64,000 nt of DNA from Terriglobia bacterium (GTDB lineage Bacteria > Acidobacteriota > Terriglobia > Bryobacterales > Bryobacteraceae). The DNA lies in contig JAIQFK010000004.1 in the NCBI GenBank assembly GCA_020073305.1, positions 186,001 to 250,000 of the forward strand. The letters run 5' to 3'. Of the stretch, positions 1 through 64,000 are shown one piece after another. The notes beneath the pieces were generated by a model. That model saw nothing but the letters and a program-made list of their open reading frames with translations, made no database searches and had not been told where the DNA came from. The translations under genes and the position numbers were made by a program. Position 1 is the first letter of the stretch, and the number at the start of each line of letters is the position of its first letter.

Positions 1-516
1 GGGCCGGCACTTGGAATCACCAACCGAATTCAACAGCAGCGTGAACCCTTCGAGCCCAACGCCCTCCAGCAGGTCCACCACCATCTCGATCACTTCCGCG
101 TCCACCACCGGAGATTCCGATCCGATCGCTTCCGCCCCAATTTGGAAGAACTGCCGGTAACGTCCCTTCTGCGGCCGCTCGCGCCGGAACATCGGGCCCA
201 TGTAATAAAGCTTCTGCATTCCCGGCCGCTGGTCGAGCCGGTGCTCGATATAAGCTCTCATCACAGACGCGGTGGCCTCCGGGCGCAGCGTCAGCGAGCT
301 GCCGTCGCGGTCCTCGAATGTGTACATCTCTTTGGTGACGATGTCGGTCTCTTCCCCCACGCCGCGCGCGAATAATTGCGTCTCTTCCAGCAGGGGAGTG
401 CGAATCTCGTGATAGTTATAAGAACGAAATACCCCGCGCGCCACCGCTTCTACGTGGTTCCAGACCGACGTCGACGGAGGCAATAAATCTCTGGTTCCTT
501 TGACTGCGCGAATCAA
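1..516 (-). CDS. hisS: Histidyl-tRNA synthetase, N-terminal part (runs off the window)
   Basis: Class II aminoacyl-tRNA synthetase that charges tRNA-His in the cytoplasm. The minus strand reads as the HisRS N-terminus: VKGTRDLLP near the start, then the motif 1 region (YNYHEIRTPLLEET), TLRPEATA, and motif 2 (MFRRERPQKGRYRQF). About 172 codons are present and the gene continues past base 1. The start is a TTG at 516. The codon two before it is TGA, so nothing further upstream is possible, and an AAGGA ribosome site lies six bases before the TTG. An ATG seven bases upstream (521-523) is in another frame and does not give the conserved protein. The gene is divergent from the S9 peptidase. Confidence 0.93.
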   Translation of the reverse strand, partial: MIRAVKGTRDLLPPSTSVWNHVEAVARGVFRSYNYHEIRTPLLEETQLFARGVGEETDIVTKEMYTFEDRDGSSLTLRPEATASVMRAYIEHRLDQRPGMQKLYYMGPMFRRERPQKGRYRQFFQIGAEAIGSESPVVDAEVIEMVVDLLEGVGLEGFTLLLNSVGDSKCRP

Positions 517-586
517 CTTTCATCCTTAATTGTGCAACTGGGGGAATGAAATCCATGCTAGCATGCCGCGATACAATCGGGTTGAT

Positions 587-2617
587 ATGCACATCCGGAT
601 GGCGCGGGCCTTGGTGCCTGTGCCGTTGCTCCTTCTCGCGTCCGCTCTGGTCGCGCAAAAACTGCCATTTGACGTTCACGCGATGATGCAACTCGCGCGC
701 ATCGGCGATCCCCAGCTTTCACCGGACGGCCGCTGGGTCGCCTTTATGGTGCAGACCGTCGATCTCGAAAAGAACACGAAACCCAAACAGATTTACATCG
801 TTCCGCTTGCAGGCGGAGAGCCCCGCAAGATCGCAGACGAGGCGGATCGGCCCCGCTGGTCGCCCGATTCGACGAAGATCGCGTTCGTCTCCGATCGCGG
901 CGGCACGCCCCAGATCTGGATAATGGATGCCGACGGCGCAAACCCCAAGCAAATAACGAATCTTTCAACCGGAGCCGGCGGAGTGCTTTACTCCCACGAC
1001 GGCAAGAATCTGGTTTTCACCAGTGAAGTGTTTCCCGAATGCGGCGCCGACGACAACTGCAACCGGCAGAAGTTAGACGTAGAGAAAAACGGTAAGGTTA
1101 AGGCGCGGGTCATTACTGGCTTGTTGTATCGCCACTGGACGACGTGGCAGGGAGCGCGACGCAGCCACTTGCTCACCGTGCCCGTCGGGGGAGGAGCGGC
1201 GAAAGATTTGACGCCGGGGAATCGCGACGTGCCGCCGTTCTCGCTGGGGGGCCCCGACGATTACGCTATTTCGCCCGACGGGACGGAAATCTGCTACGCC
1301 ATGAATTCGGACGAAGTGCCGGCGGTCAGCACCAATTCCGATCTCTATGTGGTGCCGATCGGGGGTGGACCTGCGAAGAAAGTCACCATCAATCCAGCGG
1401 CCGACAATTCCCCGCAGTACTCGCCGGACGGGAAGTATCTCGCATATCGTGCCCAGATCCGCGCCGGTCACGAGAGCGACCGCTGGCGCCTGATGCTGCT
1501 CGAACGGGCAACAGGAAAGCTCACCAGCCTCACCGAATCGCTCGACCGGTGGGTGGAGAGTTTCGCCTGGTGGCCGGATTCGTCGCGGATTTTTTTCACC
1601 GTACAGGATCGCGGCCGCCAGTACATTCAGTTCATCTCCGTCAATGGCGGAGCGGCCCCCATCGCGCTCAGCGGTAACAGTGTGCTTGACGACATTCAGG
1701 TGGCGCCCGACGGCAAGATGATGATCTACACGCGCCAGAGCGGATCGAGTCCGGTCGAGATCTTTCGAGCGGCCTCCGGCGGCGGTGCCGAAACAGCGCT
1801 CACTCACCTCAACGACGCCGTCTTGAACGCACACCAGCTAACGGCGCTTGAGGAGTTCTGGGTTGACGGCGCGGAAAATGCGCGCGTGCAAGGTTTCCTG
1901 GTGAAACCGCCTGGCTTCCAGCCGGATAAGAAGTACCCCGCGCTGATGCTGATCCACGGCGGGCCCGAGGGTTTCTGGGGCGAGGACTGGACTTATCGAT
2001 GGAACGCGCAGGTCTTCGCCGCCGCCGGATACGTTGTCGCTATGCCCAATCCCCGCGGTTCCACCGGTTACGGCCAGAAATTCATCGACGACATCAACGG
2101 TGACTGGGGCGGCCGCGCCTACGATGACATCATGGCGGTTACCGACTACGTGGCCAAGCTACCCTATGTCGATGGCGACCGCATGGCGGCGGCGGGTGGC
2201 TCGTATGGCGGGTATATGATTGACTGGATCCTCGGCCATACGCGCCGTTTCAAAGCACTCGTTTCGCATGCCGGCGTCTATGATCTGCGCACCGAGTCGA
2301 CCGAGACCGAAGAGCTGTGGTTTCCCATCTGGGAGTTCGGCGGTATGCCGTGGGACAATCCGGAAATGTACCAGCGCTGGTCGCCAAGCCTCTTCGTCAA
2401 GGAGTTTCGCACGCCGACGCTCGTGATTGATGGCGAACTCGACTTCCGCGTTCCTTATGGCCAGGGCCTGCAGTTGTTCACGGCTCTGCAATTGCAGAAG
2501 GTCCCCTCACGCCTCATCGTGTTTCCCGACGAGGGCCACTGGGTTCTGAAGCCGCAAAACAGCCTGTTCTGGTACAAGAATTTCATTGACTGGATCGGCA
2601 ACTGGACGAAAAAGTGA
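587..2617 (+). CDS. Secreted S9 family prolyl oligopeptidase-like serine peptidase
   Basis: Exported peptidase of about 676 residues that probably cleaves short peptides. The start at 587 gives a signal peptide (hydrophobic run VPVPLLLLASALVAQ). A longer reading from 530 adds residues in front of it and is less likely; an ATG at 599 is also possible, and a TACAAT at 572-577 would suit a start at either 587 or 599. The N-terminal half carries TolB/PD40-type propeller blades (LSPDGRWVAF, RWSPDSTKIAFVSD, YSPDGKYLAY). The C-terminal half is an alpha/beta hydrolase with Ser539 in GGSYGGY, Asp619 in LDFRVP and His651 in DEGHW, a complete triad. Its stop overlaps the GTG of the M23 gene by three bases, so the two are probably translated together. 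Confidence 0.9.
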   Translation: MHIRMARALVPVPLLLLASALVAQKLPFDVHAMMQLARIGDPQLSPDGRWVAFMVQTVDLEKNTKPKQIYIVPLAGGEPRKIADEADRPRWSPDSTKIAFVSDRGGTPQIWIMDADGANPKQITNLSTGAGGVLYSHDGKNLVFTSEVFPECGADDNCNRQKLDVEKNGKVKARVITGLLYRHWTTWQGARRSHLLTVPVGGGAAKDLTPGNRDVPPFSLGGPDDYAISPDGTEICYAMNSDEVPAVSTNSDLYVVPIGGGPAKKVTINPAADNSPQYSPDGKYLAYRAQIRAGHESDRWRLMLLERATGKLTSLTESLDRWVESFAWWPDSSRIFFTVQDRGRQYIQFISVNGGAAPIALSGNSVLDDIQVAPDGKMMIYTRQSGSSPVEIFRAASGGGAETALTHLNDAVLNAHQLTALEEFWVDGAENARVQGFLVKPPGFQPDKKYPALMLIHGGPEGFWGEDWTYRWNAQVFAAAGYVVAMPNPRGSTGYGQKFIDDINGDWGGRAYDDIMAVTDYVAKLPYVDGDRMAAAGGSYGGYMIDWILGHTRRFKALVSHAGVYDLRTESTETEELWFPIWEFGGMPWDNPEMYQRWSPSLFVKEFRTPTLVIDGELDFRVPYGQGLQLFTALQLQKVPSRLIVFPDEGHWVLKPQNSLFWYKNFIDWIGNWTKK

Positions 2618-3921
2618 AACTCCTGCTCGTTGTCCTCATTGTGCTGGTGGTTGTCGTGCCAGTGTCACTGCTGATGTTGTCGGGAGGCACCGTACTGAAA
2701 CTCGATCCTCCCGTCGCGGCCATCGGTAACCAAACACCCATTCAGGTGCGCATCGACAATCCGCACGGCGTTCGCCGGATCACCGCGGTCATCGAACAGA
2801 ACGGATCGCGCTACACCGTTTTCGATCTTCAGGCGGCCCCCCACCGAGTCATGTTCTGGCGCAGGCACGAAGGCCCGCAGGTCAAAACATTCCAGGTGGG
2901 AAGACAGCAGGCGCCGGCCCTCCATGACGGCAAAGCGCGGCTGATTATTGAAGCGCAATCGAATGACCTGCGGGGCCGCACCGATTCGATCGAGTCTGAA
3001 GTCGAGATCATTACCCAGCCCCCGCGCATCTCAGCCGACGGCGCCCAGCACTACATCAACCAGGGAGGTTGCGAGCTGGTCGTGTTCACTCCTTCGGGCT
3101 ACGTCACCGATTCGGGCGTCCGCGCGGGCAAATACACGTTTCGCAGTTTTCCGCATCCTTCGCAGCAAGCTCAACGATTTTCGCTTTTTGCGTATCCGTG
3201 GGATCTGCCGGAAAACGTGGTGCCGGTGGCGTTCGCCCGCAATCCGGCTGGCGCCGAAGCCACCGCGCGCTTCTGGTACAAACTGTTCCCGAAGAAATTC
3301 CGCTCGCGCGATCTGCCGATCGACGATGTCTTTCTGGAAAAGGTGGTGAACCAGATAGATCCGGGCGGCTCCGGCGACCTCATCACGCGGTTCCTGAAGA
3401 TCAACGGCGAAATGCGCCGCCTGAATAACCAGACGCTTGCGGACCTGCGGCTCAAGACGGCGGACAAGTTCTTATGGTCGGGTCCGTTCCTGCCTCTCAC
3501 CAATGCCGCGGTGGAATCCTCGTTTGCCGACAAACGCAGCTACATCTATAAAGGCAAAAAGGTCGACGAGCAGGTCCACCTTGGCTTCGACCTCGCCGTG
3601 ACGCTGCATGTATCGGTTCCAGCGGCGAACGACGGCCGCGTGGTCTGGGCGGATAATCTAGGCATCTACGGCAACTGCGTGGTGGTCGATCACGGGTACG
3701 GTCTGCAGTCGATCTACGGCCACCTGAGCGAGTTCGCCGTGAAGGCCGGCGACACGGTGAAGAAAGGGCAATCGCTTGGCCGAAGCGGCTCGACCGGTCT
3801 GGCCGGCGGCGATCATTTGCACTTCAGCATGCAGGTGGATGGCGTGCAGGTGAATCCCATCGAATGGTGGGACGAACACTGGATCAAGGACCGGATCTTG
3901 AGTAAAGTGGCCGCGCAGTAG
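2614..3921 (+). CDS. Membrane-anchored M23 family metallopeptidase (LytM-like)
   Basis: Predicted cell-wall endopeptidase of 435 residues. The start is a GTG overlapping the previous stop. Residues 1-22 form one hydrophobic segment (LLLVVLIVLVVVVPVSLLML), a signal anchor. A long middle part with Ig-like or unknown fold precedes the C-terminal LytM domain. There, the Zn-binding pattern HLGFDLAV (HxxxD), the downstream GYGLQSIYGHLSEF segment and GDHLHFSM (HxH) are all present, so the domain should be catalytically competent. Pairing with a secreted S9 peptidase suggests a shared periplasmic role (inference). The substrate cannot be read from sequence. Confidence 0.88.
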   Translation: MKLLLVVLIVLVVVVPVSLLMLSGGTVLKLDPPVAAIGNQTPIQVRIDNPHGVRRITAVIEQNGSRYTVFDLQAAPHRVMFWRRHEGPQVKTFQVGRQQAPALHDGKARLIIEAQSNDLRGRTDSIESEVEIITQPPRISADGAQHYINQGGCELVVFTPSGYVTDSGVRAGKYTFRSFPHPSQQAQRFSLFAYPWDLPENVVPVAFARNPAGAEATARFWYKLFPKKFRSRDLPIDDVFLEKVVNQIDPGGSGDLITRFLKINGEMRRLNNQTLADLRLKTADKFLWSGPFLPLTNAAVESSFADKRSYIYKGKKVDEQVHLGFDLAVTLHVSVPAANDGRVVWADNLGIYGNCVVVDHGYGLQSIYGHLSEFAVKAGDTVKKGQSLGRSGSTGLAGGDHLHFSMQVDGVQVNPIEWWDEHWIKDRILSKVAAQ

Positions 3922-4011
3922 CTACTTGCACCTGGCTGCCGCAACCTCGATCCTAAGACCCCGCTCCCGCGTGGTTGCGCCACTTCCCGCGCTTCGGTAC
4001 AACTGTTCCCA

Positions 4012-5802
4012 GTGAACTCGTTTCAGGAGAAGGTCAGCTTCATCTGGAGCCTCGCCGACCTGCTGCGCGGCGATTACAAGCAATCGGAATACGGCAATGT
4101 CATTCTGCCGTTTACTGTATTACGGCGCCTGGATTCTCTGGCGAACTCGACCGGCATCACTTTCTCAGCGCTCGCTAAACAGCCGGACCGTTTGCTGCAT
4201 TATATCGGCGGATTTTCATCGGAAGTGCGCGATATCTTCGAGTGTTTCGGCTTCGCAAGGCAGATCGCACGGCTGAAACGCTCCGGCCTGCTCTCGATGC
4301 TGATCAATCGCTTTTGTGAAATCGACCTCCAGCCCCAAACCGTCTCCAATCACGAGATGGGCACCATTTTCGAGGAACTGATCCGGAAATTTGCCGAGCA
4401 GTCCAACGAAACCGCGGGCGAACACTTCACCCCGCGTGAGGTGATCCACCTGATGGTTCGCCTTGTGTTCGGAGAAGATTGTGGCGACGGCAAGACGCTT
4501 TATGATCCGGCCTGCGGTACCGGCGGCATGCTGTCGATTGCCGACGAGTTTGTCCGCCAGCAGAATCCCGCGGCGCGCCTAGAGTGTTACGGCCAGGAGC
4601 TGAATCCGGAATCCTACGCCATCGCGAGAGCCGACGCGCTCTTGCGCGGGCAGGAGATCCGCGACATCGCCCCCGGAAATAGTTTCACACAAGACGGTTT
4701 CGCCGGCCGCCATTTCGACTACATGCTCTCCAATCCGCCCTTCGGCGTGGAATGGAAGAAAGTGGAGCGGCAGATTCGCGAGGAAAATGAGAGGCTCGGT
4801 TTTGCCGGGCGTTTCGGCGCCGGGCTGCCCCGTGTGAGCGACGGGTCGCTGCTCTTCCTCCAGCAGATGCTCTCAAAGACGAAACCGGAGGGCTCGCGAA
4901 TCGCAGTGGTATTCAACGGGTCGCCTCTTTTCGCCGGAGACGCCGGCGCCGGCGAGAGCGCGATTCGAAAGTGGATCATCGAGAACGATTGGCTGGAGGC
5001 GGTGATCGCACTTCCGGACCAGCTCTTCTATAACACCGGCCTCGCCACGTACATCTGGTTGCTGGCCAACCAGAAGCCCGCGGAGCGGAAGGGCAAGGTG
5101 CAACTGATTAATGCCGTGAGCTTTGCGGAAAGGATGCGCCGGTCTCTCGGGGCGAAGCGCAACCAGATCCCGCCGGCGAGCATTGACGAGATCTGCGGAA
5201 TCCACCGTGAGTTTCGCCAGAGCCGGCATTCGCGAATTCTGCGCAATGAGGAGTTGGGATACCGCCGCCTCATCGTCGAACGGCCTCTGCGGCTGAGCTT
5301 CCAGGCAACTGCCGAACGCATTCGCTCGCTTGAAGGCAAGTGTGGGCCTGCCGTGCTCGATGTGCTCACCGCCGTGGACCCCTCGGCCATCTACCGCGAT
5401 CAAACCGCGTTCGATGCCGCGCTTTCCACAACATTCCGGCGCGCGGGCCTGAAGCTCGGCCGCACGCTGGCGCGCCGCATCCGCGAAGCGCTCTCCCAGC
5501 AGGACGACGGTGCGGAAATCTATCGCGACGCCAAGGGCCGCCCCTTGCCGGATGCGGCGCTTCGCGATTCCGAAGACGTCCCGCTCGATCAGAAAGTCGA
5601 TCTGTGGTTTGAGCGCGAAGTGCGGCCCCATGCGCCGGACGCGTGGATCGCGCCGGGAGAAACGCCCATCGGTTATGCCATCCCGTTCGCGCGGTTTTTC
5701 TTCGAGGCGGAGCCGGTGCGCTCTTTGGATGAGATCGATCGCGAGATCCGCGATCTCGAACAAGAGACGCAAGCTCTCCTGGAAAAGATCCACTCCGCAT
5801 GA
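4012..5802 (+). CDS. hsdM: Type I restriction-modification system, methyltransferase subunit HsdM
   Basis: N6-adenine DNA methyltransferase subunit, 596 residues, which works with HsdS. The N-terminal HsdM helical domain (FIWSLADLLRGDYKQSEYG, LPFTVLRRLD) is followed by the Rossmann methylase with motif I DPACGTGGML and catalytic motif IV NPPFG. The start is GTG at 4012 with no strong ribosome site visible. The C-terminal 150 residues are longer than in many HsdM proteins and end in a charged helix (IDREIRDLEQETQALLEKI). It overlaps hsdS by four bases (ATGA). No hsdR lies before or after the pair in this window. Confidence 0.93.
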   Translation: MNSFQEKVSFIWSLADLLRGDYKQSEYGNVILPFTVLRRLDSLANSTGITFSALAKQPDRLLHYIGGFSSEVRDIFECFGFARQIARLKRSGLLSMLINRFCEIDLQPQTVSNHEMGTIFEELIRKFAEQSNETAGEHFTPREVIHLMVRLVFGEDCGDGKTLYDPACGTGGMLSIADEFVRQQNPAARLECYGQELNPESYAIARADALLRGQEIRDIAPGNSFTQDGFAGRHFDYMLSNPPFGVEWKKVERQIREENERLGFAGRFGAGLPRVSDGSLLFLQQMLSKTKPEGSRIAVVFNGSPLFAGDAGAGESAIRKWIIENDWLEAVIALPDQLFYNTGLATYIWLLANQKPAERKGKVQLINAVSFAERMRRSLGAKRNQIPPASIDEICGIHREFRQSRHSRILRNEELGYRRLIVERPLRLSFQATAERIRSLEGKCGPAVLDVLTAVDPSAIYRDQTAFDAALSTTFRRAGLKLGRTLARRIREALSQQDDGAEIYRDAKGRPLPDAALRDSEDVPLDQKVDLWFEREVRPHAPDAWIAPGETPIGYAIPFARFFFEAEPVRSLDEIDREIRDLEQETQALLEKIHSA

Positions 5803-7112
5803 TTGACCTGTTTGGTGAGGCTCCCGCACACTGGCGCACTATGCGGCTGAGGCAGACAGTGACCGCGTGCTCGAACGGCGTCTGGGGTGGCGAGCCGCGC
5901 GGCGATGCCAGCGACATCGTCTGTGTACGCGTTTCTGATTTCGATCGGCTACGTCTTCGCGTCGACCTCCGCCACCCCACGCTGCGGTCCGTCGCGCAAG
6001 TTCACCGCCGTGGAAGGATGCTGGCGCGCGGCGATCTGCTGCTCGAAAAGTCCGGTGGAGGCGAGAATCAGCCCGTCGGTGCAGTTGTGCTCTACGACGC
6101 AGACACACCGGCCGTCTGTTCCAATTTCATCGCGCGCATGCCGATGGCGCGTGGATTTGAACCCCGGTATCTGTGCTATCTGCACGCGGCGCTCTTCTAC
6201 CTGAGAGTGAATTGCCGGTCCATCCACCAGACCACTGGCATTCAGAATCTCGACAGCGCCGCCTATCTTTCCGAGAAAGTGCGCATCCCGGACCTCGCCG
6301 AACAGCGCGAGATGGCGGCGGATCTCGATCGGAAAACCGCCTGGGTCGATCAGGTGGTCGAAAACAAGGAGCATCTGCTGGAGTTGCTGAAGCAGAAACG
6401 CCATGCCCTGATCAGCCATGCCATCGCCGGCGGTAAGGGTACTCCTGCGCACTGGCCTGTCACACGGTTGAAATTCATCCGCTCCGGTGCGTTCCTCTAT
6501 GGCGCCAACGAACCCGCGGTTTTGGAAGATCGAGCGGCGCCCCGCTATATCCGCATCACGGACCTCAACGATGACGGCACCTTGCGCGATGATACTTTCC
6601 AGTCCCTGCCCGAGCCCCTGGCGGCGCGTTACCTGCTTCAGGATGGCGACATCTTGCTGGCGCGCAGCGGTGCAACAGTTGGAAAGGCGCTCCGTTACCG
6701 CGCTGAGTGGGGCCGCGCGTGTTTCGCCGGTTATCTGGTGCGGTTACGGCCCGACCGGCGCAAGGCTCTGCCTGATTACCTCTACTACTACACGCAGAGC
6801 CAGGCGTTCCGTCATCAAGTCTCAGAATGCGCTGTGCAATCGACCATCCCGAACGTGAGCGCCGAGCGATACGCTAACTTTTCGATTTCGCTCCCTCCGC
6901 TGGAAGAACAAGAGGCGATCGTGAGGTTCCTCGACCGTCGCACGCGTACGCTCGATTCAGCCTTGCGGGTCGTAAGCCGCCAGCTCGCGAAACTCCGCGA
7001 GTACCGCCGGGCGCTGATCGTCACTGCGGTCACGCGTGAATATCGTGGGGTTTCTGCTGAAGGCAGCGGCGTGGCTGCCGGAACCGCTAAAGATGGTGCT
7101 GGATCCCGCTAG
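5799..7112 (+). CDS. hsdS: Type I restriction-modification system, specificity subunit HsdS
   Basis: DNA target-recognition subunit of 437 residues for the HsdM partner. It has the usual two target-recognition domains, each closed by a conserved helix: IPDLAEQREMAADLDRKT and, later, LPPLEEQEAIVRFLDRRT, each followed by a long coiled-coil spacer ending in RHALIS or RRALIV. The gene starts at an ATG inside the hsdM stop (4-nt overlap). The C-terminus has a short extra tail rich in Gly and Ala. The next gene is convergent, so no hsdR follows. The two half-sites recognised cannot be predicted from sequence. Confidence 0.92.
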   Translation: MIDLFGEAPAHWRTMRLRQTVTACSNGVWGGEPRGDASDIVCVRVSDFDRLRLRVDLRHPTLRSVAQVHRRGRMLARGDLLLEKSGGGENQPVGAVVLYDADTPAVCSNFIARMPMARGFEPRYLCYLHAALFYLRVNCRSIHQTTGIQNLDSAAYLSEKVRIPDLAEQREMAADLDRKTAWVDQVVENKEHLLELLKQKRHALISHAIAGGKGTPAHWPVTRLKFIRSGAFLYGANEPAVLEDRAAPRYIRITDLNDDGTLRDDTFQSLPEPLAARYLLQDGDILLARSGATVGKALRYRAEWGRACFAGYLVRLRPDRRKALPDYLYYYTQSQAFRHQVSECAVQSTIPNVSAERYANFSISLPPLEEQEAIVRFLDRRTRTLDSALRVVSRQLAKLREYRRALIVTAVTREYRGVSAEGSGVAAGTAKDGAGSR

Positions 7113-7126
7113 TCGGCGCGGCTTCC

Positions 7127-7960
7127 TCAGCAGGCGGCTGCGGCGGCCAGTTGCCTGACCCCAAACAGCCGTGGGGCGGCATTGCCGCAATCGCAGCATT
7201 CACGCTGGATCGAGCCGGAAGTGCGCGTGCCGATTCGCAATGTCGGATGGCGCAGATCGGTAAGTGAGGTTAGTAGCAGCTCTGCGTCCGCGGTCTCCTC
7301 AAACGCCGCGTGCTCCGGCATGATGTGCAGCCCGCCGTGCGCTTCGCATTCATAGGCAATCACCCGGCCATCAAACCCCACGCGCTGCTCGAACAGGGGT
7401 ACCTGAAACACCCGCCAGAAGCGTTCCCGATCGTCTTCCCCCAGCTCGCCCTGTTCGCCGCCTGTGAATGGAATGACAAAATGCTTCAGCCCGCCGATCT
7501 CCTGCTCACCGCTCTCGATACTGGTGGCCAGCTCGCGCAGCACCGTCAGGGGCGCGGCCAGCGCGCTGGCTCCGAACCGTTTCAGACCCTTGCTCCAGTC
7601 GTGGGCGATCACTCTTACCCCCGACGTCTGCTCGAACCCGGGCATCAGGATGGCCGTCTTCGGCGTGTGCTCGAGGGGTGATCGAAATGTCTGCAGCGCC
7701 GGATTTAGTCCGCCGGGACTCTCAAAGGACGCTGGCGAACTGCGAAACTCTTCCAGTGCAATGGCCGGGAGCCGTTCCAGCGTGCCTTCCACTGAATCCA
7801 CCTCGGCCAGCGCTTCGGGGGTGGCCAGTCCGGCGCACTCCAACAAGGGCTGATATCTCTGGGTGAGTTGCGCGGCGCGCAGCACCCGCTTGAATCTGGC
7901 AACACGCACATCTGCGCCAGGTCCTGCCTGTGAGCAGGTCCATCTTAAAATGACTCGCAT
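7127..7960 (-). CDS. Shortened PaaK/LuxE-like adenylate-forming protein
   Basis: I read this 277-residue protein as a reduced relative of phenylacetate-CoA ligase. The N-terminal part (LPAIALEEFRSSP) resembles the PaaK segment usually reading LP...K.D.R. The C-terminal half matches best: VIAYECEAHGGLHI, LLLTSLTDLRHPTLRIGT and CCDCGNAAPRL correspond to the PaaK pieces YECEA..GLH, L.LT.L....P..RY.TGD and PCPCG...PR. The SSGTTG-type phosphate-binding loop and the GD of the YRTGD motif are not seen, and the length is well below the family's usual ~430 residues. The start is ATG 7960; a TTG at 8023 is possible. It is the last gene of a minus-strand set with an amidohydrolase and two signalling genes. 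Catalytic activity is doubtful. Confidence 0.5.
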   Translation of the reverse strand: MRVILRWTCSQAGPGADVRVARFKRVLRAAQLTQRYQPLLECAGLATPEALAEVDSVEGTLERLPAIALEEFRSSPASFESPGGLNPALQTFRSPLEHTPKTAILMPGFEQTSGVRVIAHDWSKGLKRFGASALAAPLTVLRELATSIESGEQEIGGLKHFVIPFTGGEQGELGEDDRERFWRVFQVPLFEQRVGFDGRVIAYECEAHGGLHIMPEHAAFEETADAELLLTSLTDLRHPTLRIGTRTSGSIQRECCDCGNAAPRLFGVRQLAAAAAC

Positions 7961-8072
7961 ATAATGATTTCCCGGACTCGGCTGAAAACCTGTCTGCTGC
8001 TGCCTTGTAAAATGTCGCTTCAATTGTGAAGTGTGCGTTTCCTCACAATTCTCTCAGCGGGTTTTCGGGGCT

Positions 8073-9014
8073 TCAGCCTTCGAGGAGTTCGGCCAGATTG
8101 CCTCCGAAGATCCGGCGGGCATCCGCGGCCGAAACGCCGATCTCGAACAGGGCGCGGCTCTGGGCTTCGAATATGGCGGAATGCCAGCCGCGCGGAAAGT
8201 ACGAGGAGTCCGTTCCGAACAGCAAGCGGTGCGGTCCAACGACGTCCAGGGAGCGGCGGAAGACTTGCTTCAAGTCGAGGGGCTCCGGCTGATAGCGCGT
8301 CCAACTATTGCTGCTCGACGTGTCCAGATAAACGTTGGGACACAGATCGCACAGCATCAGCGCCTCGCGAAAATATCCCGCGCCGAAATGCGGGACGACA
8401 AAGCGCAGCTTCGGAAACGCCAGCGCTACGGCGTGCAGGTCGATCGGATTCGAGAATCGCATGTCGAACTGCGAGGGCAATCCCAGTTTCGCGCGCACGC
8501 CGACGGTCAGCACTCCGCAGTGAACCAATGCGAAAGCGTGCGGTTGCGAGGCGGCGGCCTCCAGGAGCGCCCGCACACGCTCGTCCTGCATGGAAAAACG
8601 GTGCATGGCGGGGAACAGGCACAGGCAGCGAAGGTGGCCTTCGGCGAGTCCGGTGCGCACACGCTGGAGGGCGTCGGGCGCCGTGGGGTTCACCATGAAG
8701 TAGCCGTGGAAGCGGTCGGAATGACGCCCAACGGCCGCGGCCACGGACGCCTCGTCGCCCGGAATGCTGGCGATGAGCGCCGCACGCCGCACGCCCCATC
8801 GGTCCAGCTCTTTGACCCAGACGGCGGCCAGAGCCTCAGGTTCTGGCGGTGGAGCCTGCCAGCCGAGTGCGCGGGCTATACTCTCCACGGTCTCGGGGGC
8901 AGAAGGGCCCGCACCTTGGGCCGACTTCTGCGCGGCTAGAGCGGAGAAGAACCCGTGGGAAAAAAAATGAACATGGGCGTCGGCGACTTCGATTTCTCCC
9001 CACGGGTTTTCCAT
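8073..9014 (-). CDS. Amidohydrolase family metal-dependent hydrolase (amidohydrolase 2 type)
   Basis: TIM-barrel hydrolase of 313 residues. The metal ligands are all visible: DAHVHF (HxH) near residue 14, VHCG in the middle, VPHFG, and the C-terminal GTDSS Asp. The family includes decarboxylases and lactonases as well as hydrolases, so the substrate is unknown. There is no signal peptide, so it is probably cytoplasmic. It begins 19 bases after the stop of the LuxR-type regulator and is followed by the PaaK-like gene, which suggests one transcript of four genes. An adenylate-forming protein beside an amidohydrolase hints at carboxylate chemistry (inference). Confidence 0.8.
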   Translation of the reverse strand: MENPWGEIEVADAHVHFFSHGFFSALAAQKSAQGAGPSAPETVESIARALGWQAPPPEPEALAAVWVKELDRWGVRRAALIASIPGDEASVAAAVGRHSDRFHGYFMVNPTAPDALQRVRTGLAEGHLRCLCLFPAMHRFSMQDERVRALLEAAASQPHAFALVHCGVLTVGVRAKLGLPSQFDMRFSNPIDLHAVALAFPKLRFVVPHFGAGYFREALMLCDLCPNVYLDTSSSNSWTRYQPEPLDLKQVFRRSLDVVGPHRLLFGTDSSYFPRGWHSAIFEAQSRALFEIGVSAADARRIFGGNLAELLEG

Positions 9015-9033
9015 GTGGCTGCGATCGTGAGGT

Positions 9034-9711
9034 TTAAGTATAAGAGCCGGATCCGCTCTGCGTCCAGCGCGTGAGGCCTTCCTCGATCGCCACGTTGATC
9101 AGGCTGGCGATGTTCCGGACGCCCAGTTTCCTCATCATCGACTTGCGGTAACTGCGAACCGTCTCCACCGAAAGGCTGAGTCTCTCTGCAACCTCTTTGC
9201 TCGTTTTGCCCATGGTTACCAGCCGAAGGACTTCGAGCTCGCGGTTGGTCAGCCTCTTCGCAAGTGGGAGTTTGGTCTTGCCGTTTGGCAGACTCATCGG
9301 GTCATTTAAGTGATCGGATATCTGCGCACTGTAGTATGATCCGCCGCCAGCCACAACGCGGAGCGCTTCCAGCAGGTCTTGAGAGGAGTCTTTCTTCAGC
9401 ACGAGCCCGCGTGCGCCGCATCGCAGGGCAGTCATGACCGCCTCTTCGTCAATCCCCAGGGAAAGCATCACCACTCGCACTCCCGCTGAGTGACCGAGAA
9501 TCTGCTTCGCGGCCTCAACGCCATTAAGCGCGGGATGCCCTACGCCCACCACCACCACCAGTTCGGGGTTTAGCCCTCTGAGAAGCTCCTGGGCCTCAGT
9601 GCCGTTTGCAGCTTCCGCAACCACGCGAAATTCGCCGCTCTGCTCAATCAGCGCTTTGATGCCGTCGCGCAGGAGCCGTTGATCGTCAACCAGCAGCACG
9701 GGGTAACTCAT
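9034..9711 (-). CDS. NarL/LuxR-type response regulator with a receiver lacking the phospho-acceptor Asp
   Basis: DNA-binding regulator of 225 residues: receiver domain (1-120) and C-terminal LuxR helix-turn-helix (LTNRELEVLRLVTMGKTSKEV, then LSVETVRSYRKSMMRKLGV). In the receiver the acidic pair (VDDQ, Asp9-Asp10), the switch Ser (MLSLG) and the Lys (VLKKD) are kept. The phospho-acceptor position is Gly56 in VVVVGVGHPALNG, read from a GGC codon at 9544-9546; canonical members have Asp there. Ordinary phosphorylation should therefore be impossible, and control probably comes through dimerisation, partner binding or expression level. It starts seven bases after the upstream kinase-like gene. Confidence 0.85.
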   Translation of the reverse strand: MSYPVLLVDDQRLLRDGIKALIEQSGEFRVVAEAANGTEAQELLRGLNPELVVVVGVGHPALNGVEAAKQILGHSAGVRVVMLSLGIDEEAVMTALRCGARGLVLKKDSSQDLLEALRVVAGGGSYYSAQISDHLNDPMSLPNGKTKLPLAKRLTNRELEVLRLVTMGKTSKEVAERLSLSVETVRSYRKSMMRKLGVRNIASLINVAIEEGLTRWTQSGSGSYT

Positions 9712-9718
9712 AGGTAAC

Positions 9719-10375
9719 TCAGGCGGTGCGCATTTTCTTGTTCACCCGGAACTCTCGGATTTGGTTCAGAGCCTCTTCGAGTGAGCGCTGAATCTCTCGC
9801 GTGCGATCCGGCAGTTCTATCCCCAAGGCTTCGAGTTCGAGCCGCTGGACTTCCATCTCTAGCCCTGTGCTGCTGAGGCACTGCGCGATCACATCATGGA
9901 GAAAACGATCGGTCCGTGCGCGCTCGGCGTCCAGGACCTGCAAAATCGCGAGTGCCGTAAATTCCAGTTCCGCCGGCGAAGGCACGGGTCGCCCGGCGCG
10001 AGAAGCGAATCCGGCTGCATACGCCACTGCGCCATCGGCTGCGTGAACAGGAAGATGAATGATCGCGTAGTCGCCGGGGGAGGCGGGTGGCGTGGTTTCG
10101 AATCGCGTCTCGCCGGAAAAGATCCGGTCAAGGCGGGTAGCCCAGCTCCGCTTCGCGTCGTCGATCGTCGAGACGTGCTGGCGTACCAGTTCCGGACCCG
10201 TCCGCCGGAAGACCGCCACCAGGTCGCCGCCGGCGTAATGGAAACACCGCGCTTGGTTAAAGCTCCATTGGCAAGCGGGGATCCAATCCGCAACAGATCG
10301 AGCCAGATTGGCAATGGAACCGGCTGTGCTCATACACTGAGACGCTGCTTCCTTATAAAAGGCGACAAACGCCAT
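9719..10375 (-). CDS. Histidine-kinase-like protein with a HisKA_3-like helix but no ATPase domain
   Basis: Cytoplasmic protein of 218 residues. The N-terminal ~130 residues look like a PAS/GAF-type sensor with no membrane segment. The segment ERARTDRFLHDVIAQ resembles the NarQ/DesK dimerisation box (ER.R..RELHD), with the His-Asp pair kept, and is followed by a second helix. The protein then ends in a basic tail; the HATPase domain (N, G1 and G2 boxes) is missing. It cannot autophosphorylate alone. The next gene is a regulator whose receiver also lacks its phosphorylation site. The ATG at 10375 has AAAGG directly against it; an internal ATG at 10333 is an alternative start. Confidence 0.6.
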   Translation of the reverse strand: MAFVAFYKEAASQCMSTAGSIANLARSVADWIPACQWSFNQARCFHYAGGDLVAVFRRTGPELVRQHVSTIDDAKRSWATRLDRIFSGETRFETTPPASPGDYAIIHLPVHAADGAVAYAAGFASRAGRPVPSPAELEFTALAILQVLDAERARTDRFLHDVIAQCLSSTGLEMEVQRLELEALGIELPDRTREIQRSLEEALNQIREFRVNKKMRTA

Positions 10376-10491
10376 CCTTTAAAATAGTGCCAGAAATCGT
10401 CCAAAGGTTACACGACAAACTGCGTGGATTTATTGTGGGCAATCGGAAGATATTTCTGTAATTTCTTTTCTAAGCCAGTGGAGCGCTTGCT

Positions 10492-12414
10492 TCAGCTACC
10501 GAGTGGCGCGGCCGGCGCGGCTTTGGCGCCGTTCGGGGAGTTCAGAAAAGCGAGGAATTCCTTAGGGTTGCGAGTCAAGCTGGGAAAACTTGCCAAAACT
10601 TTACCTTGGTTATCAAAGATTGCGTAGAACGGGATAGCGATGGTCCCGAAAGTCTTGTCTTCGAACTCCTGGTTCTGCCGTGAAGCCTCATCGGTGCCAT
10701 CGGTGTACAGGTCCACCAGCGCGAAGTTCTCCATGGCAGAGCGGATTTCCGGCCGGGTGAACATATTCGCTTTCATCCAGTGGCAGTTTGTGCAGGCATA
10801 TCCCGTGAAATTTACGAAAACGAGCTTGTTTTCCCGGCGCGCTTTTTCGAGAGCCCCCGGAAACTGGTTCTTCATCCAGGCGAGGGGCGCCTCGCCCGCA
10901 CCGGCACTGAAGCCCGACGATCCCGAGGGAAGGGGCACGTAGGCATCCAGTTCGCCCAGCTTGCCGCCGAACATTCCCGGCGCCAGGCTGACGGCGAACG
11001 CGACGAAAGACATACCGATGAGCAGCCGCCACAACCCGACCGGTTCGTCTTTCGAAATTCCTTCCAGACGGACATAGCCCAGCAGGTAAAGGCCAGCCAT
11101 GGCGAATAGCACGATCCACAGCGCCAGAAAACGCTCGCGCGTCAGCACGTTCCACTGCAACACCTGATCGACACTCGCAAGGTACTTCAGCATGGCGGCC
11201 AGGATCACGAAACCCATGACCACCTTGACGCGCGCCAGCCAGCCGCCGCTCTTGGGCAATTTTTTCAGGTACGAGGGAAAGATCGCGAGGAAGAAAAACG
11301 GCAGTGCGAGGCCGGTGGCGAACGACACCATGCCGAAGAGCGGACGAATAGCGCCTCCCTGCAACGACGCCGCGAGCAGCGTGCCCACAAACGGGCCCAC
11401 GCACGCAAACGACGCGAGCGAAAACGTAAGTCCCATGATCAGCGTCCCGGCCGCTCCACCTTTCTGGGACGCTCGATCGAGCCGCGTCAGAATCGACGAC
11501 GGAATCGTGATCTCGAAGGCGCCCAGCAGGCTCAGTCCGAAAGCCAGAAAGATCGCTGCGATGAAACCGTTGACCCAGGGATTTGAACCGAGCTGCACGA
11601 TCCCGAACGGTCCCAAGACCGCCGTGGCTAGCAGCCCGAGTGCTGAAAATAACACGATGATCCCGATGCAGAAGATTAGCGCCTGCGTGACACTCTCGCG
11701 CCGCGAACCCGATGGCCGGTTCAGAAAGAAAGACATCGTGATCGGGATCATGGGAAACACGCACGGTGTGAAGATAGCCGCCAGGCCGAATCCGAACGCG
11801 GTCAGAAGAAAGACCGCCATATCTCGCGGGTCAGAGCCGGCCACCGCCGGGGCGGCAGTTGCTGGAGTTATCACAGCTGCAACGCCCGGTTTGAACTCGA
11901 TGTAGCCGGCGGGAACCTCGAATGCCGCTGTCTTGGCATTCGGGTCGATCGAGAGCATTGCGGCGGCGCGCCGCTTGACGGGCGGCAGGCAGCGCCGCGG
12001 ATCGCAAATCTGGTAGCGGACTTCAGCCACAACCTCGAAGGACCCCGGCGCAGCGTCTTTCTTGGTTTCGATCTCAATTAGAAAAACCGGGTCGGCTTCA
12101 TAGGTTTCCGTGTCCAGATTGAAATTCGGATCGAACGCGCGTTTGGGTGGCGGCTCGTACACCCGAAAAGACTCAACTGCCGCGCTGTTATCCAGGCGAA
12201 TAGTCGTCGGAATCGGTCCACCGGCCGGCGTGGTCAGCGAATAAAGATGCCAGCCCGGCTCGATTTTCGCCTGGAGCCGTGCCAGCACCTTGGAACCCGG
12301 CGCCGCGGGTTGCAACTCCAGCGACCATTTCGCGGGATCCAGTTTCTCAGCAAAGCTCGAACCGGCCGCCAAAAGCAGGGTCAGCAGGAAGCGCGCGGAT
12401 CTCATCCAGCTCAT
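10492..12414 (-). CDS. dsbD: Thiol:disulfide interchange protein DsbD (protein-disulfide reductase)
   Basis: Inner-membrane protein of 640 residues that moves reducing power from cytoplasmic thioredoxin to the periplasm. In order: signal peptide (ARFLLTLLLAAGSSFA), an N-terminal DsbD-alpha-like domain containing a DPRRCLPP segment, a multi-spanning membrane core with the two redox Cys segments FTPCVFP and FACVGPF, and a C-terminal thioredoxin-like domain with Cys541-Thr-Asn-Cys544. All three redox modules appear complete. It lies 33 bases after plsX on the same strand. The C-terminus ends in an Ala-rich tail. Confidence 0.93.
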   Translation of the reverse strand: MSWMRSARFLLTLLLAAGSSFAEKLDPAKWSLELQPAAPGSKVLARLQAKIEPGWHLYSLTTPAGGPIPTTIRLDNSAAVESFRVYEPPPKRAFDPNFNLDTETYEADPVFLIEIETKKDAAPGSFEVVAEVRYQICDPRRCLPPVKRRAAAMLSIDPNAKTAAFEVPAGYIEFKPGVAAVITPATAAPAVAGSDPRDMAVFLLTAFGFGLAAIFTPCVFPMIPITMSFFLNRPSGSRRESVTQALIFCIGIIVLFSALGLLATAVLGPFGIVQLGSNPWVNGFIAAIFLAFGLSLLGAFEITIPSSILTRLDRASQKGGAAGTLIMGLTFSLASFACVGPFVGTLLAASLQGGAIRPLFGMVSFATGLALPFFFLAIFPSYLKKLPKSGGWLARVKVVMGFVILAAMLKYLASVDQVLQWNVLTRERFLALWIVLFAMAGLYLLGYVRLEGISKDEPVGLWRLLIGMSFVAFAVSLAPGMFGGKLGELDAYVPLPSGSSGFSAGAGEAPLAWMKNQFPGALEKARRENKLVFVNFTGYACTNCHWMKANMFTRPEIRSAMENFALVDLYTDGTDEASRQNQEFEDKTFGTIAIPFYAIFDNQGKVLASFPSLTRNPKEFLAFLNSPNGAKAAPAAPLGS

Positions 12415-12447
12415 TAGATGCAGTAGATTGGACGAAGAATCCAGGCT

Positions 12448-13467
12448 TCAGTCACCGGCTTTTCCACCGTTCCAACGCCGGAATTCGCTCTCGATGCGCT
12501 GGTTAATCTTGCCGCTCGAGAACTCCGCCGCTACCCGGATCGCATTTTTGATGGCGTTCGCGTTGGAGCGGCCGTGGCAAATAATGCAGCCGCCTTTCAC
12601 CCCAAGCAACGGCGCGCCACCGTATTCGGAGTAATCCACGCGCCGCTTGAAATCGGTGAAGGCGGCTTTGGACAGTACGTAACCGATCTTTCGCGTGATG
12701 GTCGCCTCTAGCGATTCCTGCAGCATGGTCTTGATCATCTCAACCAGGCCCTCGCTCACCTTGAGTGCCACGTTGCCGATGAAGCCGTCGCACACCACGA
12801 CGTCGACCTTGCCGGTGTAAATGTCCCGGCCCTCCACGTTCCCGATGAAATTGATGGGCAGCGATTTCAGCAACGGCATGGCGGCGCGCGTCATCTCATT
12901 GCCCTTGTGCTCCTCCTCGCCGATGGAGAGCAGGCCAACGCGTGGGCTTTCACGGTGGAGAATCACCCGCGAGTAGATTTCGCCCATAATGGCGAATTGC
13001 GCAAGCATGGCGGGCGAGCAGTCGACGTTTGCGCCCACATCGATCATCACTACCGGGGCACCCGACGCCGTCGGAAACACGCCTGCCACGGCTGGCCGGT
13101 CCACTCCCGGAACCACACCCTGCACCATCTTGGCCGTGGCCATTACGGCGCCGGTATTGCCCGCGGAGACGAACCCCTGAGCGCAGTTATCACGCACCAG
13201 GCGGGAGGCTACGCGCAGCGAACTGTCGCGTTTCGACCGCACAGCCCTGGCCGCGCTGTCGTGCATGGTGATCTGTTCGCTGGCGTGATGAACTTCAATC
13301 TGCAGGGAGCCGCAGTCTGCGTGGCTTTCCAACTCCCGCCGGACCACGTCCTCGCGGCCCACCAGAATGACTCGCACCCCGAGGGCTTTTGCAGCCCGAA
13401 TCGCACCATCGACCTCCGGTTTCGGGGCCTGATCCCCGCCCATGGCGTCGACTGCGATGGTTAGCAT
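12448..13467 (-). CDS. plsX: Phosphate acyltransferase PlsX
   Basis: Cytoplasmic, peripheral membrane enzyme that converts acyl-ACP and phosphate to acyl-phosphate, the acyl donor for glycerol-3-phosphate acylation in phospholipid synthesis. At 339 residues it is of normal length. Recognised segments are [12 protein letters not shown] at the N-terminus, [21 protein letters not shown] and [19 protein letters not shown]. It follows rpmF after 36 bases, in the very common yceD-rpmF-plsX order. The fabH/fabD genes often found next are replaced here by dsbD. Confidence 0.95.
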
Positions 13468-13503
13468 GGTTTCGGAATTGCGCAGTGCCGCGCAGGAAAC
13501 ATT

Positions 13504-13686
13504 CTATTCCTGTTCGACTTCGATAACTTCCCGGCCTTTATACTGGCCGCAGTGCGGGCACGCCCGGTGCGGCAACTTCTGCTCATGGCAGTTCGGACAT
13601 TCCGACAATCCCGACTGCTTCAAACGGTCATGGGCCCGGCGGTTACCCCTGCGGGCGGCTGAATGGCGGCGTTTAGGGTTCGGCAT
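13504..13686 (-). CDS. rpmF: 50S ribosomal protein L32
   Basis: Small basic ribosomal protein of 60 residues. It begins MPNPKRRHSAARRGNRRAH and carries a zinc-ribbon pattern, CPNC followed by CPHC, so this is the Zn-binding form. It sits 48 bases after yceD and 36 bases before plsX, and the three genes appear to form one transcript coupling ribosome and membrane synthesis. Confidence 0.95.
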   Translation of the reverse strand: MPNPKRRHSAARRGNRRAHDRLKQSGLSECPNCHEQKLPHRACPHCGQYKGREVIEVEQE

Positions 13687-13734
13687 TTCTGTACCTCAAA
13701 AATTTTAATCCAGTCTTCTACGATTTTGTTTTCT

Positions 13735-14262
13735 TCAGCCCCGTGAAATTTCACGGAGCGCATTCCAGCGGTCGTTGGCCGGCTCTACCCGGCAATTGCA
13801 GGATGTTTCATTGCGGTTCCTGCCACATACCGGGCAGATGCCCTTGCAATCGGCCGAACAGACACGCTGCAGGGGTAACAGCAGCACGACCTGCTCGCGC
13901 AAAATGTCCTCGAGTTCCATCCCCAGGCCTGCGTAGAATCCGATCTCGGCTTCGCCCTCGTCAATGGCCACTTCCGGTTCCACCACCAGGGTCTCGCTCG
14001 GACGATAAAACAGATCGAAACCGGTATCCAGGTGAAACTGTGCGCGGCCCAGGCACCGGTCGCATTCCGCCTCCAGCGTCACGCTTAAGCGGCCCTTGAT
14101 GCGGATCTCTCCGTCCGTGTTGGCCAGCAATTCCGCCACGCCCTCGGCCCGCAGCGGGCCAGATTGAGTGACAGCATCACTGGAAAAATCAATTTCACCC
14201 GGCTGGAAGGTCTCCTCAAAACGCACCTTCCTTACTTCCATCTCCTTGACACTGAGGAACAT
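13735..14262 (-). CDS. yceD: YceD/DUF177 family protein
   Basis: Protein of 175 residues of the DUF177 family, usually encoded just before rpmF and linked to 23S rRNA accumulation in plants and bacteria. Visible are the central LEAECDRCLGRA motif with paired Cys, and a C-terminal segment with CSADCKGICPVCGRN followed by CNCR, consistent with metal binding. It is the first gene of yceD-rpmF-plsX. A TATAAT lies 30 bases upstream of the start. The start ATG at 14262 follows an AAGAAGG-like ribosome site. Confidence 0.88.
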   Translation of the reverse strand: MFLSVKEMEVRKVRFEETFQPGEIDFSSDAVTQSGPLRAEGVAELLANTDGEIRIKGRLSVTLEAECDRCLGRAQFHLDTGFDLFYRPSETLVVEPEVAIDEGEAEIGFYAGLGMELEDILREQVVLLLPLQRVCSADCKGICPVCGRNRNETSCNCRVEPANDRWNALREISRG

Positions 14263-14291
14263 AGAGTACCTTCTTGGGCCGGGAAAAATCT

Positions 14292-14297
14292 ATTATA
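14292..14297 (-). promoter_or_regulatory. -10 element for yceD-rpmF-plsX
   Basis: On the minus strand this reads TATAAT exactly, about 30 bases before the yceD start codon. No convincing -35 hexamer is seen 16-18 bases further upstream, so this is a -10-only assignment in the divergent region shared with the histidine kinase gene. Confidence 0.5.
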
Positions 14298-14365
14298 GCG
14301 CGTAGCGGAGGATCGCGCTGATTTTAGCTTGCCTCCACAAGTTAACGGTAAAAACTCACTTTAGT

Positions 14366-14387
14366 TGGACTGTATTCGCAAAGTCCA
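14366..14387. promoter_or_regulatory. Inverted repeat upstream of the propeller histidine kinase, possible operator
   Basis: TGGACT and AGTCCA form a perfect 6-bp inverted repeat separated by 10 bases, in the divergent region between yceD and the histidine kinase. A TAGAAT resembling a -10 lies just downstream at 14393-14398, so the repeat would overlap the -35/spacer region of a promoter reading into the kinase gene. If so, that messenger would have a leader of under 15 bases. Confidence 0.3.
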
Positions 14388-14410
14388 TCCCCTAGAATGA
14401 CTTGTAGCTG

Positions 14411-17400
14411 GTGATGTTTCCTCGATTCTGCCGTTGCCTGTGTCTCCTGTCGGCTTGCTGGCTCGTGCCGCATCTCGCGCTCGGGCAGCGCTATAGCTTC
14501 AAGTACTATTCGCACGAGCAAGGCCTCGAGGATCTGACGGTAAGTTGTCTGCTCCAGGACCGTACGGGATTCCTCTGGCTGGGCACCTTGAACGGGCTGT
14601 ACCGGTATGACGGAGCGCGCTTTCAGCTTATCGACGGATTACCTTCGACGCGCATCTTTTCCCTGGCCGAGACCGCGGATGGCACCCTGCTGGTCGCCAC
14701 TCTGGAGGGACTCGCAATTCGTGAAGGCACACGCTTTCGCAGGGTTGGCCCGCCGGAGATGCGCGCCATTCGCGGACCACAGAGCGTTGCCATCGCCCGT
14801 GCAGGGAAGGTGTTTGTCGCCGCACCCAGTGGTTTGTGGGTAAGCGACGGCAGGCCGAGCCCGGGTGCCATGGAATTTCGCAAATTCGTCCTGCCGCGCG
14901 GCATTGGGGATCAGGGAATCTTTTCTGCATACGCCGATGCGGCCAACGAGCTGTGGTTTGGCTGTGACAGCAAATTATGCCAACTGGCCGGCGGCGCGGT
15001 GAAAGTATTTGGCCCGGCGGAAGGCGTTCCTTCGGATCAATGGCGCGCCATCGCAAGGGACGGCAAAGGCCGTCTCTGGATCCGCAGTGCTACCCGCCTT
15101 CTGGTCCGCGCTGAGAACGGTGGACCGTTCACCGCGGTCAAAGGCATCCCGGACTCCACCAGCGTGGAAAGTCTGTCTGTTGACCGGCAAGGCAGGCTTC
15201 TGGTGTCCACACGGCTCGGCTTGTTCCGGGGTGACGGAACCCGTTGGGAGCACATCGACCATCGCAACGGGCTGTTGGTCAGGGATACATGTTTTGCCAT
15301 GCAGGACCGCGAAGGCTCGGTATGGATCGGGCTGACGGGCGCCGGACTGGCACGTTGGCTGGGTGACGGCTCCTGGGAGCACTGGACCGAAAGCGAAGGG
15401 ATTGCCGGCAGCACCGTAAAGGCAATCTATCGTGATCGCTCCGGCGTCCTGTGGGTGGGAACCGACACCAGCCTCCAGCGTTTCACTCCCACCGGGCAGC
15501 CTGGCAAATCTTGGGGCCAACGGCAGGGGCTGAGCGGAGGCCAGGTTCGATCCATCACCGAGGATGCCAGCGGGTTGATCTGGTTTGGAATGTGCCCCGG
15601 AGGTGTCGGGCGACTGAACCCCCGGAGCGGAGAACTGCGGATATTTGGGCGCGCGCATGGGCTCATGAACGACGCGGTCTTCAACCTCCAGTGGGACCGT
15701 GACGGCGCGCTGTGGGCAACGATCCGTGAAGGATCTGTGTACCGCGGGAAAGTGTCCGGCGGTTCCGTGCGGTTCGAGCCCGCGCGCAACCCCGCGACCG
15801 GAGAAGAAATCCGCCGCGTGGTCCCCGCCCGATCCGGCGGCGACTGGGTGGCCAGTCGCAGCGGCATCTTCCTTATCGATGGCAGCACACACAAGAGCTT
15901 CACCACGGCCGATGGGTTGCCCGTCGGCGACCTCCAAATCATGACTGAGGGTCCGGACGGATCTCTCTGGTTCTCGTACTTCGATCCGTTCGGCGTCTGG
16001 CGGATCATTCCCGGTGGGATTCCGAAGATCCTCCATTACGGCAGGCACAATTTCCTTCATTCCGACGATCCCAGCGCCGTGGCATTCGATGCCAAGGGCC
16101 GGCCGTGGATCACCTCGGACAACGGCATCGACGTGCTGTATGGCGAGCGCTGGCGGCACTACACGACCGAAGACGGGCTGCTTTGGAATGACTGCCCTGG
16201 CAACTCACTCATGGCGGATGCGGATGGCAGCATGTGGGTAGGTGTCAACCTGGGCATCTCGCACTACCGCCCGCCGCAGGCATCCAGTCCGGCTGAATCC
16301 AGGTTTCCAGTGGTGGCCACCTGGGTCAGATACGGAACCCGGACACGGGATGCGTCGGCCAACATCCAGCTGCCGTATAGAAATCGGTCCTTTCAAGTAG
16401 GACTGGCCGCACTTACCTTCATGCACGATGAAGACCGGGTTTTCCGATACCGGATGCCGGGCGTCCAGGATGATTGGGTGGAAACGCCTCATGGCGTCGC
16501 CAGCTTCTCCAACGTGCCGGCCGGCACTCATACGCTGGAATTCACGGCGAAGTCAGGTGACGCCGAGTCTGTTCCGGAGCATCTTTCGATTACGGTTTTG
16601 CCGGCATGGTGGCAGAGATGGTGGTTCAGCGGACTCGAAGGTATCGCGGGCGCATTCTTGCTCTGGAGCTTGCTGAACTGGTGGATGAGAGTCCTGCGCG
16701 ATCGGCATCACCAATTGGAGGCCGCGGTTCGTTTGCGCACGCAGGAATTGGGCCGCCAGAATACGTTGATCGAGGAGAAGAGTCTTCAGATCGAGCTGCT
16801 ATTGTTGCGGGCGCATGAGAACAGCCGCCTTAAGGACCAGTTCCTGGCCGGCATGAGTCACGAGATTCGCACACCGATGAACGCCATCATCGGGATGACC
16901 GAACTGGCGCTGGACACTCCCGAGATCAATGAAAAGCACGAATATCTGAACGACTCGCTGGCGGCCGCCCGCAACATGCTCACGATTCTGAATGATATTC
17001 TCGATCTGTCCAAGATCGAAGCGGGCCGCATCGAACTGAACGCAACGTGTTTTTCACTGCGTGAATGCGTAAGACATGCGATCCGTACTTTCCAGGCGGC
17101 AGCGCGCCACAGAGACCTGGACCTGCATGAGGCAATTGACGACCAGGTTCCCGATCGCGTGATCGGCGATCCGACCAGGGTCCGGCAGGTTCTGTTCAAT
17201 CTCCTGAGCAACGCCATCAAGTTTACCGAGCGTGGGCGGGTTGCGGCTGAAGTGGGCGTTGTTGAACTCGGGTCTCGAACGGCGCGGATCTTGTTTACGG
17301 TTTCGGATACCGGCCCCGGCATCCCGGTGGACAAGCAGCAGCTCATCTTCGAGCCGTTCCGGCAGTCGGACATCCTGCATTCCAAGACCGGCGCCGGTCT

Positions 17401-17569
17401 GGGGCTGGCAATCAGCAAGAAACTGGCGGGCTTGATGGGTGGGGATATCGGGGTGAAGAGCCGGCCAGGGGTTGGCAGCGCCTTCTTTTTCACGGCGCAG
17501 TTTGGGATTCACGAAGACGCGCCGGTCTCAGACAGCGTTCTTACGCCGGCGGAGAACGAAGCTCTCTGA
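14411..17569 (+). CDS. Two-component-propeller sensor histidine kinase (no receiver domain)
   Basis: Membrane sensor kinase of 1052 residues. After a signal peptide (CLCLLSACWLVPHLALG), about 14 short propeller repeats of the Reg_prop type follow (for example DRTGFLWLGTLNGLYRYDG, DRSGVLWVGTD). Next come a Y_Y_Y-type domain (~640-720), one membrane helix near residue 740, a coiled coil, the HisKA box with His817 in MSHEIRTPMN, and a HATPase domain (DTGPGIP, GAGLGLAISKKLAGLMGG). It stops there: the receiver and AraC-type domains of Bacteroidetes hybrid systems are absent, so its regulator is elsewhere. GTG 14411 or ATG 14414 may be the start. Similar sensors detect polysaccharides; the ligand here is unknown. 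Confidence 0.88.
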   Translation: MMFPRFCRCLCLLSACWLVPHLALGQRYSFKYYSHEQGLEDLTVSCLLQDRTGFLWLGTLNGLYRYDGARFQLIDGLPSTRIFSLAETADGTLLVATLEGLAIREGTRFRRVGPPEMRAIRGPQSVAIARAGKVFVAAPSGLWVSDGRPSPGAMEFRKFVLPRGIGDQGIFSAYADAANELWFGCDSKLCQLAGGAVKVFGPAEGVPSDQWRAIARDGKGRLWIRSATRLLVRAENGGPFTAVKGIPDSTSVESLSVDRQGRLLVSTRLGLFRGDGTRWEHIDHRNGLLVRDTCFAMQDREGSVWIGLTGAGLARWLGDGSWEHWTESEGIAGSTVKAIYRDRSGVLWVGTDTSLQRFTPTGQPGKSWGQRQGLSGGQVRSITEDASGLIWFGMCPGGVGRLNPRSGELRIFGRAHGLMNDAVFNLQWDRDGALWATIREGSVYRGKVSGGSVRFEPARNPATGEEIRRVVPARSGGDWVASRSGIFLIDGSTHKSFTTADGLPVGDLQIMTEGPDGSLWFSYFDPFGVWRIIPGGIPKILHYGRHNFLHSDDPSAVAFDAKGRPWITSDNGIDVLYGERWRHYTTEDGLLWNDCPGNSLMADADGSMWVGVNLGISHYRPPQASSPAESRFPVVATWVRYGTRTRDASANIQLPYRNRSFQVGLAALTFMHDEDRVFRYRMPGVQDDWVETPHGVASFSNVPAGTHTLEFTAKSGDAESVPEHLSITVLPAWWQRWWFSGLEGIAGAFLLWSLLNWWMRVLRDRHHQLEAAVRLRTQELGRQNTLIEEKSLQIELLLLRAHENSRLKDQFLAGMSHEIRTPMNAIIGMTELALDTPEINEKHEYLNDSLAAARNMLTILNDILDLSKIEAGRIELNATCFSLRECVRHAIRTFQAAARHRDLDLHEAIDDQVPDRVIGDPTRVRQVLFNLLSNAIKFTERGRVAAEVGVVELGSRTARILFTVSDTGPGIPVDKQQLIFEPFRQSDILHSKTGAGLGLAISKKLAGLMGGDIGVKSRPGVGSAFFFTAQFGIHEDAPVSDSVLTPAENEAL

Positions 17570-17585
17570 GCGAGCCACCGCGCCT

Positions 17586-20500
17586 TTATCGCTGAACGGT
17601 CAGAAAGACGTTCGGTTGACTCGACGTGCCAGCGATGTTCGCTACCACAGCCTGATCCCCATTGGGGACATCCGGGACGAGTACGTTGAACTGATAGAGT
17701 CCCTGGCCCACCAGGCCGGCAAACTTGATTGTGGCCGCCACCCCGCCGATCTGAATGGTGAGCTGGCCTGGAATGGCGAGCGGCGCCGCGCCCGCAAAGA
17801 TTTCGTCCGTAAGCACGGCTGGGCTGGTCGGCCCGAAGCCGGTACCGAATAGCGAAATGATTTCACCAGGTTTGGCGGGTTGCGTGGTCGCGGCGCTACC
17901 GAACAAGCCGGACTTCCCTAGGAATGCCCCGTTAGCGTGAACCGCGGCCAGATATCTGCGGTTCTCCGGATCGAACAGGAAGAAACCCGGTAGATAAGTC
18001 TGCAATGTCGCCGCTGCGGCGGCGCTGGTTCCCTGAGCATTGGTGACAGTCACCCGGACCGATCCGAGTGCGCTATCGGAAGGCGCTAGCGCGTTGATCT
18101 GTGTGGGACTGATGAAGTACACAGGGGCGTCTTTGCCATTGACCTTGACGCTGACGCCGTCCAGGATGACTGGCAGCCTGTTGCCGACAAAATCCGCAGC
18201 AGTCCAGAGACGTGTGGTCGCCGAAAGATGATCGCCATAGATCGTAATCCACGAACCACTCGCAATGCCGGCCTGAAAGCTGGCGGCATTTGTGACGCCG
18301 CTGGGTGAAATTTGGGGCAAAAACGCGGCTGCGAGCGAGTGGAAGGCGGCTACCACCAGATTGCGGGCGCGCTGCCCTCCCACGCGGCCGGGGTTGTTGT
18401 CGTCGCCGAACGCGATGCCCGCCGCGCCATCGTCGGAACCGCCGGTGGCCGGGATCGACACCGAGGTAGAGGACGCGCCGTTCTGTATGAACGTCAGCAA
18501 CTGTCCGTCCAGCGCCACTTGCAACTGGCTGCCCTGCGCGGCCATCTCCACCGTGTGGAAAATGGTGTTGTCGAACCTGACCTGCGGTGCGGTGGAAGCC
18601 ACCACCACGGAGGAGCTGAGGTTTTTCACCTTAACCGTGCCGGTGCTGTCGAGCTGTGTCCAGTAGCCGGAGGAATCGCCGCCGATGATGCCATCGCGGG
18701 CGGCCGCGGCCCGGCCATGGAAATACGGGCCCGCCTGCGAGATATGGCTGGTCACGTCTGGGGGAACGTACAGTTCCGCCTTGATGTTGAGATCGTGGCC
18801 AACGTTCACGCCCCGCTGGCCAGAGCTGCAGGCGTTCGGAGAATCGGTTACCTGCACACCGCTGTATCCCTGGCCGTTATTCTGCAAGGCGCCGGAGACA
18901 ATGCCGGCATCGGCTGTGAAGATGGGCAGATAGTAGTACGTGCCACTGCCGCCGAGTGAAAGATCCGCCGGTCCGAGCGAACAACTGCCGGAGTCCGCCC
19001 GGTTGAAAGTGTCGGAAAAGAGGACCGCAACGGGCGGCGCAGAGGCAGCCACGCCCTGCCCTGTGAGTGAGACGCTGACGCTCGGCTGAGTGGGATCGTT
19101 CGAGGCAATGGTGAGCGTTCCGTTCTTCGAGCCTGCCGTTTTCGGGCTGAAGCGAATGGTGACTGTTCGCTGGCCACCCGCCGGTAGGTCGAATGGCGTG
19201 GAGGGTGAGACAACACGGAATGGGCCTGTCACGATGGACAGCGAGCTGACCGCCAGCGACGCTGCGCCCGTATTCTGCACCGTGAGCGAAACATCTTTGG
19301 TTTGGCCCGCGCCGACGTTGCCGAAGGCCAGGCTGGTCGGCGTCACGGAAATGGAGGGTACGGGTGAAACTTGATTCTGCCCGCCGGTTACCGAGACGGT
19401 GGTTGTGGCATTAGCCGGATCGTTGCTCGAAATCGTAAGCGTTCCGGTTTGCCCGCCCGTAGCCGTTGGCGTGAACCGAACGGTAACTTGTTGCCGCCCC
19501 TGCGCCGGCAGGGTGAGAGGCGCCGCCGGTGAAACCAGCGTAAAGACGGGATTGTCAATGCCAAGCGAGTGCACGGTCAACGGCCCATTTCCTTTGTTCC
19601 GCACCCAGATAGTTTGGTTCGCAATCTGGCCCGGCGTAACGATGCCGAAAGCCAGGCTCGGCGGCGCTTCAATGCGCGGGGTGGCGGTGATTTCGATCGG
19701 TCCTACGATGGCCGAGGCCGTGGTCACTCCGCTTGTCGCCAGCACGCGGAAATAGGTCTTCGTGCCGGCTTGGATCTCGGCGGTATCGAAGGTGAAGGAA
19801 GGCTGCTGCAGATCCACTTCCATTGGAACCCACGAGTTGCCGCCATCGGCGGAGTACTGGACAACGTAAGAGAGCGGGTTTCCTTTGGGATCGGACCCAG
19901 ACCAGGTGATGGTGTTTGAGCCATTCCATTTGTCGCCCGCGCTGGGTTTGAGGATCTTCAGCGAGGGCGCCTGGCTGCTGACCGTCAAGGAAGCCAGTTC
20001 CTGCGCCCGATGGCGAAGGGCGATACGGGTGGTCCCAGCCGGAAGAGCGACCCTGAAGGAGAAACTTTCTGCGTCGAGGGGTGCAAATGTTTCCCGGGAC
20101 CGGAAGGCTAGCGTAAAGCAAAAGTCGCTGGATGCGCCGCCACTGGTGATGAACCGCAGACAATGATTGCCCGCGGGATCGGAGGACTCGCCGGGCGTCA
20201 CGGCGGTGAGCTGATAGGCCGGATCCAGGCTGCCGGCCGTGCCGTCGGCGCGCGCTGAGCCGCCGATCAGAAGGTATTCGGACGCGATGTTTTGTGGCTG
20301 CGCGGCGGCCGGTTGCGCTGTGTCAGACACCGAAGGCGCCACCGGCGCCGATGCCGCCCGCTGCAGCGCCTGCGAGCTGATCAGCTGTCCGTAATGAAAG
20401 TCAGAGATCCAGATATTGGACAGAGGATCGTAGCAATACGACATCAGGTCCATCTTCGTGGAAGGTTTCACCTCCATAGTGAGGGGATCCATACCGATCT

Positions 20501-22061
20501 CTTGAATCGTGGCGTCCGGGAGCTTCCAATCACCATCGGGGTCCTCTGCCTTGCAGCCATCCGCCGTGTTGGTATGCCTGAGTCCCATGTTGTGGCCCGT
20601 CTCGTGAGCCAGAATCCACCCGATATTTTCCGTGGTCCCGCTGGTGTCTTCGTTGAAAGTAACCCGGCTCGTGCCTCCCTCTCCGGCCCACGACGCGTCC
20701 GCCATGCCGCCCTGTTCGGCGCCTGGAATATTCGGCAGCCAAGCTGCAAGCTGATCGACGTTGCCGTAGTGGGCCTCCAGGATCAGATAAGCCTTTCGCA
20801 ATGTGGTGAACATCTGGTCGACGTCGTCGGAAGTGATCAGCGGCTTGGTCCAGGTCTTTTGCGGAATCTGCAGAGGCACATACCGCACACCGTCATCGGG
20901 AATAGGGTAAAGCTTCGGGATCAGAGTATCGGCGCCGCTCACATTGGCAGTGGGACATTTTTTTTCCTCCCCTGGCGGCTGATAGCAAATGGGCCAGTAG
21001 TAAATGTTCAAGGGATACGGAATGTTGGCGAGAGCCGTGAATGTCACCGGTTGTGGGAAAGTGTTGTTGGCCGTGTTCTGCTCCGTAACTCCGGCGGGCG
21101 GGCTGACTCCGGCCACCAGCCGGATGGACCCGGCCGCAGTCCAGTTCTTTGGCAGTAAAAAATTGAGCGAGTCGCCGGCGTTGGCGGGATTCCATTCGAC
21201 CGGCACGGTGATGGCATGGTTGGCGGGTGCGAGCGGCGAGCCGGGCAACTCCACGCCGTTCCGGAAGCCGCGTAGAGTTCCGGAGACGCCCGCCAGCGGC
21301 TGCGCATTGTTGCCGCTCACCGTCGCGAACACGCGGACGGCCGTGCTCTTGTTGGCAATCAGCGGCATGCTGTTGTGCTCGTCCTGGATCACCTGCACGA
21401 CTTCCACCGTGTCCACCGCCAAATCGAGCGCAGACGCGACGGGTCCTGTCGAGAGCGCGTATGTAGTCGTGACCGAGAAGCCGAAAGAGGCCCCCGTGCC
21501 GTCCGCTCGGGTCACGAAGATCGAGCCCCCGTATTTGAAGGTGAACTGTTGCGGGCTATTTGTGCCCACTGAGATCCAGTTCAGAGTGCATGGACTGCTG
21601 GCCGAAAGGTTGCTCGTGCCCTGCGGCACAGGGTCGTCGGTGTTCACGATCGTGCAAGCCTGGGGCTGGTATGGGTCGTAGTCCACAATGGTGATCTGGT
21701 CCGAGAAAGTGCCGTCGGCTGTGGTGAAGGTGCCGGACAGGCCGATCGATGCCTGGAATGGCGATTGAAACATCAGAGAACCAAAAGAGGCACCCATGCT
21801 GGCTGCCGGGGCGACTGCGGGAAAACTCAGCGTGACCTGTGCCTGAATGGACGCTCCTTTGCAATCAGCCGTGACTGGAAACGTCGCGTTTGGCGTCGTG
21901 TAGTTGGCTGGCGGCGAATCCGCAATATTACAGCTTTGTTCCCCGGAAACGGTTACCTGGTGGGATACGAAAGTCCCCGTGTAGCTTTGCCCATGCAGCG
22001 CTCCGCAGCCTGCAAGGAACCATAAAGCCAAGTTTCGGATCTGTTTCTGCACGCCGTCCAC
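17586..22061 (-). CDS. Very large secreted metzincin-like protein with choice-of-anchor D repeats and Solibacter-type C-terminus
   Basis: Exported protein of 1491 residues, starting GTG 22061 (GTG 22052 also possible) with a signal peptide (LALWFLAGCGALHGQ). Residues 486-496 read HETGHNMGLRH, a complete HExxHxxGxxH metzincin zinc site, in a peptidase region from roughly 360 to 600. A fibronectin-like region near 700-790 follows. Two choice-of-anchor D repeats (LAFGIVTPGQ and LAFGNVGAGQ, each ending in a SNDP segment) occupy about 810-1020. A laminin-G-like part and a C-terminal Ig-like domain of the type common in Solibacter (VTNAASFQAGIASGSWITI, LFGTGFGPTSP) complete it. It is probably a cell-surface or extracellular protease. 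It is convergent with the histidine kinase, with 16 bases between the stops. Confidence 0.82.
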   Translation of the reverse strand: MDGVQKQIRNLALWFLAGCGALHGQSYTGTFVSHQVTVSGEQSCNIADSPPANYTTPNATFPVTADCKGASIQAQVTLSFPAVAPAASMGASFGSLMFQSPFQASIGLSGTFTTADGTFSDQITIVDYDPYQPQACTIVNTDDPVPQGTSNLSASSPCTLNWISVGTNSPQQFTFKYGGSIFVTRADGTGASFGFSVTTTYALSTGPVASALDLAVDTVEVVQVIQDEHNSMPLIANKSTAVRVFATVSGNNAQPLAGVSGTLRGFRNGVELPGSPLAPANHAITVPVEWNPANAGDSLNFLLPKNWTAAGSIRLVAGVSPPAGVTEQNTANNTFPQPVTFTALANIPYPLNIYYWPICYQPPGEEKKCPTANVSGADTLIPKLYPIPDDGVRYVPLQIPQKTWTKPLITSDDVDQMFTTLRKAYLILEAHYGNVDQLAAWLPNIPGAEQGGMADASWAGEGGTSRVTFNEDTSGTTENIGWILAHETGHNMGLRHTNTADGCKAEDPDGDWKLPDATIQEIGMDPLTMEVKPSTKMDLMSYCYDPLSNIWISDFHYGQLISSQALQRAASAPVAPSVSDTAQPAAAQPQNIASEYLLIGGSARADGTAGSLDPAYQLTAVTPGESSDPAGNHCLRFITSGGASSDFCFTLAFRSRETFAPLDAESFSFRVALPAGTTRIALRHRAQELASLTVSSQAPSLKILKPSAGDKWNGSNTITWSGSDPKGNPLSYVVQYSADGGNSWVPMEVDLQQPSFTFDTAEIQAGTKTYFRVLATSGVTTASAIVGPIEITATPRIEAPPSLAFGIVTPGQIANQTIWVRNKGNGPLTVHSLGIDNPVFTLVSPAAPLTLPAQGRQQVTVRFTPTATGGQTGTLTISSNDPANATTTVSVTGGQNQVSPVPSISVTPTSLAFGNVGAGQTKDVSLTVQNTGAASLAVSSLSIVTGPFRVVSPSTPFDLPAGGQRTVTIRFSPKTAGSKNGTLTIASNDPTQPSVSVSLTGQGVAASAPPVAVLFSDTFNRADSGSCSLGPADLSLGGSGTYYYLPIFTADAGIVSGALQNNGQGYSGVQVTDSPNACSSGQRGVNVGHDLNIKAELYVPPDVTSHISQAGPYFHGRAAAARDGIIGGDSSGYWTQLDSTGTVKVKNLSSSVVVASTAPQVRFDNTIFHTVEMAAQGSQLQVALDGQLLTFIQNGASSTSVSIPATGGSDDGAAGIAFGDDNNPGRVGGQRARNLVVAAFHSLAAAFLPQISPSGVTNAASFQAGIASGSWITIYGDHLSATTRLWTAADFVGNRLPVILDGVSVKVNGKDAPVYFISPTQINALAPSDSALGSVRVTVTNAQGTSAAAAATLQTYLPGFFLFDPENRRYLAAVHANGAFLGKSGLFGSAATTQPAKPGEIISLFGTGFGPTSPAVLTDEIFAGAAPLAIPGQLTIQIGGVAATIKFAGLVGQGLYQFNVLVPDVPNGDQAVVANIAGTSSQPNVFLTVQR

Positions 22062-22174
22062 CTCTTCACTTGGCAGGGATGCCAGTACTCAACCGGCGCT
22101 CCCTGGCGAGAGAGTCCGGCTTAGAGTCAATCGGCGGAAAAGTGGAATGGATTAGATCTGCCGGCGGCGATCGG

Positions 22175-22948
22175 CTATTCGGTCGTGCGCTTCACTTCCG
22201 GCAGGAAGCGCCGCACGCCGTAATCGTAGGCCGCGGCTCCCAGGATGCCACCAAGGATCGGGCCGACGATTGGCACCCAGAAGACCTTGGGTCCGTTGGT
22301 CAGGCCGTTGTTCTTGAAACCGGCGACAGCGGTGAACAGGCGGGGTCCAAAATCGCGCGCGGGATTAATGGCGTATCCGTGCATGCCGCCAAACGACATT
22401 CCAATCGCCACCACCACCGCGCCGATCAGCACGGGCGTCAGGTTGGCTCCTGGCGGCTGGTTGCGTTCGTCAATAATCGCGAGCACCAGCAACACCAGAA
22501 GCGCCGTGCCGATGGTCTGATCCAGCAGTCCGGCTGAAGGAGAATCCGGAAAGGCGGGAAAGGTCGTAAACACGCCCGCCGTGTGGTCGAGCTGCGGATC
22601 GGTTGCGTGAAAAGCCGGAGCGTAGTTCCAGAACACCAGCGCGGCCGCGACGAAAGCCCCCAGCACCTGCGCGCCGATGTAAGGCCCGACCTTTCGCCAG
22701 GGGAAATCGCGATAAATGGCGAGCGCAACAGTCACGGCCGGGTTGATATGCGCCCCCGAGATGCGGCCGGCGATGTAGACTCCCATAGTTACCCCGAGGC
22801 CCCAACCGAACGTGATATTGGTGAAGCCGCCGTGCACCACCTCTCCCGGCGCCCCGTTACCGAACAGCACCACCATGGCAACCACGCCGTCGCCGAACAG
22901 AATCAGGACGAGCGTGCCGAAGAACTCCGCGATCAACTCAGGCAGCAT
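22175..22948 (-). CDS. glpF: MIP family aquaglyceroporin (GlpF-like)
   Basis: Inner-membrane channel of 257 residues with six predicted helices and two half-helices. Both pore motifs are present: GAHINPAVTVA in the first half and GYAINPARDFGPR in the second. The Asp after NPAR is typical of glycerol facilitators rather than strict water channels, so glycerol or other small polyols are likely substrates (inference). No glycerol kinase is nearby. No clear ribosome site precedes the ATG. Confidence 0.88.
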   Translation of the reverse strand: MLPELIAEFFGTLVLILFGDGVVAMVVLFGNGAPGEVVHGGFTNITFGWGLGVTMGVYIAGRISGAHINPAVTVALAIYRDFPWRKVGPYIGAQVLGAFVAAALVFWNYAPAFHATDPQLDHTAGVFTTFPAFPDSPSAGLLDQTIGTALLVLLVLAIIDERNQPPGANLTPVLIGAVVVAIGMSFGGMHGYAINPARDFGPRLFTAVAGFKNNGLTNGPKVFWVPIVGPILGGILGAAAYDYGVRRFLPEVKRTTE

Positions 22949-22968
22949 GCCAATAGTAAATCACAAAA

Positions 22969-22999
22969 GGCGAAAGCCGCAGGCCCGTGGTTTATTCGG
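22969..22999. repeat. 31-bp dispersed repeat unit, copy A
   Basis: This 31-base unit begins GGCGAAAGCCGCAGGCCCGT and ends GGTTTATTCGG. It matches the unit at 46021-46051 at 24 of 31 positions, and six of the seven differences are transitions. As at 46021, it is followed at once by the beginning of a second unit (GGCAAAAG). It lies just upstream of glpF, between that gene and the HIT gene. Confidence 0.6.
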
Positions 23000-23068
23000 G
23001 GCAAAAGGCAAAAGTGGGAAGGCAAAAGGAAGGTGGCTTCGCTGCTTCTTCTACTTTTGCCTTTTGCC
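23000..23068. repeat. Perfect 16-bp inverted repeat at the 3' end of the HIT gene
   Basis: GGCAAAAGGCAAAAGT (23000-23015) is matched exactly by ACTTTTGCCTTTTGCC (23053-23068), with 37 bases between. A further GGCAAAAGG copy lies in the loop. The right arm encodes the last residues and stop of the HIT protein. As RNA it would form a long, A/U-rich stem directly after the HIT gene, acting as a terminator-like or messenger-stabilising end, but there is no clean U-tract. Confidence 0.55.
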
Positions 23069-23557
23069 TTGTCGCTCTTTCCAAGGCATCTTCTTCAGCT
23101 TCTGGTAAGTAGTCCCCAAGTCTTCCGGCACCACGCGCGTTTCTCCGATCGTGCTCATGAAGTTGGCGTCGCCTGACCAGCGCGGCACCACGTGCATATG
23201 GATGTGGCCAGCCACGCCCGCACCGGCGCTGGCGCCGATATTCAGGCCGACATTCAGTCCGTCCGGCTGGTACACGGCCCGCAGATTGATCTCCGCACGT
23301 TGCGTCAGGCGCATCATCTCCAAAAGCACGGCGTCGGGCGATTGCTCGAGGGTGGGCACATGCTGATAGGGTGCGATCATCATGTGGCCTGCTGTGTAGG
23401 GAAACAAATTCAGTAGAACGAAATTCAGCTTGCCGCGGTAAAGGATGTAATTCTCCGCATCTTTGTCTTCCGAGGCCTTGATGCAGAAGATGCAACCGTC
23501 CGACGGCTTGGCTTCGCTGATGTATCGATACCGCCATGGCGTCCAAAGGTGGTCCAT
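23051..23557 (-). CDS. HIT family nucleotide hydrolase/phosphorylase (Ap4A phosphorylase-like)
   Basis: Cytoplasmic histidine-triad enzyme of 168 residues acting on dinucleoside polyphosphates or nucleotide conjugates. It begins MDHLWTPWRYRYI, has CIFC near residue 23 and the triad HIHMHVV near residue 124. The N-terminal WTPWR and the length fit the Ap4A phosphorylase-like branch known from mycobacteria. An AAGGA precedes the ATG by nine bases. It follows the HU-like gene by 13 bases on the same strand. The C-terminal tail (WKERQGKRQK) is basic and lies within a repeat, so it may be recently altered. Confidence 0.88.
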   Translation of the reverse strand: MDHLWTPWRYRYISEAKPSDGCIFCIKASEDKDAENYILYRGKLNFVLLNLFPYTAGHMMIAPYQHVPTLEQSPDAVLLEMMRLTQRAEINLRAVYQPDGLNVGLNIGASAGAGVAGHIHMHVVPRWSGDANFMSTIGETRVVPEDLGTTYQKLKKMPWKERQGKRQK

Positions 23558-23570
23558 GGCTGGCGTTTCC

Positions 23571-23897
23571 TTAATGGGGCTGAGGCTGTTGATCGGCCGG
23601 TGCGGGCTCTTTGCCGGCTGCGGAGTTGTTCACCACGTCCTTAAGTTCTTTGCTGGGCTTGAAATAAGGAATCTTCTTGGCGGGTACCTCAACGCGCGTG
23701 CCGGTCTTCGGGTTGCGACCGATGCGAGGCTGACGCTGGCGCGTGCGAAAACTACCGAAACCGCGGATCTCGATCTTGTCGCCGCCGCGCAGGGCTTTCA
23801 CGATGCTGTCGAAGATGGACTCCACGATGACCTCGGATTCCTTGCGGGTCATTTCCACTACGCGCGAGACCTCTTCAATCAGATCCGCCTTCGTCAT
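23571..23897 (-). CDS. HU/IHF family DNA-bending protein
   Basis: Nucleoid protein of 108 residues that binds and bends DNA as a dimer. It begins MTKADLIEEV, contains GFGSFRTRQRQPRIGRNPKTG (the beta-arm with the RNPKTG motif) and the conserved end of the fold (PYFKPSKELKDVVN), plus a short low-complexity tail. The start is ATG 23897, seven bases after a strong AAGGAGG; a GTG at 23903 would be only one base from that site. A sigma70-type promoter lies just upstream. HU and IHF cannot be separated with confidence by eye. Confidence 0.92.
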   Translation of the reverse strand: MTKADLIEEVSRVVEMTRKESEVIVESIFDSIVKALRGGDKIEIRGFGSFRTRQRQPRIGRNPKTGTRVEVPAKKIPYFKPSKELKDVVNNSAAGKEPAPADQQPQPH

Positions 23898-23914
23898 TTT
23901 CACGCCTCCTTGCT

Positions 23915-23943
23915 AACTTAGCGAAAAACTAATGATCTTTCAA
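23915..23943 (-). promoter_or_regulatory. Promoter of the HU/IHF-like gene
   Basis: On the minus strand: TTGAAA (-35, 23938-23943), a 17-base spacer, then TAAGTT (-10, 23915-23920). The hexamers match consensus at four of six and three to four of six positions. Transcription would start about 10 bases before the AAGGAGG ribosome site, giving a very short leader. Confidence 0.55.
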
Positions 23944-24035
23944 CAGATTACAGTCCGAACAGTATCGCCTGCCACACGGGGCATTTGCAACGTGAACTCT
24001 GCCGGATGCACCCAAAAGAAGGGTGTCGGTCGTAG

Positions 24036-25754
24036 CTAAGTCTTTTTTTCTTTTACGCTTACGACCTCTTCTATGGTTGTTGTGGCCGCCGTCGCCTGGC
24101 GCTGATAATCCTCCAGGCGGGCGCGTTCTTCATCCTCCGTCACGGCCCTCAGGCTGAGCCCGATTTTTTTCTCCGACTCATTCATTTTAATGATCTTGAA
24201 GTCGTGTTCCTGCCCGACTTCGATGGGCGGCGCCTCGGATTTGCGGCCGGAGTAGCCCGGCACCTCCGAGTAATGGCACAATCCTTCCACGCCCTCGGCC
24301 AGCTCCACAAATGCGCCGAAGCCCGCGAGGCGGCAAACGCGGCCATGCACCATGTCGCCGACGTGATGGGTTTGAAAATATCGTTCCCAGGCATCGGGTT
24401 GCAGTTGTTTCAGGCCCAACGACAGGCGGTGCGACTTGGCGTCGATGGCCAGAATGACGGCCTGCACGATCTGCCCCTTCTTCAGCACCTCGGAGGGATG
24501 CTTGACGCGCTTGGTCCAGGAAAGATCGGAGACATGCACGAGTCCGTCAATGCCTTCCTCGATTTCCACGAATGCCCCGAAATCGGTCATGTTGCGGACG
24601 CGGCCTTCGACGACCGAGCCCACGCTGTAACGGTCTTCAATGGTCGTCCACGGATTGGGCTCGAGTTGCTTCAGTCCCAGCGAGATGCGGCGCTCCTTGG
24701 AGTGGACGTCGAGAACCACAGCCTCCACCTGGTCGCCCGGGCTGACCACTTTGGCGGGATGTTTCATGCGCCGCGACCAGGTCATTTCGGTCACGTGGAT
24801 CAGGCCTTCCACGCCCGGCTCGAGCTCGACGAAAGCCCCGTAATCGGTGACATTCACGACGCGTCCGACCACGCGGCTGTTCACCGTGTAGCGCTCGACG
24901 ACGCCTTCCCAGGGATCTGGCGCCAGTTGCTTCATGCCGAGCGACACACGCTCGCGGGTGCGATCGAACTTCAGAACCTTGACGGTTACTTCGTCACCGG
25001 GGTGCACGACCTCGGAGGGGTGACCTACGCGACCGTAGGACATGTCGGTAACATGCAACAGGCCATCGATGCCGCCCAGATCAATGAACGCACCGTACTC
25101 GGTGAGGTTCTTGACTACGCCGGTTACCACGGCTCCCTCTTGCAGGTGTTCGAGCGTGGTCGTCTTGCGCTCAGTGGCTTCCTGCTCCACGGCCAGCTTG
25201 CGTGAAACCACGACGTTTCCGCGACGGCGGTTCAGCTTAATGATTTTGACGGGAATGTCCTGGCCAATGAAGGAGTCGAGGTTGCGCACCGGCCGCGGAT
25301 CGATCTGGGACCCGGGCATGAAGCCGTTGATCCCGACATCCACGGAGAGTCCGCCTTTCACGCGTCCGAGCACACGGCCAGAGATAATCAACTGCTCCTG
25401 AAACGCTTTTTCGAGATTCTCCCAGACCCGCAGGCGCGCGGCCTTCTCATGCGAGAGCAGAATGTAGCCCTCGACCTCTTCGCCATGGTCGATCATGACG
25501 TCGACCACATCACCGGGATGGACGTGAATCTCGCCGGCGGGGGAGCGGAACTGTTCGATGGGGACCAAGCCTTCGGATTTGTATCCGAAGTCGATAATCA
25601 CTTCCTGGCCGGTGACTTTCAGCACGCGGCCTTCGAGGATCTCGCCTTCAGCGGGGGGAACAAAGTGGCTGTAGTCGTCGAGGAGGTGTTCGTAGTCCTC
25701 CGTGTTGGTTTGAACGGGCTGTTCCACCTTCCCGCTGTTCTGGTCGACGGCCAT
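24036..25754 (-). CDS. rpsA: 30S ribosomal protein S1
   Basis: RNA-binding ribosomal protein of 572 residues that helps load messenger RNA. Six S1 domains can be counted, beginning at GEILEGRVLK, ISGRVLGRVKG, GAVVTGVVKN, SRVVGRVVNV, GSVVEGRVRN and GDMVHGRVCR. Domains 3-5 are the most alike (YGAFIDL, YGAFVEL, FGAFVEI). The start is ATG 25754, seven bases after GGAG; a TTG two codons earlier is a weaker choice. A consensus promoter at 25918-25946 leaves a leader of about 155 bases. Confidence 0.95.
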   Translation of the reverse strand: MAVDQNSGKVEQPVQTNTEDYEHLLDDYSHFVPPAEGEILEGRVLKVTGQEVIIDFGYKSEGLVPIEQFRSPAGEIHVHPGDVVDVMIDHGEEVEGYILLSHEKAARLRVWENLEKAFQEQLIISGRVLGRVKGGLSVDVGINGFMPGSQIDPRPVRNLDSFIGQDIPVKIIKLNRRRGNVVVSRKLAVEQEATERKTTTLEHLQEGAVVTGVVKNLTEYGAFIDLGGIDGLLHVTDMSYGRVGHPSEVVHPGDEVTVKVLKFDRTRERVSLGMKQLAPDPWEGVVERYTVNSRVVGRVVNVTDYGAFVELEPGVEGLIHVTEMTWSRRMKHPAKVVSPGDQVEAVVLDVHSKERRISLGLKQLEPNPWTTIEDRYSVGSVVEGRVRNMTDFGAFVEIEEGIDGLVHVSDLSWTKRVKHPSEVLKKGQIVQAVILAIDAKSHRLSLGLKQLQPDAWERYFQTHHVGDMVHGRVCRLAGFGAFVELAEGVEGLCHYSEVPGYSGRKSEAPPIEVGQEHDFKIIKMNESEKKIGLSLRAVTEDEERARLEDYQRQATAATTTIEEVVSVKEKKT

Positions 25755-25917
25755 GGCCAATCTCCGGCGTCACTGATTTCTTAAAGGCTCGCGGAAACAC
25801 AGATCGCGCGATGTGTCATAAAACTGGGAGTTGAATCGAGACTTCGGTGGGTACCCCTCCAGCCGAAATCGCTGCGCAAGACCACAAACAAACCAATAAT
25901 AATCAGTATGTTAAACG

Positions 25918-25946
25918 AATATAGCCGAGACATTTACGGATGTCAA
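25918..25946 (-). promoter_or_regulatory. rpsA promoter
   Basis: On the minus strand: a perfect TTGACA (-35, 25941-25946), 17-base spacer, and TATATT (-10, 25918-25923). This is the best sigma70-type promoter in the window and fits a highly expressed ribosomal gene. It puts the transcript start near 25911. Confidence 0.75.
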
Positions 25947-26050
25947 CGCCGACTCGCTGGCAAGCTGGAGAGATGAAGGCCATGTTATCCGGGAGAACGG
26001 AAGCACAACGGTCCTACATTCCAGTTCGCGACACGCCCTCGAGATTGCCG

Positions 26051-26079
26051 TTGAATTTATGAGCCCGCGCTAATACAAT
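26051..26079 (+). promoter_or_regulatory. Promoter of the secreted kinase-like gene
   Basis: TTGAAT (-35, 26051-26056), 17-base spacer, TACAAT (-10, 26074-26079). A GAGG ribosome site follows seven bases before the ATG at 26105. Confidence 0.65.
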
Positions 26080-26104
26080 AGAACGCCTGAAACGAGGTCC
26101 GCTC

Positions 26105-26938
26105 ATGCATCACAACACGCGCTACTTAAGGTACGGCCTGCCGGTGCTTCTGGCGATATCGCAGCTCGCGCTGGGGGAGGAGCCCGCCAAGCACTACTCG
26201 CGCGCCGAGATTGAAGATTTTCTGTTGCACGCGAATGTGGTGGACAGGAAGGAACTGGGGGTCGGGGTGACCAACTCAGCACGCGCCACGCTTTCCGACG
26301 GCAAGCTGGAGCATCTTGCCCACATCCAGAGCATCGATGAGACGAAAGCGGAATACAAGACGGCACGCGGCACGGAACTGAATTTCAAAGATACCTACAA
26401 GTACAACATTGCGGCTTACAGGCTGGACAAGATTCTCGATCTGAACATGATCCCCGCCTCCGTGGAACGCAAGATCGCCGGAAAGTCCTGCGCAGTGACG
26501 TGGTGGGTAGACGACAAGATGTTCGACGAAATCGACCGCGTGAAACAAGGTCTGGCGCCTCCCGATCTCGACGCGTGGAACAAGCAAATGTACGTGGTGA
26601 GGGTGTTCGATCAGTTGATCGATAACACGGATCGCAATCTGGGCAATCTGGTGATCGACAAGCAGTGGCGCATGTGGATGATCGACCACACGCGCGCGTT
26701 TCGCACCACCACGAAGATTCGGAGCGAAGCCAACCTGGTGATGTGCGATCGCAAGCTGCTGGCCGGTATGCGCAAACTGGATGAAGACACGTTGAACGAG
26801 CAATTGCGGCCTTACTTGAACAAAACCGAGATCAAGGCGATGCTGGCGCGCCGTGACAAGATCGTGAAGTTTTTCGAGGAGGCGGTAACCAACAAGGGAC
26901 AAGGCGCGGTGCTGTACGATATGCCGCCGCGGGAATGA
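26105..26938 (+). CDS. Secreted protein with a protein-kinase-like fold (HipA/PI3K/FAM20-type motifs), function unknown
   Basis: Protein of 277 residues with an N-terminal signal peptide (YGLPVLLAISQLALG). I recognise no named family with certainty, but the order of motifs fits a reduced kinase fold. A Gly/beta-rich stretch (LGVGVTNSARATLSDG, 51-66) comes first. A helix follows with INTACT-looking KYNIAAYRLDKILDLN (99-114), as in kinase helix C regions. Next is the catalytic-loop-like DNTDRNLGN (173-181), comparable to HipA NxDxHxxN and PI4K DRHxxN. Last is the metal-binding-like MIDHTRAF (192-199), comparable to IDHGLAF/DFG. It would act outside the cytoplasm, where ATP is scarce. It has its own promoter and stands alone. 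Confidence 0.6.
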   Translation: MHHNTRYLRYGLPVLLAISQLALGEEPAKHYSRAEIEDFLLHANVVDRKELGVGVTNSARATLSDGKLEHLAHIQSIDETKAEYKTARGTELNFKDTYKYNIAAYRLDKILDLNMIPASVERKIAGKSCAVTWWVDDKMFDEIDRVKQGLAPPDLDAWNKQMYVVRVFDQLIDNTDRNLGNLVIDKQWRMWMIDHTRAFRTTTKIRSEANLVMCDRKLLAGMRKLDEDTLNEQLRPYLNKTEIKAMLARRDKIVKFFEEAVTNKGQGAVLYDMPPRE

Positions 26939-26962
26939 GCGGCCGCGCGACCAGCCCCGCTG

Positions 26963-28354
26963 TTAGATGGGCAGCAGGACGTCGACGGTGGTGCCTTTGC
27001 CGGGCTCGCTGGTAATCTGAATCTCGCCGCCGTGCTCGAAGACGATCTGGCGCGCGCTGAACAGGCTCCAGTTTCCCGTGGAGACGCGGCCGGCGAGGAC
27101 CCGGAAGCCCGGGTCGAAGATGGTTTCCAGCTCCAGGGCTTCCATGCCGCGGCCCGTATCCTCAATGCGGATGCGAGCCAGGGAATCCACTTTCCGTGTG
27201 GAAACGACGATGCGGCCTTCGCCGTTCACCGCGTTGATGGCGTTGCTCAACAGACTCGAAAACACGGTGGTGAGCTGCTGCGGGCGGCAGTGTAACGGTG
27301 GAAGCGGCTCGAAATCGAACTCGAGTTTCACGTTCTCCTGGAGCGCGGGTTTGAGCCGGACGGCCACATCTCCCAGCAACTCATTCAAATCGGCGGCCTG
27401 CCGCTCGGTGTGATCGAGATCAATGAACCTCTGCAGGCGGGCGATCACTTTCTTCAGCCGTTCCATGCCGTCGTTCACGGAGCGCCGGAGCTCGGCCTGC
27501 ATGGTGACCAGACGGGGCTGCTGCTCCGGGGGCGCAGTGGCCTGCTTGGCAGCCAGCACGATCATGGTGTCGATAGAACTCTTGAGGGCTCCCAACGGGG
27601 TGTTCAGCTCGTGCGTCAAGGCTGCTGCCAGGCGACCCACAGAGATGGCGTTTTCCGAAAGCAGGGCGCGCACCGGCGCCGCCGCCAGTTCCTGGGCGAT
27701 GCGAAGGCTCTCCTGCTGCGCGCGAGAGCTGGCGCTGCGCTGTGCGTAGAGAACGGCGGCCAAGCTTGTAGTCAGGGGGACGAGCAGGAACAGGAAGGCT
27801 AAATGAGACGGGTCCCAGGTATTCCAGTCGAGCACCCGCAACAGCGCTCCACCGATGAAGGCGACCACGTATGCCAACCAGATGGACCCACCCAGCAGGA
27901 AGGTGTCTAGCGGCCGCAGAGGACAGACGGTGATGGCCACCAGCAGGATAGTCGTAATGTGCACGGAGATGTATTCGTCGGAAGCATGGGGCATGAGGGC
28001 GAGCGAAGAACCGATGACCACCGCCGAAGAGATCCAGCCGGAGAGGCAGAGGAAAAACGCGGAATGGCTCCGCGCGGGCCGGGTCTCAGCGGTCCAGAGA
28101 GTGAGCACCGCGACCAGGACTACCAGCACTGCCTGCCAGGCGCGGGCCGCGATGGGCCCTTCGCCGGGGGCGAGGCCGGGCACCAGCGCATCGGTGACCA
28201 TCCGTGCGACAAACACAAAGCCGGCCAGAGCCATTTCCGTCCAGCCCATGATCCGGATGGCCGCATGGCTCAGTTGGCGCACTTCGGACAGAAACCGGAG
28301 GTCCTGGTTTTCCAAGTCGGGAAGCAGAAGATCGCGCAGGCGGCGCAAATCCAT
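26963..28354 (-). CDS. Membrane sensor histidine kinase
   Basis: Protein of 463 residues. The N-terminal ~205 residues contain about six membrane helices and no large outside domain. The HisKA box follows with His248 in LTHELNTPLG, then the HATPase domain with an N-box (SNAINAV), G1 DTGRGM and a C-terminal GGEIQI...GKGTTV end. The unusual HExNTPLG box is shared with the kinase at 28947. It is divergent from the cNMP/kinase/receiver module, with 133 bases between the two sets, so it may feed the same pathway. Confidence 0.87.
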   Translation of the reverse strand: MDLRRLRDLLLPDLENQDLRFLSEVRQLSHAAIRIMGWTEMALAGFVFVARMVTDALVPGLAPGEGPIAARAWQAVLVVLVAVLTLWTAETRPARSHSAFFLCLSGWISSAVVIGSSLALMPHASDEYISVHITTILLVAITVCPLRPLDTFLLGGSIWLAYVVAFIGGALLRVLDWNTWDPSHLAFLFLLVPLTTSLAAVLYAQRSASSRAQQESLRIAQELAAAPVRALLSENAISVGRLAAALTHELNTPLGALKSSIDTMIVLAAKQATAPPEQQPRLVTMQAELRRSVNDGMERLKKVIARLQRFIDLDHTERQAADLNELLGDVAVRLKPALQENVKLEFDFEPLPPLHCRPQQLTTVFSSLLSNAINAVNGEGRIVVSTRKVDSLARIRIEDTGRGMEALELETIFDPGFRVLAGRVSTGNWSLFSARQIVFEHGGEIQITSEPGKGTTVDVLLPI

Positions 28355-28487
28355 AGCATTACTGTAACGCGCCCCGCATGCCGTGCGTGAAGAAATGGTG
28401 TGTTAAGCTACCTAGGCGCGGGTGAACAAGGGGAGACGGTTCCCTTCGGTCGCGGCTCGGTAAGCAACCGGGCCTAGGCAGACAGAG

Positions 28488-28910
28488 ATGGCTGGACTCA
28501 ACATTGTAGAAAAGGTGATTGCGCTCGAAGGTGTGGAGTTGCTGAAGAACTTGACGCCGGAGCAGCTCTCGCGCATTGCTTCGATTGCCCGCGAGGTAAA
28601 GCACCCGCCCAACAAGGTAATTCTCGATCCGTCGATTCCGATGGACGCCCTGTTGGTGGTAGTGGATGGCTCGGTCGAGTTGAGCCGCGACGGGGAGGTG
28701 TTGCACACGGCGAAGCAGAACGACGTGCTCGGCGCGTGGGCCTTGTTCGACAACGATCCCATGCCGGTCACGGCCAAGACCGTGGAGGACACGCGCTTGC
28801 TGCGGATCGGCCGCGATGATTTCTACGACCTGCTTTCGGACAACGCCGAAATCACAGCCGCCATTTTTTCCACGCTGGTGAAACGCTTCCGCAAGTTAGT
28901 AGGCCAATGA
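28488..28910 (+). CDS. Stand-alone cyclic-nucleotide-binding-domain protein
   Basis: Protein of 140 residues made of one cNMP-binding beta-barrel (CRP/FNR type). It begins with the usual helix (LLKNLTPEQLSRIASIA) and shows the strand pattern PPNKVILDPSIPMDALLVVV, DGSVELSRDGEV, DVLGAWALFDNDPMPVTAKTVEDTRLLRI and the final helices. No DNA-binding helix-turn-helix follows, so it must act through a partner. The phosphate-binding cassette is not canonical (GAWALFDNDPMPVTA rather than GE.al....R.A). It opens a three-gene set with a kinase and a receiver. Confidence 0.82.
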   Translation: MAGLNIVEKVIALEGVELLKNLTPEQLSRIASIAREVKHPPNKVILDPSIPMDALLVVVDGSVELSRDGEVLHTAKQNDVLGAWALFDNDPMPVTAKTVEDTRLLRIGRDDFYDLLSDNAEITAAIFSTLVKRFRKLVGQ

Positions 28911-28946
28911 CGGCGCCGATGGTTGTGAGGTGAGGAGCAGGCGCCG

Positions 28947-29777
28947 GTGAGCCAGCCTTCAAATCCGCCGGAGTTCGCGAACGAACTGGAGGAACTGCGG
29001 GCGAGGGCCGACAGCCTGGCCACGCAGTTGGCGCAGTCGTACAAGATGGCTTCGATCGGCCGCCTGCTGGCGGGCATCGTGCACGAGATCAACACGCCGA
29101 TCGGCTCGATTCTCTCGAATAACCAGGTGCTCTACCGGTCGCTCGAACTGGTCAAATCGGCGTTGGCGAACGGCGATAAGGATTCGCTGGCAAAGGCCAA
29201 CCGTTTGGTCGAGACGTGCTTGTCGCTGATTGCGATCGATAAGATCGCCTGCGAGCGCATCTCCGACGTGGTTCGCGGCCTGAAGACGTTCGCTCGCGCG
29301 GAGAGCTCCGAGGTGCGCAAGGCGGATCTGAACCAGCAGCTTCAGGACACCCTGAAGCTCACGCAAGGCGAGTTTCGCCAGCGCATCAAGGTGGAAACGG
29401 ATTGGGGCCAAATTCCACAGGTCGAATGCCACGGGAACATGCTCAGCCAGGTATTTCTGAATATCCTGGTGAATGCCGGACAGGCCATCCAGGGCGAGGG
29501 AAAAATTACCGTGCGTACCCGCCACGAGGGCGACTCTGTTCATATTTCCATTGCGGACACGGGGCCAGGCATCAAGCCCGAGGATCGGCCCAAGATCTTT
29601 GCCGGCGGTTTCACGACCAAAGCCGTGGGCGTGGGGACGGGCCTGGGCCTCGCGCTGTCGAAAAAGATTGTGGAGGAAACACACGGCGGCTCGCTCCATT
29701 TCGAGAGCGAGATTGGGATTGGAACCACGTTCCATATTCTGGTTCCTATTGAGCAGAAGAAGAAAGCGGAAGGTTAG
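28947..29777 (+). CDS. Soluble histidine kinase
   Basis: Cytoplasmic kinase of 276 residues with no membrane segment or separate sensor. A short coiled coil (ELEELRARADSLATQLAQ) leads to the HisKA box, with His46 in IVHEINTPIG. A complete HATPase domain follows: LVNAGQAIQ (N-box), DTGPGIKPED (G1), GTGLGLALSKKIVEETHGG (G2). The start is GTG 28947 with GAGGAG about ten bases before it. It lies 36 bases after the cNMP protein and 25 bases before the receiver protein. Input probably comes from the cNMP protein (inference from order). Confidence 0.9.
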   Translation: MSQPSNPPEFANELEELRARADSLATQLAQSYKMASIGRLLAGIVHEINTPIGSILSNNQVLYRSLELVKSALANGDKDSLAKANRLVETCLSLIAIDKIACERISDVVRGLKTFARAESSEVRKADLNQQLQDTLKLTQGEFRQRIKVETDWGQIPQVECHGNMLSQVFLNILVNAGQAIQGEGKITVRTRHEGDSVHISIADTGPGIKPEDRPKIFAGGFTTKAVGVGTGLGLALSKKIVEETHGGSLHFESEIGIGTTFHILVPIEQKKKAEG

Positions 29778-29802
29778 AGTTTTCTGGAGGCAGTACTTGG
29801 GG

Positions 29803-30276
29803 ATGATTGAGAAGGCATCTGTATTGATCGTCGACGACGAAGAGATGGTGATCACCAGTGTGAGAGCCTATCTGGAGCTGGAGACCAACTTCGAGGTTCA
29901 CGGCTTCACCGAACCCGAGCAGGCGGTGAAGTTCCTGGAAAGCAACCTGGTGGACATCGCCGTGTCGGACTACCTGATGCCCCGGATGAGCGGCATTCAG
30001 TTCCTGACGCGCGCCAAGCAGCTGCAGCCGGAGGCCACCCGCGTGCTGCTGACCGGCCACGCCGACAAGCAAAGCGCCATCCAGGCGATCAACGAAGTGA
30101 GCCTGTATCAGTACGTCGAGAAGCCATGGGAGAACGCGCAGTTGCTGATGATCATCCAGAACGGGATCGAGCGCGCGCAACTGCTGCGGGAGCTGCGGGC
30201 TACCATGTCCGAACTGTCCACCGCACACTCCAGTTTGAAGGACGTGCAGAAGAAGCTGCTGAAGGCGTTTCTGTAG
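29803..30276 (+). CDS. Response regulator with receiver domain and C-terminal coiled coil
   Basis: Protein of 157 residues. The receiver is complete: acidic IVDDEE (11-14), phospho-acceptor Asp56 in AVSDYLMPRMSG, Thr in LLTGHAD and Lys in YVEKPW. The YVEKPW end is typical of RpfG/HoxA-type receivers. After the receiver only a helical tail remains (ERAQLLRELRATMSELSTAH), with no output enzyme or DNA-binding domain. The start is ATG 29803, which gives the conserved receiver N-terminus; a longer reading of the frame runs back into the kinase gene and is not supported. It is the likely partner of the kinase before it. Confidence 0.9.
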   Translation: MIEKASVLIVDDEEMVITSVRAYLELETNFEVHGFTEPEQAVKFLESNLVDIAVSDYLMPRMSGIQFLTRAKQLQPEATRVLLTGHADKQSAIQAINEVSLYQYVEKPWENAQLLMIIQNGIERAQLLRELRATMSELSTAHSSLKDVQKKLLKAFL

Positions 30277-30443
30277 AGGTGAGGTAGCCGGAGTTTGGTC
30301 TGCGTTGCAGAGGGTCGTTGCCGACTATACGGCCGAGGGGTAGGCGTTATGCAGGCCCGAATCTCGTTTGGTTGAGACGAAGAGCGGAACCACTGACAGG
30401 CGAGCATCCTCTCAACAGATTTGCGGGTAGACAAGACGCTTTA
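30277..30443. other. Intergenic stretch with no recognisable gene
   Basis: Between the response regulator and the HEPN-like remnant (convergent). I looked for a tRNA cloverleaf, a strong terminator and conserved reading frames on both strands and saw none. Confidence 0.5.
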
Positions 30444-30920
30444 TTATCTACTTCCCATCAAGTCCAGCAAATAGTCCTGGGCGATCCCTTGCTCCCGAAT
30501 ATTCCACCAGGCGGCCATTGCATCTTCTGCAACCGCAATCATCTCCCAAACCTGTGTGCGCGACCATACTTTGGAGTTGTCATAATCGGCAGTGTGTCGA
30601 GCCTGCTGAAGTTCGACGAATGAGTCCGCGACGAGTTTTAGATCCTTGGCGATGGGGATTTCGGCGGGATCGACAGGAAGAGGGCGCGATGAAACCCTCG
30701 AACAGCATGCCTTCATGCGTCCATGATCGAACATTCTGGCAAATCGATCCCGCTGGTTTTGGTGTTTCCAATTCTGGGCAGCCTCCGTGGTGAGCAAGTG
30801 GAAAAGACCCTAGTATGCGGCCGAAACGGCGCGGCGAAGATCGACCTGCCTCGGCTCTTCCGGCAGATTGAGTTCAGACAAAAAAATAGCGTGCTGAATC
30901 AGGTCGTCATGATACGCCAT
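30444..30920 (-). pseudogene. HEPN-like gene interrupted by an amber codon
   Basis: From ATG 30920 the minus strand reads 36 residues ending DLRRAVSAAY, then TAG (30810-30812), then continues in the same frame for 121 residues beginning GLFHLLTTEA. The join reproduces the common HEPN-type string RRAVSAAYYALFH with the second Tyr replaced by a stop; one base change from TAC or TAT explains it. The C-terminal half also fits this family: FVELQQARHTADYD, then SRTQVWEMI and a final helix. Full length would be 158 residues. Such proteins often pair with nucleotidyltransferases in toxin-antitoxin loci, but none is seen here. A sequencing error is possible. Confidence 0.7.
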
Positions 30921-30923
30921 CGA

Positions 30924-31043
30924 TCAGCCGAAAACCTCTTCCTTGAGGTTCGCTTGCTCGGATTGGCTTCGAAAATTGAAGTACGGAATCGCACAACGCC
31001 TAAGCCGTGGAAGTGTAGTGGTCACCAGGCCTGGGCGAATCAT
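30924..31043 (-). pseudogene. Short remnant upstream of the HEPN-like gene
   Basis: An open frame of 39 residues ending PYFNFRSQSEQANLKEEVFG, whose TGA lies three bases before the HEPN ATG. That spacing is typical of genes in one operon. The last ~20 residues look protein-like; the first part (MIRPGLVTTTLPRLRR) does not. It may be the 3' end of a lost partner gene. I do not recognise the family. Confidence 0.3.
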
Positions 31044-31081
31044 TGGCTGTTAGGGTTGAGAGTTCCGGACCAGATCCGCAA

Positions 31082-31663
31082 CTAAGCGCAGATCTCGCGG
31101 ACTGTCACCAGCTGCCCGCCGTTTTCGGTGAACTCACGCAAAGTCCTGGTGGAGGCGCCGGCGTCCAGCGTTTGAATGGCATCGGTGACCAGGCTCACGG
31201 GCTTGCCGGTTGCAAGCAGCGCGAGCGCGGCGAAGCGCACGCAATACTCGGTTACCACGCCGTAGACGACGTAACGGTCCGCGGCGAGTTTGCCAAGCAA
31301 GGGGCGGAAGTTGGGGCTGGCGGTGATATCGAGTTGGTGCTTCTCGAAGAGGATCTGCTGCGCGCCGTCGATGGAGAAGTCGCTGGGCGCGACGCCGAGG
31401 CACACGCGTTTCTCTAGCAGCAGTTCCCGCGGCTTGAGCTGTCCCACGGTGCCGATGACACAATGCGCGGGCCACTCGCGGAATTCCGGATCGTTTTCGG
31501 CGTGGGCGCACAGGCTCGAGACTAACGGAATCCCGCACGCCGCGGCGTGATGATTCAAGCGCTCGAGAGCTGGGATGAGCCGTTCGGCCGTCGGGACGTA
31601 CAGGCTGCCGGCGGGGAAGAGGAAATCGATCTGGGTGTCGATGTCGAAGAACGCCGTCTTCAT
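31082..31663 (-). CDS. pncA: Nicotinamidase / isochorismatase-family cysteine hydrolase
   Basis: Cytoplasmic amidase of 193 residues, probably converting nicotinamide to nicotinate for NAD salvage. The catalytic triad can be read: Asp9 (FDIDTQIDF), Lys108 (LFEKHQ) and Cys141 (VTEYCVRFA). The isochorismatase family is broad, but the 4-base overlap with a nicotinate phosphoribosyltransferase supports nicotinamidase. It is the second gene of the pair. Confidence 0.82.
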   Translation of the reverse strand: MKTAFFDIDTQIDFLFPAGSLYVPTAERLIPALERLNHHAAACGIPLVSSLCAHAENDPEFREWPAHCVIGTVGQLKPRELLLEKRVCLGVAPSDFSIDGAQQILFEKHQLDITASPNFRPLLGKLAADRYVVYGVVTEYCVRFAALALLATGKPVSLVTDAIQTLDAGASTRTLREFTENGGQLVTVREICA

Positions 31664-32973
31664 GTCCGATTCTTGGCCGTCTGTTCGATCAGCGTCTGTA
31701 ATTCCTTGCTGTACTCGAGGGGGTAGGGGTCAACCACCTCGAGGCTGCGCAATTCGGGGGAGAGCCTGTTCACGCACTCCAAGGCGCGTGCGCGTGCGGC
31801 GTGCGCGTCGGGCAACGGTTCCAGAAGCTTGCCTTCCAGAATCACGGGCCGCAACAGGGCTTCGGCCCCGGAGCGGCACTCGGCGGAGCGGGCCAGCACG
31901 TCGCGGTCGGGCAGGCGAAAAAGCTGCTTGGCGCCAGGCAGGCTTTCCTTGTGTTCGCTGAACTTCGCGATGAAGCGCTTGATGCCGCAGATGTCGACCT
32001 CCACGAGCTTGTACACCGTGCTCATGGACGGGGCATCGGCGGAGGTGGCGAGTTCGGTGCCGACGCCAAAGACATCGATGGGCGCACCGGCGGCCACGAT
32101 TTCATGGATTCGGTACTCATCCAGGTCGCCGCTGGCCATGATCTTGGCCTGCTGGAATCCGGCTTGATCGAGAATGGAACGAACCTGGCGCGCGAGCGTG
32201 ACGACGTCGCCGCTATCCAGGCGCACACCCCACAGCGGCGGGCCGAGTTCCGCGGCGCGCCTGGCGCCTTGCAGCGTATCGTACGTATCGATCAGTTGGA
32301 CGGTCTGCGGTCCCAGCAGTTTTTGTAACTGCCGGAAGGATTCCAGCTCGCTGGGGAAGGAAAGCACCCAGGAGTGCGCGGCGGTTCCGAACACCGGAAC
32401 CCCGTAGCGCATGCCGGTCAAAGCGTTGCTAGTGCCGATGCACCCGCCGATATAAGCGGCGCGGCCGCCGAGCACACCGGCTTCGGGCGTGTGGGCGCGC
32501 CGTGTACCGAACTCCAGCACGCCGCGCCCGCGGCCGGCCGCCACCATGCGGGCAGCCTTGCTCGCGATGAGGGACTGAAAAGTAATGGCGGAGAGCAGGG
32601 CGGGTTCGGGAATTTGCGCCTGGATGAGAGGCGCGCGCACGGTCAGCATCGGCTCGCCCGCAAACAGCGGTGTGCCCTCCGGGACCGCGAACAGGTCCCC
32701 CGTAAATCGGAAATCGCGCAGGTAATCGAAGAAGGCGCCCGAGACCCGCGCGAATTGCGGCAGCCCGCGCAGATAATCGATCTCCTCGGCGGTGAAGCGC
32801 AGGTTGAGCAGATACTCGACGCATTGGGCGAGGCCGGCCGCGATGATGAAATTGCGCTGCCGGGGAAGCCTGCGGATGGAAAGCTCGAAAGTGGCTTTTT
32901 GGCTGGCCATGCCGGCTTCAAAATAGCCGGCTGCCATGGTCAGCTCGTAAAGGTCGGTGAGGAGTCCGGTCAC
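31660..32973 (-). CDS. pncB: Nicotinate phosphoribosyltransferase
   Basis: Enzyme of 437 residues that joins nicotinate and PRPP to give nicotinate mononucleotide, the committing step of NAD salvage. Segments typical of the family are TDLYELTMAAGYFE at the N-terminus, FGTRRAH, TAAHSWVLSFPSELESF (containing the active-site His), and GVRLDSGDV. It is upstream of and overlaps the nicotinamidase gene, so the pair performs nicotinamide to NaMN. Confidence 0.93.
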   Translation of the reverse strand: MTGLLTDLYELTMAAGYFEAGMASQKATFELSIRRLPRQRNFIIAAGLAQCVEYLLNLRFTAEEIDYLRGLPQFARVSGAFFDYLRDFRFTGDLFAVPEGTPLFAGEPMLTVRAPLIQAQIPEPALLSAITFQSLIASKAARMVAAGRGRGVLEFGTRRAHTPEAGVLGGRAAYIGGCIGTSNALTGMRYGVPVFGTAAHSWVLSFPSELESFRQLQKLLGPQTVQLIDTYDTLQGARRAAELGPPLWGVRLDSGDVVTLARQVRSILDQAGFQQAKIMASGDLDEYRIHEIVAAGAPIDVFGVGTELATSADAPSMSTVYKLVEVDICGIKRFIAKFSEHKESLPGAKQLFRLPDRDVLARSAECRSGAEALLRPVILEGKLLEPLPDAHAARARALECVNRLSPELRSLEVVDPYPLEYSKELQTLIEQTAKNRT

Positions 32974-33009
32974 GTTAGTGGCGCAAGATCCTGCCTGTCA
33001 CGGTGCAAT

Positions 33010-34344
33010 TTACTTTTTACCACTTTTTGGTGGTTGGAACTCTTTGACCTCGGTGGCGGCCTTCTGCAGGTCCTCGACGGCCTTGGCATCGATCTCATAG
33101 ACGGTCGTCTCGCCCTCGCGGCGGGCCAGGCAGGTCGCGCCCATCTTCCAGATAGTGACCTTCTCGGTACGTTTGCCGTCGTTTGAGGTCACGGTGGCTT
33201 CGAAGATGGCGGGACCAGTGCCGAATTCGAGGAACTTGGTGGAAGTCAGGTCCCGCAGCTTGTCCACCAGCGCCTGGATGCTGGGAGCATCCATTTGCCT
33301 GGCGCCGGACATCCATTTCTCGCCGCTCTTCTGATAGGTGGCTTGCGCCGTGCCGTTGCGGATTTCCAATTTGCCCGGATCGTTAAAGCCGAAGTCGAAG
33401 AGCTTCTTGTTGCGGAAGTCGTCGAGGCCTTTGTCGAGGCCATCGCCGACGTCGCTCGTAATTTTGTAGATGCCTTCCACGACGGAACTCTTGGCGTAAT
33501 AGTTTTTGTCTTTGTCTTTCCGGACCTCGATTTGTTGAGTGCCGCTGGCGTCGGTGACCGCGGCCATGGCGACGCGCGTGCCGATTGAAAAGCCCGCGAT
33601 GGCCTTCTTGGCGTCTTCGTCGGAGCCGGACGCGTCCATCTTGGCGTCCTTGAGTTTTCGGACCAGTTCGTCCACCTGCAGGCCGTCGGCACGCAAGGGA
33701 CGGGGCTTCAGAATCTGCCATTCATTCTGATTGTTCTTGCCGAATTCGACGCCGGGCCCCTTCGCGGTCAAGTAGACGCGCGTCAGTTTGTCGGAATTGA
33801 AGGTGAGCAAGCGTTTGTCGCGCAGGTCTTTCGAGGTTTTGTCCAGGTTGGTTTTGATGTAACTGGCGATGGTAAATACGCGCGGATCGCCGTCCACCTT
33901 CGCAAACGCGCCGGAGCCGGTGGGCGTGTCATCGCCGATGAGCAGCGTTTGCACCTTCCCGTCTTTGCGGGTAATGGTGATGCGCTCGGCCGGAGTGGTG
34001 AACCCGTAGGTTGAATAATCCAACGGCTTGTCCTCAATCAGGCGGTCTGAAGTAAGCGCGGCGAGTGAAGAAACCAGGGACATGACGGAGGCTTCGTCGG
34101 CGGCCAGCGGTTTGGGCTGCACGATCTGCCAAGCGCCGCCGGCCCTGCTCACCTCCGTGGTTTCACCGGACTTTCTGGCCAACTGAATCTGCTTGAACTG
34201 GTCCTCAGAAATGTTGAGGATCTTGGGCGGAGCGTCGGCCGGGGGCTTGCCGGCATCAGCCTTTTCTTTCCTCTCGGACCACCAGGCGGCGCCGCCGAGT
34301 GCCGCCAGCACGACTACGGCCGCAAGCAGGCCCCGGAATTTCAT
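33010..34344 (-). CDS. DUF4340 domain protein, membrane-anchored
   Basis: Protein of 444 residues with one N-terminal membrane helix (LLAAVVVLAALGGAAWWS), the rest outside the cytoplasm. Repeated DUF4340 elements are visible (WQIVQPKPLAADEASVMSLVSSL and a later WQILKPRPLRADGLQVDELV pair). These proteins are usually encoded after GldA/GldF/GldG-like ABC genes, as here, where it starts three bases after the GldG-like gene. Its job in the complex is unknown; binding of an exported substrate is one possibility. Confidence 0.82.
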   Translation of the reverse strand: MKFRGLLAAVVVLAALGGAAWWSERKEKADAGKPPADAPPKILNISEDQFKQIQLARKSGETTEVSRAGGAWQIVQPKPLAADEASVMSLVSSLAALTSDRLIEDKPLDYSTYGFTTPAERITITRKDGKVQTLLIGDDTPTGSGAFAKVDGDPRVFTIASYIKTNLDKTSKDLRDKRLLTFNSDKLTRVYLTAKGPGVEFGKNNQNEWQILKPRPLRADGLQVDELVRKLKDAKMDASGSDEDAKKAIAGFSIGTRVAMAAVTDASGTQQIEVRKDKDKNYYAKSSVVEGIYKITSDVGDGLDKGLDDFRNKKLFDFGFNDPGKLEIRNGTAQATYQKSGEKWMSGARQMDAPSIQALVDKLRDLTSTKFLEFGTGPAIFEATVTSNDGKRTEKVTIWKMGATCLARREGETTVYEIDAKAVEDLQKAATEVKEFQPPKSGKK

Positions 34345-34347
34345 GCG

Positions 34348-35799
34348 CTACCTCCTGCGCCACCAGACCGCGAAGCCGGACGCGACCACGATCAGGGGCA
34401 GGAAGACCATACTCGAGTAGAACAGAACCGACATCTGGCGGCCGCTGATGTTCAGGCGGCGGTCTTCAGGGTCTTTGGGGCGAATCGAGATCAGATCTTC
34501 GTCGGAACTGAGCCAGTTCATCATGTTGAGAAACAGGTCGCGGTTTCCGTTGAAGCGCACAATGTTGTTGACCACCCAGTTGGAGCTTCCCACGACGACG
34601 AAGCGCCCTTCTTTACTCTTGTCGCCAGAATTGTTGTACGTGCCGGCGGCGGCGAGAGTCAGCGGCCCTTTCTTGTCGGTCTTGGGATCGATGCGAATCT
34701 CGGCGGAATTGATCCTGGTAGTGGCAAAACTATTGGCGCCCGTCGCGAACAGTTTCTCGGCAGTGCCCTTGTCCGGCGACTTGACCTCGAGCGTGCGCGT
34801 GAGCGGGAACGCGGTGGCGGTTTCCTTGAGATCGCGCACGATCGGCTGGGTCTCGTAACTCGTCACCAGCGGGACTTCAGGGCCAAGGTTGAAGAGCTGC
34901 CCGATGCCGCTCGTGTCCAGGGCGAGATCCTTGTTCAGCGTCACGCCCCAGGTCTGGATGACGGCGGCCAGCGCCGCATTGGCGGAAGTCTCTTCCCGGC
35001 CGAGCCGCAGCGGCGGATCGATCAGAAAGAGTGCGCGCCCGCCGTTTTCCACGTAGGCCTTGATGGCATCGACGGCCGGCTGCGTGTAGTCGTACTTGGG
35101 TCCGGCGACAACCAGAACGGTGCAATCCGACGGCACCTGGGGTTTGGCGGCATTGGCTGGAGGTGGTGTGGCGGGCTGGCCCAGTTTCACCGCTTCCGGC
35201 GTGGCAGCGGACCCGGCCTGGAGCAGGGAAATCGTGCGCGTTTTGTAGTTGTTCTTATCGAGTGCTTCCTTGGCGGAGGAATACCCCGTGCGACCGCTGT
35301 CGTCCAGACTGTGCTCGCCGCTGCCGCTCACAAAGCAGACATTGCGCTCGCCGCTTTTGAGCGAGCGAATCAGCGCGCCGGTGATCTCTTCTTCGGTAAG
35401 ACTCTTAGCTTCTTCCTTGCGGAGGCCGCTGTCGATGTAGATGGTGCCATAAGTCCGCACGCCCGCGGCTTTGGCAAGTTGCGGCTTCTTATCGGGGTCG
35501 ACGTAATCGATGCGCAGCCTGGTGGATAGATTGCTGTAACGATCCAGAAGGTCGCGGGCGCGTCCGAACTCGGTCGCCTTGTCGAAGTAAGTGACCTTCA
35601 CATCGCGGTTCAGGCCTTTGACGACCTTGACGGTTTGTTCAGACAGGCTGAACCGCTTATTCGACGTGGCATCGTAGGACTTGTTGTGCCGGTTCGCCAG
35701 CCAGTTTGTGGCGCCCAAGATGGCGATGATGAGAACAAGATAAGTGAACAAATACGCGCCGTAGCGGGTTTGCCTTGCTTTCAACCACTCGGTATTCAT
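34348..35799 (-). CDS. GldG-family ABC transporter accessory protein
   Basis: Protein of 483 residues with a membrane helix near each end (YLFTYLVLIIAILGATNWLA; FYSSMVFLPLIVVASGFAVW) and a large periplasmic middle part. The middle contains a region like ABC_transp_aux (VTYFDKATEFGRARDLLDRYS; VENGGRALFLIDPPLRLG). It begins directly after the permease stop (TAA then ATG). In Flavobacteria GldG works with GldA and GldF in gliding, but such sets are widespread in non-gliding bacteria, so motility should not be assumed. Confidence 0.85.
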   Translation of the reverse strand: MNTEWLKARQTRYGAYLFTYLVLIIAILGATNWLANRHNKSYDATSNKRFSLSEQTVKVVKGLNRDVKVTYFDKATEFGRARDLLDRYSNLSTRLRIDYVDPDKKPQLAKAAGVRTYGTIYIDSGLRKEEAKSLTEEEITGALIRSLKSGERNVCFVSGSGEHSLDDSGRTGYSSAKEALDKNNYKTRTISLLQAGSAATPEAVKLGQPATPPPANAAKPQVPSDCTVLVVAGPKYDYTQPAVDAIKAYVENGGRALFLIDPPLRLGREETSANAALAAVIQTWGVTLNKDLALDTSGIGQLFNLGPEVPLVTSYETQPIVRDLKETATAFPLTRTLEVKSPDKGTAEKLFATGANSFATTRINSAEIRIDPKTDKKGPLTLAAAGTYNNSGDKSKEGRFVVVGSSNWVVNNIVRFNGNRDLFLNMMNWLSSDEDLISIRPKDPEDRRLNISGRQMSVLFYSSMVFLPLIVVASGFAVWWRRR

Positions 35800-36567
35800 T
35801 TATGACCTCCACCGCAAGGATTCCACCGATCGGGAGGTGAGGAAAAGACCGAAGAAGATCATGGAAAGATAGAAAATAACGTCTTTGGAATCGATCACGC
35901 CCTTCGCGAACGGCTCGAAGTGCGTAACCACGGAAAGATACGAAATGACCTTGGCCCAGGCCGACTGATCATAGGCGCTGACCCAATCGAGCACCCACAG
36001 CATCAGGCACACGGCGAACGTGGCGCCGCCGGCGACGATCTGGTTGCGCGTCATCGTGGAAATGAAGATCCCGATGGCCAGCAGGCACCCGCCTTGCAGC
36101 ATCAGCCCCAGGTAACCCACCAGGATGGGTTTCCAGTCCGGCCGTCCGAACGCAAACAGGAGCCCCATGTTGATTCCGGATATTCCCAGGATGGCCGCGT
36201 AAAGCACCAGAGCCGCCAGCCACTTGCCCAGCACGATTTCGAGATCGCGAACCGGCGATGTCATGAGCAGTTCGATGGTGCCGGAGCGCTGCTCTTCGGC
36301 GTACAGCCGCATCGTGATCATGGGGATCAGGAACAGGCCGATCACGCTGGCATTGGTGAGCAGCGGCCGGATCACGTATTCGTTCACGTCCATCGGCATG
36401 CCGCGGCCCATCATTTGCATCTGCATGCCTTGCAGCACGAAAAACCGGGTGGCGCTATAGAAGAAGAACCCGAAAATCACCGCGAAGATGGTCAGCAGCA
36501 GATACGCGATGGGGGAGGCGAAGTAACTCTTCATCTCCTTCGTAAAGATCACGATTACGTTTCTCAT
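35800..36567 (-). CDS. ABC transporter permease (GldF/ABC-2 type)
   Basis: Inner-membrane permease of 255 residues with six predicted helices, starting MRNVIVIFTKEMKSYFASPIAY, a hallmark of ABC-2 permeases next to GldG-like genes. It contains RSGTIELLMTSPVRD, the segment that contacts the ATPase. The ATG at 36567 lies two bases after the ATPase stop. A longer frame reaching 36684 is out of character and overlaps the ATPase gene. Confidence 0.9.
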   Translation of the reverse strand: MRNVIVIFTKEMKSYFASPIAYLLLTIFAVIFGFFFYSATRFFVLQGMQMQMMGRGMPMDVNEYVIRPLLTNASVIGLFLIPMITMRLYAEEQRSGTIELLMTSPVRDLEIVLGKWLAALVLYAAILGISGINMGLLFAFGRPDWKPILVGYLGLMLQGGCLLAIGIFISTMTRNQIVAGGATFAVCLMLWVLDWVSAYDQSAWAKVISYLSVVTHFEPFAKGVIDSKDVIFYLSMIFFGLFLTSRSVESLRWRS

Positions 36568-36569
36568 CG

Positions 36570-37556
36570 CTACGCCTTGACCTCCTCTTTCTTTTCCACC
36601 GGTTCCCCCTTTTCGGCCGCGGTCAGTTGCAGGAAGATGTCTTCGAGGCTCAGTCCCACCGGACGCAGTTCGTTCAAGTCCCAACCCGCGCCCACCACGG
36701 CCCGCGCCAGTTCGGCGCGAATGGAGCGGCCTTGCAGGCTTTCGACTTCAAACGAGCAGCGGTTGTCCTTGGTGTCCTTTAGGACCACGTGGCTGACGCC
36801 GACAACCTGTTCCAGGCGTTGCCGCACCTCGGCGTGGTTCAAAGCGCCGTTCACGCACAGGATCTCGAGCGCCACCTGCTCGGAGCCACGCAGCCGGTTG
36901 GTGAGGTTCGTGACCGTATCCTGCGCCACCAGCTTCCCCTGGTTGATGATGATGACGCGTTCGCAGGAGTGTTCCACCTCGGAAAGAATGTGCGTGCTGA
37001 GAATGATGGTGTGATCGCCCGCCAGGCTGCGGATCAACTCTCGCGTCTCAATGATTTGTTTGGGGTCAAGCCCGGAAGTCGGCTCGTCAAGGACCAGGAC
37101 GTCGGGATTGTGCAGGATGGCCTGGGCCAGGCCCACGCGCTGACGGTAGCCTTTTGAAAGCTTGCCAATCAGCTTCATTCTTACGTCGCTGATGGCGCAA
37201 CGATCACACACCTCATTGACTCGCTTGGGGACATCCGCCGACGACAGACCCTTCAGCCGGCCCACGAAGGAGAGATATTCGCCGACCTCCATGTCCGGGT
37301 AAAGTGGCGGCGTTTCAGGGAGATATCCAATCCGTTTCTTCACTTCCAGCGGTTGCTCGAGCACGTCGAAGCCGGCTATTTGAGCGCTGCCGGCCGTGGG
37401 AGGCAGAAAACAGGTCAGGACGCGCATCGTGGTGGTTTTCCCGGCGCCGTTAGGGCCAAGAAAACCAACGATTTGCCCTTTCTCCACCTCGAAGGAGATG
37501 TCATCGACGGCGAGCGTGCGGGCGTAACGCTTCGTCAAACCTTCGACTTTGATCAT
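36570..37556 (-). CDS. ABC transporter ATP-binding protein (GldA-like)
   Basis: ATPase of 328 residues that powers the permease encoded next. Walker A GPNGAGKTTT, signature LSKGYRQRVGLAQA, Walker B VLVLDEPTSGLDP and the switch His (STHIL) are all present. The ~100-residue C-terminal extension resembles DUF4162-type tails and ends in a Lys/Glu-rich segment. It is first of four genes (ATPase, permease, GldG-like, DUF4340) with 0-3 bases between them, so they should be one operon. The promoter would be in the 182 bases shared with the glycosyltransferase gene. Confidence 0.93.
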   Translation of the reverse strand: MIKVEGLTKRYARTLAVDDISFEVEKGQIVGFLGPNGAGKTTTMRVLTCFLPPTAGSAQIAGFDVLEQPLEVKKRIGYLPETPPLYPDMEVGEYLSFVGRLKGLSSADVPKRVNEVCDRCAISDVRMKLIGKLSKGYRQRVGLAQAILHNPDVLVLDEPTSGLDPKQIIETRELIRSLAGDHTIILSTHILSEVEHSCERVIIINQGKLVAQDTVTNLTNRLRGSEQVALEILCVNGALNHAEVRQRLEQVVGVSHVVLKDTKDNRCSFEVESLQGRSIRAELARAVVGAGWDLNELRPVGLSLEDIFLQLTAAEKGEPVEKKEEVKA

Positions 37557-37738
37557 AGTGAGTCACTTGCCGAAAACTGCGAACCTGCCGAAAAAAGGCA
37601 TCAGGGAGATGCCGGAAAGGCGACAGTCGCCGAATTAAATATTAGATTTTATGATAGGGACGGCCGGCGAGGGTTGTCAAATCAGGTGGGGCGGCTGAGT
37701 CGAATGAGAGCTTTGCTTCTGGAATCCCACTAGCCCAG

Positions 37739-39568
37739 TTGTATATCCTGTTCTGGATAACGTCGCAGGCCGACCGGTGGGTGGCGGGATGCCTGGTCCC
37801 GCTTGCGCTCTGGGTGCTCTTAAACGGCCTGGACGATCTTGTGATTGACGTCGCCTGTGCCTGCTCCTGGCTGGCGGCGAAGTTCTCCCGGCGCGCGCAG
37901 TTCCACCGCCCCTCGGAATCGGAACTGGATGCCGTGCCGCAGAGGCGCATCGCCGTTTTCGTGCCGCTGTGGAAAGAGCACCGCGTGATCCAGAAAATGG
38001 TGGAGCACAATATCGCCGCCAACCATTACCGGAACTGGGACATTTTCATCGGCGCCTATCCGAACGACGCCCCCACTCTTGCAGCCATCCGCGAAGCCAG
38101 CAAGCAGGTCAAGAACGTCCACCTGGCGGTTTGCCCGCACGATGGCCCCACCTCGAAAGCCGACAATCTCAACTGGATCTACCAGCGGATGCTCCTCATG
38201 GAGGACGAAGAAGGCATCCACTTCGACATCATCATGACCCACGATGCCGAAGACATCATTCATCCGGATTCTCTCCGGTGGATCAACTACTTCGCTGAAA
38301 AATACGACATGGTGCAGATTCCCGTGCTGGCGCTGCCCACGCCTGTGATGGAGCTGACGCACGGCGTCTACTGCGACGAGTTCGCTGAATTTCAGATGAA
38401 GGACCTGCGCGCGCGCCAGGTGCTGGGCGGCTTCATCCCTTCCTGCGGAGTCGGAACCGGCTTCAAGCGCGAGGCGCTCGAGCGTCTGGCGGCCGCGCAC
38501 TCCAACCGCATCTTCGAGCCGGTCTGTCTCACCGAGGATTACGAGAACGGGTTCCGCATGCACCGGCTGGGCTGCCCGCAGTTTTTCGTGCCGGTCTACC
38601 GCGGCGAACTGAGTTTCGTAGCCACGCGCGAGTACTTTCCGCGCAAGTTCAAAGCGGCGATCCGCCAGAAGACGCGGTGGATTATGGGCATTGCTTTGCA
38701 GTCGTGGCAGCGGCATGGCTGGCGCGATACCGCCACGCAGCTCTATTGGTTTTGGCGCGACCGTAAAGGCCTGGTCGGAAATCTGGCTGCGCCCCTTTCC
38801 AACGTGCTGTTCCTCTACGGAGCGTTGACCTGGCTGTGGAGCGGGTGGACGGGTGCGCCCTGGGGTCTCGCGCACGCAGCGCAAAACTCTCTGCTGCGTT
38901 ACGCATTTTTCGGCACGCTGGGGCTGCAGTTATTCCACATGGTGATTCGTGCGTTTTGCAGCGCACGGATTTATGGGTGGCGGTTTGCCTCTGGCGTGCC
39001 CGTTCGTGCCATCTGGGGAAACTGGATCAACTGTTTCGCCACGGTGATGGCGTACTATCGCTACTTTTCGGCGGTGGCGCGCGGGCGGCCGCTGGTGTGG
39101 CTGAAGACCGAGCACGCCTACCCCAGCCGCGCCGCACTGATCGAGAACAAGCAGAAGTTGGGTGAGGTGCTTGTGTGGTGCCAGTATCTAGCCCCGGAAG
39201 AACTCGACGCTGCGCTCGCGGCCAAACCGGCCGGTGTACGTCTGGGCGACTTTCTAGTGGAGCAGGGCAAGATCACTATAAGCGATCTTTACGAAGCTCT
39301 GAGCCTGCAGCAGAATGTGCCGTATGGGAAACCCGGCTCGGATACCATCTCCCGCCCCGTAACCCGCTCACTCCCAGCCGAAGTCGCCAAACGCTGGAAG
39401 GTGCTGCCCTACAAGGTGGCAGCGGGGCACCTGTTTGTCGCCGGGTCCGAGCTTCCGTCGGACGCCATGCAAGACGATCTGCGGAAATTCTCTTCGCTCG
39501 AGATTCGGTTCCATCTGGTGACGCCGGACGAGTTCGAAGAACTGGCGGAAGAGTACCTGCCACAATAG
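37739..39568 (+). CDS. GT2 glycosyltransferase (NfrB-like) fused to a MshEN-like c-di-GMP domain
   Basis: Membrane protein of 609 residues. An N-terminal helix precedes a GT2 domain with NLNWIYQR, HDAED (DxD-like) and QKTRWIMG (QxxRW), typical of processive or NfrB-type transferases; further helices follow (~335-440). The C-terminal ~130 residues carry two motifs of MshEN type: KLGEVLVWCQYLAPEELDAAL (from 473) and RLGDFLVEQGKITISDLYEAL (from 501), the latter a near-perfect RLGxxL match. MshEN domains of this type are known c-di-GMP receptors. The first possible start is TTG 37739. An exopolysaccharide role is inferred. Confidence 0.85.
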   Translation: MYILFWITSQADRWVAGCLVPLALWVLLNGLDDLVIDVACACSWLAAKFSRRAQFHRPSESELDAVPQRRIAVFVPLWKEHRVIQKMVEHNIAANHYRNWDIFIGAYPNDAPTLAAIREASKQVKNVHLAVCPHDGPTSKADNLNWIYQRMLLMEDEEGIHFDIIMTHDAEDIIHPDSLRWINYFAEKYDMVQIPVLALPTPVMELTHGVYCDEFAEFQMKDLRARQVLGGFIPSCGVGTGFKREALERLAAAHSNRIFEPVCLTEDYENGFRMHRLGCPQFFVPVYRGELSFVATREYFPRKFKAAIRQKTRWIMGIALQSWQRHGWRDTATQLYWFWRDRKGLVGNLAAPLSNVLFLYGALTWLWSGWTGAPWGLAHAAQNSLLRYAFFGTLGLQLFHMVIRAFCSARIYGWRFASGVPVRAIWGNWINCFATVMAYYRYFSAVARGRPLVWLKTEHAYPSRAALIENKQKLGEVLVWCQYLAPEELDAALAAKPAGVRLGDFLVEQGKITISDLYEALSLQQNVPYGKPGSDTISRPVTRSLPAEVAKRWKVLPYKVAAGHLFVAGSELPSDAMQDDLRKFSSLEIRFHLVTPDEFEELAEEYLPQ

Positions 39569-39571
39569 CCG

Positions 39572-40552
39572 TTACCACTTAACCAGTTCCACTCTGCGAT
39601 TTTTTGCCCGGCCTTCTTCCGACTCGTTTGACGCCACGGGTGCGTAAAGCCCGCATCCGAACGAATCCAGGCGCCCCGCGGCGACTCCGAATTTGGAAGT
39701 CAGCTCTCGAACCACGTTCGCGGCGCGACGCCGGCTCAGTTCGAGGTTGTAATCCGGCTTGCCCTGATTATCCGTGTGGCCCACGATATGGAGCTTGAGC
39801 TGGAGGTTGGCCGTCATGAGTTTGGCGATCTCCTGGAGGGTAGGCTGGGAATCCCCCCGGATGCTGTCTTTGTCCGTGTCGAAATAAATGCCGTAGAGGG
39901 CCACCTTGCCGGCATCGGAGAGAGAATGCGACATCTCGTCGGCATTCACGAACGTCATTTTCTCTTCCATATGTTCCGGGGCGATGACCACCAGTTGCGC
40001 GATGGCACGATCCTTCTGCACCATGCCGTTGAGCCGCTCTGGAATTACGCCGTCCTTATAGACGGTGACAAAGACGTAGTAGTAGGTGGGCTTGGGGTCC
40101 TTCGAACGGCCGACGAGAAGACGTTCCTGCGCTTCGTTGTAGGCAAGGATCTGGCCGATCTGATCCTGGTCGGAGATCTCATTCAGAGTGGGACCGAACC
40201 AGCCTCTATCCGCAACCCCTTTCTCGTACAGAGTCGTCAAACCCAGCCGCTGAAACTCGAGCTTGTAGTTGCGAAGTAGTTCGGTCGCTGAGCGGCCGGA
40301 CGGGGCGAGGTAGGTGTAGCGGCTAACCAGGCCCTCAGCCTTGAGGCTCTTTCCGTAGGCGGGCGGAGATAGTTGCGAAGGCGGGGCAAGCGGCAGAAGA
40401 AACTCATCAAACTGCGCGGCGCGATAGCCGATGATTTCACTGCCCTCGTACCGCTTCATGCCCGGCGGATCCTTCGAGCCAGGGATATCCGCCGCAGGCG
40501 TGTGGACGACAAAAATCAGACAGAGAAGCGTTAGGCGATGAGTCAAGGTCAC
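39572..40552 (-). CDS. OmpA-family peptidoglycan-associated protein
   Basis: Exported protein of 326 residues. The start is GTG 40552, which has GGAG six bases upstream and gives a direct signal peptide (RLTLLCLIFVVHTPAA); a longer frame to 40618 is less likely. The middle region is of unknown fold. The C-terminal ~100 residues form an OmpA domain: YFDTDKDSI, then VGHTDNQGKPDYNLELSRRRA and RVELVKW at the end, with the Asp and Arg residues that bind peptidoglycan. It is convergent with the glycosyltransferase (three bases between stops) and divergent from the M28 peptidase. Confidence 0.85.
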   Translation of the reverse strand: MTLTHRLTLLCLIFVVHTPAADIPGSKDPPGMKRYEGSEIIGYRAAQFDEFLLPLAPPSQLSPPAYGKSLKAEGLVSRYTYLAPSGRSATELLRNYKLEFQRLGLTTLYEKGVADRGWFGPTLNEISDQDQIGQILAYNEAQERLLVGRSKDPKPTYYYVFVTVYKDGVIPERLNGMVQKDRAIAQLVVIAPEHMEEKMTFVNADEMSHSLSDAGKVALYGIYFDTDKDSIRGDSQPTLQEIAKLMTANLQLKLHIVGHTDNQGKPDYNLELSRRRAANVVRELTSKFGVAAGRLDSFGCGLYAPVASNESEEGRAKNRRVELVKW

Positions 40553-40659
40553 GAGTGGCTCCAGAATTTTTGGCCGATCAATGGCTAGGGATGCCAGTAT
40601 ACCGCGATAGTGCGGCACGCCTTATGTCCCCTGCGGTACACTCGACTCTTTCCGCCACT

Positions 40660-42897
40660 ATGAAAAACTTCGCACGGCTTTTCGTGTGCTGCATCGGCTG
40701 GCTTTCCGCATCGCCGGCCGCGGATGCCCCCTCTTTGCAGGGTTTCTCGTCCGACTCGGCTACTTCGGAGCGGGCCTGGGAGGCCAAGTTCAAGGCCGTT
40801 CCCAGCGCAGACCGGTTGCGCGAGTATATGCAACGGCTCTCCGCGCGGCCTCACCATGTCGGCTCACCCTACGATAAGGACAACGCCGAGTGGATTCTCG
40901 CGAAATTCAAAGAGTGGGGGCTCGACGCGCAGATTGAAAATTTCGACGTGCTGTTCCCGACACCCCGTGAGCGAGCGGTCGAAATGATTGAGCCCACGCG
41001 TTTCGTTGCCAGGCTCGAAGAGCCGCCGGTTGCGGGCGACCCAACTTCGAATCAGAAACAAGAGCAGCTTCCCACTTACAACGCCTACTCGGTGGATGGC
41101 GATGTCACGGCACCCCTGGTGTACGTAAACTACGGCATTCCCGCCGACTACGAGAAACTCGACCGGCTGGGAATTTCCGTGAAGGGCGCCATTGTCATTG
41201 CGCGGTACGGCGCATCATGGCGGGGGATCAAGCCGAAAGTGGCGGCGGAGCACGGCGCAGTGGGCTGCATTATTTACTCCGATCCGCACGAAGACGGCTA
41301 TTTCCAGGGTGACGTTTTTCCCCAGGGCGCGTGGCGGCCGCTCTATGGCGCACAACGGGGCAGCGTGATGGACATGCCGCTCTATCCCGGAGATCCTCTG
41401 ACACCCGGCGTTGGAGCAACAGAAGGCGCAACGCGGTTGGCCATCAACGAGGCGAAAACCATCACCAAAATTCCGGTGCTGCCAATCTCCTACGGCGACG
41501 CGCAACCGCTGCTGGCCGCGCTCAGGGGTGTGGTCGCGCCGGGAGACTGGCGCGGAGCGCTGCCTATCACTTATCACACAGGGCCTGGGCCGGCGAAGGT
41601 GCATTTGAAAGTGGCTTCGAACTGGGACACCAAGCGGCTCTATGATGTGATCGCGCGTATTCCGGGAAAAGAGGAATCTAATCTGTGGATCGTGCGCGGC
41701 AATCATCACGACGCGTGGGTCAATGGCGCCGAAGATCCGGTCTCGGCCGCCATTGCGGAGATGGAGGAAGCGCGCGGCCTCGCGGAGCTGGTGAAGCAGG
41801 GCTGGCAGCCGAAGCGCACCATCATCTACTGCGTGTGGGATGGCGAGGAGGAAGGGCTGCTCGGTTCCACGGAATGGGCGGAAGCGCACGCCGATGAACT
41901 TCGCCAGCATGCAGCCGTCTACATTAATACTGATGGCAACGGCCGCGGCTTTCTGCAGATGAGCGGTTCACACTCGCTCGAAAAGTTCATGAACGGCCTC
42001 GCTAAAGACATACAGGATCCCGAGAAGGACTACCCGGCCTGGAAACGGCTGCGGCTTGAGCGCATTGCGAACGCACCTGCCGAAGACCGGGGTAAAATCC
42101 GCGATCGCGCTGACTTGCGCCTGGGAGCTCTGGGCTCCGGTTCGGATTACACGGTGTTTCTGGATCACCTCGGCATTGCCTCGCTCGACCTGGGCTATGG
42201 CGGCGAGGATGGCGGCGGCATCTACCACTCCATCTACGATGATTTTTACTGGTACACGCACTACGCCGACACCGATTTCCGTTACGGGCGGGCGCTGGCG
42301 CAAACGGTCGGGTTGGCCGTGATGCGCCTGGCGGATGCGGATCTGCTGCCTTACGACTTCGCCGACTTCACCGACACCATTCAGCAGTACGTGGACGAGC
42401 TGGAGAAGCTTTGGAAGACGAAGAGCGACGAGATCAAGGAGAGCAACAGGGAAATCGAAGAGGGTGTTTACGTGGCGACCGCCGATCCAAAGAAGACGAT
42501 GGTGCCGCCGAAGATAGAAGAGGTTCCACCGTTTCTCAATTTTTCGCCGCTGCGCAACGCTCTGGAGAAATTGCAGCGCAGTAGCGAGCACTACGGCAAG
42601 GCCGTCGCGACGCTGAACCTGGGCCAGAAGCCGCTCGATGCGCTGAATCTGAAGCTGGCGCAGGCGGAGCGCGGTCTTACCCTGCCGGACGGTCTTCCCG
42701 GCCGCCCCTGGTTCCGGCACCAGATCTATGCACCCGGAATGTACACGGGTTACGGCGTGAAGACCATTCCCGGCGTGCGAGAGGCGATCGAGCAGAAGAA
42801 CTGGAAGCAAGCGGACGAGCAGATTGTCCGCGCAGGGCAGGTGCTGGAGAAGGAAGCGGCGGTGATTGAGGAAATCGCGGGAGAGATGGAGCGGTAG
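40660..42897 (+). CDS. Secreted M28 family metallopeptidase (glutamate carboxypeptidase II-like)
   Basis: Exported zinc peptidase of 745 residues. The ATG at 40660 gives a signal peptide (FARLFVCCIGWLSASPAA); an earlier frame start at 40555 overlaps the divergent gene. A PA domain lies near 120-270. The catalytic part shows NHHDAWVNGAEDP (Zn ligands), DGEEEGLLGS (Glu-Glu), NTDGNGRG and, late, GGIYHSIYDDF (final His ligand). A C-terminal helical transferrin-receptor-like dimerisation domain completes the GCPII architecture. A role in peptide scavenging is inferred. Confidence 0.92.
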   Translation: MKNFARLFVCCIGWLSASPAADAPSLQGFSSDSATSERAWEAKFKAVPSADRLREYMQRLSARPHHVGSPYDKDNAEWILAKFKEWGLDAQIENFDVLFPTPRERAVEMIEPTRFVARLEEPPVAGDPTSNQKQEQLPTYNAYSVDGDVTAPLVYVNYGIPADYEKLDRLGISVKGAIVIARYGASWRGIKPKVAAEHGAVGCIIYSDPHEDGYFQGDVFPQGAWRPLYGAQRGSVMDMPLYPGDPLTPGVGATEGATRLAINEAKTITKIPVLPISYGDAQPLLAALRGVVAPGDWRGALPITYHTGPGPAKVHLKVASNWDTKRLYDVIARIPGKEESNLWIVRGNHHDAWVNGAEDPVSAAIAEMEEARGLAELVKQGWQPKRTIIYCVWDGEEEGLLGSTEWAEAHADELRQHAAVYINTDGNGRGFLQMSGSHSLEKFMNGLAKDIQDPEKDYPAWKRLRLERIANAPAEDRGKIRDRADLRLGALGSGSDYTVFLDHLGIASLDLGYGGEDGGGIYHSIYDDFYWYTHYADTDFRYGRALAQTVGLAVMRLADADLLPYDFADFTDTIQQYVDELEKLWKTKSDEIKESNREIEEGVYVATADPKKTMVPPKIEEVPPFLNFSPLRNALEKLQRSSEHYGKAVATLNLGQKPLDALNLKLAQAERGLTLPDGLPGRPWFRHQIYAPGMYTGYGVKTIPGVREAIEQKNWKQADEQIVRAGQVLEKEAAVIEEIAGEMER

Positions 42898-42929
42898 GGG
42901 GAAAGCAGGCGCCAGGTGTTAGCGAGCGC

Positions 42930-43460
42930 CTACTCCAAAACCGACCGCACTGAAAGCTGGAATCCCGGAAGCAGTTCGCGGGCTTCCAGAGTGTCCTCGA
43001 TACCGAGAGTGCGGATCGTCTTGTCCGGCATGTGAACCTCGATCTGCCGGGAACGCGGGTAGACTACCCACACCACCGAGGTGCCTGCATTCAAGTACTG
43101 TTGGATCTTCTCGCGAAGATCGGCGGCATCGTCGCCGGGCGAGACAATCTCCACCGCCAGGTCCGGCCCGCCTTCGAAATACTCATCAGGGTTTTGAAGC
43201 CTTGACTTGCGCACGAAGGAAACGTCCGGGCCTCGGACGGTGTGTGGCGTAAGGCGGTAACCGGACTCGGTGAATACGCTGCCCAGGTCGTGCTTCGCGA
43301 CAAAGTCGCGGAGCGCCGAGCCGAGTCTTAACTGGCAGTCCCCGTGGCGTGGCTTCGGCGGCGGCATGACGATGAGCTCCCCTTCGTTCAGCTCGTGCTT
43401 CATGCCGTCATCGGGCAGGGCGGCGAATTCCTCAACAGACAAGACGGTCTTGGGCGTCAT
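42930..43460 (-). CDS. Uma2 family protein (PD-(D/E)XK nuclease-like, DUF820)
   Basis: Protein of 176 residues. It has the Uma2 pattern: HELNEGELIVMPPP, HGDCQLRLGSAL, PDVSFV, and the core GPDLAVEIVSPGDDAADLREK with the PD...ExVSP residues of a PD-(D/E)XK active site, then YLNAGTSVVWVVYP. These genes are very common in acidobacteria and cyanobacteria and their role is unknown. It follows the NTF2-like gene by 30 bases on the same strand. Confidence 0.88.
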   Translation of the reverse strand: MTPKTVLSVEEFAALPDDGMKHELNEGELIVMPPPKPRHGDCQLRLGSALRDFVAKHDLGSVFTESGYRLTPHTVRGPDVSFVRKSRLQNPDEYFEGGPDLAVEIVSPGDDAADLREKIQQYLNAGTSVVWVVYPRSRQIEVHMPDKTIRTLGIEDTLEARELLPGFQLSVRSVLE

Positions 43461-43490
43461 CGCGCGAGTCTACTCTTATCTTATCGAAGC

Positions 43491-43922
43491 CTACGTCGGT
43501 GGTGCGAAGAGGCTCAGAGGGGCGAGCGATGTGACCTTCCATCTCTTTTTTTCGCGTTCAAGGCGGCACTTCACGATTTCGCGTCTGCGCACGAGCGGGC
43601 CGCTTTCCGCTCGCGAGCGAATCTGCACAATCCAGTCCACCGCCACCCTTCGCGTGCGATCGTCGCCCTCATCGGTGATGACATCGATCGCCGACGTGAT
43701 TTCATTTTGTTCAGTGAGCGCAAGGATGTTGCTGGCGAACTGCTCGTAATCGGGCATTGAATGATCGAAGTGACCGAGAAAGGCCAGCCCATTCCCCTCG
43801 CTGAGAGCCGATGCCAGGGCCGTGAAGAGCTCGAGGACTTCTTGCTCGGTTGTGGCCAGCAAGGGCGCGGCAAGCGCCATCAGAAGCGTCCGGCGTGCGA
43901 TTTCAGGTGCGGTAGCTGGCAT
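43491..43922 (-). CDS. Small exported protein with NTF2/SnoaL-like features
   Basis: Protein of 143 residues. The N-terminus is Tat- or Sec-like (IARRTLLMALAAPLLATT). The rest (ELFTALASALSEGNGLAFL, then VAVDWIVQIRSR and VKCRLEREKKRWKVTSL) has the helix-then-curved-sheet pattern of NTF2-like proteins such as SnoaL or DUF4440. The ATG lies inside the last 20 bases of argJ, in another frame, so the two are probably translated in series. The ligand is unknown. Confidence 0.65.
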   Translation of the reverse strand: MPATAPEIARRTLLMALAAPLLATTEQEVLELFTALASALSEGNGLAFLGHFDHSMPDYEQFASNILALTEQNEITSAIDVITDEGDDRTRRVAVDWIVQIRSRAESGPLVRRREIVKCRLEREKKRWKVTSLAPLSLFAPPT

Positions 43923-45081
43923 TGATGCGAATGTAGCCTTCCGTGAGATCGCAGGTCCAGAAGCGCGCCGCGCCTTTCCCTTTACCGCGAATCTGGAAGT
44001 GGATGGTGCACTCAGCTTGATCGAGTCTGTTCTTGAGTTCGTTTTCGGAAAACCGCGCGGCCAAGCCTCCGCGGCAGACCGTAACGTCTTGTATGGCTAT
44101 ATCGACTTTGGCCGGATCGAATACCACGCCCGCGTTTCCGGCCGCCGAGAGAATGCGGCCCCAGTTCGGATCGCTTCCGGCTATGGCGGTCTTCACGAGC
44201 GGCGAGTTCGCGATGGCTCGCGCGATCTGGGCGGCGGCGTCATTGTTGGCCGCGCCCGTGACGTCGATGGTCACCAGCTTTTTGGCGCCCTCGCCGTCGC
44301 GCGCGATCTGGCGCGCCAGAGTTTCCGCGACGATAGCGACGGCTTCTTCGACCGCGGCGTACTCTTTGGGATCGGGCCGTACGCCGGAGCAGCCATTAGC
44401 AACGAGAACCAGCGTGTCATTGGTAGACGTGTCTCCATCCACTGAGAGGCGGCTGTAGCTACGCTCGTTGGCGCGCTTTAAAATCTCGCGGAGTTTCGCG
44501 ACGGGGATGCTGGCATCGGTGAGGACGAATCCGAGCGTGGTTGCCATGCGCGGCTGAATCATCCCCGAGCCTTTGGTCATGCCGGCAATGCGCACCGTTC
44601 CGCGCCGGAGCCGGAATTCGCCGAAAGCTTCTTTGGGAACCAAGTCCGTGGTCATGATGGCGCGCGCCACGTCGCTGAAGCGATCTTCGGCCAGCCCGGC
44701 AAGAAGCTGCGGCAGCGCCTTTTGGATGAGGGTAAAATCCAGCTCGACGCCGATCACGCCCGTCGATGCCGGGAGCACTTGCGCGGGCGGCAACTTGAGT
44801 TGCCTGGCGACGGCGCGGCAGGATTCGAGCGCCACGCGGTCGCCGGTCCGCGTCGCGCAGTTGGCGTTGCCGGCATTCACCAGGATGGCGCCCACCTGGC
44901 CGCGCGAAGCCCGCAGGTGCTGGCGGCAGAGCTTCACGGGCGCAGCCTGCACGCGGTTTTGCGTGAAGACCGCGGCGGCCGCGGCGGGGGCGCCGGAGAC
45001 GATCAATGCCAGGTCGTCGCGCGCCTCGCGGCGGATCCCCGCATAAGTCGCGGAGTAGCGGTAGCCGAGCGGTAGGTTCAC
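43903..45081 (-). CDS. argJ: Bifunctional glutamate N-acetyltransferase / amino-acid N-acetyltransferase ArgJ
   Basis: Arginine biosynthesis enzyme of 392 residues that recycles the acetyl group from N-acetylornithine to glutamate. It self-cleaves into two chains; the site is visible as KGSGMIQPRMAT, with the nucleophile Thr181. The start is GTG 45081, whose TG is shared with the fmt stop (GTGA), after a GGGAG/AAAGGAA stretch. A reading extended upstream to 45207 lies inside fmt and adds no conserved residues. The C-terminus ends YIRINASYRT, as in the family. Confidence 0.95.
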   Translation of the reverse strand: MNLPLGYRYSATYAGIRREARDDLALIVSGAPAAAAAVFTQNRVQAAPVKLCRQHLRASRGQVGAILVNAGNANCATRTGDRVALESCRAVARQLKLPPAQVLPASTGVIGVELDFTLIQKALPQLLAGLAEDRFSDVARAIMTTDLVPKEAFGEFRLRRGTVRIAGMTKGSGMIQPRMATTLGFVLTDASIPVAKLREILKRANERSYSRLSVDGDTSTNDTLVLVANGCSGVRPDPKEYAAVEEAVAIVAETLARQIARDGEGAKKLVTIDVTGAANNDAAAQIARAIANSPLVKTAIAGSDPNWGRILSAAGNAGVVFDPAKVDIAIQDVTVCRGGLAARFSENELKNRLDQAECTIHFQIRGKGKGAARFWTCDLTEGYIRINASYRT

Positions 45082-46013
45082 TTCCTTTGTTCTCCCAAGA
45101 TTTCGTTTTCGCGCAGACGCTGGCCGTTGGCAAACGCGCCTGCACTCATGCGCTTGCGCCCTTCCATTTGCACTTCGAACAATTGCAGCACACTGCCAGA
45201 GCCACACGCCACGCGGAGTTCCGCGCCAGCCAGCACGTGCCCGGGTGCGAGCGCGGTTCGATTTTCGGCAACGCGTGCGCGCCAGATGTGCAGCAGATGG
45301 CCGCGAAACGAAGTATATGCTCCAGGCCAGGGCAGGAATCCGCGGATCCGGTTACGGATCGCTCCGGCCGGTTCGGTCCAGGATATGGCGCCGTCTTCTT
45401 TTTTGAGGATTGGTGCGAAGGAGGCCTGCGAATCGTCCTGTTTGCGTGGGGTGATCGCGTACCGCACCAGCCCGTCGAGAGTATCGACCAGGAGTTGCGC
45501 ACCCATGGTGGCAAGGCGCTCACCCAGTTCGATGGCCGTTTCCTCCAGGCCGATTTCGGTCTCGCGCGCGAGCAGGATATCGCCCGTATCCAGTCCCGCA
45601 TTAATCTGCATGGTGGTGACGCCCGTGCGGGTCTCGCCGTTGGCGATGGCCCATTGAATGGGCGCGGCCCCGCGATATTTGGGCAGAAGCGACGCGTGCA
45701 CGTTGACGATGCCGCGCGGCGCAAGGTCAATCACGGATTGGGGAATGATCTGGCCGTATCCTACGACCACCATGATGTCCGGAGCGAGCGATGCGAGATA
45801 CGCGTGCGCCTCCGGACGGCGGATCCGCTCCGGCTGGTAAACAGGCAGGCCCAGGCGCTCGGCTGCCTGTTTAACCGGGGAGGGCGACAATTCCTGGCCC
45901 CGACCCTTGGGACGGTCCGGCTGCGTCACGACCGAAAGAACATCGTGCCCGGCGGCGACGGCCTCCAGGGTGGGGACTGCGAAAGCGGGCGTTCCCAGGA
46001 AGACGAGGCGCAT
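45078..46013 (-). CDS. fmt: Methionyl-tRNA formyltransferase
   Basis: Enzyme of 311 residues that formylates initiator Met-tRNA. It begins MRLVFLGTPAFAVPTLEA, has the formyl-folate binding segment HASLLPKYRGAAPIQWAI, and the C-terminal domain (RGFLPWPGAYTSF). The ATG at 46013 is preferred; a TTG four codons earlier has no better ribosome site. It follows def after a 64-base spacer filled by a tandem 31-bp repeat, and is followed by argJ with a 4-base overlap. Confidence 0.95.
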   Translation of the reverse strand: MRLVFLGTPAFAVPTLEAVAAGHDVLSVVTQPDRPKGRGQELSPSPVKQAAERLGLPVYQPERIRRPEAHAYLASLAPDIMVVVGYGQIIPQSVIDLAPRGIVNVHASLLPKYRGAAPIQWAIANGETRTGVTTMQINAGLDTGDILLARETEIGLEETAIELGERLATMGAQLLVDTLDGLVRYAITPRKQDDSQASFAPILKKEDGAISWTEPAGAIRNRIRGFLPWPGAYTSFRGHLLHIWRARVAENRTALAPGHVLAGAELRVACGSGSVLQLFEVQMEGRKRMSAGAFANGQRLRENEILGEQRK

Positions 46014-46020
46014 CAAAGAA

Positions 46021-46080
46021 GGCAAAAGTCGTAGACCCCTGGTTCATCCGGGGCAAAAGTCGTAGACCCGTGGTTCCTCA
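46021..46080. repeat. Tandem 31-bp repeat, copies B and C
   Basis: Two direct copies beginning GGCAAAAGTCGTAGACCC, at 46021-46051 and 46052-46080. They differ at only a few positions (CTGGTTCATCC against GTGGTTCCTCA). The second copy runs into the def stop codon. The same unit, 24 of 31 identical, occurs at 22969-22999 and is likewise followed by the start of another unit. The repeat fills almost the whole def-fmt spacer. Confidence 0.65.
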
Positions 46081-46593
46081 CGTCCACTCCCCGGCTTTCG
46101 CCAGCTTGCGCACCTTGCGTTTGATGAGGTCTCGCTTCAGTGCGCTGATGTGCTTGATGTAGAGCTTCCCGTGCAGGTGATCGATCTCGTGCTGGAAGGC
46201 GCGCGCCAGCAAATCCTCGCCGGCCATTTCAAACCATTCACCCTTGGCGTTCTGGGCCTTGACCGTGGCGCGCTTCCCGCGCGTAACCAGTTCGCGAAAT
46301 CCTGGGATGCTCAGGCAGCCCTCTTCGCCCTTCTGTTTTCCCTCGGTCTTCACGATTTTCGGGTTGATGAGCACCAGCTTCTCCTCGGGCCTTTCGCCGA
46401 CCGAGCAATCGATCACCGCAATCTTCTTCGAGATGCCAATTTGCGGCGCCGCGAGTCCCACGCCCTTGGCCGCGTACATGGACTCGAACATGTCCTCGAT
46501 GAGCTTGTGCAGCTCGGGTGTGTCGAATTCCTCTATGGCCTCGGCTTCCCGCTCCAGTACCGGGTCGAACAATTTCACGATGGGATAAACCAT
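46078..46593 (-). CDS. def: Peptide deformylase
   Basis: Metal enzyme of 171 residues that removes the formyl group from new proteins. All three motifs are present: GVGLAAPQIG (44-53), EGCLSIPG with metal ligand Cys93, and HEIDH with ligands His135 and His139. It begins three bases after the aroC stop and precedes fmt, the enzyme that adds the formyl group. Its stop codon lies in the 31-bp repeat. Confidence 0.96.
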   Translation of the reverse strand: MVYPIVKLFDPVLEREAEAIEEFDTPELHKLIEDMFESMYAAKGVGLAAPQIGISKKIAVIDCSVGERPEEKLVLINPKIVKTEGKQKGEEGCLSIPGFRELVTRGKRATVKAQNAKGEWFEMAGEDLLARAFQHEIDHLHGKLYIKHISALKRDLIKRKVRKLAKAGEWT

Positions 46594-46596
46594 AGT

Positions 46597-47769
46597 TCAG
46601 AAAGTTTTTACTTGCTCCAGATATCCTTCGAAGTTGCGCCGTGTCTCGCCGAGCGAGTCGCCGCCGAATTTTTCGAGGAAAGCCTGCGCGAGCACGAGGG
46701 CCACCATGGCCTCTCCGATGACCGCGGCCGCCGGCACCACGCAAACGTCTGACCGCTCATAGGCCGCCGGCGCGGGCTCCCGCGTCACCAGGTCCACGGA
46801 TTCCAGCGGCCGCCGGAGCGTTGAAATGGGCTTGAGGAGCCCGCGCACCAGCACGTCCTGGCCATTCGTCATGCCGCCTTCGAGGCCGCCGGCCCGGTTG
46901 GCCCCCCGGGTGAAATGATGAGCCTCGCGGTCATAGCCGATCGTGTCCTGCACCTTTGAGCCGAAGCTTGCCGCGCCCTCTTCTGCGAATCCGATCTCGA
47001 CGCCTTTTACCGCCTGCATGGAGACGATCGCCTGCGCCAGACGGCCGTCCAGCCGCGTGTCCCAGGTGATATGTGAGCCCAGGCCCGGCGGCACGTGATG
47101 CGCCACAACTTCAAACACGCCGCCAACGGTGTCGCCTGTCCGGTAGGCTTCGTCGACAACGGCTTTCATGCGCTGCTCGGTTTCCGAATCCACGCAGCCG
47201 AGGAGCACCTCGGACTTTCCGTGCAGCGCGACAATCTCTTCCCAGGTGGCCTGCCGTTGCAGGCGTTCGTGGCCGACCGCGATCACATGCCCGCGCACTT
47301 CGATCCCGAACTCGCGGAGCAGTGCTTTTGCCAGCGCGCCGATCGCGACGCGCGCCGTGGTCTCCCGCGCGCTCGCCCGCTCCAGAACGTACCGGGCATC
47401 GTGAAAATTGTATTTAATAGCTCCCGCGAGATCGGCATGGCCGGGCCGTGGACGGGTGAGCGGCTTTTTCTTGTCTTCGGCTCCCTCCGAATCTTCCACC
47501 GGGAGCGCTTCGGTCCAGTTCTGCCAGTCCTTGTTGCGGATGATGATCGCCACCGGCGATCCGATGGTCTTCGAGTGACGCACGCCGGCAACGATTTCGG
47601 CGGAGTCGGTTTCGATTTTCATTCGCCCGCCCCGGCCGTAGCCTTGCTGGCGGCGCCAAAGTTCGTGGTTGATGGCCTCGAGCGAAACGGGCACGCCGGC
47701 GGGCAGTCCCGTCAGCGTCGCGACCAGGCATTCGCCGTGGGACTCACCCGCGGTCTCGAATCTCAGCAT
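46597..47769 (-). CDS. aroC: Chorismate synthase
   Basis: FMN-dependent last enzyme of the shikimate pathway, 390 residues. The family signatures are visible: FETAGESHGECLVA near the N-terminus, RPGHADLAGAIKY, and the Arg/Ser-rich ERASARETTARVA segment. It is the first gene of aroC-def-fmt-argJ; the mixture of aromatic and arginine synthesis with formyl-Met handling probably reflects shared growth-rate control. Confidence 0.96.
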   Translation of the reverse strand: MLRFETAGESHGECLVATLTGLPAGVPVSLEAINHELWRRQQGYGRGGRMKIETDSAEIVAGVRHSKTIGSPVAIIIRNKDWQNWTEALPVEDSEGAEDKKKPLTRPRPGHADLAGAIKYNFHDARYVLERASARETTARVAIGALAKALLREFGIEVRGHVIAVGHERLQRQATWEEIVALHGKSEVLLGCVDSETEQRMKAVVDEAYRTGDTVGGVFEVVAHHVPPGLGSHITWDTRLDGRLAQAIVSMQAVKGVEIGFAEEGAASFGSKVQDTIGYDREAHHFTRGANRAGGLEGGMTNGQDVLVRGLLKPISTLRRPLESVDLVTREPAPAAYERSDVCVVPAAAVIGEAMVALVLAQAFLEKFGGDSLGETRRNFEGYLEQVKTF

Positions 47770-47881
47770 GCAGAAAAACTATGCTAGCAGGTGGACAGCG
47801 GCATCGCCCACTCAAGGTCCCGGAACTTTTCCAACAGAATTTGCGTACGATAAGGGTGAATCCATATAGGAGAAACCTGCC

Positions 47882-48073
47882 ATGGTCAAGTTCCTGCTGT
47901 GGTGCATCCTGCTGGTGCTGTGCTGGCCGCTGGCGCTTCTGGCGCTGATCGCTTTCCCATTCGTTTGGCTCCTGTTGCTGCCGTTCCGGCTGGTGGGAAT
48001 TGCGGTAGGCGGGGCGCTGGCGCTCGTGACCGCGATTATTTTCCTGCCATTCCGGGTGCTGCGAGCCATCTGA
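47882..48073 (+). CDS. Small hydrophobic membrane protein
   Basis: Protein of 63 residues with two long hydrophobic segments (LLWCILLVLCWPLALLALI and LVGIAVGGALALVTAIIFL) joined by FPFVWLLLLPFR, and a repeated FR turn: LPFRLVG and LPFRVLR. An AGGAG lies eight bases before the ATG, so it is very likely translated. It precedes the S9 peptidase by 23 bases. I do not know the family; a helper of export or of a membrane complex is possible. Confidence 0.7.
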   Translation: MVKFLLWCILLVLCWPLALLALIAFPFVWLLLLPFRLVGIAVGGALALVTAIIFLPFRVLRAI

Positions 48074-48089
48074 TGCTGTAGTAGCATCA
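48071..48089. repeat. Hairpin between the small membrane protein and the S9 peptidase
   Basis: TGATGCT and AGCATCA form a perfect 7-bp stem with a 5-base loop (GTAGT). The left arm contains the stop codon of the small protein. No U-run follows, so it is unlikely to be a terminator; it may affect coupling of translation to the next start at 48097/48100. Confidence 0.45.
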
Positions 48090-48096
48090 CGATATT

Positions 48097-50013
48097 GTGA
48101 TGCGTAAGGCGTTCTTCGTCTCTTTCCCTCTCTGCCTGCTCCTGGCGGAGACGGTAATTCCTCCCTCGTCCAATCTGCACACTGAAGGCGTGCCTCCGAT
48201 TCCAGCCGCTCTGATGGAGGATCTGGACCACTACAACAACATCCGTGCCGCGAGCCTGCTCGATTGGCATCCGGTGAAGCGGGAGATGCTGATTTCGACG
48301 CGGTTTGCCGACGTGCCACAGATTCACCGCCTGGCCATGCCGGGCGGCGCACGCATGCAGTTGACGTTCTTTCCCGACCGGACGGCGGCTGCGCTCTATC
48401 GTCCTGGCAGCGGAGACTCCTTCGTATTTGCGAAGGACACCGGAGGCGGCGAGTTCTATCAGCTCTACCGGTTCGACGCGCGATCGAGCGGCATTACTCT
48501 GCTGACGGATGGCCACTCCCGCAACACCGCGCCTCTTTGGTCACATGACGGGAGCCTACTGGCCTATTCCTCGACTCAGCGCAATGGCCGGGACACCGAT
48601 GTTTACGTGATGAGCCCGGATGATCCTAAGAGCGCACGCAGGGTCCTCGAGGTGGAAGGGGGCGGATGGTTTGCGGGGGCCTGGTCGCCGGATGGCAGCA
48701 AGATTGTGGTCGAAGACCGCCGCTCGGTTCACGACAGCTCTCTCTATCTGGTGGACGTCTCGACCGGCGCCAAGCAACTGCTGACGCGTGAAGAAGGTTC
48801 CTATGGCAACGTCCAGTTCGCGAAAAACGGCAAGGGTCTGTATCTGACCACCGATCGCGGAAGTGAGTTCGAACGCGTGGCGTATCTCGATCTGGCGACC
48901 CACGAGTTGACGTTCCTCAGGCCGGGCCAAAAATGGGATGCCGGAGAGCTGACCCTTTCTGAAGACGGCAGGCGCCTGGCATACGCGCTCAACGAAGACG
49001 GGTTTTCGAAGCTGGTCGTGATGGACACCGGGACCAGACAGGACCTGGTGCTGCCGGCCGTGCCGCGCGGCGTGATTTCCGGGTTGCGATGGCATCACAA
49101 CGGGCGCGATCTCGGCTTCAGCCTCAGCGCGGCACGCCAGCCGGCTGATGTTTACTCGATTGACGTCGAGAAAGGCACGCTCGATCGCTGGACCGAGAGC
49201 GAGACCGGCGGGCTGAATGCACAGACTTTCGGCGAACCGGAGCTGATCCGTTGGAAATCGTTCGATGGCCGGATGATTTCCGGATTTCTCTACCTTCCGC
49301 CGAAGCGATTTGAAGGCCCGCGCCCGGTGATCGTCAACATTCATGGCGGCCCGGAGGGCCAGTCGCTGCCGAGTTTCATCGGCCGCAACAATTACTACAT
49401 CGGCGAGCTCGGTGTGGCGATGATCTTTCCCAATGTGCGCGGCTCATCGGGTTACGGCAAGACGTTTCTGGCGCTTGATAACGGCCTGAAGCGTGAGGAT
49501 ACGGTCAAGGACATCGGCGCGTTGCTGGACTGGATCGCGGGCGATTCGCGGCTGGACGCCAAGCGCGTCCTGGTAACGGGAGGCAGTTACGGCGGGTATA
49601 TGACGCTGGCCTCGGCATTTCATTTTAATGACCGGCTGTGCTGCACGGTGGACGTGGTGGGAATTTCGAACTTCGTGAGCTTCTTCGAGCGGACATCGCC
49701 TTACCGCCGCGACCTGCGACGCGTGGAATACGGTGACGAGCGTGATCCGAAAATCCGCGAGTTTTTCGAGAAGATCGCACCATTGAATCACGCGAGCGAA
49801 ATCAGCAAGCCCATGTTCATCGTGGCGGGCCGCAACGATCCGCGCGTGCCCGCGCACGAAGGCGAGCAAATGGCCGCGGCCATCCGCAAGAACGGCGCGC
49901 CCGTCTGGTATCTCATCGCCGACGACGAAGGCCACGGTTTCGCAAAAAAGAAAAACCAGGACTACCAGTTCGCAGCCACGGTGATGTTCGTAAAAGAGTT
50001 TCTGCTGAAGTAG
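48097..50013 (+). CDS. Exported S9 family peptidase (acylaminoacyl/dipeptidyl peptidase-like)
   Basis: Serine peptidase of 638 residues, the second S9 gene of the window. The start may be GTG 48097 or ATG 48100. A signal peptide (AFFVSFPLCLLLAETV) is followed by propeller repeats (LWSHDGSLLAYSS, WSPDGSKIVVED, LSEDGRRLAYAL) and a C-terminal alpha/beta hydrolase with GGSYGGYM (Ser), AGRNDPRVP (Asp) and DDEGHGF (His). It differs enough from the gene at 587 to be an old paralog. It converges on the Ser/Thr kinase. Confidence 0.9.
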   Translation: MMRKAFFVSFPLCLLLAETVIPPSSNLHTEGVPPIPAALMEDLDHYNNIRAASLLDWHPVKREMLISTRFADVPQIHRLAMPGGARMQLTFFPDRTAAALYRPGSGDSFVFAKDTGGGEFYQLYRFDARSSGITLLTDGHSRNTAPLWSHDGSLLAYSSTQRNGRDTDVYVMSPDDPKSARRVLEVEGGGWFAGAWSPDGSKIVVEDRRSVHDSSLYLVDVSTGAKQLLTREEGSYGNVQFAKNGKGLYLTTDRGSEFERVAYLDLATHELTFLRPGQKWDAGELTLSEDGRRLAYALNEDGFSKLVVMDTGTRQDLVLPAVPRGVISGLRWHHNGRDLGFSLSAARQPADVYSIDVEKGTLDRWTESETGGLNAQTFGEPELIRWKSFDGRMISGFLYLPPKRFEGPRPVIVNIHGGPEGQSLPSFIGRNNYYIGELGVAMIFPNVRGSSGYGKTFLALDNGLKREDTVKDIGALLDWIAGDSRLDAKRVLVTGGSYGGYMTLASAFHFNDRLCCTVDVVGISNFVSFFERTSPYRRDLRRVEYGDERDPKIREFFEKIAPLNHASEISKPMFIVAGRNDPRVPAHEGEQMAAAIRKNGAPVWYLIADDEGHGFAKKKNQDYQFAATVMFVKEFLLK

Positions 50014-50033
50014 AGGCCGGGCATGCCCGGCCT
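50014..50033. terminator. Perfect 20-bp GC palindrome between convergent genes
   Basis: AGGCCGGGCATGCCCGGCCT is a perfect palindrome that starts at the base after the peptidase stop and ends six bases before the convergent kinase gene's stop. As RNA it would form a strong hairpin on either strand. There is no clear U-tract, so termination would be weak or factor-assisted. Confidence 0.5.
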
Positions 50034-50039
50034 GAAACT

Positions 50040-52742
50040 TCACTTCCCGGGCTCCAACTCCATCATCCAGATGTCGGAGTGGAACTCGTCAAGGTTGGTG
50101 ACGATCTTGTCTTTGGCGACGCTCACTTCCATGTGATTCGACTCGGAAATGCCCGAGTAGATGCGCTGGGAGCCGTGAAAATGCTGAATGGCGAACGGAG
50201 CTCCCTGCGGATGTTTCGTCTTCGGGTCCAGCCGCAGGGCCCACAGACAAGTGAAGCCGTCGCGGTTCGAAGTGAAATACATAGTGTTGCCGTCGGGAGA
50301 GAACTGCTGCTTGTCGTCATGGTAGGAGCCGTCGGTGAGCTGGATCCAGCGGCTTGGCCCGGCGGGAATGAAATTCTCCACCGGCGTGACGTAGATTCCG
50401 TAGTGTTCCTGGTCAGCGCCGGTCTGTACTAGGAAGGACATCCACTTGTCGTCCCAGGAGTAGAACGGGTTCCAAAGGGCCCGCTGAGGGTCGCTCAACA
50501 CATCGGTTGCTTTGCCCGTCGCCAGCTCCACGAGCGAGATCCGGTCAAGGCTGGTGCCAAAATTTTCGGTCAACACCCAGCCGCCGTTGGAAGAAAAGCC
50601 GCCTGGACCTCCGCACTTCTGGCACACACGCCGCGGCGCTCCCCCCGCGGTGGGAATCACAAGGAGGTCGAACACGGGCCCACCGCTTGGAAGGTAATAG
50701 GCCACCAACGAGCCGTCCGGAGAAATTCGCGCAGGGCTCCCGCGCTCTATGGGAAAGCCCTGAACCAACTGGGTTTCCTTGCTGGTGACAAGATCTTTGA
50801 CGACCAGGCGATTATCCGAAAAATAAACGACCTTCCTCCCGTCGCGGGAAAGGGAGGGGGCATCATCTCGAACCCCTTCCACCTGGGTCAGTCTTTGCCT
50901 CTCGCCGGTTACGCGGGCGTGGTCTGCGTCGATGGGAATGCCCCACAGATTCGTGCTACCTGTTGAGCTGTTGAAGACCATCCGCCCGCCCACGGAAACG
51001 CTGGGAGTAGTGGCTAAGCCCGTTGCGAAAGTGAGCTGTTCGGGATCGGAAGTGACCTTGCCATCGCCGGTGATGGCCACACGAAACAGATTGTGGGTGT
51101 CGCCAATCGACCGCTCAAAGATGACCCACTGGTGATCCTTATCGGCCGCCGGCCAGGCTGACGGCGCCGGAGGTTGAGCCTCGCCTGCCAGCAGCGCTGG
51201 CGGAACAACTTTTTGGATACTTCCTCCGGAGATCGGGATGATCCACCAGAATTTTTGGTCCTCAGCCCGGTGGCCGTCGCGCGCCGCGATCGCGAGAAGC
51301 CTGGTTCCATCAGGGGAAATAACCGGGGAGCTACTACCGAGAGACAACTCGGGGTGAACGGCGACGGGTGTTCCACCCATGCGGGGGACGGCATACAGCA
51401 GGAATCTAATTTGGTCAAGACGTGTGAACACGATGGTCGAGCCATCTGCGGAATAGAGCGGGCCCAGGCCATTGCTTGCAATCAGCCGGGCGTCGCCGCC
51501 CAGCGCGGGCACTTCATAAATGCCGCCACGAGCGCCATAGGCGATCTGGGTCCCATCGGGAGAAAAAACCGGGAAAGAAGCGCCTTCCTTCTCATGGGTG
51601 ATCTGAATACCTTTGCCGCCTCCGATCTGCTGGACCCAGATATCCGGCTGCGAACCGCCGGCGGATGAAAGGTACGCGACTAACTTTCCGTCCGGAGAGA
51701 TCGCGGGACTGAAGGACACACCATTCGAGGTCAGGTGTGTTAACTGGCGAACCGCGGTCTTACCGGGTTTGGAGCCCCACCAAAGCCACGCGGCCACTAC
51801 GCTCAGAAGAACCAAGCCGGCGCTCAAGCCTAGGGCGATCCAGGTCCGGCTTTGCGCCTGCGCAACGGGCTGCGCCGGCGTCAGCTTTCCCGAATCCGAC
51901 TCTTCCTTCAGCTCCTCCAGCGCGACCTTGAGATCCACCATGTGCTGGAAACGGCGATCCGGATCTTTGCGCAGGCAGCGCACGACGATGCGATCGAGTT
52001 CGCGGGGAATGCGGGAATCGAGTTCAGCCAGCGGCTTCGGTTCCTGCTGGAGAATGGAGGCCAGCGTGGACATGCGGTTGTCGCCGGGGAAGGCGCGCCG
52101 GCCAGTGAGCATCTCGTAGAGCACGGCCCCGAACGAGAAGATGTCGGAGCGCGCGTCTACCGACTTGCCTTGCGCCTGCTCGGGCGACATGTAAGCGGCG
52201 GTGCCGACAATAGTGCCTTCTTCGGTGTGGGCTTTGAAGGTTTGTGTTGCGCCGTCGGCGTTCTCTTCCGGAGCTGTGAGCTTGGCCAGGCCGAAATCGA
52301 GCACTTTGACGATTCCGTTCGCGCCAACCATGATGTTGCCCGGCTTGATGTCACGGTGAATGATCCCTGCCGCGTTGGCTGCCGACAGTGCACTGGCGAT
52401 GGGGATGGCATACTTCAGGACGTCCGCCACCGGCAGGCCGCCACTTGGGATCAGCTGCTGGAATGTCTTACCGGCCACGAACTCCATCACCATGAAATCA
52501 GTCCCCTCCGCGTGGTCGATCTCGTGGATGGTGATGATGTTGGGGTGGTTCAGCGAAGAGGCGGATTTGGCTTCCTGAATGAAGCGCTGCTTGCGCGATT
52601 CGTCTTTCAGTTGCTCGGGGCGGAGGACCTTGATGCAGACGAAACGGTCGAGGCGCAGGTCCCGTGCCTTATAAACCACACCCATCCCGCCCTCGCCGAG
52701 TTTAGCAACGATTTCGTAGTGGGATAAGGTTTGGCCGACCAA
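50040..52742 (-). CDS. Ser/Thr protein kinase with TolB-like beta-propeller sensor
   Basis: Membrane protein kinase of 900 residues. The kinase domain (residues 9-275) is complete: GEGGMGVVY, Lys38 (CIKVL), HRDIKPGN with Asp131, DFGLAKL with Asp149, and APE-like MSPEQ. One membrane helix (301-322) is followed by about 550 residues of PD40/TolB-type propeller blades (AISPDGKLVAYLSS, FSPDGTQIAYG, FSPDGNTMYFTSN), the outside sensor. The start is TTG 52742 with AAGG seven bases before it. This kinase-propeller fusion is typical of acidobacteria. Confidence 0.92.
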   Translation of the reverse strand: MVGQTLSHYEIVAKLGEGGMGVVYKARDLRLDRFVCIKVLRPEQLKDESRKQRFIQEAKSASSLNHPNIITIHEIDHAEGTDFMVMEFVAGKTFQQLIPSGGLPVADVLKYAIPIASALSAANAAGIIHRDIKPGNIMVGANGIVKVLDFGLAKLTAPEENADGATQTFKAHTEEGTIVGTAAYMSPEQAQGKSVDARSDIFSFGAVLYEMLTGRRAFPGDNRMSTLASILQQEPKPLAELDSRIPRELDRIVVRCLRKDPDRRFQHMVDLKVALEELKEESDSGKLTPAQPVAQAQSRTWIALGLSAGLVLLSVVAAWLWWGSKPGKTAVRQLTHLTSNGVSFSPAISPDGKLVAYLSSAGGSQPDIWVQQIGGGKGIQITHEKEGASFPVFSPDGTQIAYGARGGIYEVPALGGDARLIASNGLGPLYSADGSTIVFTRLDQIRFLLYAVPRMGGTPVAVHPELSLGSSSPVISPDGTRLLAIAARDGHRAEDQKFWWIIPISGGSIQKVVPPALLAGEAQPPAPSAWPAADKDHQWVIFERSIGDTHNLFRVAITGDGKVTSDPEQLTFATGLATTPSVSVGGRMVFNSSTGSTNLWGIPIDADHARVTGERQRLTQVEGVRDDAPSLSRDGRKVVYFSDNRLVVKDLVTSKETQLVQGFPIERGSPARISPDGSLVAYYLPSGGPVFDLLVIPTAGGAPRRVCQKCGGPGGFSSNGGWVLTENFGTSLDRISLVELATGKATDVLSDPQRALWNPFYSWDDKWMSFLVQTGADQEHYGIYVTPVENFIPAGPSRWIQLTDGSYHDDKQQFSPDGNTMYFTSNRDGFTCLWALRLDPKTKHPQGAPFAIQHFHGSQRIYSGISESNHMEVSVAKDKIVTNLDEFHSDIWMMELEPGK

Positions 52743-52873
52743 GCTACTGCCTTATAGGAATGTAGCGCAAATCAAGCGCGTCGGGGACTGGCTCCACCGC
52801 CCCTAATCGACCCGCTCACAAACCACCAGCCCGCTCGTCGTGGACGGTGGTGCCTGTCCCCTCTTGCACGAGC

Positions 52874-53284
52874 CTACCCAATCCCGAACGCCGCCCGGTA
52901 CTTCTCCGGCAATCGGACGGGCTTCATCTCGCGGTTGCAGAAGACATGGCGGGTAGAGCCCGTGGCGAGTTTGCGATTGTTGTCCGCCCGGCGTATTTCG
53001 TACGTGAACCCGACGAGCCGCGAGCTGGCCTCCGCGAGGCGGGTTTCTATGATCACCTCTTCGTCAAACCGCGCGGGGTACAAGTAGCGGCACTGTGCCT
53101 CTACTACCGCGAGCAACACGCCGTCCTCGAGCTCCATGTCGCGGTAGCGGAATCCCAGGGCCTTGCACAACTCGACGCGCCCGACTTCCATCCAGACCAG
53201 GTAATTCGCATAGTAGACCACGCCCATCTGGTCGGTTTCGGCGTAGCGAACGCGAATGCGCGTGAGGTGAGAAGGCATTGCCAT
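52874..53284 (-). CDS. ybgC: Acyl-CoA thioesterase, YbgC/4-hydroxybenzoyl-CoA type
   Basis: Hot-dog-fold thioesterase of 136 residues. The catalytic pattern VRYAETDQMGVVYYANYLVW contains Asp18. The length and the order of strands are normal for YbgC. The ATG at 53284 directly follows the stop (TAA) of the upstream membrane-protein gene; a second ATG at 53278 is also possible. YbgC is linked to Tol-Pal genes elsewhere, but none is here. Confidence 0.87.
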   Translation of the reverse strand: MAMPSHLTRIRVRYAETDQMGVVYYANYLVWMEVGRVELCKALGFRYRDMELEDGVLLAVVEAQCRYLYPARFDEEVIIETRLAEASSRLVGFTYEIRRADNNRKLATGSTRHVFCNREMKPVRLPEKYRAAFGIG

Positions 53285-53650
53285 TTAGCTCCAGTAGTGA
53301 GAGATGAATCCGTAGGTCACGGCTACGGCCGCGCCGATCAGGGGAAAGGCGGCGAACGCGAGCGCCAGGCGGAACGGCCAGGCGAGCCAGGTAGAACCAA
53401 AACTGATTAGAGCCTGCGCAGCCAGGATCAGAACGAAGCCAACCACAAACCCCTGGCCATCGTAAATGCACCAGGGGCAGTGCTTTGCGTGTGCGAGATG
53501 GATGTTACAGGCGGCCGCAGCGCCCGCCCACCACGACTTGCACTCGCAGCCGAAAATCCACGAGCAGAAATTGATGGAAAACACCGCCGTAGGAGCGGCC
53601 GCGAGCACAAAGATCAGAGCCCGACCGAGAGACCTTGGAAGCGAAGGCAT
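53285..53650 (-). CDS. Cys-rich membrane protein of unknown function
   Basis: Protein of 121 residues with three hydrophobic stretches: the first near 10-25 (ALIFVLAAAPTAVFSINF), the second 75-95 (GFVVGFVLILAAQALISF), the third near 100-118. Between the first two is a soluble loop rich in Cys and His: CSWIFGCECKSWW, AACNIHLAHAKHCPWCIYDG. The spacing suggests a bound metal or disulfides. Start at ATG 53650 is preferred over 53674. Its stop touches the thioesterase start. I do not recognise a named family. Confidence 0.6.
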   Translation of the reverse strand: MPSLPRSLGRALIFVLAAAPTAVFSINFCSWIFGCECKSWWAGAAAACNIHLAHAKHCPWCIYDGQGFVVGFVLILAAQALISFGSTWLAWPFRLALAFAAFPLIGAAVAVTYGFISHYWS

Positions 53651-53717
53651 CGGCGCGATTATAAACCGGCGCAACCGGTTGGCGCCTGCGGGCGTCTGTT
53701 AAACTTAGCTACTGGAA

Positions 53718-54455
53718 ATGCGCGTCAAAGTGCTGTTTTTCGGCATGTTGAAGGACATTGTCGGCTCGGCCGAGGAGCAGCTCAACGTGGCGGAGGGCGC
53801 GCAACTGGAGAATATTTTCGACCACTACGCTGGCCGCTTTCCGCGGCTCCGGGAAATGGCATCGAGCATCGTGCTGGCGCGCAATCACGAGTTTTCCCCC
53901 GTCTCAGCCGAAGTCAGCGAGGGTGACGAGGTGGCCTTCCTGCCGCCGGTGAGCGGTGGGTCGACGTCGGCGCAATTGCAGTACACGCACGAAATAGACG
54001 ACGCTGCGGGTCATTTCTTCGCGCTGACTCGGCAGCCGATCGATACGCGCGCGATCATTACGCGCCTGGTCAAGGGTGAAGACGGCGCAGTCATTACATT
54101 CGAAGGCGTGGTGCGCAACAACAACAAAGGGCGCCGCACGCTCTACCTGGATTACGAGTGTTACGAGCCCATGGCGATCAAGATGCTCGCCGAAATAGGC
54201 CGCGAGATTGCCGGATCGTTCGCTATCGGCCGCATTTCGATGGTGCACCGTCTGGGGCGCATGGAAATCGGCGAAACCAGCGTGGCGGTGATCGTCACCG
54301 CGGCACACCGCAAAGCCGCTTTCGATGCGGCGCTCGAAGGAATCAACCGGCTCAAGCGGCTGGTCCCCATTTGGAAAAAGGAGTACTTTGTGGACGGGGA
54401 GGTCTGGGTGGAAGGGGAGTGGGACCGCAGTGCGCCGCTTGCTTCTCAACCTTAG
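53718..54455 (+). CDS. Fused molybdopterin synthase, MoaD-MoaE (MoaX-like)
   Basis: Molybdenum cofactor enzyme of 245 residues in which both subunits of molybdopterin synthase are joined. Residues 1-81 are MoaD, ending in FLPPVSGG (Gly80-Gly81), the tail that must carry a free thiocarboxylate. A linker follows, then MoaE (~95-240) with FEGVVRNNNKG, HRLGRMEIGE and the catalytic-Lys segment PIWKKEYF. In the mycobacterial fusion MoaX, cleavage after the Gly-Gly is known; the same is expected here. The 3' end overlaps the next gene by 26 bases. No other moa genes are in the window. Confidence 0.9.
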   Translation: MRVKVLFFGMLKDIVGSAEEQLNVAEGAQLENIFDHYAGRFPRLREMASSIVLARNHEFSPVSAEVSEGDEVAFLPPVSGGSTSAQLQYTHEIDDAAGHFFALTRQPIDTRAIITRLVKGEDGAVITFEGVVRNNNKGRRTLYLDYECYEPMAIKMLAEIGREIAGSFAIGRISMVHRLGRMEIGETSVAVIVTAAHRKAAFDAALEGINRLKRLVPIWKKEYFVDGEVWVEGEWDRSAPLASQP

Positions 54456-55398
54456 TCTCGGTTTCGCCGCAGCGTTTGCCGCTCTCGCTCAGCAAGCGGA
54501 CATCCGGGTGGATGTCAACCTGGTGCGCGTCGTGGCTACGGTAAAAAACGCGGCCGGCGAACTCATTGGATCACTTTCCAAAGAAGACTTCACGCTTGTG
54601 GACAATGGCGTCCCACAACAGGTCGCGGTGTTCGAGCGCCACACCGAGCAGCCGCTCTCGGTTGCGCTGCTGATTGACACCAGCGGCTCGACCGCCAAGG
54701 ATCTCAAGTACGAAGTGGATTCGATCGGCCGGTTTCTGCACGCTCTGTTTGCGGAGGGGAACCCGAAGGACACCGTCGCGCTGTTCAGCTTCAATTATCA
54801 GGTGGTGAGGCACAACTATTTCACGCGTAATGCGGGTCCCATCGAGCGGTCCTTGCATACCCTCCACGGCGAGGCCGGCACTTCTCTCTACGATGCCATC
54901 TACCTCGCATCCAGGGACCTGGACAACCGGGATGGCCGGCGCATTATGGTGATTGTCACGGATGGCGGCGATACCACCAGCACCGTCGACTTTCATGCGG
55001 CGCTCGAAGCCGCGCAACTGGCCGACAGCGTCATTTATCCCATTCTGGTTGTGCCCATCGCCAACGATGCGGGGCGTAATGTCGGCGGCGAGAACGCGCT
55101 GACTACGCTGTCCGCGGGAACCGGTGGCCATGTCTTTGCCCCCACCATCGGCGCCGAACTGGATCGAGCGTTCACCCATTTGATCGAGGACCTGCGTACG
55201 CAATACCTGCTTGCCTATTACCCGCGGGAGGTTCCACTCACTAAGAACCGCTTCCACCGTCTGGAGGTCCGTGTGAGCAAGCCGCAATTGCGCGTGCTAG
55301 CGCGCAATGGCTATTATGGGGAGGCGGAAAGCAGTTCCGGCACTCCGAGCGGCAGATTCTCGGTAGCCCCCAAGGCATTGAAACACCAGGAGCCCTAG
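54430..55398 (+). CDS. Secreted VWFA-related domain protein (Acidobacteria type)
   Basis: Exported protein of 322 residues. The start is GTG 54430, inside the 3' end of the moaD-moaE gene; a GGGGAG lies about ten bases before it. The signal peptide reads LLLNLSLGFAAAFAALAQ. The next segment (VVATVKNAAGELIGSLSKEDFTLVDNG) precedes the VWA domain, whose metal site is LLIDTSGST (DxSxS) with a later Thr and VTDGGDTTS. This arrangement is highly amplified in Solibacter-like genomes. Its stop overlaps the next start (TAGTG). The ligand is unknown. Confidence 0.85.
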   Translation: MRRLLLNLSLGFAAAFAALAQQADIRVDVNLVRVVATVKNAAGELIGSLSKEDFTLVDNGVPQQVAVFERHTEQPLSVALLIDTSGSTAKDLKYEVDSIGRFLHALFAEGNPKDTVALFSFNYQVVRHNYFTRNAGPIERSLHTLHGEAGTSLYDAIYLASRDLDNRDGRRIMVIVTDGGDTTSTVDFHAALEAAQLADSVIYPILVVPIANDAGRNVGGENALTTLSAGTGGHVFAPTIGAELDRAFTHLIEDLRTQYLLAYYPREVPLTKNRFHRLEVRVSKPQLRVLARNGYYGEAESSSGTPSGRFSVAPKALKHQEP

Positions 55399-55643
55399 TG
55401 TCATCCAAGCATGGTGGAAAATCAGGCACGCGCGCGCCCGAACATACGTTTGAGGAGGCCAAATATCTCAAGCGTCTCATCGAGCAGCAAATTCCGGTGC
55501 GGGTCCGATTGAGCAACAACGAGGAGGTGACCGGCGTGGTCGAATACTACGACGCGTCGTTCATCCGTATCACCCGAAACGGCGAACCGAATCTCTTCAT
55601 TTTCAAGCACGACATCAAATATCTGGTTGAGGCAGGTTCGTAG
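55398..55643 (+). CDS. hfq: Hfq-like RNA-binding Sm protein
   Basis: Protein of 81 residues with one Sm fold. The order of strands matches Hfq: YLKRLIEQQIPVRVRL, EVTGVVEYYDASFIRI (Sm1), then the Sm2 part FIFKHDIKYLVE, where FKHDI corresponds to YKHAI. It is clearly diverged: the usual Gln in the N-terminal helix and GxIxxFD are altered (GVVEYYD). The GTG start overlaps the stop of the VWFA gene. It may be a true Hfq or an Sm-like relative. Confidence 0.7.
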   Translation: MSSKHGGKSGTRAPEHTFEEAKYLKRLIEQQIPVRVRLSNNEEVTGVVEYYDASFIRITRNGEPNLFIFKHDIKYLVEAGS

Positions 55644-55649
55644 CCGCAC

Positions 55650-56462
55650 ATGCCTGCGTACCTCGAAACCGCGGTCGAGATCGCGCGCGAAGCCGGCGCT
55701 CTGCTGGCCACGTTCTTCGAGCGGCATGTGCCATTTGAGACGAAGGGCGAAAACGACCTGGTAACGGAAGCCGATCGCGCATCGGAGCGGTTGATTGTGG
55801 AGCGATTGCGCACGCATTTTCCCTCGCACGCCATTGTGGCCGAGGAGGGTGGGGGACACGAGAGCGCGTCCGGCTACCGGTGGTATGTAGATCCCCTCGA
55901 CGGCACCACCAATTTCGCCCACAGCTTTCCTATGTTCAACGTGACCCTGGCACTCGAAGCCGAGGGCGAATTGGTCGCCGGGGTGATCTTCGATCCCATC
56001 AAGAATGAACTGTTCACCACCGAACGCGGGGCCGGTTCTTATTTGAACAACCGCCGTATCAGAGTCTCGCAAACCCGGAAGCTCACCGACGCGCTGGTGG
56101 CCACCGGCTTTCCCAGCCGCAAGCGCCACCTGAATATCAACATCCATTTCTACCACCAGCTCGGGATGCAGACGCATGGAGTGCGCAGATGCGGCTCAGC
56201 GGCGATTGACCTGGCGTATGTGGCGTGCGGCCGGCTGGAAGCGTTTTGGGAATTCGGCTTGAATCCGTGGGATATGGCGGCGGGAGTGCTGCTGATCGAG
56301 GAAGCGGGCGGCAAATGTTCGGGCATGCACGGCGAACCACACCGGCTGCGCGGACCGGACCTGGTTGCCGATAACGGACTGATTCACGAGGAAATCGTTG
56401 GCCTGTTTGAAGAAATTTTCTCAGGCCGCTATCGTGTTCCGATGCCCGCAATAGCGGGCTGA
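55650..56462 (+). CDS. suhB: Inositol-1-monophosphatase family protein
   Basis: Mg-dependent phosphatase of 270 residues. Metal ligands are seen in AEEGGG (Glu65/Glu66), DPLDGTTNF (Asp81, Asp84) and NPWDMAAG (Asp near 209). The length is normal. It begins seven bases after the Hfq-like gene, so the pair is coupled. Substrates in this family include inositol phosphate, NADP and PAP, and SuhB also binds RNA polymerase in enterobacteria. Confidence 0.9.
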   Translation: MPAYLETAVEIAREAGALLATFFERHVPFETKGENDLVTEADRASERLIVERLRTHFPSHAIVAEEGGGHESASGYRWYVDPLDGTTNFAHSFPMFNVTLALEAEGELVAGVIFDPIKNELFTTERGAGSYLNNRRIRVSQTRKLTDALVATGFPSRKRHLNINIHFYHQLGMQTHGVRRCGSAAIDLAYVACGRLEAFWEFGLNPWDMAAGVLLIEEAGGKCSGMHGEPHRLRGPDLVADNGLIHEEIVGLFEEIFSGRYRVPMPAIAG

Positions 56463-56555
56463 AGGCCGCCGAACCGTGCGCGGCAACGCTGGGGGAATTC
56501 AGGCTATTCCTTTACTTTCAGCGCCTTAAGATGTTAGCCTAGGTGTCTCATTTCC

Positions 56556-57860
56556 ATGCGAACAGTTGATTTGATTCATCGGAAGCGTGACGGCGAGGAA
56601 CTGGATTCACCGGAAATCTCCTACCTGATCGACGCTTACACCCGGGGAGAAATCCCGGATTACCAGATGTCGGCCTTTCTGATGGCCGTATATTTTTCCG
56701 GAATGACGGACCGCGAAGTGAGCACCCTGACGGAGTGTATGATCCGTTCCGGCGAGACCGTGGATCTGTCGTCGGTCAATGGTGTCAAGGTCGACAAGCA
56801 CTCGACCGGCGGGGTTGGCGACAAGACCAGCCTGGTAGTGGCGCCTCTGGCGGCGGCCGCAGGGGTCATCGTGCCCATGATTTCGGGACGGGCTCTGGGG
56901 CACACCGGCGGAACGCTCGACAAGCTCGAATCCATTCCCGGATTTCGCACGGACTTGACGGTGGAACAATTTCACGCACAACTGAGCGAGATCGGACTTT
57001 GTTTCATTGGACAATCCGAGCGGGTTGCGCCGGCAGACGGCAAGCTTTATGCGCTGCGCGATGTCACGGCCACCGTGGAATCGATTCCGCTGATCGCTTC
57101 GTCGATCATGTCGAAGAAGATGGCCGAGGGACTGGACGCCCTGGTGCTTGATGTCAAGGTGGGTTCCGGCGCTTTCATCAAGAAGCAGGTGGACGCACGG
57201 CGCCTGGCGCAGATGATGGTGGGCATCGGCCGGCGCATGGACAAGCGCGTGCAGGCGCTGATCACCGACATGAACCAGCCGCTCGGTTATGCGGTGGGCA
57301 ATGCGCTGGAGGTGATGGAAGTTTCGCAGACGCTCATGAACCAGGGCCCGCCGGATTTGACTAGGCTGTGCCTGGAGCTGGCGGCGCGCATGATCTTTCT
57401 GGCCAAGATTACACCGACGCTCGAAGACGCGCGGCACGTGGCGGAAAACAAGCTGGTGGACGGATCGGGCTACCGGAAGTTCAAGCAAGTGATCCAGGCG
57501 CAGGGCGGCAATGCGCAGGCGCTGGACAAGTTCGAGCTGCTCCCCAACGCCACGGGGATGCGCGAAATCACTTCGCCGCGAGCGGGCTATGTGAGCGCCA
57601 TCGGTGCGGAGGACATCGGACGGGCGTCCACGCTGATGGGCGCGGGCCGCGACCGCAAGGACGATCGGATCGATCCCGCCGTCGGCGTCATCCTCGAAGT
57701 CAAAATGGGCGAAAAAGTGGATGCCGGCTCGGTACTGTGCCGCCTCTACTACACCAGCGAGGAGCATGTGGAGGAAGCATCGGAGATGGTGGAGGATGCC
57801 TTCCGCGTCTCTCAGCAGAAGGCGGAGGAACGGGAGCTGATCCTCGAGGTTGTAGGGTGA
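56556..57860 (+). CDS. deoA: Pyrimidine-nucleoside / thymidine phosphorylase
   Basis: Enzyme of 434 residues that splits thymidine or uridine with phosphate to free base and (deoxy)ribose-1-phosphate. The family signature SGRALGHTGGTLDKLE and the phosphate site KHSTGGVGDK are complete, and the C-terminal domain is present. Length fits the bacterial pyrimidine nucleoside phosphorylase. It opens a nucleoside-salvage block and lies 93 bases after suhB, so it could have its own promoter. Confidence 0.94.
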   Translation: MRTVDLIHRKRDGEELDSPEISYLIDAYTRGEIPDYQMSAFLMAVYFSGMTDREVSTLTECMIRSGETVDLSSVNGVKVDKHSTGGVGDKTSLVVAPLAAAAGVIVPMISGRALGHTGGTLDKLESIPGFRTDLTVEQFHAQLSEIGLCFIGQSERVAPADGKLYALRDVTATVESIPLIASSIMSKKMAEGLDALVLDVKVGSGAFIKKQVDARRLAQMMVGIGRRMDKRVQALITDMNQPLGYAVGNALEVMEVSQTLMNQGPPDLTRLCLELAARMIFLAKITPTLEDARHVAENKLVDGSGYRKFKQVIQAQGGNAQALDKFELLPNATGMREITSPRAGYVSAIGAEDIGRASTLMGAGRDRKDDRIDPAVGVILEVKMGEKVDAGSVLCRLYYTSEEHVEEASEMVEDAFRVSQQKAEERELILEVVG

Positions 57861-57865
57861 GAGTT

Positions 57866-57918
57866 CCGACGCGGCGACACGGCGAAGCGGCGACGCGGCG
57901 ATTGAGAGTCCGCGTCGG
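57866..57918. repeat. Inverted repeat enclosing GCGGCGA direct repeats
   Basis: CCGACGCGG (57866-57874) and CCGCGTCGG (57910-57918) form a perfect 9-bp stem. Between them are short direct repeats of the type CGGCGACACGGCGAAGCGG. The element fills most of the 64-base space between the phosphorylase and the transporter gene, just before the ATG at 57925. Confidence 0.55.
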
Positions 57919-57924
57919 GCTTTA

Positions 57925-59148
57925 ATGGGCCGGTATACCGGACTCCTCGGCATCCTCGCCATCCTCGCGGTTGCATACCTGTTCTCCAAGCATCGTCGTG
58001 CCATCAAGGTTCGCGTGATTTTCTGGGGCCTGGGGCTTCAATTCACGTTCGCGGTGCTGGTGCTCAAGACCGATTTTGGAAAGATTTTTCAGGCGATCGG
58101 TGTGGGCGTCAACGCCATGCTCAATTACGTTGAGGCCGGCAGCCAGTTCGTGTTCGGTCCGCTAGGCGCCAAGAGCGGTCCGTTCGGAGTGGTCTTTGCG
58201 TTTCAAGTGCTGCCCATCGTCATCTTCATTGCTTCCTTTTTCTCGATTCTGTATTACCTGGGGGTGATGCAAGTGATTGTGCGCGCCATGGCGGTGGTGA
58301 TGCTGAAAGTCATGGGCGCGAGCGGCGCGGAATCGCTGAACGTGGCCGCCAGCATCTTCATGGGCCAGACCGAGGCGCCGCTGACCATCAAGCCGTTCAT
58401 CGCCGGCATGACGGAATCCGAGCTCTTTACCATCATGGTGAGCGGCATGGCACATGTCTCGGGCGCGGTGATGGCGGCTTACGTGAAGATTGCCGGCGTC
58501 GAGATCCGGCACCTGCTCACCGCGGTGATCATGACGGCTCCAGCCACCATTATGCTGGCCAAGATGTTCATGCCTGAAGTGGACAAGCCAGCCACCGCGG
58601 GCCGCGTGGATGTGCGCGTGGAAAAGACCTCGGTGAACCTCATTGATGCCGCGGCACGGGGTGCGGGAGACGGTCTGCACCTGGCGCTGAACATCGGCGC
58701 CATGTTGATCGCCTTTCTGGCGCTGATTGCGATGATCAACGGAATGCTGGGGTGGGGGCGGTCTCTGCCCGGCTTATTCTGGCTGCCGGTTTCGTTGCAA
58801 CAGGTTTTTGCGTGGCTGTTCGCTCCGGTGGCGTGGCTCCTGGGCGTGGCCTGGAACGACTGCGCCACCATTGGGAACCTGCTGGGCACGCGGCTGGTGC
58901 TGAACGAATTTGTGGCGTTTCTGGAACTGGCCCCGCTGAAAGCGCATCTGGAACCGCGGTCGTTTACCATCGCCACGTACGCGCTGTGCGGTTTTGCGAA
59001 CTTCAGCTCGATTGCGATTCAGATCGGTGGCATCGGCGCGATCGCTCCCAGCCGGAAATCAGATCTTGCCCGCTTGGGATTGAAGGCGGTAGCGGTCGGG
59101 TCGATGGCCAACTTCATGTCAGCTTGCATTGCGGGGATGCTGGTGTGA
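57925..59148 (+). CDS. nupC: Concentrative nucleoside transporter (NupC family)
   Basis: Inner-membrane importer of 407 residues with about nine predicted helices that brings in nucleosides with H+ or Na+. Family segments are VIFWGLGLQFTFAVLVLKT, GQTEAPLTIKP (substrate binding), and NEFVAFLEL near the C-terminus, followed by YALCGFANFSSIAIQIGG. It sits between two nucleoside phosphorylases and overlaps the next start by four bases (GTGA). Confidence 0.94.
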   Translation: MGRYTGLLGILAILAVAYLFSKHRRAIKVRVIFWGLGLQFTFAVLVLKTDFGKIFQAIGVGVNAMLNYVEAGSQFVFGPLGAKSGPFGVVFAFQVLPIVIFIASFFSILYYLGVMQVIVRAMAVVMLKVMGASGAESLNVAASIFMGQTEAPLTIKPFIAGMTESELFTIMVSGMAHVSGAVMAAYVKIAGVEIRHLLTAVIMTAPATIMLAKMFMPEVDKPATAGRVDVRVEKTSVNLIDAAARGAGDGLHLALNIGAMLIAFLALIAMINGMLGWGRSLPGLFWLPVSLQQVFAWLFAPVAWLLGVAWNDCATIGNLLGTRLVLNEFVAFLELAPLKAHLEPRSFTIATYALCGFANFSSIAIQIGGIGAIAPSRKSDLARLGLKAVAVGSMANFMSACIAGMLV

Positions 59149-59954
59149 TCTCGGAGGCCGCCGCTTGGATCGCCGCACGCACGAAATTGCGGCCGCGGGT
59201 AGCGGTCGTGCTCGGCAGCGGATTGGGTGGGTTTGCCGATGAACTGATGGGGCGCGAGGAGTTTCCTTACGCATCCATTCCGAATTGGCCGGCATCGACC
59301 GCCGTGGGCCACGCGGGAAAGCTTGTGCTCGGCCTGCTGGGCACGCTCGAGGCGGCAGTGATGTCCGGGCGCGTGCACCTGTACGAAGGGTATACGCCGG
59401 CACAGGTTGTATTTGGCGTTCGGGTCTTGGGCACACTGGGTGTGCGCGCCGTGGTGTTCACCAACGCGGCAGGTGGGATCAACCTTGCCTTTGAACGCGG
59501 AGCGCTGGCCCTGATTTCGGATCATATCAACCTGCAGGGTGCGAATCCGTTGGCCGGAGCGAACGCGGACGCGCTGGGACCGCGTTTTCCCGACATGACG
59601 GAGGCATATTCGGCCGCGTATCGTGCGACAGCGAAACAAGTAGCGCGCGAGCTTGGCATCCGCCTGGGGGAAGGAGTGTATGCCGCCGTGCTGGGGCCGA
59701 GCTATGAAACGCCCGCCGAGATCCGGTACCTGCGCGCGATCGGAGCCGACATGGTCGGGATGTCCACGGCTCCCGAGGTGATTGCAGCGAACCACATGGG
59801 CGTTCGCTGCCTCGGGATTTCCTGCGTGACGAACATGGCGGCTGGCATTCTGCCCAGCAAAATTAACCACGAAGAAGTCCTCGAGACCGGCGCGGCAGTG
59901 CGCGGCACGCTGGCGAAATTGTTGAAGGCGCTGTTGCCGCGGCTGGAGGTGTAG
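59145..59954 (+). CDS. punA: Purine-nucleoside phosphorylase
   Basis: Trimeric-type phosphorylase of 269 residues acting on inosine and guanosine. The start is GTG 59145 inside the nupC stop; a reading that extends back to 58752 lies in nupC and is not conserved. Recognised parts are VVLGSGLGGFADEL (phosphate loop), VFTNAAGGI, SDHINLQG, GVYAAVLGPSYETPAE and GMSTAPEVIAANH. Residues after the TNAAGG loop agree with the family. Confidence 0.94.
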   Translation: MISEAAAWIAARTKLRPRVAVVLGSGLGGFADELMGREEFPYASIPNWPASTAVGHAGKLVLGLLGTLEAAVMSGRVHLYEGYTPAQVVFGVRVLGTLGVRAVVFTNAAGGINLAFERGALALISDHINLQGANPLAGANADALGPRFPDMTEAYSAAYRATAKQVARELGIRLGEGVYAAVLGPSYETPAEIRYLRAIGADMVGMSTAPEVIAANHMGVRCLGISCVTNMAAGILPSKINHEEVLETGAAVRGTLAKLLKALLPRLEV

Positions 59955-59955
59955 C

Positions 59956-60339
59956 GTGGACGGCCTGATCGAAGCGGCGCTGCATGTTCGTGACCACGCG
60001 CACGCTCCGTTCTCGGAATTCAAAGTCGGCGCGGCGCTTGAAGGGGACGACGGCCAGATTCACACGGGCTGCAACGTGGAGAACGCGACATACGGTCTGA
60101 CGGTCTGCGCAGAACGCGTGGCGGTATTTAAAGCCGTCTCGGAAGGCGCGCGCAAGTTCCGGCGCATCGCCGTGGTGGCGGACACAGATGCGCTCACACC
60201 ACCGTGCGGTGCCTGCCGGCAGATCCTGTGGGAATTCTGCGGCGACATAGAAGTGATTCTGGCGAACCTTCACGGCAAGACGGAATCACTGCGCTTGAAG
60301 GAGCTATTTCCAAGGCCTTTTGATGCGTCTTTTTTATAG
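59956..60339 (+). CDS. cdd: Cytidine deaminase
   Basis: Zinc enzyme of 127 residues converting cytidine to uridine. The Zn site and catalytic Glu are complete: Cys51-Ala-Glu53 in TVCAERVA, and Cys84/Cys87 in PPCGACRQ; GCNVENATYG binds the ribose. The start is GTG 59956, one base after the punA stop. It feeds uridine to the upstream phosphorylase. The last ~17 bases overlap the next gene. Confidence 0.95.
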   Translation: MDGLIEAALHVRDHAHAPFSEFKVGAALEGDDGQIHTGCNVENATYGLTVCAERVAVFKAVSEGARKFRRIAVVADTDALTPPCGACRQILWEFCGDIEVILANLHGKTESLRLKELFPRPFDASFL

Positions 60340-61711
60340 CCTCTTTCTATTTGCGGCTTGCCTGGCTGCCGAACCCGTCGACTGGATCTGGAGCGCGCGA
60401 TACGTCATCACGATGGATGCGCAACGCCGCGTCATCGAGAATGGCGCCGTGGCGATTCGCGGCGATCGCATCGTCGCGGAAGGCCCGCAATCGGAAATCG
60501 ATCACAACTTTCAGCCCAAGCACCGCCTCGACCGTCCCAATGCGCTGATCTCGCCCGGCCTCGTCAACACACACACGCATGCGCCCATGGTGCTGTTCCG
60601 GGGTATCGCCGACGATCTGCATTTGCAGGACTGGCTCGAAAAGTTTATCTTTCCCGCCGAAGCGCGCAATGTTACGCCCGATTTCGTGCGCTGGGGTACG
60701 CGCCTTGCCTGCCTGGAGATGCTGCTGGGCGGCACAACGACCTTTACCGACATGTACTATTTCGAGGACGTGATCGCGGAGACGGCCAGAGAGTGCGGCA
60801 TGCGCGGTGTGTTGGGGGAGACGATCATCGGATTTCCCTCGCCGGATTCGAAAACGCCGGCGGATGCGCTGCGGTTCACGGAGAAGTTTCTCGAGCGCTT
60901 CCGCGGCGACCCGCTGATCACGCCGGCCGTCGCGCCGCACGCCATCTATACGAACTCTGACGAGACTCTGGAGCGGTGCCGTGCCCTGGCCAACCACTAT
61001 GCCCTGCCGCTGTTGATTCACGTCTCGGAGACCAAACGTGAGAATGATGAGTGCCTTGCCAAGCGCGGAAAAACCCCAACTGCGGCGCTGGACTCGCTGG
61101 GAGTGCTCAGCGGCCGCACGCTGGCAGCGCATGCTGTGTGGGCAACGGACGCTGATCTGAAGATTCTGCGCGAGCGTCACACCGGGATCGCCCACTGCCC
61201 ATCGAGCAACATGAAACTGGCCAGCGGCGCGGCACCGGTCATGAAGATGCTGGCGCTCGGTCTGGCTGTGGGCCTTGGCCCGGACGGCCCGGCCGGCAGC
61301 AACAACGATCTGGACCTGTTCGAGGAGATGGATCTGGCCTCCAAGCTGCAAAAGGTGATCACCGGCGATCCGGAGGCGCTACCGGCGCGGCAGGCGCTGG
61401 AAATGGCAACCATGGGAGGCGCGCGGGCTCTTGGCCTCGAGAAAGAAATCGGATCACTCGAGATCGGGAAACGCGCGGATCTGATTACCGTCCGGCTCGA
61501 CCAGCCGCACGCCGTGCCACTCTATGACGTGTATTCGCACGTGGTGTACGCGCTCAAAGGGTCGGACGTGCGCGACGTGATGGTGAACGGCCGGCTCGTG
61601 GTTCGGGACGCGCAGCCGCTGACGCTCGATTCCAAGCAGGTCATTGCGAAAGCGGAAGAGTTCGGGCGCAGAGTGCGCGACAGTCTGAGGGCCGGCGCTA
61701 CAGCGCAGTGA
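60323..61711 (+). CDS. mtaD: Amidohydrolase of the 5-methylthioadenosine / S-adenosylhomocysteine deaminase type
   Basis: Zn-dependent deaminase of 462 residues (ATG 60323; TTG 60320 just before). Metal and catalytic residues are clear: NTHTHAPM (HxH), HVSETK (His and Glu), AHAVWA (His), and GPDGPAGSNN (Asp), all typical of the SsnA/MtaD branch. Unusually, the N-terminus is a hydrophobic signal-like segment (MRLFYSLFLFAACLAAEP), so the mature enzyme may be periplasmic. The gene overlaps cdd by 17 bases and closes the salvage block. Exact substrate is not certain. Confidence 0.82.
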   Translation: MRLFYSLFLFAACLAAEPVDWIWSARYVITMDAQRRVIENGAVAIRGDRIVAEGPQSEIDHNFQPKHRLDRPNALISPGLVNTHTHAPMVLFRGIADDLHLQDWLEKFIFPAEARNVTPDFVRWGTRLACLEMLLGGTTTFTDMYYFEDVIAETARECGMRGVLGETIIGFPSPDSKTPADALRFTEKFLERFRGDPLITPAVAPHAIYTNSDETLERCRALANHYALPLLIHVSETKRENDECLAKRGKTPTAALDSLGVLSGRTLAAHAVWATDADLKILRERHTGIAHCPSSNMKLASGAAPVMKMLALGLAVGLGPDGPAGSNNDLDLFEEMDLASKLQKVITGDPEALPARQALEMATMGGARALGLEKEIGSLEIGKRADLITVRLDQPHAVPLYDVYSHVVYALKGSDVRDVMVNGRLVVRDAQPLTLDSKQVIAKAEEFGRRVRDSLRAGATAQ

Positions 61712-61984
61712 GATGATCCGCGAAATCCCGTACGTAAAGAGTATTCTTTCGCGGACCCCGCTCGATGACGTAGCCTTCCTCCAGCAGATGCGCGGCTTGC
61801 CGCTTCAGCTTCGGATTGAGCGTTCCATCATCCCGCACAACACGCCAGTCCCGGTGGTGATTGGACAAGCAACGTCCGCCTTGTGAGCGTGCGCCAGTTG
61901 TTCACGAATCTGTGATTGCGTGACCAGCCGTCCACGGCCCACAGTACGCATCAGGGCATCGACGTCGAGAGGGCAGGGATCAGC
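61698..61984 (-). pseudogene. MGMT/alkyltransferase-like gene with internal deletion and frameshift
   Basis: Two frames of one family are visible. The first reads DVDALMRTVGRGRLVTQSQI, then REQLAHAHKADVACPITTG. The second, in another frame, reads DWRVVRDDGTLNPKLK, then an alanine-containing helix and EEGYVIERGPRKNTLYV up to TAG at 61698. In intact relatives about 30-40 residues separate ACPITTG from the WRVVR motif; here they are lost, with a frameshift at the join near 61850. The natural start is also gone. The gene is dead. Confidence 0.7.
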
Positions 61985-62090
61985 CTAGCAATAGATGTTC
62001 GGTTTCGATGGAAGTGCTGTCCGATTCCTCGGCATAGAACCGCGCGGCAAAGATGGCCCGCCGCGCGGCTTCGGTGTACCGTTCGAACAT
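61980..62090 (-). pseudogene. Truncated Clp N-terminal-domain gene
   Basis: The ATG at 62090 has GGAGG eight bases before it. The frame reads MFERYTEAARRAIFAARFYA, then SIETEHLLLG and TGA, 36 residues in all. This closely matches the start of ClpC-type or stand-alone Clp_N proteins (FFAR.EAS....IETEHLLLGLL). It stops exactly at EHLLLG and joins, with no gap, to the MGMT-like remnant. A deletion fusing two genes is the simplest explanation. Confidence 0.65.
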
Positions 62091-62124
62091 ACGCGCGGCC
62101 TCCAGGCACGGGCCGGGCTGGCCG

Positions 62125-63309
62125 CTACGCCCGTGTTAAAAAGATCGGCAACCCGATCTTGTTCTCATAATTGGGCCGGTAGCGTTCGGTGTTGTACATG
62201 GTCTCGATATCCACCTTGCGCGGGCCGAGCTTGGGATCTGGGATGGGCGCGGCCGCGTAGCAGCCGCCGCAGATGGCCATCATGACGCCGTGCTCCCCGC
62301 GCTCGATGCAGCCCATGGCCATGCCCGCGAAGGTGGAGGCGACCATCTTGTCCACGAAGTCGGGAGTGCCGCTGCGGAGGTCGTACGTCAGATCGCTGAC
62401 GATGGTTTCTTCGCCCGTGCGCTTCTTGATCTCATCGCTCAGATCTTCGCCGACATTGGCTTTTTTCTTGTGGCCGTAGGCGTCCGCCTCACCGGTCTCA
62501 CGCAGTTGATAGCCCTCCCACTCGGCGCCTTCCGAGAGAATCACCAGCGCGTAATTGCTGGGCGTATTCTTCTTATCGGTGAGCAGCAGATCGATCAGCT
62601 TCTGAAGATCGAACCGGTATTCGGGAATGCAGCAGCGGGTGGAGGTGACGTACGCAGTGTAGAGCGCGGTGTAGCCGGCGTCGCGGCCAAAAATGCGGAA
62701 AACCCCAATGCGCTCGTGCGAGCCGACAGTGGTGCGCTGGCGCCCAATAGCTTCGGTGGCGCGCGTAATCGCCGTGGAGAATCCAATGCAGTATTCCGTG
62801 TTGCGCACGTCGTTGTCCATGGTTTTTGGAATAGCGACCACCTTGAAGCCCGCCTGGTCCAACTTGGCCGCGTAACTCAACGTGTCGTCGCCTCCGATCG
62901 CGATCAGGTATTCGATCTGGAGCTTTTCCAGATTCTTGATCACCTGCGAGGTCAGATCGTAGACCGTGCTGGTCTTTCCGTCTTTGGTCGCCTGCGATGA
63001 CGGGAAGCTGACGCCACGCAGAGAATCCGGCACTTTTTTCATCTTGGAGGGATTGGTGCGCGTGGTGTGCAGGAACGTGCCGCCAGTGCGGTCGATGGTG
63101 CGGGTATTGCCGCGGTCGAGCGGCAGAACGTACCGGGCTCGGCTCACGGGATCGTCCAGGTTGACATGGGTCAACCCTTCCCAACCTCGCCGGATGCCAA
63201 CCACTTCACAACCGATTTCACTGCCCCTGTAGACGACACTCTTGATTACCGAGTTCAGGCCGGGAACGTCACCACCACCGGTGAGGATCCCCACACGTTT
63301 TACGGACAT
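62125..63309 (-). CDS. pfp: 6-phosphofructokinase, probably pyrophosphate-dependent
   Basis: Glycolytic enzyme of 394 residues that phosphorylates fructose-6-phosphate. ILTGGGDVPGLN and the substrate site are present. Two residues that decide the phosphoryl donor both indicate PPi: GGDDT, with Asp where ATP enzymes have Gly (GGDGS), and PKTMDND, with Lys where ATP enzymes have Gly (PGTIDND). The start is ATG 63309, with GAGGAG five to six bases before it; a TTG at 63336 would be further out. If PPi-dependent, the step is reversible. Confidence 0.88.
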   Translation of the reverse strand: MSVKRVGILTGGGDVPGLNSVIKSVVYRGSEIGCEVVGIRRGWEGLTHVNLDDPVSRARYVLPLDRGNTRTIDRTGGTFLHTTRTNPSKMKKVPDSLRGVSFPSSQATKDGKTSTVYDLTSQVIKNLEKLQIEYLIAIGGDDTLSYAAKLDQAGFKVVAIPKTMDNDVRNTEYCIGFSTAITRATEAIGRQRTTVGSHERIGVFRIFGRDAGYTALYTAYVTSTRCCIPEYRFDLQKLIDLLLTDKKNTPSNYALVILSEGAEWEGYQLRETGEADAYGHKKKANVGEDLSDEIKKRTGEETIVSDLTYDLRSGTPDFVDKMVASTFAGMAMGCIERGEHGVMMAICGGCYAAAPIPDPKLGPRKVDIETMYNTERYRPNYENKIGLPIFLTRA

Positions 63310-63379
63310 CAATACTCCTCTCTGAGTGGTAAACATCTATTATAGGTTCGTTGGCGGGCGGCATTTTCCTGGACCTCGG

Positions 63380-64000
63380 CTACTGCTCGGTGTGCGGGCT
63401 TCCGGCCGCGTCCAGGTAGGCGAGGTAGGCCATGAGGAGGGCGTACGAGTTTTGATACTCAGGCAAACGGATCGCCGACAATGTGTCCCGGGGGCTGTGA
63501 AGGATGGGAAGGGTCTCCTGCGTCACGGAGTGAAAGTCGATGCAGGGGATTTTCTTTTCCCTGAATGGACCCGCATCCGAAAGCCCAACCTTCTCGACGT
63601 TCACGACGGCCAGAGGCAAATTGAGGGAATGGGCGACTTTGAATGCGGCTGACGCCAGTTTTTTATCCGCGTAGCTGAGCCATACTTTCGTGTCCGATAG
63701 TCCCAGCGAATCGATATTGACCATGGCTCGGATGGCTTCTCGCTGGTCCTTTGTGAGGCGGCTCACATAGAACTTCGAGCCGACCAAACCGTTCTCTTCG
63801 GATGCGAAGCCGATGAAGACGAACGTCGTCCGGCGAGGTTTTGCCTGCAGGCCTTGAAAGAAACTGGGCAGCAGCGACGCGCCGCTCCAGTTGTCGACGA
63901 CTCCATGGCCATTGTCCACCTTGTCGTAATGGGCGCCCACGATGATCGTGGCGTCTTCGGTCCCTTTCAGGGTGCAGACGACGTTCGGTGTGCGCGAGCC
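63380..64000 (-). CDS. M28 family aminopeptidase, C-terminal part (runs off the window)
   Basis: Zinc peptidase; 207 codons are present and the N-terminal part lies beyond base 64000. The metal ligands are clear: AHYDKV (His, Asp), DNWSGAS (bridging Asp), SEENGLVGS (Glu-Glu), NIDSLG and FHSVTQ (final His). The order matches bacterial M28 aminopeptidases. No signal can be seen because the start is missing; relatives are exported. Confidence 0.88.
   Translation of the reverse strand, partial: GSRTPNVVCTLKGTEDATIIVGAHYDKVDNGHGVVDNWSGASLLPSFFQGLQAKPRRTTFVFIGFASEENGLVGSKFYVSRLTKDQREAIRAMVNIDSLGLSDTKVWLSYADKKLASAAFKVAHSLNLPLAVVNVEKVGLSDAGPFREKKIPCIDFHSVTQETLPILHSPRDTLSAIRLPEYQNSYALLMAYLAYLDAAGSPHTEQ

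Follow-up and report, generated by a model that had tools for sequence, protein, structure and literature searches.

The window, that is, the whole 64,000-nucleotide stretch of DNA analysed here, comes from a Terriglobia genome of 7.0 Mb (51 contigs, 99.9% complete, 5.0% contaminated) and carries a plus-strand gene for a protein with an export signal and a kinase fold. The main features of this gene and the genes that follow it are given below. Conservation refers to a 69-row alignment of the family, comprising those rows with at least 180 model positions out of 75 non-redundant family ORFs in the fetched loci; 51 rows make up the clade of the window protein (the Q clade) and 18 carry Lys or Arg at position 75 (the K/R rows).

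26105..26938, + strand: gene for a secreted FAM20-like kinase-fold protein, 277 aa, ATG start (ORF, translation and AlphaFold2 model, with FAM20 as the best structural match)
26105..26176, + strand: signal peptide, residues about 1–24, MHHNTRYLRYGLPVLLAISQLALG/EEP, cleavage site estimated (sequence, simple signal test and low pLDDT at residues 1–20)
26630..26632, + strand: D176, catalytic-loop Asp (kept in 51/51 Q-clade rows and 15/18 K/R rows)
26645..26647, + strand: N181, metal-binding Asn of the catalytic loop (kept in 51/51 Q-clade rows and 13/18 K/R rows)
26684..26686, + strand: D194, metal-binding Asp at the DFG position (kept in 69/69 rows)
26963..28354, − strand: gene of a sensor histidine kinase (assigned by inspection) that converges on the kinase gene (60% identical homolog at the same place in the sister genome G002)
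28355..28487, no strand: junction at which G002 has an NTT-HEAT transporter gene of 914 aa (locus L070, 8324–11065) that is absent in the window
28488..28910, + strand: gene with a cyclic-nucleotide-binding domain (cNBD; Pfam PF00027; by tblastn 87% identity to the gene that immediately follows NTT-HEAT in G002)

An earlier note, made from the letters of the DNA, had described this ORF as having kinase-like catalytic and metal-binding motifs, and the frame with D176, N181 and D194 all present bears this out. The two motifs, DNTDRNLGN (residues 173–181) and IDHTRAF (residues 193–199), had been read correctly, and the gap between them is 11 residues rather than the 10 given. A conserved upstream helix had been matched to helix C, in agreement with a helix at residues 99–111 of our model. 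The structure prediction and fold comparison that the note had called for were run, and they returned a kinase fold rather than a structure without one. The clear signal peptide it had described was also recovered: the window N-terminus passed a simple home-made check (n-region, hydrophobic core and cleavage), as did 24 of 25 family N-termini, window protein included, with L020 as the sole failure; start codons for this test were picked by hand, in several cases with the signal already in view. Mean Kyte-Doolittle hydropathy over 19 residues gave no second membrane helix at the usual value (0.73 for the window protein, family maximum 1.42), and a few members (L028, L030, L021) have signals that look Tat-like by eye. 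The sequence thus speaks against a cytoplasmic location.

The gene had also been credited with its own strong promoter, which did not hold up. The 11/12 match to the −35/−10 consensus belongs to the minus strand (25946..25918); on the plus strand, the site at 26051..26079 matches at 9/12. The near-consensus minus-strand element (TTGACA-17-TATATT, 25918–25946) probably serves the divergent ribosomal S1-like gene at 24036..25760 (−). The minus-strand gene at 17586–22061 encodes 1491 aa with internal repeats and HETGHNMGLRH, a motif resembling that of zinc proteases (by eye).

The gene order in G002 is kinase, convergent histidine kinase, NTT-HEAT and cNBD gene, and that of the window is identical minus NTT-HEAT. 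Since the pairing of NTT-HEAT with a cNBD gene behind it has been described, its function being left open in the excerpted text of Major et al, 2017 (PMC5381601), loss of NTT-HEAT in the window is likelier than gain in G002, and the window cNBD gene is probably a remnant of such a pair. We considered whether the cNBD gene is a transporter fragment and rejected this, as it has no match to the G002 NTT-HEAT protein and is a separate gene behind it. The convergent histidine kinase was likewise rejected as a general partner: it has a full-length homolog in G002 and a 33-residue piece by the G005 kinase (L023/L071), and elsewhere distant matches only. By inspection, 26963–30276 is a signalling cluster of a histidine kinase (−), a cNMP-binding protein, a second histidine kinase and a response regulator; G002 shares this order, with NTT-HEAT interposed.

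A bacterial family related to FAM20

The kinase family is multi-copy, and the window genome has two further copies, 46% and 49% identical to the window protein. It was found in 80 of 396 Acidobacteriota genomes across the phylum and in 10 of 41 near relatives (the window genome counted among the 41). Copy numbers are minima, since the up to six matches reported per genome equal the number of kinase candidates scored (with 3 for the transporter and 4 for the phosphatase described below), and genomes counted here as without a gene are those in which it was not found. A scan of genome contigs with the window protein gave nine matches, labelled Acidobacteria, Acidobacteriales or Terriglobia, and a plasmid search gave one weak match (9e-3), of a Nonomuraea record to a family member with Lys at position 75 and Glu at position 101 (K/E type).

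The AlphaFold2 model of the window protein, built with the family alignment, reached a pLDDT of 90.4 and a pTM of 0.85. Foldseek placed chains of FAM20A or FAM20C in all of its 12 top rows, with E from 1e-9 to 2e-7. VIA-align placed it on Hydra Fam20 with Z 20.1 at 3.3 Å over 233 residues (model residues 29–275, C-terminal helices included), followed by DrFam20C (19.4), PI4K-II (about 18), CtkA (15.5), HipA (11.8) and PI3K (about 10); the best structural match, 5xoo, is a sugar-containing structure of the Hydra glycosaminoglycan xylosylkinase. A separate model of a K/E-type member (pLDDT 91.1) gave Z 20.7 with Hydra Fam20 at 25% identity.

Sequence comparisons were made with the window protein and with family profiles. 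Profile A1 holds 24 of 33 ORFs; those omitted were partial L012 (two pieces), the second L026 ORF and fragments from L013 (two), L029, L031 (two) and L032, and L005 duplicates L017 in the ORF set. Profile A2 holds 54 rows, and profile A3, for the K/E branch, holds 15 of the 18 K/R rows, the three without the catalytic Asp being deliberately omitted. The window protein alone found only FAM20A (0.075 and 0.14), A1 picked up FAM20A at 1.5e-5, and A3 retrieved the sequences of six FAM20 chains (1e-11 to 2e-8), then PI4K-II at 0.003; the A3 rows below PI4K-II (hemagglutinins and others, at 0.09 or above, among the best 60 of 95) are at chance level. In Pfam, the window protein hit only kinase models below threshold: HipA_2 (2.8e-4; 20.7 bits against a cut-off of 27), ABC1 (5.8e-4) and PI3_PI4_kinase (0.028). 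It has no listed match to Pfam Fam20C at E 10 and so falls short of that cut-off; 4 of 24 members match this model at E up to 1 (best 0.0012). The best NCBIfam model for 24 of 24 members was TIGR03843, the SCO1664 family (best E 8.6e-13; 1.8e-12 for the window protein), and a Kdo-kinase model matched all 24 aligned members weakly (best 8.5e-6).

Structure and sequence agree in placing FAM20 closest among known families. The window protein is a relative rather than a member, because it stays below the Pfam Fam20C cut-off and lacks the ATP lysine as well as the disulfide framework. Like FAM20A/B/C of the animal secretory pathway it is exported, the fold is shared over nearly the whole mature chain, and its family has the same order of motifs (beta-3 FKP, helix-C AEIAAF, DRH and DNGRGF, C-terminal helices included). 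It differs in being bacterial, in its length below 280 aa, in the ties of its family to a transporter and a phosphatase, in Gln for the ATP lysine and Asn for a helix-C Glu and, from the alignment, in a catalytic-loop Asn where FAM20 has Glu. FAM20 kinases carry several disulfides, whereas the window protein has only two cysteines (129 and 214).

PI4K type II and PI3K have the fold (and, as in the window family, a D-R-N..N catalytic loop) with a weaker sequence match, and unlike it they are cytosolic lipid kinases. HipA/HipA_2 and CtkA share the fold and catalytic motifs, though HipA_2 stays below its Pfam cut-off; these are cytoplasmic or toxin kinases with other partners. The SCO1664 model scored 47.1 bits for the window protein, but its curated cut-off is 172.4. 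CotH, a spore-coat kinase, is also bacterial and phosphorylates an outer cell layer (polyphosphorylation of CotB, in the excerpted text of PMC7821199); its fold match, Z 11.6, is with the K/E-type model only, and no Pfam CotH row appeared among the matches listed.

The earlier assignment to a FAM20, PI4K or HipA type of kinase therefore stood as to fold, with FAM20 closest. It had missed that in this protein Gln75 replaces the beta-3 lysine and Asn101 occupies the place of a helix-C Glu.

The Gln75/Asn101 active site

Four positions outside the catalytic and metal loops define this active site:

26282..26284, + strand: R60, basic, second beta strand, proposed second ATP-phosphate contact (R in 44/51 Q-clade rows); its counterpart is presumably a FAM20 lysine, matched by eye
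26327..26329, + strand: Q75, in the position of the ATP lysine on strand beta-3, aligned with Lys of FAM20 ‘FKP’ (69 rows: Q49 K12 R6 S1 A1)
26390..26392, + strand: D96, acidic, start of helix C, at the position of the essential FAM20C Glu to within a one-residue gap (D63 E6 of 69 rows; DrFam20C alignment)
26405..26407, + strand: N101, at the place of Glu in FAM20 ‘AEIAAF’ (N48 E16 of 69 rows), varying together with position 75

The placement of N101 on the ‘AEIAAF’ Glu is agreed by two alignments, and a third sets this Glu two residues earlier. The comparison of D96 follows Glu213/Gln258 of the FAM20 kinases (PMC5413348, as excerpted), and in the FAM20A alignment the D96 column falls in a gap.

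Positions 75 and 101 covary, with Lys or Arg plus Glu in 16 rows and Gln plus Asn in 46. None of the 51 Q-clade rows retains the beta-3 Lys, and at position 101 they have Asn in 48, Ser in 2 and Asp in 1. In a tree calculated with positions 75 and 101 removed, a branch with SH-aLRT 98 set the 51 non-basic rows apart from the others; the coupling is therefore one event, not many, and the Q75/N101 change is a single event on the tree. All three copies found in the window genome are of this Q/N type.

The rest of the active site is strictly kept. D176, N181, D194, R197 and F199 are invariant in all 24 aligned members, the window protein included, and over the 69 rows D176 is kept in 66, N181 in 64 and D194 in 69, far beyond chance. 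Within the Q clade, D96, W133, D176, N181, D194, R197, F199 and R200 never vary in 51 rows, and R177 does (R36 P10 A5); the K/R rows are looser, with D176 in 15, N181 in 13 and D194 in 18 of 18. Since a loss of catalysis predicts the opposite, the Q-clade proteins are in our view probably active, though unusual, enzymes that grip ATP differently, and R60 and D96 might make up for Q75 and N101. A migrated ATP lysine at position 81 was considered and rejected, as this position (K in 33 and R in 6 of 51 Q-clade rows) is not invariant. Against activity of a lysine-less protein counts the K271A mutant of Fam20C, which does not bind ATP (PMC5413348, same excerpt). Given Q75 and N101, the label ‘kinase’ has thus still to be earned by this clade.

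Transporter and phosphatase partners

The earlier note had seen no obvious partner for the gene. This changed once the family was considered as a whole: comparison of neighbors across loci gave two recurrent families, identified with Pfam as a TLC ATP/ADP transporter homolog (TLC/NTT, PF03219) and a calcineurin-like phosphoesterase (PF00149), the latter a secreted metallophosphatase. Four linked transporter genes scored 57.3, 74.1, 38.6 and 62.9 bits with PF03219 (cut-off 21), and two of these four full genes have HEAT repeats; a fifth, the clipped fragment L006 2–397, had no Pfam match. These TLC scores are moderate, and nucleotide transport by this branch is putative.

PF03219 was found (E 1e-3) in 125 of 396 genomes, 123 of which exceed the curated cut-off; none of the 14 control genomes, searched with PF03219 and PF07804 only, had a match to it. 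A TLC/NTT homolog is present in 79 of 80 genomes with the kinase, against 46 of 316 others (Fisher 6e-49); Fisher values overstate significance here, as genomes share ancestry. The sole kinase genome without a transporter match, G237, also has the weakest kinase match (3.6e-5). The link holds at closer range, among near relatives (n=41; 10/10 kinase genomes against 5/31 others) and in the window’s own family (7/7 against 4/18, p 7e-4), with G007 counted in both although its transporter match is below the curated cut-off. An unrelated kinase family of like frequency, HipA_C, taken as a control, shows no such link (28/80 against 90/316, p 0.27). Because 46 of the 396 genomes carry TLC/NTT homologs without a detected kinase of this family, the transporters have other uses too and may there serve another user.

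Genes of the two families are also found close together. Among the matches listed (150 kinase and 133 transporter rows, pieces of one gene counted once, by hand), 31 of 134 kinase genes have a transporter gene no more than 8 kb away, and these come from 22 of the 66 genomes with both genes listed, where 0.9 would be expected with distances taken start to start, rounded genome sizes and uniform placement. As only these 31 adjoin a transporter, most kinase copies stand alone.

The phosphatase was found at E 1e-50 in 69 of 396 genomes, namely 64 of 80 with the kinase and 5 of 316 others; these counts use their own cut, and the 1e-20 cut of the search gives 84/396. Its motifs are of the PPP type, with GDxxDRG and GNHE in 7 of 7 rows and GDxHG in 6 of 7 (ADIHG in L009), all three phosphatases scanned scored 54.0 to 59.1 bits with PF00149 (cut-off 21.5), and the N-terminus is hydrophobic and signal-like by eye. 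Among the matches listed, 50 kinase rows lie within 6 kb of a phosphatase, in 36 of the 59 genomes with both.

In 11 genomes the two are fused, with the phosphatase N-terminal and the kinase C-terminal; ten of these were confirmed as single open frames and the eleventh is in L130, all frames being taken stop to stop with start codons not fixed. Genes on the same strand run phosphatase-kinase-transporter-kinase in L128 and fusion-transporter-kinase in L118. Judged by their motifs, parts of the kinase family have turned into pseudoenzymes, since by eye the fused kinase domains of L118, L123 and L130 lack the catalytic Asp motif (e.g. DDCRNEKDTLI...VDFSEAF) and the fused phosphatase of L122 has degenerate metal motifs. 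The pseudokinase fusions of L118, L123 and L130 adjoin further kinase copies, possibly as pairs of regulator and enzyme like FAM20A/FAM20C.

The 55 fetched kinase loci, 17 with a transporter match and 16 with a phosphatase match, were partly picked for having them, and some regions were fetched after the transporter or phosphatase coordinates were known; they were used for anatomy, not counts. Both active-site types occur next to partner genes. The Q/N type lies beside a transporter in L008, L009, L011, L012, L070 and L072, and beside a phosphatase in L006, L008, L009, L011, L067 and L087.

Two other kinds of gene were seen in these regions. A small protein with a signal-like N-terminus, a possible substrate, is encoded beside the kinase in L009 (7473–7832), L008 (7344–7784) and L072 (5299–5736); that of L009 lies between transporter and kinase and is weakly DUF5666-like, below cut-off. 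A lipoprotein-like gene of about 280 aa lies inside kinase/transporter clusters in L066 (7236–8096) and L065 (6329–7156), 68–69% identical between these two genomes, which belong to different families.

In the window genome itself, none of the kinase genes has a transporter or phosphatase gene as its neighbor, the partners being on contigs other than the three kinase contigs. Elsewhere it has two genes resembling NTT-HEAT of G002, with identities of 53% and 49% to it (58.7 and 36.7 bits with PF03219 per frame), and one phosphatase with a signal-like N-terminus. As the partners are not adjacent there, the module link in this genome is drawn from genome content and the sister genome. Its three kinases all being Q/N type, the module, if working there, runs on Q/N-type enzymes.

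A proposed extracytoplasmic phosphorylation module

ATP is generally taken to be absent outside the inner membrane of bacteria, and exported kinases therefore raise the question of an ATP source. Our preferred reading, which we regard as moderately probable, is that the window protein is an exported phosphotransferase of FAM20 fold, between the membranes or on the cell surface, within a small module for reversible phosphorylation that has a nucleotide supply of its own. The signal peptide seen in the sequence would export the mature domain. The genetically linked TLC/NTT transporter of the inner membrane would swap ATP for ADP and so feed nucleotide outside; an animal parallel is SLC35B1/AXER, which carries ATP into the ER lumen (PMC6113206, as excerpted). 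The kinase may bind Mg/Mn-ATP through N181 and D194, with D176 as the base for phosphate transfer, and in the window clade, where Q75 and N101 replace the lysine-glutamate pair, the conserved R60 and D96 may assume phosphate contacts. The linked PPP-type metallophosphatase, secreted and sometimes part of the same polypeptide, would strip the phosphate. Candidate substrates are an exported protein or a glycan.

The glycan option overlaps with this reading, as it concerns the same module: the protein would be an extracytoplasmic sugar kinase acting on a cell-surface glycan, like Fam20B (a xylose kinase) or KdkA. This option deserves consideration: the xylosylkinase 5xoo ranks first among the structural matches, the Kdo-kinase model weakly matches 24/24 members, and FAM20B-type activity arose first in animals according to the excerpted text of PMC5865150. 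However, the top FAM20 rows differ by less than 1 Z, so B and C are not distinguished, and no recurrent glycan gene was noticed by eye among the loci listed; we take this chemistry to be possible though rather less than likely. Unlikely, in our estimate, is that the clade consists of secreted pseudokinases, nucleotide-binding or structural regulators without catalysis, as FAM20A is for FAM20C. Such a role would suit the absence of both the beta-3 Lys and the position-101 Glu in 51/51 clade rows, as well as the loss of D176 in some K/E-branch and fused members, and FAM20A, with one essential Glu changed to Gln, binds ATP upside down without metal (PMC5413348, as excerpted). Set against this are D176, N181 and D194, each in 51/51 rows of the Q clade and looser in the K/R rows (15, 13 and 18 of 18), and a window genome in which no K/E paralog was found to regulate, yet transporters and phosphatase are retained.

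An active site that is unusual yet strictly conserved could also belong to a secreted transferase that has drawn another chemistry from the kinase fold, such as AMPylation or glutamylation; kinase folds with an altered ATP grip can switch chemistry, as in SelO and SidJ. The paired or fused PPP-type phosphatase suits phosphate esters better, and we consider this improbable. That the gene encodes an ordinary cytoplasmic HipA-like kinase with a hydrophobic N-terminus by chance is barely credible: it could draw on the Pfam HipA_2 match at 2.8e-4, below cut-off, but N-termini are signal-like in 24/25 members despite poor conservation there, and the fold is nearer to FAM20 than to HipA by about 8 Z units. 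A cytoplasmic HipA-like toxin in particular was ruled out by the signal peptides, the fold ranking and the window neighbors, among which inspection found no antitoxin-like or HipB-like partner; the neighbors are the S1-like gene and the histidine kinase gene.

Beyond the phosphotransferase module proposed for the window protein, we tentatively suggest, as a claim that falls somewhat short of probable, that free-living bacteria have a dedicated extracytoplasmic phosphorylation system of FAM20-like kinases, a PPP eraser and ATP-exporting NTT-HEAT transporters, in which the window clade has Gln-Asn for the near-universal Lys-Glu and is still active. Each component belongs to a known superfamily. 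The linked transporter often combines PF03219 with HEAT repeats, and in G002 has a cNBD gene behind it, as in the NTT-HEAT and NTT-HEAT-cNBD proteins of Major et al, 2017 (PMC5381601); its excerpted text holds no kinase or phosphatase link, and the window family has both. Among the top papers of our literature search, with most subscription journals and preprints outside its scope, none was found to describe a FAM20-like kinase family in bacteria, its lysine-less clade or a link between kinase, NTT transporter and phosphatase; absence from print does not follow from this.

The clade would be a natural lysine-less kinase group with an otherwise invariant active site. As the kinase was found without an ATP/ADP exchange homolog in only 1 of 80 genomes, the question of the ATP source is testable with three genes. 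If the proposal is true, it would give a role to the uncharacterised NTT-HEAT transporters of free-living bacteria, left open in the excerpts of PMC5381601, and would place FAM20-type secretory phosphorylation, with its own eraser, in bacteria. If ATP export for external phosphorylation holds, the family would be more than a variant of known superfamilies.
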